IMG/VR virus record: IMGVR_UViG_3300032087_002756 | Coordinates: 1-27,430 of that record | DNA: 27,430 nucleotides | Origin: a virus | Direction: 5' to 3' (one strand) | Shown: one piece after another, positions 1 to 27,430 of the stretch | Numbering within the stretch: position 1 is the first letter of the stretch | How the letters are laid out: the number at the start of each line of letters is the position of its first letter | The notes under the pieces: generated by a model | The model's input: only the letters and a program-made list of their open reading frames with translations | Told to the model about the DNA's origin: nothing | Database searches by the model: none | Position numbers and translations under genes: made by a program

Positions 1-72
1 TTAACACCAGCAACTAATACTGATGGATTTGTTTATTTAGAGTTAGTCAAAGCCGCTGGTTTTGGTAACTAA
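1..72 (+). CDS. C-terminal fragment of an unidentified protein
   Basis: An open frame enters from the left edge and stops at TAA 70-72, giving 23 residues that end in LVKAAGFGN. The next gene starts two bases after the stop, so it is the upstream member of the same transcription unit. In T4-like phages the genes just before 21 encode the portal protein (20) and small head proteins (67, 68). The fragment is too short to assign, and a head or virion protein is only a guess from position. Confidence 0.6.
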   Translation, partial: LTPATNTDGFVYLELVKAAGFGN

Positions 73-74
73 TA

Positions 75-476
75 ATGTCTATTACTACTACAACACTTGC
101 AGATGATGACTTCAAGGTTATTGTAAAAGCAAGTGGTGTAGGTAGTGAGACAAAAGAATTATTATTAGACGCTTCAGAATTAAGTAAAGCAACGTCTAGT
201 CCTAATGTTTCATTGGCACACATATACCATGAGATACTAGGCACAGGAAAACTTACTTTATTTTTTGACGCAGAAACAGATGAACAAATTACTACAACTT
301 TTGAAGGTCGTGGTAATTATGGATTAAAAAAAGAAGAACCTAAAATTAAACAAGGTGATACAGGTGCAACTTTAGTCAATCCAACAGGTGATATACTTCT
401 ATCAAGTGAAAGTGGTATTACATCTTATAACATTATAGTAGAGTTTAGAAAAGAAAAAGGTTTTACAAATGGCTGA
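75..476 (+). CDS. Small putative virion protein, paralog of the next gene
   Basis: This 133-residue protein has no signal peptide or membrane segment and looks all-beta. Its C-terminal half aligns by eye with the next protein. Both share a Gly/aromatic turn (GRGNYGL here, GQGYWDL there), then PTGD(I/V)L(L/F)S, then a closing strand of the form Y-x-I-(I/V)-VEFR. The ATG at 75 follows the upstream stop by two bases, and the gene overlaps its downstream paralog by 8 nt, so translation is probably coupled. Its position just before genes 21-22-23 suggests a head or virion component such as a decoration or neck protein. I do not recognise a named family, so the function is inferred from context only. 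Confidence 0.75.
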   Translation: MSITTTTLADDDFKVIVKASGVGSETKELLLDASELSKATSSPNVSLAHIYHEILGTGKLTLFFDAETDEQITTTFEGRGNYGLKKEEPKIKQGDTGATLVNPTGDILLSSESGITSYNIIVEFRKEKGFTNG

Positions 477-861
477 TACAGTTTCAAGTTTAACAATTAC
501 AGACACTAGTGGTGTAAAATTCACAGGTAAATTTACTAATATTTCAGACGGTACGGGAGAAACTTTAGTCACTAAAGTTGACGCTTCAAATACAACTTTT
601 ATGACTGAAGATGGCAATAGAAAAATTAGTAAAATTTACTGGTCTATTAACTCGGCAAATGCCAAGTCTGCTGTTGAAATATTATGGGCAGGTACGACTA
701 ATGCAACGGCAGTTTTGTTGTCTGGTCAAGGTTATTGGGATTTACGTACAGATGGTAACGAGATAACTAACAACGCAACTACACCTACAGGTGATGTTTT
801 ATTCTCAACAAAGAACTTTGCAAGCGGGGATAATTACACTATAGTTGTGGAGTTTAGATAA
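469..861 (+). CDS. Small putative virion protein, paralog of the previous gene
   Basis: This 130-residue, Thr/Asn/Gly-rich protein resembles the preceding one, with the same order of conserved pieces: a K-I-Y-W-S-I strand near residue 55, GQGYWDL near 88, PTGDVLFST near 107 and a terminal IVVEFR. The start ATG at 469 lies inside the 3' end of the upstream gene (8-nt overlap). The gene ends 8 bases before the late promoter of gene 21, so it closes the upstream transcription unit. The composition suits a beta-sandwich surface protein of the virion. No catalytic motif is visible. Tandem duplication followed by divergence is the simplest explanation for the pair. Confidence 0.75.
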   Translation: MADTVSSLTITDTSGVKFTGKFTNISDGTGETLVTKVDASNTTFMTEDGNRKISKIYWSINSANAKSAVEILWAGTTNATAVLLSGQGYWDLRTDGNEITNNATTPTGDVLFSTKNFASGDNYTIVVEFR

Positions 862-868
862 TTATTTG

Positions 869-876
869 TATAAATA
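869..876 (+). promoter_or_regulatory. T4-type late promoter of gene 21
   Basis: A perfect TATAAATA octamer, the -10 element used by the gp55 sigma factor in T4, which needs no -35. In T4 the octamer spans -13 to -6, so transcription should start near 882. That gives a 15-nt leader with a purine-rich GAGAGA ribosome site before the ATG at 897. Confidence 0.85.
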
Positions 877-896
877 TAATAACGAGAGATAGACAC

Positions 897-1541
897 ATGA
901 AATTAATTACCGAAGAGATTCAAAACGCAGAATATATCGTTGAACAAAACAACGGTAAAAAAGATTACAAGATTAAGGGTATTTTCATGCAGGCCGAAAT
1001 GAAAAATAAGAACGGTCGTGTATACCCTAAAGATATCTTAGAGAGAGAAGTAGGTAGATATAATAAAGAGTTTATTCAAAAAAGTAGAGCATTTGGTGAA
1101 CTAGGTCATCCAGACGGTCCAACTGTCAACCTAGAAAGAGTTTCGCATATGATTAAGGCTCTATATCCTGACGGAAATAACTTTATTGGTGAAGCTAAAA
1201 TCTTAGACACACCTTATGGAAAAATTGTGAAAAATTTAATTGACGAAGGTGCAAAATTAGGCGTATCAAGTAGAGGTATGGGTACTTTGAGACAAAGTGG
1301 TGGCGCTAATGTTGTATCAGATGATTTTTATCTTGCTACGGCTGCAGATATTGTTGCAGACCCTAGTGCTCCAGAGGCATTTGTAGAGGGCATTATGGAA
1401 GGCAAAGATTGGGTATGGGATAATGGTGTGATTAGAGAGCAAGAAGTAAACCGATTAAAGTTAGAGATGTCAAACGCAAAAAGACACGAACTTGCCGTAA
1501 AACAGGCAAAAGTGTTCGAATCGTTTATCAAAAATCTTTAA
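897..1541 (+). CDS. 21: Prohead core protein and maturation protease (T4 gp21)
   Basis: Serine protease of the T4 prohead (U9/S80 type). It sits in the scaffold core and, after assembly, cleaves the capsid and scaffold proteins. The 214 residues match the T4 family in size. The visible pattern is typical: NGRVYP at 39-44, the GELGHP block with the likely catalytic His71, VSSRG at 123-127 with the likely catalytic serine (Ser124 or Ser125), and an AADIVADPSAP block around 149-159 that should supply the acidic residue. The start at 897 is chosen for its purine-rich GAGAGA site and the late promoter just upstream. The gene is followed by 22 and 23 in the standard T4 order. A matching substrate site is visible in the capsid protein (FLSE/A, residues 49-53). 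Confidence 0.95.
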   Translation: MKLITEEIQNAEYIVEQNNGKKDYKIKGIFMQAEMKNKNGRVYPKDILEREVGRYNKEFIQKSRAFGELGHPDGPTVNLERVSHMIKALYPDGNNFIGEAKILDTPYGKIVKNLIDEGAKLGVSSRGMGTLRQSGGANVVSDDFYLATAADIVADPSAPEAFVEGIMEGKDWVWDNGVIREQEVNRLKLEMSNAKRHELAVKQAKVFESFIKNL

Positions 1542-1544
1542 TTT

Positions 1545-1552
1545 TATAAATA
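1545..1552 (+). promoter_or_regulatory. T4-type late promoter of genes 22-23
   Basis: A perfect TATAAATA lying 3 bases after the stop of gene 21. The expected start near 1558 gives a leader of about 68 nt before gene 22, which has a GGA-type ribosome site around 1614. No second TATAAATA precedes gene 23, so 22 and 23 are probably co-transcribed from here. Confidence 0.85.
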
Positions 1553-1625
1553 TTACTTGACTTATTTAACAAGATTAATAGGTCAGTAGTGTTGTATTAA
1601 CTATAATAAAAAAGGAAACAAAGCA

Positions 1626-2999
1626 ATGGCTGAAAACACGCAAGCAGACTTACCTAAAAAGAACGCTGCACCAGCTGAAGCGCCTAAATCATTACAAAGT
1701 ACTATCCAGAATGTAATTACAAAAGCAATTACTTCACCAACAGATGGTAAAATAGATTTTGCACAAGGGGTCAAACATATTACGGGTGATCCACACCAAA
1801 AAAGTGCAGGTGCTCAAGACGGTATGCAATCTTTAAAGGCACAAGCTGAAAAAGAAGACGAAAAAAAAGATGTTCAAGCTTCTTATGAAGAAAAAGAAGA
1901 TAAAAAAGATATGAAAGAAGCAGAACACGATAAAGAAGACAAGAAAAAAGAAGAGATGAAAGAAGGTGAACTACCTGCTGGTCTTAAAAAATACCTTGAC
2001 AAAAAAAATAACGGTGAGAAAAAAGAAGAAAAAGAAGATGAGAAAAAAGATGTTAAGGAAGCTGAAGACAAAGAAAAAGAAGTGAAAAAAGAAATGAAAC
2101 ATGATGAAAAGAAAAAAGAAATGTCTGAAGCAGAACACGATAAAGAAGACAAGAAAAAAGTAGAAGAAAAAGAAGACGAAAAGAAAAAAGAAATGTCTGA
2201 AGCAGAACATGATGATGAAAAAAAAATGAAAAAAGAAATGAAACATGATGAAAAATCTGCTAAAGAAAAAGTAGCTGAAATGTCAATGAAAGATGATGTT
2301 AACGCATTAACTAATGACGAAGGTTTATCTGAAGAGTTTAAACAAAAAGCTGCGACAATCTTTGAGTCTGCTGTAAAAGCAAAACTTGTCGAAGAAATTG
2401 AGAAATTAGAAAGCGAATACGAAACAAAAGTAAACGAAAAAACTGAAGAAATTAAAAGTGAGATCGTTGAAAAAGTTGACGCTTATCTAAACTATGTTGT
2501 AAGTGAATGGACGAAAGAAAATGAACTTGCAATAGAAAAAGGTTTAAGAACCGAGATAGCTGAAGATTTTATCGGCGGTCTTAAAAACTTATTTGAGTCT
2601 CACTACATTGAAATTCCAGAAGAGAAGTACAATGTAATTGAGAATCAAGCTGCTGAAATCGATTCATTAAAATCAAAACTTAATGAAGAGATGGAAAAAA
2701 CAGTTGAACTACACTCTAAAATTGGTGAGTTTGCTAGAGATGAAATTCTAGTAGATGTTGCAAGTGATCTTGCTGAAACTGAAAAAGAGAAGTTTAAAGG
2801 TTTAGCAGAAAATATTGAATATAAAGACGCTGCGGATTTCCGAACGAAAGTTGAAACTGTAAAAGAATCATACTTTCCAAAGAAAAAAGTAGTGAGTGAA
2901 GACGAAACTAATAATGTGGCAGACAAACCTGTGTCAGATTTATCTGGCTCTATGGCTGCATATGCCGCTGCTATTAGTAAAATAACTAATAAAAAATAA
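1626..2999 (+). CDS. 22: Prohead scaffold core protein (T4 gp22) with a long Lys/Glu-rich insertion
   Basis: Major internal scaffold of the prohead, expected to be degraded by gp21 during maturation. Identity rests on position between 21 and 23 and on a long, charged, helical C-terminal half (about residues 230-430, coiled-coil-like). It has 457 residues, much longer than T4 gp22 (about 270). The extra length is a low-complexity block at roughly residues 75-220, made almost only of Lys, Glu, Asp and Met, with repeated units such as MSEAEHD and KEDKKK. The N-terminus (about 1-70) is ordinary sequence and the C-terminal tail is Ala-rich (MAAYAAAISK). The start has a GGA site about 10 bases upstream. 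Sequence alone would not identify it, so the call depends strongly on synteny. Confidence 0.88.
   Translation: MAENTQADLPKKNAAPAEAPKSLQSTIQNVITKAITSPTDGKIDFAQGVKHITGDPHQKSAGAQDGMQSLKAQAEKEDEKKDVQASYEEKEDKKDMKEAEHDKEDKKKEEMKEGELPAGLKKYLDKKNNGEKKEEKEDEKKDVKEAEDKEKEVKKEMKHDEKKKEMSEAEHDKEDKKKVEEKEDEKKKEMSEAEHDDEKKMKKEMKHDEKSAKEKVAEMSMKDDVNALTNDEGLSEEFKQKAATIFESAVKAKLVEEIEKLESEYETKVNEKTEEIKSEIVEKVDAYLNYVVSEWTKENELAIEKGLRTEIAEDFIGGLKNLFESHYIEIPEEKYNVIENQAAEIDSLKSKLNEEMEKTVELHSKIGEFARDEILVDVASDLAETEKEKFKGLAENIEYKDAADFRTKVETVKESYFPKKKVVSEDETNNVADKPVSDLSGSMAAYAAAISKITNKK
1850..2290 (+). repeat. Degenerate tandem repeats coding the Lys/Glu-rich block of gp22
   Basis: A purine-rich stretch on the + strand built from re-used units. 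One 31-base unit beginning GCAGAACACGATAAAGAAG is identical at 1920-1950 and 2130-2160, exactly 210 bases apart. A third, diverged copy of its start is near 2200. The unit AAAGAAATGTCTGAAGCAGAACA also recurs (about 2116 and 2188). The pattern fits in-frame expansion by slippage or unequal recombination. Confidence 0.8.
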
Positions 3000-3014
3000 A
3001 AGTTAATTAACTTT
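2999..3014. repeat. 16-bp perfect palindrome between genes 22 and 23
   Basis: AAAGTTAATTAACTTT is self-complementary. It begins at the last base of the gene 22 stop codon and ends 19 bases before the gene 23 start. It could fold as a weak AU-rich hairpin on the transcript, marking an RNA processing site or tuning the ratio of 22 to 23. No T-tract follows, so it is not a terminator. Confidence 0.5.
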
Positions 3015-3033
3015 AATAAGGAGAGATAGAACA

Positions 3034-4410
3034 ATGTTTTTATCAGAACACGTACAACAGAAATGGCAGCCTGTTTTGGATCATCCTGATCTTCCAAAGA
3101 TCGAGGATACATACAAAAGAGCGGTCACGTCTGTTATATTAGAAAACCAAGAGAAGTCGTTAAAAGAAGACGCTGCTTTCTTATCGGAAGCTGCACCTGC
3201 TAACGCAACTGGTTCTTCTATTCAAAACTGGAATCCTATCCTTATCTCTTTAGTAAGAAGAGCAATGCCTAACCTTATCGCTTACGATATTGCAGGCGTT
3301 CAACCTATGTCAGGCCCTACAGGCTTGATCTTTGCAATGAGAAGTAGATTCTCAACGCAAGGCGGTACTGAAGCTCTTTTTGACGAAGCAGATACAGATT
3401 TTTCAGGCAGAAATGCTGCTGGATCATCTGTGGATGGATATTCATCAACAGCTCAATCGGGTGAAAACCCTGCTGTGCTTAACGACTCTATTGGTACTTC
3501 TACTGGTTACACAACTGGTACAGGTATGACAACAGCAGCTGCTGAAAAACTAGGGGAAGACTCTGGTAATCAGTTTGCTGAAATGGCATTCTCAATTGAG
3601 AAATCAACGGTGACTGCTAAATCTAGAGCTCTTAAAGCAGAGTACACTATGGAATTAGCACAAGACCTTAAAGCAATTCACGGCTTAGACGCAGAAACAG
3701 AATTGTCAAACATTTTATCTGCTGAGATCCTTGCGGAAATCAACAGAGAAGTAGTTAGAACAATTTACAGAACTGCTGAAGCTGGTGCTGCTGACAACGA
3801 TAACTCAAACGCGGCTATCAATACTACATCGGCTGGTATCTTTGATTTAGATACTGACTCAAATGGTAGATGGTCAGTTGAGAGATTCAAAGGTCTAATG
3901 TTCCAAGTTGAGAGAGACGCAAACACAATCGCACAGAGAACAAGAAGAGGAAAAGGTAACATAATTATCTGTTCTTCAGATGTTGCCTCTGCGCTTCAAA
4001 TGGCTGGTGTTTTAGATTACACACCTGCTCTTAATAACAACCTAAATGTAGATGACACAGGTAATACTTTTGCTGGCGTATTAAACGGCAGATACAAAGT
4101 TTACATTGACCCTTATGCGTCAAACCTTGCGTCAAATGCTTCACCAACTAAACAATACTATGTTGTTGGTTACAAAGGTACTTCACCATACGACGCTGGA
4201 TTATTCTATTGTCCGTATGTACCTCTACAAATGGTAAGAGCAGTTGGACAAGACACTTTCCAACCAAAAATTGGATTCAAAACTAGATACGGTTTAGTTG
4301 CGAACCCATTTGCTGGTGCTGGAAGTGGTGATTCAATCACTGCTGATGGTGTTGGAAATATCAACGCAAACAGATATTACAGAAGAGTACAGGTTACAAA
4401 CATAATGTAA
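3034..4410 (+). CDS. 23: Major capsid protein (T4 gp23)
   Basis: Precursor of the hexameric shell subunit, HK97 fold, 458 residues against 521 in T4. Typical features are the N-terminal delta segment MFLSEHVQQKWQPVL, the NWNPILISLVRRAMPNLIAYDI block at about 66-87, the GLIFAMRSRF block and the C-terminal GRYKVYIDPY...VGYKG and FQPKIGFKTRYG regions seen in marine T4-like gp23. A gp21 cleavage site of the (L/I)-x-E type is visible as L50-S51-E52, followed by A53. The mature protein would then lack the first 52 residues, comparable to the T4 cut at 65. The ribosome site AAGGAGAG lies about 8 bases upstream of the ATG. A strong terminator follows the gene, as expected for a very abundant transcript. 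Confidence 0.97.
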   Translation: MFLSEHVQQKWQPVLDHPDLPKIEDTYKRAVTSVILENQEKSLKEDAAFLSEAAPANATGSSIQNWNPILISLVRRAMPNLIAYDIAGVQPMSGPTGLIFAMRSRFSTQGGTEALFDEADTDFSGRNAAGSSVDGYSSTAQSGENPAVLNDSIGTSTGYTTGTGMTTAAAEKLGEDSGNQFAEMAFSIEKSTVTAKSRALKAEYTMELAQDLKAIHGLDAETELSNILSAEILAEINREVVRTIYRTAEAGAADNDNSNAAINTTSAGIFDLDTDSNGRWSVERFKGLMFQVERDANTIAQRTRRGKGNIIICSSDVASALQMAGVLDYTPALNNNLNVDDTGNTFAGVLNGRYKVYIDPYASNLASNASPTKQYYVVGYKGTSPYDAGLFYCPYVPLQMVRAVGQDTFQPKIGFKTRYGLVANPFAGAGSGDSITADGVGNINANRYYRRVQVTNIM

Positions 4411-4433
4411 TCTTACTTTTTCGTAAGAAATTT

Positions 4434-4462
4434 AAAAGGGCGGCCTAGTGTCGCCCTTTTTT
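4434..4462 (+). terminator. Rho-independent terminator after gene 23
   Basis: AAAAGGGCG at 4434-4442 pairs with CGCCCTTTT at 4452-4460, with inner G-T and C-G pairs closing a CTAGT loop, and the T-run reaches 4462. A second, smaller hairpin (TCTTAC/GTAAGA, 4411-4428) lies between the stop codon and this terminator. A late-type promoter begins 6 bases after it, so the capsid unit is insulated from the next one. Confidence 0.9.
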
Positions 4463-4467
4463 AAGCG

Positions 4468-4475
4468 CATAAATA
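4468..4475 (+). promoter_or_regulatory. Late-type promoter giving a leaderless start at 4481
   Basis: CATAAATA, a 7 of 8 match to the T4 late octamer, is followed by 5 bases and then the ATG at 4481. With the T4 geometry (octamer at -13 to -6) the expected +1 is exactly the A of that ATG. No ribosome binding site is present. The same geometry recurs at 4703 and 7198. Confidence 0.65.
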
Positions 4476-4480
4476 AAAGT

Positions 4481-4711
4481 ATGAAAACAATCATAAAAGC
4501 AATTACAGGTATCATATTAATAGGTTCTTTCATAGGACTATTAGCATATGGTCTTAATTATCTACAAAGACCTAACGCATTAGAAAATATAGAGAAAAGA
4601 CTTGACGAAGCAGAAAAAGGTCAAAGTATTTTGACTGAAAACGAGAAAAAATTAAAGACAGAATCCCAAACAAAAGAGTGGGAAGAAGTAGATAAACAAA
4701 CAGATAAATAG
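4481..4711 (+). CDS. Small single-pass membrane protein with a charged helical tail
   Basis: This 76-residue protein has two Lys residues near its start (MKTIIK), a hydrophobic segment at about residues 5-28 (ITGIILIGSFIGLLAYGL) and a highly charged, helix-prone tail (about 33-76) rich in Glu and Lys. The topology suggests an inner-membrane anchor with the tail outside or a short type II protein. I prefer the ATG at 4481 to an in-frame GTG at 4448 because that GTG lies inside the terminator and the late-type promoter starts transcription at 4481. An i-spanin (Rz-like) also has an N-terminal membrane segment and a coiled tail, but there is no lysis gene next to it, so function is unknown. Confidence 0.7.
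   Translation: MKTIIKAITGIILIGSFIGLLAYGLNYLQRPNALENIEKRLDEAEKGQSILTENEKKLKTESQTKEWEEVDKQTDK
4703..4710 (+). promoter_or_regulatory. Late-type promoter giving a leaderless start at 4716
   Basis: GATAAATA matches the T4 late octamer at 7 of 8 positions, overlaps the last codons of the upstream gene and ends 5 bases before the ATG at 4716. The predicted +1 is the A of the ATG. No Shine-Dalgarno sequence is present in the short gap. Confidence 0.6.
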
Positions 4712-4715
4712 TAGC

Positions 4716-5342
4716 ATGACTACTACAAACTCATACAATAGACAACCAACTAAATTAGACTATGCAGAACCTACTAAGTTTAAGTTTAGTATTATTAAAC
4801 TACCTAAAGTAGAATATTTTTGCACAGCTGCAAATGTACCTGGTATTACACTAGGTCAAGCAAGTCAACCTACACCTCTTAAAGATGTACCTATTCCAGG
4901 TGATAAATTAGATTATGATAATCTTACAATATCTTTTTTAGTAGATGAAAACTTAGAGAACTATAGAGAAATACATGGATGGTTAACGGGTTTAGGTTTT
5001 CCAAAAGATTACTCACAGTTTAGAAATCTACAAAACGCAGGTAGTGATAGATATCCAACGACTACAAATACAGGTTTAAGTAAAGAGTTAGGAAAAGTGT
5101 CTAAAGCAGTACAAGACGATGGAGGACTGTATTCAGACGCAACCTTGTCAATCCTAACTAGTAAAAATACAAAGAATTTAGAAGTAAGATTTAGAGATAT
5201 ATATCCTATTTCACTGTCAGGATTAGATTATGATCAACAGGCACAGGATATATCATATTTAACTGCTAGTGTTTCTTTTGGATATAAAATATACGAGTTT
5301 GCTACAAGTCAAGCAAGTGCAACAGTTGAAACTACATCATAA
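4716..5342 (+). CDS. Tail tube-fold virion protein (T4 gp19/gp54-like)
   Basis: This 208-residue protein resembles the T4 gp19 family, whose members stack as hexamers to form the inner tail tube through which DNA passes; gp54 and gp48 share the fold. Visible hallmarks are the start block PTKFKFSIIKLPKVEYF at about 20-36, the NVPGITLG turn, PIPGDKLDYDNLTISFLVDE at about 59-78 and YREIHGWLTGLGFP at about 83-96. A short tail (after 190) is Ala/Ser/Thr-rich. In T4, gene 19 lies upstream of gene 20, so a copy after 23 could be a second tube-fold protein such as a tube initiator rather than the main tube subunit. Family membership is from remembered sequence resemblance, and the exact role is uncertain. 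Confidence 0.7.
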   Translation: MTTTNSYNRQPTKLDYAEPTKFKFSIIKLPKVEYFCTAANVPGITLGQASQPTPLKDVPIPGDKLDYDNLTISFLVDENLENYREIHGWLTGLGFPKDYSQFRNLQNAGSDRYPTTTNTGLSKELGKVSKAVQDDGGLYSDATLSILTSKNTKNLEVRFRDIYPISLSGLDYDQQAQDISYLTASVSFGYKIYEFATSQASATVETTS

Positions 5343-5367
5343 TATTCCTTGACTTTTTAAAGGAATA
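5343..5367. repeat. 8-bp inverted repeat embracing a promoter -35 element
   Basis: TATTCCTT at 5343-5350 and AAGGAATA at 5360-5367 are perfect reverse complements separated by 9 bases. They begin at the stop of the tail-tube-like gene and overlap the -35 and spacer of the next promoter. The site could be an operator for a repressor or a small terminator (the loop contains TTTTT). Confidence 0.5.
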
Positions 5368-5377
5368 GTGATATAAT
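5349..5377 (+). promoter_or_regulatory. Sigma70-type promoter giving a leaderless start at 5384
   Basis: TTGACT (5349-5354) and TATAAT (5372-5377) are separated by the optimal 17 bases. With the -10 at -12 to -7, the expected +1 is 5384, the A of the ATG, so the mRNA would have no leader. It would be read by the host polymerase early in infection. The gp55 promoter has the same geometry. Confidence 0.75.
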
Positions 5378-5383
5378 TACAGT

Positions 5384-6013
5384 ATGGAATTACTAAACCA
5401 AAAAAATAATTTTACACAAATAAACAACGATATTTCAATGGGTCGTGTAGCTGTTGTTGATGATTTTTTTACCGAAAATACAGCTGAAGAACTTAGAGAA
5501 AGAATGGTGTATGGTTGGGTATACGATAATTATTTCAAAGGTGGATATAAAGCTAAACATTATGACACTAGTGATTCTATAACAAATCAATTAGCAAAAG
5601 AGTTAAAAGAAAAATTACCTGTTTTAGCTGAGTTTCAAAGAGCGTGGTCTTTTATTTACAATAACAAGTCTAGTGGTGTAAACTTTCATGCCGATCCTTC
5701 AAATGTAAACTTAAACTGTTGGGTCACTCCTAACGAAAGTGTAAACAATTTTCTTTTAAATGGATTGTTAATATGCAATAAAAAACCACCAGAAAATTGG
5801 ACTAGAAAAGAGTGGAATCAAAACAAAGATGGTATAGTTGATAAGTTTATTGAAGAAAATGAAGTAGATATTGTTGATGTAAAATACAAATATAACAGAG
5901 CAATATTTTTTGATGGTGCTTGTTTTCATAAGACAAATAATGTTGATATGAAACTCGGACTAAATAATAGAAGAGTGAGTTATACTATGCTTTTTGGAAG
6001 AACATTGGAGTAA
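5384..6013 (+). CDS. Fe(II)/2-oxoglutarate-dependent oxygenase
   Basis: Probable non-heme iron oxygenase of 209 residues, expected to couple 2-oxoglutarate decarboxylation to hydroxylation of an unknown substrate in the cytoplasm. The facial triad is visible as His102-x-Asp104 in FHADPSNVNLNCWVTP and His182 in FFDGACFHKTNN, with the 2OG-binding Arg at 196 or 197 (NNRRVSYTM). The PSNVNLNCWVTPNE stretch is typical of double-stranded beta-helix proteins of this kind. The gene starts its own unit from a consensus sigma70 promoter and is followed after one base by uvsY. There is no Shine-Dalgarno before the ATG. Substrate cannot be predicted. Confidence 0.85.
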   Translation: MELLNQKNNFTQINNDISMGRVAVVDDFFTENTAEELRERMVYGWVYDNYFKGGYKAKHYDTSDSITNQLAKELKEKLPVLAEFQRAWSFIYNNKSSGVNFHADPSNVNLNCWVTPNESVNNFLLNGLLICNKKPPENWTRKEWNQNKDGIVDKFIEENEVDIVDVKYKYNRAIFFDGACFHKTNNVDMKLGLNNRRVSYTMLFGRTLE

Positions 6014-6014
6014 T

Positions 6015-6443
6015 ATGACATTAGAAGAACTACAAGATTTAGCAGATAAAGATTTAAAACTTAATGAAACTGAGTTAGATTTAGAAGCATTAAAGACCCC
6101 ACAATTACATAATAAGTATTGTAAGTTTCACTCTAAGTTTTCTAACCTTTTAAAGAAAGCAGAAAATGAAAGGGATAGAATTTTAAGAGAGAAGTGGGAA
6201 TATTATACAGGTAAGGCAGACCCTAGTGTCTATCAAGCAAAACCTTTTCATCTAAAAATTTTAAAACAAGATGTTGACAAATATCTTAAATCAGATGAAG
6301 ATGTTATTAAACACGAACAAAAGGTAACTTATATTCAAACCGTAGTTGATTATTTGGATAAAACTATTCGTATCATATCTAATAGGACTTTTCAAATAAA
6401 AAATGCTATAGAGTGGCGTAAGTTTACTAGTGGAGTAATTTAA
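6015..6443 (+). CDS. uvsY: Recombination mediator UvsY
   Basis: Loads the UvsX recombinase onto gp32-coated single-stranded DNA in T4 replication and repair. The 142-residue product fits the family (137 in T4). It begins MTLEELQ, as marine T4-like UvsY proteins do, has KWEYYTGKADP in the middle (T4 has a related YYSGRGD) and ends with RTFQIKNAIEWRKFTSGV, close to the cyanophage C-terminus. I chose the ATG at 6015, after GGAG at 6007-6010, over an in-frame TTG at 5994 that would overlap the upstream gene. The last base of its stop codon is the first base of the next ATG, so translation is likely coupled. uvsW lies 1.5 kb downstream with two oxygenase genes inserted between. Confidence 0.93.
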   Translation: MTLEELQDLADKDLKLNETELDLEALKTPQLHNKYCKFHSKFSNLLKKAENERDRILREKWEYYTGKADPSVYQAKPFHLKILKQDVDKYLKSDEDVIKHEQKVTYIQTVVDYLDKTIRIISNRTFQIKNAIEWRKFTSGVI

Positions 6444-7195
6444 TGATATTAAAACACAACTACTATGTTTTTCCTAAAGCAATTTCTAAAGAACAATGTC
6501 AAGGCATAATTAAACGTGGTTTAGACGTAATGAACTTAGACAAAGTTTCAGGTAAAAGTGTAGTTGCAACTACTTTTGGTAATAAAGAAAAAGGCGCTGA
6601 TAAATTAAATACAGCAATAGGTTCTTTAACACATCAAGGCGCTCATAAAAAAGGTGTTAATTTAAGCACAGCATATGTAAGAGATAGCTATACGTCATGG
6701 TTAAATGATAAGTGGATATATGATATAATACTACCTAAAATACATACAGCAAACAAAGACGCAGGTTGGAATTTCGATATAAAAGATAGTGAAATGTTCC
6801 AATTTACTGTATATAAACCTGGTGGTTTTTATGGTTGGCACACAGATGGTCGTTCAGATCATTTTGGTAGTTATAAAAAAGCAATACCAGGTATTAATAA
6901 GAAAAATAAATATGGTAAATTTCCAGAAGGCCTAACTGATAATGATTTTATGGTAGGTTTAAATAGAAAGATATCGGTTACTGTAAATTTAACAGATAAA
7001 AAGAATTATAAAGGTGGTGATTTGCGATTTGACTTTGGTGCTCATAGTGCTAAAAGGTATCACACAATTACTCAAGCAAGAGAACAAGGAAGTATTATAG
7101 TTTTTCCTAGTTTTTTACATCATCAGGTTACACCTGTCACAACTGGAACTAGATATTCTTTAGTATTGTGGACACTAGGACCCCCATTTAAATAA
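6443..7195 (+). CDS. PKHD-type 2OG-Fe(II) oxygenase
   Basis: Probable prolyl-4-hydroxylase-like oxygenase of 250 residues. The core is FTVYKPGGFYGWHTDGRSDHFG (about 121-142) with His133-x-Asp135, the KISVTVNLTD strand, the GGDLRF motif at 191-196, the distal His in FPSFLHHQVTPV (226 or 227) and Arg237 in GTRYSLVLW for the 2-oxoglutarate carboxylate. This arrangement is characteristic of the PiuC/PKHD hydroxylase group, whose members hydroxylate protein or small-molecule substrates. The start overlaps the uvsY stop (TAATG). Such oxygenases are common in cyanophage and pelagiphage genomes, but their targets are not established to my knowledge. Confidence 0.9.
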   Translation: MILKHNYYVFPKAISKEQCQGIIKRGLDVMNLDKVSGKSVVATTFGNKEKGADKLNTAIGSLTHQGAHKKGVNLSTAYVRDSYTSWLNDKWIYDIILPKIHTANKDAGWNFDIKDSEMFQFTVYKPGGFYGWHTDGRSDHFGSYKKAIPGINKKNKYGKFPEGLTDNDFMVGLNRKISVTVNLTDKKNYKGGDLRFDFGAHSAKRYHTITQAREQGSIIVFPSFLHHQVTPVTTGTRYSLVLWTLGPPFK

Positions 7196-7197
7196 TC

Positions 7198-7205
7198 CAT
7201 AAATA
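7198..7205 (+). promoter_or_regulatory. Late-type promoter giving a leaderless start at 7211
   Basis: CATAAATA, 7 of 8 to the T4 late octamer, begins 2 bases after the upstream stop codon and ends 5 bases before the ATG at 7211. It has the same sequence and spacing as the site at 4468, and the predicted +1 is the A of the ATG. Confidence 0.65.
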
Positions 7206-7210
7206 GTAAT

Positions 7211-8008
7211 ATGACAAATATAGAATTTTTTAATAAACATAATTATCTGTTAATAAAGGAATTTATTCCTAGATCACTAGCAGACTTTTTATATCATTAT
7301 GGTAAGACATATGTTCTTGCAACAGATGTTATGGTAAAAACAAAATATCATAGATACCATGAAGACGTATTTGGTGGTTTTGGCGATAGTCAAATACCAG
7401 GTACGTTTAAACGATATGGCGATCCTGTTATGGATTCTTTACTTACTTATTCATGGAAAAGTATGGAAGAAAATACAGGCATGAAACTTCAACCAACGTA
7501 CAGTTATTGGAGATTGTATAGAGAAAATGATGTTTTAGAAAGACACAAAGACAGACCAAGTTGCGAAATATCTACAACATTATGTTTAGGATATGATGTT
7601 TCAAATACAGACAAAGACTATAACTGGCCTATGTTTGTAGAAGAAACAGGTTCATATAAAGATTTACCAGGCAAACCTATTCACATGAAACCAGGCGATA
7701 TGATTATTTACAAAGGTTCTTTAATAGATCACTGGAGAGAAGCATTTAAAGGCAGAAATCACTGTCAAGTATTTTTACATTATAATGATTTAAATGGCCC
7801 ATATGGCAAATTAACAAAATACGATACACGACCTTATGTTGCTCTACCAGGTGATTTTAATAACCTTGAGAAAAGAAAAAAAATAAAAGAAATACATGAT
7901 AGTATTGTAGACCAAAGACTTAATAAAGAAGGATTAGATCCTGATAAGTATGGTCACAAAAAATTACCTGACACATATAATGAGCAAGATAAAAATAGAA
8001 AAACTTAA
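7211..8008 (+). CDS. 2OG-Fe(II) oxygenase-like protein
   Basis: This 265-residue protein belongs to a group common in marine T4-like phages. The region SYWRLYRENDVLERHKDRPSCEIS (about 98-121) supplies His112-x-Asp114. PGDMIIYKGSLIDHWRE (161-177) supplies the distal His174, and FKGRNHCQVFLHYND (179-193) closes the fold. The 2-oxoglutarate-binding basic residue is less clear than in its neighbours; Arg182 is the likely candidate. The C-terminal 60 residues are charged and probably separate. It has its own late-type promoter and no ribosome site. Its 3' end overlaps the start of uvsW by 29 bases. Substrate unknown. Confidence 0.8.
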   Translation: MTNIEFFNKHNYLLIKEFIPRSLADFLYHYGKTYVLATDVMVKTKYHRYHEDVFGGFGDSQIPGTFKRYGDPVMDSLLTYSWKSMEENTGMKLQPTYSYWRLYRENDVLERHKDRPSCEISTTLCLGYDVSNTDKDYNWPMFVEETGSYKDLPGKPIHMKPGDMIIYKGSLIDHWREAFKGRNHCQVFLHYNDLNGPYGKLTKYDTRPYVALPGDFNNLEKRKKIKEIHDSIVDQRLNKEGLDPDKYGHKKLPDTYNEQDKNRKT

Positions 8009-9482
8009 CGAAGTATATCTTAAAATTACTGCTGACGCTGATGTTCGTAGAGAGTTGTCAGACTATTTTTCCTTTGAAGTTCCAGGATATAAGTTTACTC
8101 CACAATATAGAAATAGAGTTTGGGATGGTAAAATAAGATTATATTCATACGCAACAGGTCAAATGTATGTAGGACTTGTAGAATATTTAATTGATTGGTG
8201 TAAAAAAAATAATGTTGAATATGATATACCAGATAAATTATTAGTAAAACCTAATACCTTTAGTAAAGCAGATTTAGTACAACTTTTAGAACAATTTAAA
8301 TTACCCATTGAGCCTAGGGATTATCAGATGGATGCTATGGGATATGCAATGGACCGACAAAGAGCATTGCTTTTATCTCCTACTGCCTCAGGTAAATCAC
8401 TAATAGCATATATGTTTGTAAAATATTGGTTGATGAAAGCTGAAGATATAAATGGCGCAGATGTAATTCCTAATGATAAGAAGATTTTAATTATAGTACC
8501 TACAACTTCTTTAGTAGAACAACTTTATAAAGACTTCAAGTCTTATGGTTGTGATGTAGAAAATATCATAACAAGAAAATATCATGGTTACGAAATAGAT
8601 GAAACAAAACCAGTTTTAATATCTACATGGCAATCTTTATATAAACTACCTAAAGAGTTTTTTGCTCAATTTGGCGCTGTAATAGGTGACGAGGCACACT
8701 TGTTCAAGGCAGTATCATTAACTAAAATAATGACAAAACTTGTAGATTGTCCTTGGCGTATAGGTATGACAGGTACTTTAGAAGATTCAAAAACACATAA
8801 ACTAGTATTGCAAGGTTTGTTTGGTCCTGTTAAACAAGTTGCACAAACAAGAAAACTTATAGAAAAAAAACAATTAGCTGATTTGAAAATATATTGTTTG
8901 GTAATGAGATATTTAGATGGTACAGCTAAAAAAATGTCAGGTGTTAAGTACCATGAAGAGTTGGAGTATCTGGTAACAGATGAAAGTAGAAATAAATATA
9001 TAAGAAACTTAGCTTGTGGTTTACAAGGTAATACATTATTACTATTTCAATTAGTTGAAAAACACGGAAAGGGTTTATATGAACTTATTAAAAACAAAGT
9101 TGGCGCAGATAGGAAAGTATTTTTTGTCTATGGTGGGACGGACACAAAACAAAGAGAAAAGATTAGAGAAATTACTGAGCAATCAGATAACGCCATTATC
9201 GTGGCTTCGTATGGAACTTTCAGTACGGGCATTAATATACGGAACTTGCATAACATTATTTTTGCTAGCCCTTCTAAGTCAAGGATAAGAAATCTACAAA
9301 GTATAGGTAGAAGTTTGAGAATAGGAGAAAATAAAGCAAAGGCGACCTTGTATGATATTGCAGATGATATGACATACAATGGAAAGAAAAACTACACACT
9401 TTCACACTTTCAACAAAGAATAAATATTTACAACGAGGAAGGTTTTAGTTATGAAATTCACACTGTTGATTTAAAATCCTAA
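7980..9482 (+). CDS. uvsW: DNA/RNA helicase UvsW
   Basis: Superfamily 2 helicase that in T4 unwinds R-loops and branched DNA, shifting replication from origin- to recombination-dependent mode. The 500 residues match T4 (503). Motifs in order: an N-terminal DNA-binding segment with PQYRNRVWDGKIRLY (41-55), Walker A SPTASGKS (133-140), motif Ia PTTSL, DEAH (237-240), motif III GMTGTL (262-267), motif V ASYGTFSTGINI (409-420) and motif VI QSIGRSLRIG (440-449) with its arginine fingers. I chose the ATG at 7980 (MSKIKIEKLN) because T4-like UvsW proteins start just before this block; an in-frame ATG at 7950 would only add ten residues encoded within the upstream gene. Confidence 0.96.
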   Translation: MSKIKIEKLNEVYLKITADADVRRELSDYFSFEVPGYKFTPQYRNRVWDGKIRLYSYATGQMYVGLVEYLIDWCKKNNVEYDIPDKLLVKPNTFSKADLVQLLEQFKLPIEPRDYQMDAMGYAMDRQRALLLSPTASGKSLIAYMFVKYWLMKAEDINGADVIPNDKKILIIVPTTSLVEQLYKDFKSYGCDVENIITRKYHGYEIDETKPVLISTWQSLYKLPKEFFAQFGAVIGDEAHLFKAVSLTKIMTKLVDCPWRIGMTGTLEDSKTHKLVLQGLFGPVKQVAQTRKLIEKKQLADLKIYCLVMRYLDGTAKKMSGVKYHEELEYLVTDESRNKYIRNLACGLQGNTLLLFQLVEKHGKGLYELIKNKVGADRKVFFVYGGTDTKQREKIREITEQSDNAIIVASYGTFSTGINIRNLHNIIFASPSKSRIRNLQSIGRSLRIGENKAKATLYDIADDMTYNGKKNYTLSHFQQRINIYNEEGFSYEIHTVDLKS

Positions 9483-9483
9483 T

Positions 9484-9933
9484 ATGGCTAAAATAGACAC
9501 AGTAAACGCTAAAATTATTAAACTTGTTTCAGGTGAGGAAATATGTTGTACTCTCTCTAAAGAACAAATAAAAGAGAAGTCAGCTATGTTGAGAATAGAT
9601 GAGCCAATGTTAATTAAATATGTGCCTAGAGTTGACGCATTAGGAGTGTCAGATTACATTGCCTTAGTTAAATGGGTTGGGTTTACAGATGATAAGATAA
9701 TATCTATACCAAAAGATAAAATAATGACAATATGTAATGCCACGGCACCCTTTTCAGCTAGATATAAAAAACTATTAACTTATAAAGTAAAACAGAAACT
9801 ACCTGATTATATAGAAAGAGATTTGTCAGCTGATGAATATGAAGATATGTTAAATGATGATGAGGAACTAACTAAAAGTAGATTACGAGAACTTGCTGAG
9901 AGTTTAAATATTCCTAAAAAGAAATTACATTAG
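9484..9933 (+). CDS. Conserved small protein between uvsW and gene 55, possibly Sm-like
   Basis: This 149-residue protein has a first half resembling an SH3/Sm-like barrel: KIIKLVSGEEICCTLS, then LRIDEPMLIKYV, LVKWVGFTDDKIISIPKDKIMTI. The pattern of a strand with SGEE, a P-M strand and a PKDKI strand is shared by many small proteins of marine T4-like phages as I recall them. The second half (about 85-149) is helical and acidic. The start is 1 base after the uvsW stop, implying coupling. A nucleic-acid-binding or transcription-linked role is a guess from the fold and from gene 55 lying downstream. No catalytic residues are apparent. Confidence 0.7.
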   Translation: MAKIDTVNAKIIKLVSGEEICCTLSKEQIKEKSAMLRIDEPMLIKYVPRVDALGVSDYIALVKWVGFTDDKIISIPKDKIMTICNATAPFSARYKKLLTYKVKQKLPDYIERDLSADEYEDMLNDDEELTKSRLRELAESLNIPKKKLH

Positions 9934-9946
9934 GTAGCTAAGTTCC

Positions 9947-9980
9947 CTGGTGATTCACCCACATGGGTATTATACACCAG
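9947..9980 (+). other. Two-tier stem-loop between 9484-9933 and the next oxygenase gene
   Basis: CTGGTG (9947-9952) pairs with CACCAG (9975-9980) and, inside it, ACCC (9957-9960) pairs with GGGT (9965-9968) around an ACAT loop. The region is richer in G and C than its surroundings. It lies 14 bases after a stop codon and ends 31 bases before the ATG at 10012. There is no T-run, so it looks like an RNA element or processing site rather than a terminator. Confidence 0.5.
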
Positions 9981-10011
9981 AAACCTCAATTTGTCAAGCA
10001 GTGAAAAGATT

Positions 10012-10668
10012 ATGTTATTTGGAAATACTTGTATTGATAATTTTTTAAATAATCCACAAAATGTAGTAGATGTGGCTAATTCGTGTACATATTCTAATGA
10101 TGGTGTATCACCTGGAAAAAGATCAGAACCTTTACATATAGTTAATTATGATTTATATAACTACATAAACGTAAAAATTTTATCTTCTTTATATCCAAAT
10201 GAGTCAGAAACAGTGCAATTTAAGTCACTTTCAGTCTTTCAAAAAATACCTGCAGGTATAGATTATGACGGTTGGATACACACGGACAAAAGATCAATAC
10301 TAACTGCTATTATATTTCTATCAAATTCAAATGCAGGTACATCAATATATGAACCTAAATCATCTTTTTTTATACCTGATAATACAGATAATATAAAACA
10401 AGATTATTTTAAGAATCCTAATAGTTTATCAAAAGAAAAAAAAGAAAAATATCATAAAATAAGAGAAAAGTGGGCAAGTAATTATGAAGAAACTATATCT
10501 TACAAAGGTAAATACAACAGAATGATTTGTTTTGATGGTTTTAACTATCATAATGCTCATGTACATAAAGGTACTGAAGACAGACTCACACTAATTACAT
10601 TTTTTGACGAAATAACCATAAAGGATAAAAACATAAAATATCCTTTACCAACCATTAGAGGGAGTTGA
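10012..10668 (+). CDS. Putative 2OG-Fe(II) oxygenase
   Basis: This 218-residue protein has an oxygenase-like core: FQKIPAGIDYDGWIHTDKRSILTAIIFLS (about 76-104) gives His90-x-Asp92, and FDGFNYHNAHVHKGTEDRLTLITFF (about 174-198) gives distal His180 and Arg191. A Lys/Glu-rich insertion (about 128-160) separates the two halves. I prefer the ATG at 10012 to an in-frame TTG at 9991; neither has a strong ribosome site, so the start is uncertain. A stem-loop precedes it, and its last codons overlap the -35 of the gene 55 promoter. The nearest relatives I can think of are short bacterial oxygenase-like proteins found near tryptophan halogenases, and halogenases lie 0.6 kb downstream, but I cannot confirm that link. 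Confidence 0.75.
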   Translation: MLFGNTCIDNFLNNPQNVVDVANSCTYSNDGVSPGKRSEPLHIVNYDLYNYINVKILSSLYPNESETVQFKSLSVFQKIPAGIDYDGWIHTDKRSILTAIIFLSNSNAGTSIYEPKSSFFIPDNTDNIKQDYFKNPNSLSKEKKEKYHKIREKWASNYEETISYKGKYNRMICFDGFNYHNAHVHKGTEDRLTLITFFDEITIKDKNIKYPLPTIRGS

Positions 10669-10693
10669 CAAAAAACATTGTTTATTGTATAAT
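10665..10693 (+). promoter_or_regulatory. Consensus sigma70 promoter of gene 55, leaderless
   Basis: TTGACA (10665-10670), a 17-base spacer and TATAAT (10688-10693) form a perfect sigma70 consensus. The expected +1 is 10700, the A of the gp55 ATG. The host polymerase would make the late sigma factor early from an mRNA without a leader. Confidence 0.85.
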
Positions 10694-10699
10694 AGAACT

Positions 10700-11251
10700 A
10701 TGGCAAGAACAAGAAAAAGAAGTGAACATTACGTTGACAATAAGAAATTTTTAGAGGCAATGACCGAGTTTAAAGATCGTTGCGACAAGGCAAAAAAAAG
10801 AGGAAGAAAAACACCACCAGTAACCGAGTATATAGGTGAATGTTTTTTAAAAATTGCAAATCATTTATCATATAGACCTAATTTTATTAATTACACATTT
10901 AGAGACGATATGATTTCAGATGGTATAGAAAACTGTTTACAATATCTAGGCAACTTTAATCCTAAAAAATCTAAAAATCCTTTTGCTTATTTTACACAAA
11001 TCATTTACTATGCTTTTATTAGAAGAATACAGAAAGAGAAAAAACAAGTTAACATTAAAGCAAAACTTATAGAAGATGGTGGTTTAGCAGAATTACATAT
11101 TGATCCAAATGATACAAACAAAGACTATAAAAATCAGTTTGTTGAATTTTTAAGAAAGAATAGTAAGCCTTCAGATGAAACACCTAAAAGTAAAGATATA
11201 AAAGTCAAAAAAAGAAAAAGAAGAACTTATACAAGCGTTTTAGACATTTAA
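10700..11251 (+). CDS. 55: Late transcription sigma factor gp55
   Basis: T4-type alternative sigma factor that binds host core RNA polymerase and recognises TATAAATA late promoters, several of which are visible in this window. The 183-residue product is close to T4 gp55 (185). The sigma region 2-like core is visible around 73-118: FRDDMISDGIENCLQYLGNF, then NPFAYFTQIIYYAFIRRIQKEK, the FAYFT..I...F..RI pattern that contacts core and melts the -10. The C-terminal tail is basic (KVKKRKRRTY) and may hold the clamp-binding hydrophobic end that T4 gp55 uses with gp45. The ATG at 10700 is preferred over an upstream TTG at 10685, which lies within the promoter. It is the first gene of a unit that continues with essentially no gaps to 21626. 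Confidence 0.95.
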   Translation: MARTRKRSEHYVDNKKFLEAMTEFKDRCDKAKKRGRKTPPVTEYIGECFLKIANHLSYRPNFINYTFRDDMISDGIENCLQYLGNFNPKKSKNPFAYFTQIIYYAFIRRIQKEKKQVNIKAKLIEDGGLAELHIDPNDTNKDYKNQFVEFLRKNSKPSDETPKSKDIKVKKRKRRTYTSVLDI

Positions 11252-11253
11252 TA

Positions 11254-12822
11254 ATGACAATAAAAAATATAGTAGTTGTTGGTGGTGGTACAGCAGGTTG
11301 GGCTGCAGCTTGTTATTTAAGAGATACAACTAACCCACAAATAAAGGTAACTGTAGTAGCTTCAAAAGAAATACCTATCATTGGTGTAGGTGAAAGTACA
11401 ACTGGTTTATTTAATGACTTTTTAAAACAAATTGGTTTACCAGAACAAGTCTTTATGAAAGAAACAGGTGCTACTCACAAAATAGGCATACAACATAGAG
11501 ATTGGTATAAAGTAGGAGAACATTTTAACTCACCTATTGGTGAGGCAAAGAGAGTAGCTAATACCTATCCTAGTGATGATTATGATTTTATAAAAATGTT
11601 TGCAATTGCAGAAAATATAAACGACTCTAGTTTACAAGCATTTTGTATGAAAAAAAATAAAGTTCCTTTTGTTCGTGCAGATCATCCTGAAAATAATCCT
11701 TATAAACAATTATTAGGATATGGAGGTTATAGAGACTTACGAGATAACAACACAGCACTACACCTAGACACATATAAAACAGGACAAATTTTAAAAAGAT
11801 TTTTTTTAGAAAAAAAAGTTAATACAGAATATGTTGAAGGTACTGTAGATAGTTTTGAAAAAAATGAAGATGGTACAATAAAGTGTGTAAAAGGAAAAAA
11901 CAATTTAAAAGTAGAAGGCGACTTGTTTGTAGATTGTTCAGGTTTTACAAGAATACTACTAAACTCATATGAAAATAAATTTATTGAATATGGTGATCAG
12001 TTATTAAATAACAGAGCCCTTGCATTTCATATACCTTATACAAGTAAAACAGCAATAAGAAGTTATACACACGCATGGGCTCAAAAGTATGGTTGGTTAT
12101 GGATGATACCTTTACAAGAAAGATATGGCGCTGGATATTGTTTTAATGATTCATTTACTACTGTTGATGAGGCAAAACTAGAAATAGAAAAAGTATTAAG
12201 AACAAAAATAGAAGTGCAAAAAGATATAAAATTTAAGTCTGGTAGATTTGAAAAGTTTTGGATTAAAAATGTTATATCAACAGGATTATCAAGTGCATTT
12301 ATAGAACCTTTAGAAGCAACATCTATTCACGCTACACTCTATCAATTAAAACATTGGATAAGATATTATTTTACTCAAACTCTAAATTTTAACAATGAAC
12401 ACCTACAAGATTCTTATAATGATGATATGACTAATATGTGGGATCAAATAAAAGATTTTATAGTGTATCATTATATTACACCAAGAAACGATACAGAATA
12501 TTGGAAAGAAGCTTCATCTCCTAAGAGATGGTCTAAAGAACTAAAACAAAAACTAGGAATGTGGAAAGATAGAACTCCTAGATTGCCTGATTTTGTTAGA
12601 GGAAATAGAAACGACTTTTATCATATAGATGATAATTTATGGTTAAATATAAGTCAAGGTATGCACATACTTGATAGAGATATGGTTAAAAGAGAACTAA
12701 TAGAATATAATCAATATGAATCTGCCAAAAGACAATTACAAAATGGCTTGAAATTTTTTGATTATGCGTCAACAAATTGCGTAGGAACAAACGAGTATTA
12801 TAAACATTATGTCGGTCAATAA
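11254..12822 (+). CDS. Flavin-dependent tryptophan halogenase-like protein 1
   Basis: FAD-dependent halogenase family, 522 residues. The usual reaction uses reduced FAD, O2 and halide to make hypohalous acid, which a lysine relays to an aromatic substrate. Visible features: GGGTAGWAA FAD site at 10-18, GVGESTTG at 44-51, the catalytic Lys76 in ATHKIGIQHRDW, the WxWxIP halogenase signature as WLWMIP (281-286) and the halide/FAD loop FIEPLEATSIH (349-359), in which Glu354 matches the catalytic Glu of PrnA/RebH while the adjacent Ser is Ala. No flavin reductase is visible nearby, so reduced FAD must come from elsewhere. The start follows the gp55 stop by 2 bases. Cyanophage Syn10 is known to encode an active halogenase of this type (VirX1). 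Substrate here is unknown and could be a peptide or small molecule. Confidence 0.93.
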   Translation: MTIKNIVVVGGGTAGWAAACYLRDTTNPQIKVTVVASKEIPIIGVGESTTGLFNDFLKQIGLPEQVFMKETGATHKIGIQHRDWYKVGEHFNSPIGEAKRVANTYPSDDYDFIKMFAIAENINDSSLQAFCMKKNKVPFVRADHPENNPYKQLLGYGGYRDLRDNNTALHLDTYKTGQILKRFFLEKKVNTEYVEGTVDSFEKNEDGTIKCVKGKNNLKVEGDLFVDCSGFTRILLNSYENKFIEYGDQLLNNRALAFHIPYTSKTAIRSYTHAWAQKYGWLWMIPLQERYGAGYCFNDSFTTVDEAKLEIEKVLRTKIEVQKDIKFKSGRFEKFWIKNVISTGLSSAFIEPLEATSIHATLYQLKHWIRYYFTQTLNFNNEHLQDSYNDDMTNMWDQIKDFIVYHYITPRNDTEYWKEASSPKRWSKELKQKLGMWKDRTPRLPDFVRGNRNDFYHIDDNLWLNISQGMHILDRDMVKRELIEYNQYESAKRQLQNGLKFFDYASTNCVGTNEYYKHYVGQ

Positions 12823-14254
12823 AATAACAGTATTAGGTGGTGGAACAGCAGGTCTTTTATCTGCCTTAATTTTAAAAAAACGATTTTCAAAACTTGATAT
12901 AGAAGTTGTTAAGTCAGATCAAATAGGAATTATAGGAGTTGGTGAAGGGTCTACTGAACACTGGAAAGAGTTTATGGACTTTATAGGAGTTCCTTTAAAA
13001 GAACTTTTATTAGAGACAGACGCCACTTTTAAATATGGTATAATGTTTGAAGATTGGACTAAAGAACCTTACTTTCACAATATAACAAATGAATTACAAA
13101 ATATTAGAATGGGCCAATATTATTCTGGTTATGCTTACGCAGTAGTAAATAGTTTAAAACCAGATGAATATACATCAGGTCATTGTTTCAATAAAGAAGT
13201 TTTACCTAATTATATGCCTCATCAATTTCATTTTAACACATTTAAGTTAAATCAGTTTTTATTAAAAGTATGTGAAAAATTTGAAATAAAGATTCATATA
13301 GATGAAATTACAGATGTTGAAACAAGTAATTATGGAATAAAAAGAATTAGAGGTGATAAAGGTTGGTATGAGTCAGATTTCTATATTGATAGTACAGGAT
13401 TTAAAAAATACTTAATATCTAAATTAGGCGCTAAATGGGTTTCATACAAAGACTATTTGCCAATGAATGAGGCGATAGCCTTTCCTACTCCCGACACGGA
13501 TGAATATACGCCATATACACTTGCAAAGGCAATGTCTTCAGGTTGGATGTGGCGTATACCGACATATGGTCGTTGGGGTAATGGTTATGTTTTTGATAAC
13601 AGATATATAAATGCTGAACAAGCACAAAAAGAATGTGAAGACTATTTAGGATTTAAAGTTAATGTTGCAAAGAATATTAAGTTTGACGCAGGTGCTTTAG
13701 ATAGACCATGGATAGGCAATTGTGTTGCAATGGGATTAAGTGCTAGTTTTATTGAACCACTAGAGGCGTCATCAATAGGAACTTCTATTCAACAATCGTT
13801 TTTACTAATGCACACTCTAATAAATTACAAACAAACAGATATAGATCAGTATAATCAAAAGGTAAAAGAAATAGTTGAAAACATAAGAGATTTTGTTTTA
13901 CTACATTACATGGTCGATAAAAAAGATAGTAGATTTTGGAAAGAGTTTAAACCTAATTTACCTGATACATTAAAACATAACTTAGAAAAATGGTCAGACA
14001 GATTACCTATTAACGAAGATTTTAAAAACAATTATACTTTATTTAATGCTCATAATTTTGCAGTGCTACTAAAAGAACTAAATTTAGTCAATAAAGAAAG
14101 TATAAAAAGAGAATATGAAATGATAGACCAAGGCACTAGAGGCTTAATTAAAAACTCAATTGCTAGTCACATAAAAACTTTTAAATATAATATTAAGGCA
14201 ATGAGTCATAAAAAATACTTAAACACACTGAGAAATGAAAATAGCAATACTTAA
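12809..14254 (+). CDS. Flavin-dependent tryptophan halogenase-like protein 2
   Basis: A second, diverged halogenase-family protein of 481 residues, starting 14 bases before the end of the first. It keeps every key element: GGGTAGLLSA FAD site (10-19), GVGEGSTEHW (43-52), Lys75 in ATFKYGIMFEDW, WMWRIP (246-251) as the WxWxIP signature, and FIEPLEASSIG (314-324) with Glu319 followed by Ala. The helical C-terminal region differs most from its neighbour, which is where substrate recognition usually lies, so the two enzymes probably act on different substrates or positions. The 14-base overlap on one side and 20-base overlap with gene 47 on the other show tight coupling to a DNA repair operon. Both copies look intact. 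Confidence 0.93.
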   Translation: MSVNKITVLGGGTAGLLSALILKKRFSKLDIEVVKSDQIGIIGVGEGSTEHWKEFMDFIGVPLKELLLETDATFKYGIMFEDWTKEPYFHNITNELQNIRMGQYYSGYAYAVVNSLKPDEYTSGHCFNKEVLPNYMPHQFHFNTFKLNQFLLKVCEKFEIKIHIDEITDVETSNYGIKRIRGDKGWYESDFYIDSTGFKKYLISKLGAKWVSYKDYLPMNEAIAFPTPDTDEYTPYTLAKAMSSGWMWRIPTYGRWGNGYVFDNRYINAEQAQKECEDYLGFKVNVAKNIKFDAGALDRPWIGNCVAMGLSASFIEPLEASSIGTSIQQSFLLMHTLINYKQTDIDQYNQKVKEIVENIRDFVLLHYMVDKKDSRFWKEFKPNLPDTLKHNLEKWSDRLPINEDFKNNYTLFNAHNFAVLLKELNLVNKESIKREYEMIDQGTRGLIKNSIASHIKTFKYNIKAMSHKKYLNTLRNENSNT

Positions 14255-15296
14255 TGATACACACTTTGGTGTAAGAAATGATAGTGAGGCATTTAGAAAC
14301 TATCAAGTTGATTTTTATAGAGATCAATTTTTTCCTTACTTAAAAGAACATAATATAAAAACTCTAATACATTTAGGTGATGTAGTTGATAGAAGAAAGT
14401 TTATCAATCATCAAACAGCTGCGATATTTAGAAGAGAGTTTTTTGATGTGTTGTGGAAAGAAAAAATAGATACTCACATCATCATAGGTAACCACGACAC
14501 TTATTTTAAAAATACAAATGAAGTTAACGCAGTAGAAAATTTATATACAAGTTTTGATGGTATTAATGAACCTTTTATTTACACTAGACCTAAAGTTGTA
14601 GAGTTTGATGGTTTACCTATTTTATTTTTACCTTGGATATGTGACGACAATAGAGAAGAGTCAAGTAATATGATTAGAACAGCAAATGCACCTATTGTGT
14701 TTGGTCATTTAGAAATAAAAGGAATAGAAATGCAAAATGGTGTTATTAATCAATACGGTAATGATAAATCAGAATTTAAAAGATTTGAAAAAGTTGTTTC
14801 AGGTCACTTTCACAAACACACAGACGATGGTCAGATATATTACTGTGGCGCTCAATACGAACAAACTTGGTCGGATTATAAAGACCAAAAAGGTTTTCAT
14901 ATTTTTGATACTGAAACAAGAGAGTTAGAACGTATTGTAAATCCAAGAACAATACACAAAAAGATAATATATGACGATTCTAAAAAAGATTATGAAACGC
15001 TAGATATTCAACAATATCACAAACACTTTATTAAATTAGTTGTATTAAATAAAACAAATGAAGATGTATTTGACAAATTCGTTGAAAGATTGTATAATGA
15101 TATAACAGTTTATGATTTAAATATTATAGAGGATTTTTCAGATATTAAAGCATCCGTTAAAGATGACGTAATAGAAATGGGAGAAGATACACTTACATTT
15201 TTAAACTCTTATGTAGATCAAATAGAAACAGATGTTAGTAAACAAAAATTAAAACAATATCTAAAATCCATTTACGTAGAGGCTAGTGAAGTATAA
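14235..15296 (+). CDS. 47: Recombination endonuclease subunit gp47 (SbcD/Mre11-like)
   Basis: Nuclease subunit of the gp46-gp47 complex, which resects DNA ends for recombination-dependent replication and helps degrade host DNA. The 353 residues (339 in T4) hold the calcineurin-like phosphoesterase motifs in order: NDTHFG (Asp8, His10), LGDVVDRR (Asp49), IGNHDTY (Asn86, His87), FGHLEIKG (His158) and VSGHFHKH (His191, His193), all metal ligands. The start at 14235 lies within the upstream halogenase gene. In T4, 47 and 46 are close together; here two oxygenase-like genes have been inserted between them. Confidence 0.95.
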   Translation: MKIAILNDTHFGVRNDSEAFRNYQVDFYRDQFFPYLKEHNIKTLIHLGDVVDRRKFINHQTAAIFRREFFDVLWKEKIDTHIIIGNHDTYFKNTNEVNAVENLYTSFDGINEPFIYTRPKVVEFDGLPILFLPWICDDNREESSNMIRTANAPIVFGHLEIKGIEMQNGVINQYGNDKSEFKRFEKVVSGHFHKHTDDGQIYYCGAQYEQTWSDYKDQKGFHIFDTETRELERIVNPRTIHKKIIYDDSKKDYETLDIQQYHKHFIKLVVLNKTNEDVFDKFVERLYNDITVYDLNIIEDFSDIKASVKDDVIEMGEDTLTFLNSYVDQIETDVSKQKLKQYLKSIYVEASEV

Positions 15297-15967
15297 TGAA
15301 ATATGACGTACACCCATTTGGACCTTTATTAGTATCTTTTGAAATGAAAGAGGAAACAACTGATTGGTTGTTAGAAGAAGCTAATAAGTTAAGAGGTAAT
15401 AAAGAAGCTTTAGCTAATTCTACTTTAGCAGGTCAATTAAAAGAGCAATATTACTTTGATAAAAAAATAAGAGACGAATTTTTTGTTAGAACAAATGAAG
15501 TATTTACTCAATATAGGAATATTCATTGTGAATTTCATAAATTACTACAAAAAAAAATAGAGTGGGGAGCAAGAGTATTATGGGTTAACTTTATGAAAAA
15601 ACATGAGGCAAATCCAATACACAATCATGGAGATGATTATTCTTTTGTTTATTTTTTAAATGATGTAGATTTAGAAGAAGAATATAAAAATCACGTAGCA
15701 AGATCAAACCTACCAGGCAACGTGGGGTTTTCTTTTGGTGAACCGTCAGCACCTGATAGAAAATGGACAACACAACAAAGATGGTTTCAACCTAAAAAGA
15801 ATTTACTTATTATGTTTCCTGCTTTACTTCAACATTACGTAATACCATATCATACAGATGTTGAAAGAATAAGCGTGTCTGGTAATATAAAGATTTTAAA
15901 TAAACACAAATTACAAGAAGACGAAAAGGGAGAAAAAGGTAATAGAGAGCACGAGTTTTATTTTTAA
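15296..15967 (+). CDS. 2OG-Fe(II) oxygenase-like protein between 47 and 46
   Basis: This 223-residue protein resembles the phage oxygenase group sometimes called putative 2OG-Fe(II) oxygenase. VLWVNFMKKHEANPIHNHGDDYSFVYFLND (about 94-123) supplies His111-x-Asp113 (His109 also nearby), and LLIMFPALLQHYVIPYHTDVERISVSGNI (about 170-198) supplies His180 and Arg191. The SFGEPSAPDRKW loop between them is variable in this group. Its ATG overlaps the gp47 stop (TAATG) and its stop overlaps the next ATG the same way, so three coding regions are chained. Substrate unknown. A role tied to recombination is suggested only by position. Confidence 0.8.
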   Translation: MKYDVHPFGPLLVSFEMKEETTDWLLEEANKLRGNKEALANSTLAGQLKEQYYFDKKIRDEFFVRTNEVFTQYRNIHCEFHKLLQKKIEWGARVLWVNFMKKHEANPIHNHGDDYSFVYFLNDVDLEEEYKNHVARSNLPGNVGFSFGEPSAPDRKWTTQQRWFQPKKNLLIMFPALLQHYVIPYHTDVERISVSGNIKILNKHKLQEDEKGEKGNREHEFYF

Positions 15968-16563
15968 TGTCTATGCACAGAAAAATTGAAAAAAACTTTT
16001 GGTGGCCTACGCCTTTGTGGCACGTAGTACTAAAAGAATTTAAAACACATCCTACAAGAGTAAATTATAATGATGATTTATTTTCCTATGGTATAGGTCT
16101 AAGAGAAAAAGGCAAAGGTGTTAGAAAATCAAATGTAGGTGGATGGCAAAGTGACTTACTAAACCCAAATGAAGAAGTTAAACCATTATGTGATGAAATA
16201 TTTGATGTCTTAAAAAATTTAGAATTAGGCATTAACAATATAGAAATACCTCAAATATGGATGAATATAAATCAAAGAGGTGATTGGAACATAATTCATC
16301 AACATGGATACTTTCACATATCAGGAATATATTACGTTAAGTATCCTAAAGATTCAGGTAAGATAGGATTTAAAGACCCTAGACCTGCAGCTATGGGTAA
16401 TAGTTTTTTTATAGAAAGATTTGATGGCAGCGAACTTAAAACAGTAGATACAGTGCAAGAAGGTTCATTGCTATTATGGCCTTCTTACTTAGAGCACTTT
16501 GTAGAACCTAGTAGATCAGATGAAGAAAGAATGTCAATAAGTTTTGATATAGTAATTAAATAA
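15967..16563 (+). CDS. TIGR02466-like putative 2OG-Fe(II) oxygenase
   Basis: This 198-residue protein matches the TIGR02466-type family as I remember it: FWWPTPLWHV near the start, NVGGWQSDLL (56-65), WNIIHQHGYFHISGIYYVKYP (107-127), FKDPRP (135-140) and SLLLWPSYLEHFVEPSRSDEERMSISFDI (167-195). The distal His177 and Arg188 are clear. The usual HxD pair is not: the first motif reads HQHGYFH, so the iron ligands would be His111/113 and possibly His117, or the protein binds metal differently. It is linked by TAATG junctions to genes on both sides, including gene 46. Whether it is an active oxygenase is less certain than for its neighbours. Confidence 0.78.
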   Translation: MSMHRKIEKNFWWPTPLWHVVLKEFKTHPTRVNYNDDLFSYGIGLREKGKGVRKSNVGGWQSDLLNPNEEVKPLCDEIFDVLKNLELGINNIEIPQIWMNINQRGDWNIIHQHGYFHISGIYYVKYPKDSGKIGFKDPRPAAMGNSFFIERFDGSELKTVDTVQEGSLLLWPSYLEHFVEPSRSDEERMSISFDIVIK

Positions 16564-18272
16564 TGATATACTTTAAAACAATAAGATGGAAGAATTTTTT
16601 ATCAACTGGTAATCAGTTTATAGAAGTAGATTTACAAAAGGCACCATCAACATTAATTGTAGGGGCAAACGGATCAGGTAAATCAACTTTACTTGACGCA
16701 TTGTGTTTTGTTTTATTTAATAGACCTTTTAGAGACATTAAAAAAGAACAACTTGTTAATACCATTAATCAAAATGATTGTGAAATACAAATAGAATTTA
16801 AAATTGGTAACAATGAATATAAAGTTGTAAGAGGAATCAAACCAAACATATTTGAAATTTATAAAAACAATGTATTAATAAACCAAGACGCTTCTGCTGT
16901 TGACTATCAAAACACATTAGAAAATAATATTTTAAAATGTAATTATCGTGCCTTTTGTCAAGTAGTTATTTTAGGTTCATCATCTTACGAACCATTTATG
17001 CACCTACGTGCTAGATATAGAAGAGAGGTTGTAGAAGAAATATTAGATATTAGAGTTTTTACTCATATGGATTTATTGTTAAGACAAAAACAAAGTGAGT
17101 TAGCAAAATCTGTACAAGATGTTAAGTTTAGATATAACTTAATGACAGAAAAATACGAAATGCAAAAGAAACATTTTGAAGAAGTTTTAAGTAGAGATAA
17201 TTCAGACCTAGAGGATAAAAGAAAACTAATTGCAGATAATCATAAAGATAATTTAGTTTACAAAGATAAATTAGAAAAACTTAATGAAGAGATTATATCA
17301 AAGAAACAAAAATTATGGCACAAAGATGAAGAAACAGGTAAACAAACTAAACTTGCAAAACTTGAAGCTAAAATAGAAACAAATATTGCAACACATAAAA
17401 AAACATTAGAATTTTTTGAAAAGAACAATAACTGTCCTACTTGCACACAAAAGATAGAAGAGGGATTTAAAGTACAAAAATGTCAACACGAAAAAAGTAA
17501 AATTGATAAACTTGAAAAAGGTCTACAAGACTTAGTAATAGAAATAGGTAAGAACAACCAAACAGTAAGTGATTTAAATAAACTTGCAGATAAACTAGGG
17601 CAACTAAATGTAGAGGTTGCAAAAATTAATACTTCTATTGATTCTATAAACAGACAATCAAATAGATTAAATGATGAGATTGCAAAATTAGAAGTAGAAA
17701 AAAAGAACTCAGATAAGGTTGCTTTTGAATTAGAAAATATTAAAAATGAATTAAAAGCAGTAGATGTAGAAAAAGATAAAGTTGTTGAAGAGAAAAAGTA
17801 TATTGATATTGCTAGAGAGATATTAAATGATACAGGTGTCAAAGCAAAGATTATAAAAAAGTACTTACCTATAATGAATCAACTAATCAATAAATACTTA
17901 CAATCTATGGACTTCTTTGTAAACTTTCATTTAGATGAAGAGTTTAACGAAACAATTAAAAGTAGATTTAGAGATACCTTTAATTACAATAGTTTTAGTG
18001 AAGGTGAGAAGTTAAGAATTGACCTTGCATTATTATTTACATGGAGAACTATTGCAAAAATGAAAAACAGTACTAACACCAACTTGTTAATTTTAGATGA
18101 GGTGTTTGACTCATCCTTGGATACTACAGGAACAGATGACTTTTTTAAAATACTCAAACAACTAACAACAGAAAATACTTTTATTATATCACACAAAGGA
18201 GATATAATGTTTGATAAATTTACTAATATTATAAAATTTGAAAAATACAAAAACTTTACGAGGTTACTATGA
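16563..18272 (+). CDS. 46: Recombination endonuclease ATPase subunit gp46 (SbcC/Rad50-like)
   Basis: ABC-type SMC-like ATPase partner of gp47. The 569 residues (560 in T4) show Walker A GANGSGKS (34-41), two long coiled-coil arms (about 170-285 and 300-415) joined by a zinc hook CPTC at 290-293, the ABC signature SFSEGEKLRIDLAL near 476-489, Walker B LLILDE near 507-512 with the D-loop SSLD, and the switch histidine in IISHKGD near 541-547. It completes the 47-46 pair. The start overlaps the upstream stop, and the stop overlaps the next gene by 4 bases (ATGA). Confidence 0.96.
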   Translation: MIYFKTIRWKNFLSTGNQFIEVDLQKAPSTLIVGANGSGKSTLLDALCFVLFNRPFRDIKKEQLVNTINQNDCEIQIEFKIGNNEYKVVRGIKPNIFEIYKNNVLINQDASAVDYQNTLENNILKCNYRAFCQVVILGSSSYEPFMHLRARYRREVVEEILDIRVFTHMDLLLRQKQSELAKSVQDVKFRYNLMTEKYEMQKKHFEEVLSRDNSDLEDKRKLIADNHKDNLVYKDKLEKLNEEIISKKQKLWHKDEETGKQTKLAKLEAKIETNIATHKKTLEFFEKNNNCPTCTQKIEEGFKVQKCQHEKSKIDKLEKGLQDLVIEIGKNNQTVSDLNKLADKLGQLNVEVAKINTSIDSINRQSNRLNDEIAKLEVEKKNSDKVAFELENIKNELKAVDVEKDKVVEEKKYIDIAREILNDTGVKAKIIKKYLPIMNQLINKYLQSMDFFVNFHLDEEFNETIKSRFRDTFNYNSFSEGEKLRIDLALLFTWRTIAKMKNSTNTNLLILDEVFDSSLDTTGTDDFFKILKQLTTENTFIISHKGDIMFDKFTNIIKFEKYKNFTRLL

Positions 18273-18826
18273 TATATGAATTAATACCACCTACTGATCC
18301 TAGAGTGCTATCATCAATCGCACCTTTTGATGAAAAGAAATTAAAAGAAGATGAAAAGATAACACCAAAAGAATTTGCAGACAATATGTTTGAGACTATG
18401 AAAAAATATGGTGGTATAGGTTTATCAGCAAATCAATGTGGTAAACCATATAGAATGTTTGTAATGGGCGATCATCCTAATATTAAAGAAGGCAAAAAAT
18501 GGGTATGTTATAATCCAGAAATAAAAGGTCACAGTAGAGAGACAATTAGATTTAAAGAAGGTTGTTTAACTTTTCCTTATTTGTTTTTAGATGTAGAGAG
18601 ACCTAGAGCAGTTGCAGTTGAATATTATGATGAAAATATGAAAAAGGTTGAAGAAAATTTAACAGGCATGCCTGCAAGAATTTTTCAACATGAATTTGAC
18701 CATATGCAAGGTATTGTGTTTACAGAGCACGTTAGTAAGTTTAAACTACAATTTGCAATGAAGAAAAGAGATAACATAGTTAAGAAAGTACAAAGACAAT
18801 GGCAACAGATAGCAAGTCAGAAATAA
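18269..18826 (+). CDS. def: Peptide deformylase
   Basis: Removes the formyl group from the N-terminal methionine of nascent proteins at the ribosome exit. The three family motifs are present: GIGLSANQ (49-56; motif 1, usually GIGLAANQ), EGCLTFP (97-103, with metal ligand Cys99) and QHEFDHMQG (140-148), the HExxH metal site with Glu142. Length is 185 residues, close to bacterial Def (about 170), and the C-terminal helix is retained, unlike the shortened form described in some cyanophages. The 4-base overlap with gene 46 implies translational coupling. Phage deformylases are thought to keep deformylation going during heavy late protein synthesis. Confidence 0.94.
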   Translation: MIYELIPPTDPRVLSSIAPFDEKKLKEDEKITPKEFADNMFETMKKYGGIGLSANQCGKPYRMFVMGDHPNIKEGKKWVCYNPEIKGHSRETIRFKEGCLTFPYLFLDVERPRAVAVEYYDENMKKVEENLTGMPARIFQHEFDHMQGIVFTEHVSKFKLQFAMKKRDNIVKKVQRQWQQIASQK

Positions 18827-19422
18827 AAACTAAAAGTATATTTGCTACACCTGCTAGGTTTAATGAAAACAAAGATTTAGCAACAAGATTATTAAATCCA
18901 TGTAAAGAACTATTAGCAAAGTGTGAAGATCATAATAGTTATCCTAATGGCAAAACTAGTTTTTTTGAAGAAGGTAAAAATATATTCAAGTTAGAACAAC
19001 AAGAGTTTATTGATTTTAGAGATTGGGTTGGAAAAGAATGTTTATCATATTTGTATGAATGTGGTGTAGATATTAATCAAATTAAAATTATTGCTTCTAA
19101 TGCTTGGGTGTCTGAAATGTATGAAGGTGGTTCACACCCACATCACACTCATCATCCTTATTGTCAAGTAAGTGGTAATTTTTATGTACACGCAGATGAA
19201 GAATCAAGCCCATTAACATTTTATAAACCAGGTGTTTTTGGTGATATTTGGCAAACTATGCCTATCAGACAAAAAAACATCCTAAATATAGATAAAGTAA
19301 ATTGTCCTGCAAGAACAGGTTTAAATGCAATATGGAGATCAGATTTAATTCATAGTGTATTTCATAATAAAAGTAAAAGTAGAATAGCAATAAGTTATAA
19401 CTTGGTGGTAACAAATGTATAA
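18799..19422 (+). CDS. TIGR02466-like putative 2OG-Fe(II) oxygenase
   Basis: This 207-residue protein has a second TIGR02466-like pattern: SIFATPARF near the start (13-21), NAWVSEMYEGGSHPHHTHHPYCQVSGNFYVH (about 101-131) and NAIWRSDLIHSVFHNKSKSRIAISYNLVV (176-204). Distal His185 and Arg195 are clear. The metal-binding first motif is a His cluster, HPHHTHHP (113-120), with no Asp in the usual HxD position, like the protein at 15967. The start lies 28 bases inside def. No ribosome site stands out, so coupled reinitiation is likely. Confidence 0.75.
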   Translation: MATDSKSEIKTKSIFATPARFNENKDLATRLLNPCKELLAKCEDHNSYPNGKTSFFEEGKNIFKLEQQEFIDFRDWVGKECLSYLYECGVDINQIKIIASNAWVSEMYEGGSHPHHTHHPYCQVSGNFYVHADEESSPLTFYKPGVFGDIWQTMPIRQKNILNIDKVNCPARTGLNAIWRSDLIHSVFHNKSKSRIAISYNLVVTNV

Positions 19423-20026
19423 AGAGCTAACAGTAAAACAACTAGACTTACCTGAATATAAACAGGATTTAACCGAGGCAGTTTCATTTTTAAATAACAT
19501 TAATAAGTATTCTGCCGTAAAAACAAAATATAACAAAAAAGAACAATGGCAAGCTATATCAATTAGAGGATATAGTGATGAAGTTGAAGATATTTTAAAA
19601 CCAGGAGTTTTAAAAAGTGAAGGTACAGATAAAGGATTAAGATGGACTTCACTATACGAACAATCTGAATTATTACCTATTAAAGAAATACTATCTCATA
19701 TACCTGCTGAATTTGAAAGAGTAAGAGTTATGAGACTAAAAGCAGGTACTAAAATATCTAAACATACAGATAAGGTAGATAAAAGTATCAAAGAAGGAAA
19801 ATTAGTAAGATTACACGTGCCTTTAAAGACAGGTCCTAATGTAAGTATGACAATATGGAAAAGTAAAAACGCATATTTACATAACTTAGAAACAGGTAAA
19901 TATTACTATGTAGATGTGTCTAAGCCGCACGCTGTTGACAATTCTGAAGAATTTGATAGACTACACTTAGTTATAGATTGTTATATGAATCCAAGGTTAA
20001 ATGATGTTATTAGCGCAAAAGTCTGA
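19415..20026 (+). CDS. Aspartyl/asparaginyl beta-hydroxylase-like oxygenase
   Basis: This 203-residue protein fits the aspartyl/asparaginyl beta-hydroxylase group of 2OG oxygenases (PF05118 type). VRVMRLKAGTKISKHTDK (about 103-120) gives His117-x-Asp119; LVRLHVPLKTGPNVSMTIWKS (130-150) is the conserved RxHvPl strand that binds the cosubstrate; LETGKYYYVDVSKPHAVDNSEEFDRLHLVID (158-188) gives distal His172 and Arg182. In cellular proteins this fold hydroxylates Asp or Asn side chains. It overlaps its upstream and downstream neighbours by 8 and 26 bases. It belongs to a different oxygenase subfamily from the others here, so the set is not a simple recent duplication. Confidence 0.85.
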   Translation: MYKELTVKQLDLPEYKQDLTEAVSFLNNINKYSAVKTKYNKKEQWQAISIRGYSDEVEDILKPGVLKSEGTDKGLRWTSLYEQSELLPIKEILSHIPAEFERVRVMRLKAGTKISKHTDKVDKSIKEGKLVRLHVPLKTGPNVSMTIWKSKNAYLHNLETGKYYYVDVSKPHAVDNSEEFDRLHLVIDCYMNPRLNDVISAKV

Positions 20027-20438
20027 TTTTGAAAAAGTAAAGTCTATTTTCTATAAACATAAGAAATGGTTTCCTCATGTAAGAACTGATTACATGAAAC
20101 GTATGATAGCCAAAGAACAAATGGTTTATGAGGATTGCGTAATAATAACCTTTCATCATTGTAAAAGACAACAGAAAATAGGTGATGTAAATTTAAGAAA
20201 AGGCGATACAGTTTTACATCAAATCGCAAGTGAATATCCAGGTGACGGAAATGCACGTAATATAATGAAAGAATTTTTTGAATGGTGTCCTAGAGACGTA
20301 TATTTGTCAGTAAGAACAGACAACTTGACAGCCTGTAAATTTTATGATAGCATAGGAATGAAAAAAGTCGGGATAACAAGTTGGTCAAAAGGTACACTCC
20401 CTGGTTTAGTTTATGTCAAACGCAAAAGAAGTAGTTAG
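20001..20438 (+). CDS. GNAT-like acetyltransferase
   Basis: This 145-residue protein resembles a GCN5-related N-acetyltransferase. The C-terminal half reads DVYLSVRTDNLTACKFYDSIGMKKVG (about 94-119), the usual strand 5-helix 4 pattern of N-x-x-A-x-x-F-Y-x-x-x-G-F/M near the acetyl-CoA pantetheine. A turn at PGDGNARNIMKEFF (75-88) sits where the phosphate-binding loop is expected (Q/RxxGxG/A). It starts 26 bases inside the upstream gene, with two adjacent ATGs (20001 and 20004). Target unknown: a protein amino group, a small molecule or a modified base are all possible. Confidence 0.75.
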   Translation: MMLLAQKSDFEKVKSIFYKHKKWFPHVRTDYMKRMIAKEQMVYEDCVIITFHHCKRQQKIGDVNLRKGDTVLHQIASEYPGDGNARNIMKEFFEWCPRDVYLSVRTDNLTACKFYDSIGMKKVGITSWSKGTLPGLVYVKRKRSS

Positions 20439-21498
20439 AGATTGGAAAGATAATAAAGGATTCCCATACTATCCAAACGATAGAAAATGGCGTGATTCTG
20501 AATACAAGTCATTATCAGAATTTAAAAGAGAAAATCTTTGGAATAGAACTCACAATATTATAGGTCAATCAACACACGGATTATCATTAGCGTGGTCTTA
20601 TATGAAACACGCTTGGGGTATTAAGTGTGGTAAAATGAAGACACCTATGGAGATATGGGAAGATGAAGAACACTTAGAAAAAGGTATCAACAAGATACTT
20701 ACAGGTACTTTTTTTCAACAAAAAGACGCACACGAAATTACACCATCAGATATGAGATCAATGTTGAGACGTTATTCAGGTACTCAAATGGTCTCTAATT
20801 TTAGACCTACAGCAGCCGCAACTTTATATGACATCTTTGTAGAAAAAGGTTCTGTATTGTTTGGTGAAGAACCAGGCACTGTATGGGATCCTAGTATGGG
20901 TTATGGGGGTCGTTTATTAGGTGCAATTGCAGCTGGGGTAAATTATATAGGCACAGACCCTTGTATTCCTACATATGCAGGTTTAGAAAAGATTAGAGAC
21001 GAATATGGTCACAAAGATAGAAAATATACTTTGTTAAGACAAGGCTCAGAAACATTTATACCAGAAGAGAATAGTTTAGATTTTGTATTTACAAGTCCGC
21101 CTTATTTAGGACATGAAATGTATGGTGATGAAGAGGAACAATCATTTAAAAAATTTCCAGTACAAGAACAATGGCGTAATGGTTTTCTACTACAGACTAT
21201 CAAAAACGCATATCATGGTTTAAAACCAGGTAAGTGTGCCGCCTTTAATGTTGCAAATGTTAAATCTTATAAGACGTTTGAAGAAGACACTTACGATTGT
21301 ATGGTTGAGGCAGGTTTTAAAGATATGAAGATATGGTGGTTGTCACTATCTACACAGCAAGGCACTACATCTAAAAATACACTAGGTGAAGGTGAAACAG
21401 TTGTAAAACAGAAAAATCAATATACAGGCAGATTTGAAAATGATAGACCTGACGTACCAGGTAGAAAGTACGAACCTATATTCATAGGAACAAAGTAA
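20413..21498 (+). CDS. DNA methyltransferase (SPPY type)
   Basis: Probable SAM-dependent amino methyltransferase acting on adenine N6 or cytosine N4, 361 residues. The SAM-binding motif I is WDPSMGYGGRLLGA (158-171), preceding the catalytic motif IV TSPPYLG (227-233), with IGTDPC (179-184) as the acidic motif II. The N-terminal 130 residues are of unknown type and may recognise DNA. No endonuclease partner is adjacent, so it is likely an orphan enzyme that protects or marks phage DNA. Its stop overlaps the ATG of a 42-residue basic protein. A different nucleophile target, including RNA, cannot be excluded. Confidence 0.82.
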   Translation: MSNAKEVVRDWKDNKGFPYYPNDRKWRDSEYKSLSEFKRENLWNRTHNIIGQSTHGLSLAWSYMKHAWGIKCGKMKTPMEIWEDEEHLEKGINKILTGTFFQQKDAHEITPSDMRSMLRRYSGTQMVSNFRPTAAATLYDIFVEKGSVLFGEEPGTVWDPSMGYGGRLLGAIAAGVNYIGTDPCIPTYAGLEKIRDEYGHKDRKYTLLRQGSETFIPEENSLDFVFTSPPYLGHEMYGDEEEQSFKKFPVQEQWRNGFLLQTIKNAYHGLKPGKCAAFNVANVKSYKTFEEDTYDCMVEAGFKDMKIWWLSLSTQQGTTSKNTLGEGETVVKQKNQYTGRFENDRPDVPGRKYEPIFIGTK

Positions 21499-21626
21499 TG
21501 AGTAGAGAATCAGGAAGAAAATGGGATGGTCGATCCCGAATACCTACTGAACAATATAAGAAAAACTTTGATTCGATTTTTAAGAAACCAAAGAAGAAGA
21601 GTCGCAAAAAGACTAAAAAACCATAG
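21498..21626 (+). CDS. Small basic protein, 42 residues
   Basis: A short open frame begins at the TAATG junction with the methyltransferase gene and ends at TAG 21624-21626. The product starts MSRESGRKWDGRSRIPTEQY, continues with KKNFDSIFKK and ends in a Lys/Arg-rich tail. The N-terminal block KWDGRSR.(P/S)T..Y.KNF..IF looks like a constrained sequence and is of a kind I recall in other marine T4-like phages. A nucleic-acid- or RNA-polymerase-binding role is possible but unsupported. It closes the gapless gene run that begins at gene 55. Confidence 0.7.
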   Translation: MSRESGRKWDGRSRIPTEQYKKNFDSIFKKPKKKSRKKTKKP

Positions 21627-21737
21627 TGTTCTCGTTTTGTTCTCAAAGCGCAATTTGACACACCCCTAAAAACCTATATTTCACGTACCAATTAGTGCTT
21701 GTGAAAAAAACCGTTATAGTATAGCATAAGTGTATCT
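21627..21737 (+). promoter_or_regulatory. Intergenic region before the vWA gene, with a weak promoter candidate
   Basis: This 111-base gap holds no gene. TATAGT at 21715-21720 with TTAGTG 17 bases upstream is a possible weak sigma70 promoter. Alternatively CATAAGTG at 21725-21732 matches the late octamer at only 5 of 8 positions but ends exactly 5 bases before the ATG at 21738, the spacing of the leaderless late promoters elsewhere in the window. TTGACA at 21655-21660 has no well-placed -10. No ribosome site precedes the ATG. Confidence 0.4.
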
Positions 21738-23918
21738 ATGACAAAAAAGACTTATACAAATATTAAATCTCAAAAATCAAATCTTGCAAAATTACTTGCA
21801 ACAGAAAATATACAAGTTTTACAAAACCAAGTTAAGACCGCTTCTTTTGATGTAAAGAATAGGGTACTAACAATTCCTTTTTTCAAACATGATGACAATA
21901 ACGTAATTGATATGCTTATTGCACATGAAGTTTCCCACGCTTTATATACACCTGCTGATGGTTGGGCAGATATGAAAGATAGATCAGATGAATTTAGATC
22001 CTTTGTTAATGTGTTAGAAGACACTAGAATAGATAAACTTATTCAAAAGAAATATCCTGGTGTCATTTCTAACTACAAAAAAGGTTTTACAAAATTATTA
22101 AAAGACAATTTCTTTGGTACTAAAGATAGAAAACTAGATGACTATGCTCTTATTGATAGAATTAATCTTTGGTATAAATCTTCAAAAACTTTACCTGTTG
22201 CATTTTCTAAAAAAGAAAATCATTTTATTAAGGCAGTTGATAATCTAAAAAGTTTTGATGATGTTAAAAAACTTGCTGAAGAGATATTAGGTTATTGTAA
22301 AGAAGAATTAAAAAAAGACAAATCAAAAGCAGAGACTTATAAAGTACAACCTGAAAGTGACAATCAACAGGATGTTTCAGATTCAGATTCACAATCAGAC
22401 TCTAGTGAATCTTCTAGTGACAAGTTAGAAGATTGGTTAGATAAAAAAGATCAGGAAGAGAATAGTAGAAAACCTGACAAAAAAGATAATGCTGAAACAG
22501 AAGATTTAAAGAGTACAGGTAAACAAGGTACTGGTGCTGGTGGTAATGTTAAGATTAGATCAATTACAGATGAGGCATTTGGCAAACCTTCAATTAGAGA
22601 TACAGAAAAAAGAGGTAGAATGTATGGTACTTTACCTGATCCTATATTAAAAGATTTAATTATTCCTTACAAACAATTTATAAAAGATCAAGTTGTTCAT
22701 TATGGTGAGTCAATGAAGCACTCTGATTATGCTTACGGCATTAAAAAGTGTGAAGAAAAGTTTAATAAATTTAAAACTCAATCTAATCCGATTGTTAATT
22801 ATCTAGTTAAAGAATTTGAAATGAGGAAAAATGCTAGACTACACGCTAGATCGGCTACTGATAAAACTGGTATTATTGATCCTCTTAAATTACACTCATA
22901 CAAATATGCTGAAGATATTTTCAAAAAAATATCAGTTGTACCTAATGAGAAGAACCACGGTATGATTTTCTTATTAGATTGGTCAGGTTCTATGGGCGAC
23001 ACAATACACAATACGGTTGAACAATTATTAAACCTTGTATGGTTTGTTAAAAAAGTTAATATACCTTTTTCAGTTTATGCGTTTATGAATAATGGTAAAC
23101 ATCAATTGGGCGATAAAAAAGATTCTGATAAAAAAGTATTTACAGAAAATCATGGTGAGTTAAAAGTAGATCAATATACAAGACTTGTACAATTATTTGC
23201 TACAAAGATGACTAAAAAAGATATGCTTAATTCTGCTAAGTATTTGTTTATGATGTCTTATTATTGGGGTCATCAAAGATATTATTCATTTAGAAGAGGC
23301 TATGATTTAGATAACGATTTTTCAGTACCATCACCACATAATGATTATTATCTATGTTCAACACCATTAGATGAATCATTGATTGCAATGGATACAATTA
23401 TTCCTATGTTTCAAAATCAATATAAAGTTGATAAAACAATTTTTGTTTCTTTAACAGATGGCGGTGCTAATAGTATGAATGGTGTTCACGGTCAGACCGA
23501 TTGGGGTGAATATCATGTTAAACTAGGTAAAAATTATGTAGAGTGTGATTATTCTGGTCCTAACTCTTTAACAAATAATATTTTAAGATACTTGAAAAAG
23601 AAATATCAAATCAAAACGGTAGGTTTCTATCTAGTTAAAAAGTGGAGAAGATTAGAATATCAATTATATCATACAACAGAAACTATTAAAGATAAGATGA
23701 GAGTCTTCTTTAATAAAAACAAGTATATTGCTGATAGACAAAAAGGTTATGATGTTTATTTCTTTGTTAAATCAGATACAAAGGTTGAAGGTGCTAATTT
23801 AGATTCAATAACTAACGATTCGAAAAAATCAGATATTAAGAGGGCGTTTTCTAAAAACATGAAAGGCAGACTTCAATCCCGAGTTGTATTACAGAATTTC
23901 ATTAAGGAGGTTGCATAA
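21738..23918 (+). CDS. vWA-domain protein with N-terminal HExxH site (CobT-like)
   Basis: This 726-residue protein has two visible parts. Near the N-terminus, MLIAHEVSHALYTP (59-72) contains HExxH (63-67), with a candidate third ligand, Glu94, in NVLEDTRID, so it may be a zinc metallopeptidase. A low-complexity Ser/Asp/Lys linker (about 210-265) leads to a C-terminal von Willebrand A domain with the MIDAS signature DWSGSMG near 414-420 and SLTDGGANS near 573-581. It is followed after 96 bases by an AAA ATPase. That pairing is seen in CobT-CobS cobaltochelatase and in MoxR-vWA chaperones. Phage versions are often labelled cobalamin-related, but the protease-like site argues for protein remodelling or maturation. 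Active protease status is unproven. Confidence 0.85.
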   Translation: MTKKTYTNIKSQKSNLAKLLATENIQVLQNQVKTASFDVKNRVLTIPFFKHDDNNVIDMLIAHEVSHALYTPADGWADMKDRSDEFRSFVNVLEDTRIDKLIQKKYPGVISNYKKGFTKLLKDNFFGTKDRKLDDYALIDRINLWYKSSKTLPVAFSKKENHFIKAVDNLKSFDDVKKLAEEILGYCKEELKKDKSKAETYKVQPESDNQQDVSDSDSQSDSSESSSDKLEDWLDKKDQEENSRKPDKKDNAETEDLKSTGKQGTGAGGNVKIRSITDEAFGKPSIRDTEKRGRMYGTLPDPILKDLIIPYKQFIKDQVVHYGESMKHSDYAYGIKKCEEKFNKFKTQSNPIVNYLVKEFEMRKNARLHARSATDKTGIIDPLKLHSYKYAEDIFKKISVVPNEKNHGMIFLLDWSGSMGDTIHNTVEQLLNLVWFVKKVNIPFSVYAFMNNGKHQLGDKKDSDKKVFTENHGELKVDQYTRLVQLFATKMTKKDMLNSAKYLFMMSYYWGHQRYYSFRRGYDLDNDFSVPSPHNDYYLCSTPLDESLIAMDTIIPMFQNQYKVDKTIFVSLTDGGANSMNGVHGQTDWGEYHVKLGKNYVECDYSGPNSLTNNILRYLKKKYQIKTVGFYLVKKWRRLEYQLYHTTETIKDKMRVFFNKNKYIADRQKGYDVYFFVKSDTKVEGANLDSITNDSKKSDIKRAFSKNMKGRLQSRVVLQNFIKEVA

Positions 23919-24014
23919 TTTGACCATGATGTGCGACATTTTGCGCTATTGCGTAAAAACTCAATTAATGATAGCATGGTTGTATAGTTCAATAAAAACA
24001 AGGAGGCTTATATT
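23919..24014 (+). promoter_or_regulatory. Gap with strong ribosome site before the AAA gene
   Basis: AAGGAGG at 24000-24006 is a full Shine-Dalgarno 8 bases before the ATG at 24015. TATAGT at 23983-23988 could be a -10, but no good -35 is present. ACCATG (23923-23928) and CATGGT (23975-23980) form a 6-bp inverted repeat across the gap. No gene is apparent. Confidence 0.5.
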
Positions 24015-25208
24015 ATGGAACTAAATGTGAAACAAAAAAATGCTGTTAAAGTTTTATACGACACTTATAAAACTGATACGGTTACGAGGTCACAAATAAA
24101 TGACCTTGTAAAGAAAAAAAAGATTTCTAATCCATCGTGGTTAAAATCTGATAAGTATAAAGTTGATAGAGGTGTTTACAAATTACCTTTAAACAACAAT
24201 ACACAATCTAAAAAAGAAGTTAAACAAGTTGAAGAAAAAACTGATACAAAGGCTGCTTATGTTGTGTCTTCATTGACCGACAATGTTGTTCCTAGTTTAA
24301 TATCAAACTTCGTTAACTTCGGTAACTATTCTGATATTAAGAATATTGTTAAATCTAAAAAATTCTATCCTGCGTTTATCACAGGTCTTTCAGGCAATGG
24401 TAAAACAATGTCTGTAACCCAGGCGTGTGCTGAGACTAAAAGGGAAATGATTAGAGTTAACATTACAATAGAAACCGATGAGGACGATCTATTAGGTGGT
24501 TATAGACTTAAAGATGGTCAAACTATTTGGCAAGACGGCCCAGTGGTAGAGGCGATGAAGAGAGGTGCTATCTTATTATTAGATGAGATTGACCTTGCGT
24601 CTAATAAGATTATGTGTTTACAACCAATCTTAGAAGGGTCTGGTATCTATATTAAAAAGATAAACAGATTCGTTAAACCTAAACTTGGTTTCAATGTTAT
24701 CGCAACCGCTAATACTAAAGGTCAAGGTAGTGATGACGGTAAGTTTATCGGTACTAATGTTCTTAACGAGGCATTTTTAGAAAGATTTCCTGTGACATTT
24801 GAACAGGAATATCCATCTACTAAAGTTGAAGAAAAGATTGTTGCAAATACTTTAAAATCTGCTGGTAAGGCAGATCAAAAGTTTGCTCATAATCTAGTGA
24901 CTTGGGCTGATGTTATCAGAAAAACCTACAAAGATGGCGGTATTGATGAGATAATCAGTACTAGAAGACTTGTACATATCGGTGAGGCATACGGTATCTT
25001 TAAAAATAAGATGAAGGCGATTGCTGTTTGTACAAATAGATTTGATGAAGATACTAAAAACTCCTTCACTGAATTATATACTAAAGTTGATTCAGGTGCT
25101 AGTGTTGATCAGATACTAGAAGAGAAGAAGAAGGCTGATTTAGAGTCTTACAAACAACCAGATTCCGATGACAGTGAGGATGACGAAGAGGACAACATAA
25201 ATGTTTAG
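24015..25208 (+). CDS. MoxR/CobS-like AAA ATPase
   Basis: AAA+ ATPase of 397 residues, usually annotated CobS in cyanophages. The N-terminal 55 residues form a small helical, possibly winged-helix domain (VKQKNAVKVLYDTY...). The ATPase core shows Walker A GLSGNGKT (about 123-130), the DEDDLLGGYRL block, Walker B ILLLDEID (about 185-192), sensor 1 NVIATANT and an arginine-finger region NEAFLERFPV. The tail is acidic (DSDDSEDDEED). It has the strongest ribosome site in its neighbourhood, so it is probably made in excess over the vWA partner, as expected if a hexameric ring serves a single adaptor. The likely role is ATP-driven remodelling together with the vWA/HExxH protein. True cobalt chelation is unlikely without the third subunit (CobN). 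Confidence 0.88.
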   Translation: MELNVKQKNAVKVLYDTYKTDTVTRSQINDLVKKKKISNPSWLKSDKYKVDRGVYKLPLNNNTQSKKEVKQVEEKTDTKAAYVVSSLTDNVVPSLISNFVNFGNYSDIKNIVKSKKFYPAFITGLSGNGKTMSVTQACAETKREMIRVNITIETDEDDLLGGYRLKDGQTIWQDGPVVEAMKRGAILLLDEIDLASNKIMCLQPILEGSGIYIKKINRFVKPKLGFNVIATANTKGQGSDDGKFIGTNVLNEAFLERFPVTFEQEYPSTKVEEKIVANTLKSAGKADQKFAHNLVTWADVIRKTYKDGGIDEIISTRRLVHIGEAYGIFKNKMKAIAVCTNRFDEDTKNSFTELYTKVDSGASVDQILEEKKKADLESYKQPDSDDSEDDEEDNINV

Positions 25209-25249
25209 TCTATTGAGTAGTCAAAAATCTGTTCATAGTGTAAGTCCAG

Positions 25250-25274
25250 ATAGGGGTGCCATTGGCACCCTTAT
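25250..25274 (+). other. Strong hairpin between the AAA gene and the DUF262-like gene
   Basis: ATAGGGGTGCC (25250-25260) pairs with GGCACCCTTAT (25264-25274) around an ATT loop, 11 pairs with one G-T. It begins 41 bases after the stop codon and ends 17 bases before the next ATG. Only TTAT follows, so termination would be weak. It may stabilise the upstream mRNA end or partly attenuate transcription. Confidence 0.65.
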
Positions 25275-25291
25275 CCTAACAATGAGGAATA

Positions 25292-26671
25292 ATGAAAGCA
25301 ATAACTAAAACAATAAGTGTAAAAAATTTTACTGATTTAAATATAGATAAAAAGATATTTTTAGATGAGTCTTTTCAAAGAGGTACCGATGAAAAATCTA
25401 GTTGGGAAGATAGTCATAAAAAAGATTTTATAGATTCAACTCTATTAGGTTCTGCTGTAAACCCAATAGTACTAGTAGATATTAAAGCAGCACTAGATTA
25501 TAATTTACAAACAAAATCTAGTCCTGACTCAGTTATATATTTTCAAAGTTTATTAGATAAAGGTTTTGAATATTTAAGTATTGATGGTAACAATAGATCA
25601 ATCACTTATAAAGATTTTAGAAACGACTTATTTAAGGCATTACACAAATCATATTTGTATGATAGAGGTAGTTCAGAAATCAAAAAAGATTTTGATAAGT
25701 ACTCAACTATGCCAAGTGTATTACAAGAAAAATATAATGATACACAAATTGATTTAAAAGTATTTACAGAAATTACATCTGCTGAATGTAGAGACGTATT
25801 CAGAAACTTAAACAAAGGTGTGCCATTGAATCATCAACAATATAGACAATCTTATCCTAGTGATTTTGCACAATACGTTAGAGATAATAGAAGAAAGTAT
25901 ATGGTACCGTTATCTAATTTTTTAGGTAATAAAGAAATACAAGAATTAAAAGGTGATGAATATATTGCTAAGATGGCTTGTTATGCTTTCAAAGGTGAGT
26001 ATTCAAAAGTATTATTAGATAAAATATATTTTGATAATACAACTAGAGGTGATCTATGTACATATTTAAGATTGTTTAAATCAGATAGTAATTTTAATTC
26101 TGTATTAAAACAAGTTATGGCAAACTTTGAAACAGGTACTCAACACTTGCAACCAAATGCTGTGTTTGATTACTTTGTGACAGTTTGGAATTACAAATTA
26201 AATAATATTAAAGTAGAAAAACCTGATGAGTATTATAAGTTATGGTTAAAACAATATGTAAAAGAAAAAACAGATATAGATACTACACATCCTATACCTG
26301 GTGAAAATTCAGAATATATTTTTGATGATACTATCAGAAAAATACCTGAACATTTTAGAACATGGAGATTAGAATACTTACTTGCAAAAATAGAAACAGA
26401 GGCATATGCTTCTGGTTTGATAATTCAACAAGAGGATCCTGATAAGTACTTTACAAAAAATCAAAAGTTTATAATGTGGGAGAGACAAAAAGGTATATGT
26501 CCTGCAACACAAAAGACTATACCTTTTGAAGAAGTTTTAGATTATACTAAATGGCACGGTGACGCTATACTACCTAAAGATAAAGGTGGTAAACATACAT
26601 TAGATAATGGTAGATTGATATGTGCTGAGTATAATATAAAAAAATCTAATAGAATTGAGGGGGTAATATAA
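25292..26671 (+). CDS. DUF262 (GmrSD-like) protein with degenerate HNH end
   Basis: This 459-residue protein has an N-terminal ParB/Srx-like DUF262 pattern: DESFQRG (25-31) with the QR pair, a W-x-x-S-H-K-K-D-F-I-D-S-T segment, DGNNR (97-101) matching the nucleotide-binding DGQQR motif, and FRNLNKGVPLNHQQYRQS (about 170-187). The C-terminal 60 residues look like an HNH nuclease: CPATQKTI, WHGDAILPKDKGG, LDNGRLIC and YNIKKSN. Two positions are unusual. The expected DH is DA, and the zinc cysteine pairs are reduced to one each. DUF262-nuclease fusions are typical of GmrSD-type modification-dependent restriction, but phages also carry them. It has a GAGG ribosome site before the ATG. Confidence 0.8.
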   Translation: MKAITKTISVKNFTDLNIDKKIFLDESFQRGTDEKSSWEDSHKKDFIDSTLLGSAVNPIVLVDIKAALDYNLQTKSSPDSVIYFQSLLDKGFEYLSIDGNNRSITYKDFRNDLFKALHKSYLYDRGSSEIKKDFDKYSTMPSVLQEKYNDTQIDLKVFTEITSAECRDVFRNLNKGVPLNHQQYRQSYPSDFAQYVRDNRRKYMVPLSNFLGNKEIQELKGDEYIAKMACYAFKGEYSKVLLDKIYFDNTTRGDLCTYLRLFKSDSNFNSVLKQVMANFETGTQHLQPNAVFDYFVTVWNYKLNNIKVEKPDEYYKLWLKQYVKEKTDIDTTHPIPGENSEYIFDDTIRKIPEHFRTWRLEYLLAKIETEAYASGLIIQQEDPDKYFTKNQKFIMWERQKGICPATQKTIPFEEVLDYTKWHGDAILPKDKGGKHTLDNGRLICAEYNIKKSNRIEGVI

Positions 26672-26911
26672 TTGACAACAATAATAGTTAGAAACAATAA
26701 TGTAGAAAAAGCAATTAGGACTTTGAAAAGAAAAGCTCAAAAGAGCGGTCTTTTAAAAGAGCTAAGAGATAGACAATACTATCAAAAGCCTTCAGAAAAA
26801 AGAAGAGAGGCAAAGAAAGCTGCTAAGAAAAAACAATATCTTGCACAAAAAAAGTGGGATGATATGAATGGTATTGTTATTATAAAAGGCAAAAAAGTTA
26901 AGAGATTATAG
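26672..26911 (+). CDS. rpsU: Ribosomal protein bS21, phage-encoded
   Basis: Small-subunit ribosomal protein S21, 79 residues (E. coli 71). The pattern VRNNNVEKAIRTLKRK (6-21), SGLLKELRDRQYYQKPSEKRRE (25-46) and the Lys/Ala-rich helix match the family along most of its length. The last 20 residues (about 60-79) are an unusual extension, DDMNGIVIIKGKKVKRL. The TTG start at 26672 is supported by GAGGGGG 8 bases upstream and by alignment with the usual S21 N-terminus; no ATG is available there. bS21 sits near the anti-Shine-Dalgarno end of 16S rRNA and affects mRNA selection. bS21 genes are known from pelagiphage and other phage genomes. Confidence 0.92.
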   Translation: MTTIIVRNNNVEKAIRTLKRKAQKSGLLKELRDRQYYQKPSEKRREAKKAAKKKQYLAQKKWDDMNGIVIIKGKKVKRL

Positions 26912-26913
26912 GT

Positions 26914-26984
26914 TTTACGCCACTTTGTGTCTGTATATATATTATATCTATGAGGCAATTCGTAAGACCTCGTAGAGGCGTAAA
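26914..26984 (+). ncRNA. Candidate structured RNA after rpsU
   Basis: TTTACGCC (26914-26921) pairs perfectly with GGCGTAAA (26977-26984), closing a domain. Inside, TCTATGAGG (26947-26955) pairs with CCTCGTAGA (26968-26976), 9 pairs with one G-T, around a 12-base loop. The two helices abut on the 3' side, so they would stack coaxially. The 25 bases at 26922-26946 are AU-rich and unpaired. It starts 3 bases after the rpsU stop. It does not match any tRNA or riboswitch I recognise; it may be a small RNA, a 3' stabiliser or a regulatory element. Confidence 0.5.
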
Positions 26985-26990
26985 TAGGTC

Positions 26991-27023
26991 GGGTACTACC
27001 TTGTTTTTTAACTAAAAGTACCC
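26991..27023 (+). other. Inverted repeat with internal T-run, possible terminator alternative
   Basis: GGGTACT (26991-26997) pairs with AGTACCC (27017-27023). A competing 4-bp stem, AGGT (26986-26989) with ACCT (26998-27001), is followed by TGTTTTTT, giving a weak terminator-like form. The two pairings cannot coexist. Confidence 0.4.
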
Positions 27024-27043
27024 ACGCAAATACGGTGATCTTT

Positions 27044-27076
27044 GCCAGTTTAACTCCGTGACAAAAGGAAACTGGC
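27044..27076 (+). other. Stem-loop directly upstream of the hsp20 promoter
   Basis: GCCAGTTT (27044-27051) and AAACTGGC (27069-27076) form a perfect 8-bp stem with a 17-base loop, ending 2 bases before the -35. It may be an operator, or the end of the upstream transcript. Confidence 0.5.
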
Positions 27077-27078
27077 GC

Positions 27079-27108
27079 TTGACATATTATAAATAATTAT
27101 TATATAAT
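27079..27108 (+). promoter_or_regulatory. Overlapping sigma70 and T4 late promoters of hsp20
   Basis: TTGACA (27079-27084) and TATAAT (27103-27108) are both perfect sigma70 elements, spaced 18 bases. Inside the spacer lies a perfect late octamer TATAAATA (27088-27095). Expected starts are about 27115 (host sigma) and 27101 (gp55). hsp20 could thus be transcribed both early and late. Confidence 0.8.
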
Positions 27109-27114
27109 ATGTTA

Positions 27115-27162
27115 GAGAACGCCATAATGGGTTCTCGTAAAATAACTTGCTTTAAAAGGAGG
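27115..27162 (+). promoter_or_regulatory. hsp20 leader, possible ROSE-like RNA thermometer
   Basis: GAGAAC (27115-27120) pairs with GTTCTC (27131-27136). Next, CTTGCT (27146-27151) can pair with AGGAG (27157-27161) of the Shine-Dalgarno AAGGAGG, with the middle G bulged, around a TTAAA loop. A TTGCT facing AGGA with a bulged G is the signature of ROSE heat-shock thermometers, which control small heat-shock genes in alphaproteobacteria. The stem is short and the match may be chance. Confidence 0.4.
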
Positions 27163-27169
27163 AAAATAT

Positions 27170-27430
27170 ATGACAAATAAAGCACTTTCTATTTTTAATC
27201 AACTAAGACCAGTAACCGTAGGGTTTGATAACGTATTCGACCATTTTGAAAGAATGTTTGAAGACGATTTTTTCAAACAACCTAATAGTTCTTTTCCGTT
27301 TTACAATCTAGTAAAACAAGGACAAAACAAGTTCGATATTGAGATCGCTCTTGCAGGTTATAGTAAAAAAGATATTGAGATTACACTTGAACAAGGTGTA
27401 CTAAGTATCAAATCTAAAAACGAAGAGAAG
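27170..27430 (+). CDS. hsp20: Small heat shock protein Hsp20 (partial)
   Basis: ATP-independent holdase of the alpha-crystallin family; the first 87 residues are present and the gene runs off the right edge. The N-terminus has TVGFDNVFDHFERMF (16-30), as in IbpA-type bacterial proteins. The alpha-crystallin domain starts near residue 54 with FDIEIALAGYSKKDIEITLEQGVLSIKSK. A full AAGGAGG lies 7 bases upstream of the ATG. Hsp20 is widespread in marine T4-like phages, where it probably protects virion protein folding, perhaps scaffold or tail assembly. Its dual promoter and structured leader make it one of the more carefully regulated genes here. Confidence 0.95.
   Translation, partial: MTNKALSIFNQLRPVTVGFDNVFDHFERMFEDDFFKQPNSSFPFYNLVKQGQNKFDIEIALAGYSKKDIEITLEQGVLSIKSKNEEK

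Follow-up and report, generated by a model that had tools for sequence, protein, structure and literature searches.

On balance we think it probable that halA and halB, two overlapping genes of a pelagic T4-like phage, encode two competent flavin-dependent halogenases (FDHs) of separate viral lineages, that they were acquired independently as cargo at the junction between gp55 and gp47 (gp55|gp47), and that their products halogenate targets other than free tryptophan as part of an oxidative tailoring activity shared with 2OG oxygenases. The stretch of DNA analysed (the window) comprises 27.4 kb from an uncultured virus, and in it PHROG and Pfam annotation identified the T4-like genes gp21, gp22, gp23, uvsY, uvsW, gp55, gp47 and gp46. 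Two + strand ORFs, halA and halB, take up the whole of positions 11254-14254 (Table 1); halA starts 2 nt after the end of gp55, halB overlaps gp47 by 20 nt, and the overlap between the two halogenase genes may couple their translation. With gp55, gp47 and gp46 as flanks and uvsY and uvsW upstream, the setting described in the first-pass annotation as a DNA repair operon is accurately a recombination/repair and late-sigma block. The late-promoter motif ATAAATA occurs 10 times in the window against 22 expected by chance, never immediately 5' of halA or halB, and an Rfam search of the window found no RNA family.

The major capsid protein of the window is nearest to that of Pelagibacter phage Mosig EXVC030M (79.7%), followed by those of the Methylophilales phages Melnitz and Pelagibacter phage HTVC008M, and the relatives of gp46 rank in the same way (Mosig, then Melnitz and HTVC008M), which makes a marine oligotroph, for example SAR11, the probable host.

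Table 1. Features of the halogenase locus and its oxygenase surroundings, in window positions.
Feature	Position	Strand	Description and evidence
OG0	6443..7195	+	PKHD/P4H-type 2OG-Fe(II) oxygenase; PF13640 51.5 bits; family in 41/95 distinct viral halogenase loci
OG1	7211..8008	+	2OG-Fe(II) oxygenase-like; H112xD114, H174 and R176 invariant; PHROG name ferrochelatase; family in 41/95 distinct viral halogenase loci
gp55	10685..11251	+	late sigma factor, left slot border; phrog_234 E 6.3e-63
halA	11254..12822	+	flavin-dependent halogenase, viral clade A, 522 aa; PF04820, motifs, AF2, Foldseek, dN/dS
halA end/halB start overlap	12809..12822	+	14 nt; identical offset in relative L010
halB	12809..14254	+	flavin-dependent halogenase, viral clade B with P-SSM2 and S-H38 'PrnA', 481 aa; PF04820, motifs, AF2, Foldseek, dN/dS
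gp47	14235..15296	+	SbcD-like nuclease subunit, right slot border; phrog_100 E 1.2e-96
2OG-Fe(II) oxygenase	15296..15967	+	between gp47 and gp46; PF13759
2OG-Fe(II) oxygenase	15967..16563	+	between gp47 and gp46; PF13759
2OG-Fe(II) oxygenase	18799..19422	+	PF13759, TIGR02466
Asp/Asn/Arg hydroxylase-like 2OG oxygenase	19415..20026	+	PF05118

Fold, catalytic motifs and phylogeny

Both proteins belong to PF04820, with scores (335 bits, E 9.5e-100 for halA; 307 bits, E 3.8e-91 for halB) far above the curated cut-off of 21, and both match phrog_2928, named 'tryptophan halogenase'. The motif check and alignment found GGGTAG, GVGE, GW.W.IP, EPLE and the catalytic lysine (Lys76 in halA, Lys75 in halB) in each, so that the FAD site, Lys, WxWxIP and EPLE loop are kept in both, as had been read from the sequence at the outset. 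Across aligned viral FDH ORFs, Lys76, Glu47, Trp281, Glu351 and Pro352 (halA numbering) are invariant (239/239), and WxWxIP is mostly retained. The AlphaFold2 models (pLDDT 88.3 for halA and 93.5 for halB) match the fold of PyrH, Thal and RebH: the best Foldseek matches in the PDB are PyrH 2wes for halA (E 1.1e-40) and PyrH 2wet for halB (E 8.6e-39), and the query TM-scores of 0.81-0.84 place both models within the FDH fold. Relative to L010, the nearest relative with both genes, halA has a dN/dS of 0.14 and halB one of 0.18, against 0.06-0.21 elsewhere in the block; purifying selection acts on both. Because of the motifs, the fold matches and these ratios, both enzymes are likely, as predicted from sequences and models, to be catalytically competent; the earlier impression that both look active is borne out in that predictive sense only.

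The two proteins are 28.8% identical over 472 columns. Identity in successive 65-residue blocks of halA runs 41, 23, 15, 29, 38, 37, 31 and 13%, and the substrate-side insert (residues 66-195) has thus diverged as well, contrary to an initial description of divergence mostly toward the C-terminus. A tree of 149 rows placed halA in a viral clade of 14 rows (clade A) and halB in one of 56 rows (clade B) that includes the P-SSM2 and S-H38 proteins, both with support of 100; VirX1 and its tandem partner formed a third clade. A second tree, built under a mixture model, concurs, and over both trees clade A comprises 14-18 rows and clade B 29-56 rows, with support of 100. Neither tree makes halA and halB each other's closest kin, and neither protein groups with the halogenases of Syn10 and P-TIM40, which fall in separate clades (support 100). 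Recent tandem duplication was ruled out by these placements, and the notion of the pair as diverged duplicates had to be given up, since each gene belongs to its own viral clade; the well-supported separation thus indicates that the pair is an assembly of two lineages and not the product of a duplication. Two loci with bacterial relatives of halA have GH4 glycosidases and oligopeptide ABC importers nearby, which gave no usable substrate clue.

The known enzymes resemble halA and halB to differing degrees. VirX1 of phage Syn10 (PDB 6QGM), which we take on its length to be gene CPUG_00131, and its tandem partner CPUG_00132 are likewise phage PF04820 FDHs in an overlapping pair without Trp1 and Trp4 motifs. 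However, VirX1 is only 24.8% identical to halA and 22.6% to halB, lies in a separate clade (support 100), has EPLESTG where halA and halB have EPLEATS and EPLEASS, and its genes are not at gp55|gp47; its preference for iodide has been measured (PMC8407142). The cyanophage proteins called PrnA are closer to halB, in whose clade those of P-SSM2 and S-H38 fall, and the P-SSM2, S-H38 and S-SCSM2R proteins show ~40% identity over 86-95% of the protein, but they are encoded by single genes in other genomic places of phages with cyanobacterial hosts, and their tryptophan name was given without a test. HTVC008M, a related T4-like phage, has a tryptophan halogenase that also adjoins a 2OG-type gene, but it stands beside the terminase genes, with gp55|gp47 empty, and belongs to neither clade A nor clade B. 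PyrH, Thal, RebH and PrnA share the fold, FAD site, Lys, WxWxIP and EPLE, whereas identity to them is ~23-29% and their Trp1 and Trp4 are absent from halA and halB. The BrvH-like group C, FDHs that are reported inactive on tryptophan (PMC8269204), resembles halA and halB in its lack of Trp4.

Viral halogenases had been called rare, which the counts contradict: tblastn found them in 70 and 65 phage records of a 50,697-record collection, and IMG/VR profile scans gave at least 580 confirmed stretches each. Phage prnA was already listed, with two copies in one genome (PMC3037559, PMC10452541); a 2010 table of cyanomyoviruses gave two halogenase copies per genome (PMC3037559), and a halogenase is present in 20 of 153 cyanophages (PMC10452541). 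Overlapping tandem pairs occur in Syn10, the source of VirX1, and in P-TIM40; the first 185 loci contain 40 tandem-pair entries, a number that includes repeated entries for the same contig, and five or more FDH matches lie on each of two IMG/VR contigs (51 and 77 kb). Both the FDH family in phages and its tandem arrangement are already known.

The oxygenase neighbourhood

Oxygenases beside the halogenases, as first remarked for this window, are real and recurrent in viral contigs: over 95 distinct loci OG0 and OG1 are the two commonest neighbour families of FDHs (Table 1), and several further recurrent families are also 2OG oxygenases. In the window OG0 and OG1 lie between uvsY and uvsW, with halA and halB a few genes further along. 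A gene for a small W- and P-rich protein often stands directly before OG0. Among 55 distinct B-type loci, a 2OG gene is in view in 46 and is the immediate neighbour in 33, and the FDH lies between OG0 and OG1 in 12. For T4-like gp47 loci the density of 2OG-like genes is 0.15/kb with an FDH and 0.03/kb without; the link to OG0 itself is weak there (in view in 1/16 FDH-positive vs 4/63 FDH-negative loci). The frequency of 2OG-Fe(II) oxygenase neighbours supports a tailoring role, and the idea of a tailoring cassette holds in this general form; counting the GNAT and methyltransferase, which lie ~6 kb downstream, into it is not supported. None of the 29 annotated ORFs of the window is a PKS, NRPS or RiPP core biosynthetic enzyme, which sets the locus apart from a natural-product tailoring cluster.

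When loci were collected from OG1 instead, OG0 was present in 73/80 and an FDH in only 7/80, which makes the two oxygenases the fixed element and the FDH an optional one, among several exchangeable partners; the middle place between OG0 and OG1 is mostly taken by other 2OG genes. An FDH that is a fixed partner of OG0/OG1 was ruled out by the same count. Because FDH-free phages have OG0 and OG1 as well, the link to 2OG oxygenases may owe more to common hot spots for cargo than to a common chemistry. The constant pair could also be read as a modular cassette for oxidative modification in marine phages, in which OG0 and OG1 enclose one exchangeable enzyme (usually a 2OG oxygenase, sometimes a halogenase). 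On that reading the halogenases, including halB, whose nearest relatives are mostly beside OG0/OG1, would act on an aromatic side chain in a protein of the phage or its host, such as the small W- and P-rich protein, and gp55|gp47 would offer the same genes another place to dock. We consider this unlikely, if the best placed of the alternatives.

Substrate pocket and flavin supply

The loop that follows EPLE reads A-T-S in halA and A-S-S in halB as compared with S-T-G in PrnA, a replacement found in most of the 239 aligned viral FDH ORFs. Such a variant of the halide loop, together with pocket residues that differ from those of the Trp halogenase references, might suit proteins that share the fold but act as flavin monooxygenases or release hypohalite; their oxidants could for instance be directed against competitors or superinfecting phage. 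That role is quite improbable given that Lys76 and Glu351 never vary in the viral set and WxWxIP is mostly kept, as in true FDHs, and that VirX1, a phage FDH of a different clade, is an active halogenase (PMC8407142).

Tryptophan is contacted by motifs termed Trp1, Trp2, Trp3 and Trp4, and enzymes without Trp4 are reported not to interact with it (PMC8269204). We looked for these motifs by aligning both proteins together with references of the PrnA, Thal and PyrH types; in that alignment L205, L208, L203, L210 and L220 show them. At the place of Trp1 (AT[IV]P or ATFS) halA has STTG and halB GSTEHW, at that of Trp2 (HxFG or HPFE) they have SPIGE and HNITN, and Trp4 (YYxxF..EF.NFW or (Y/H)YHG(L/F)) is absent from both. 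In one scan, in which the viral-bacterial comparison was made on Trp1 only, the strict pattern was present in 0/224 distinct viral FDHs and 17/118 bacterial FDHs. Because the published tryptophan-binding motifs are missing in both proteins, free tryptophan is an unlikely substrate for either as judged from sequence, and it was set aside on the missing Trp1 and Trp4. Accounts in which one or both enzymes are true, PrnA-like L-tryptophan halogenases, with halo-tryptophan going into a metabolite or poisoning host translation, can draw on the names of PF04820 and phrog_2928, on top sequence and fold matches that are Trp halogenases, and on the assumption made in cyanophage papers (PMC2984593, PMC9964418); against the motif results just given, and with no pyrrolnitrin or other pathway genes near halA and halB, we rate them as less probable still than a monooxygenase or hypohalite role.

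The replacement residues are themselves conserved, each clade having its own at the Trp1, Trp2 and Trp4 positions (STTG and SP[IL]G in most of clade A, [GAS][ST]TEHW in most of clade B), which suggests a conserved but distinct pocket in each. Two different substrates, one of the possibilities raised in the first-pass annotation, are plausible for this reason.

A flavin reductase of family PF01613 was not found in the window, consistent with the initial reading, nor in 11 other halogenase-carrying records (12 in all), six of which are isolate phage genomes; of 14 control genomes given the same search, 13 have the family. PF01613 covers one kind of flavin reductase, and these phages could have another type or an unannotated one. 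With PF01613 missing from the halogenase phages searched, supply by the host is the simplest reading, so reduced flavin probably comes from a host flavin reductase.

The gp55|gp47 slot and a proposed role

In three phages, Mosig, HTVC008M and Melnitz, gp55 runs directly or almost directly into gp47, and the slot between them is empty. Among 74 loci collected by gp47 alone (49 distinct gp47 sequences), 14 (10 of the distinct gp47) have one or two FDHs in the slot, and other inserts of ≥600 bp are found in only 4. Clade A genes stand alone there in L013, L014, L035, L036, L037, L039, L041 and L042, clade B genes in L145, L146, L150, L162, L175, L317, L319, L320 and L325, and both in the window and L010-L012. 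In a set of 82 rows, which mixes gp47-sampled with FDH-sampled loci, the slot holds nothing in 60, B in 9, A in 8, A and B in 3, and B with a VirX1-type gene (BV) and a VirX1-type gene with A (VA) in 1 each; the gp47 tree, several forks of which are weak, requires at least 14 changes among the states A, B, AB, BV, VA and none. A single origin of the B-type genes in the slot was rejected (delta lnL 90, AU p 9.7e-5) for a group picked after an earlier tree had been seen, and the closest relatives of halB, L010 excepted, are located outside the slot. These gene orders and trees show that halogenases have been inserted between gp55 and gp47 repeatedly.

The variety of slot contents also bears on the heterodimer that the first-pass annotation had offered as the other explanation of the pair, here taken as obligate, or on a pair in which one protein is a regulatory pseudo-enzyme. 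The genes do overlap, by the same 14 nt in L010, and overlapping pairs are present in many other viral contigs; but halA and halB types are not always together, since A alone, B alone, BV and VA all occur in the slot, every catalytic residue is retained in both proteins, and known FDHs are monomers or homodimers, with VirX1 a trimer (PMC8407142). We find an obligate partnership very improbable. Least probable of all is that the genes are neutral passengers without a part in infection. The patchy distribution (slot empty in 60/82 rows) might suggest it, but dN/dS of 0.14-0.28, repeated independent acquisition at one site and intact catalytic sites argue against it.

The interpretation we prefer is of two halogenases that entered the gp55|gp47 junction as cargo in separate events. 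Each would use host-made FADH2, O2 and sea-water halide to form hypohalite, which would be handed to the active-site lysine (K76 in A, K75 in B) for the halogenation of an electron-rich target, aromatic or indole-like but not free tryptophan; the targets of A and B would probably differ. Most likely, during infection, they would act jointly with the 2OG-Fe(II) oxygenases to tailor some component of the phage or host by oxidation.

As far as the literature searched shows, the two-lineage origin of the pair, the gp55|gp47 site with its changing halogenases, the failure of the Trp motifs and the interchange of halogenase and 2OG genes inside a fixed oxygenase pair are new. Phage halogenases are common in the sea, and the literature searched reports no natural substrate for them; the usual label of 'tryptophan halogenase' is without support from the tryptophan-binding motifs. 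Two unrelated FDH lineages can combine in one phage at a repeatedly used site, and the oxygenase neighbourhood, the missing PF01613 and the motif result together narrow the search for a substrate, for which HTVC008M and Syn9/Syn10 are the cultured phages to look in.

Oxygenase-like genes beside viral halogenases

At least six genes in the 27-kb window have either a 2OG-Fe(II)/hydroxylase profile match or an HxD...H pattern, and two further resemblances to such genes, one of them a DUF6445 gene, were noted by eye. Throughout the OG1 family (window 7211-8008), H112xD114 ... H174 ... R176 are invariant, a pattern as in 2OG-Fe(II) oxygenases, and the name attached to phrog_2954, 'ferrochelatase', therefore looks wrong for this gene. 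Two other viral contigs, L060 (51 kb) and L061 (77 kb), each contain at least five halogenase matches, accompanied by OG1, the PKHD/P4H-type oxygenase family OG0 and numerous 2OG oxygenases.

Features of the window and of compared loci
Feature	Location	Remark
2OG-Fe(II)/hydroxylase-like genes	window 5384-8008, 9991-10668, 15296-16563, 18799-20026	5384-6013 and 9991-10668 by eye
Peptide deformylase	window 18269-18826	near hydroxylase genes
RimI-like acetyltransferase	window 20001-20438	weak match; near hydroxylase genes
459-aa protein	window 25292-26671	C-terminal HNH endonuclease motif; N-terminal region phrog_2598-like
Family c7, example	L138:1184-1600	139 aa
Isoaspartyl methyltransferase-like protein	L291:3614-4222	gp55/gp47 junction cargo; by eye
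HNH endonuclease-like protein	L344:4934-5635	gp55/gp47 junction cargo; by eye
Bacterial halA-relative loci	L186:3610-7995, L202:3608-6518	GH4 glycosidase/ABC importer neighbours

Bacterial relatives of halA

At two loci, relatives of the halogenase gene halA in Hyphomicrobiales and Rhodobacterales are adjoined by GH4 glycosidases and oligopeptide-type ABC importers.

Family c7 and possible protein modification

Often lying immediately ahead of OG0, where OG0 and OG1 enclose an exchangeable gene, is a c7 gene, whose product has a W- and P-rich C-terminus and no match in a Pfam search; it is possibly a substrate or a structural protein. The proximity of the deformylase and the acetyltransferase to the hydroxylases may reflect a protein-modification theme.
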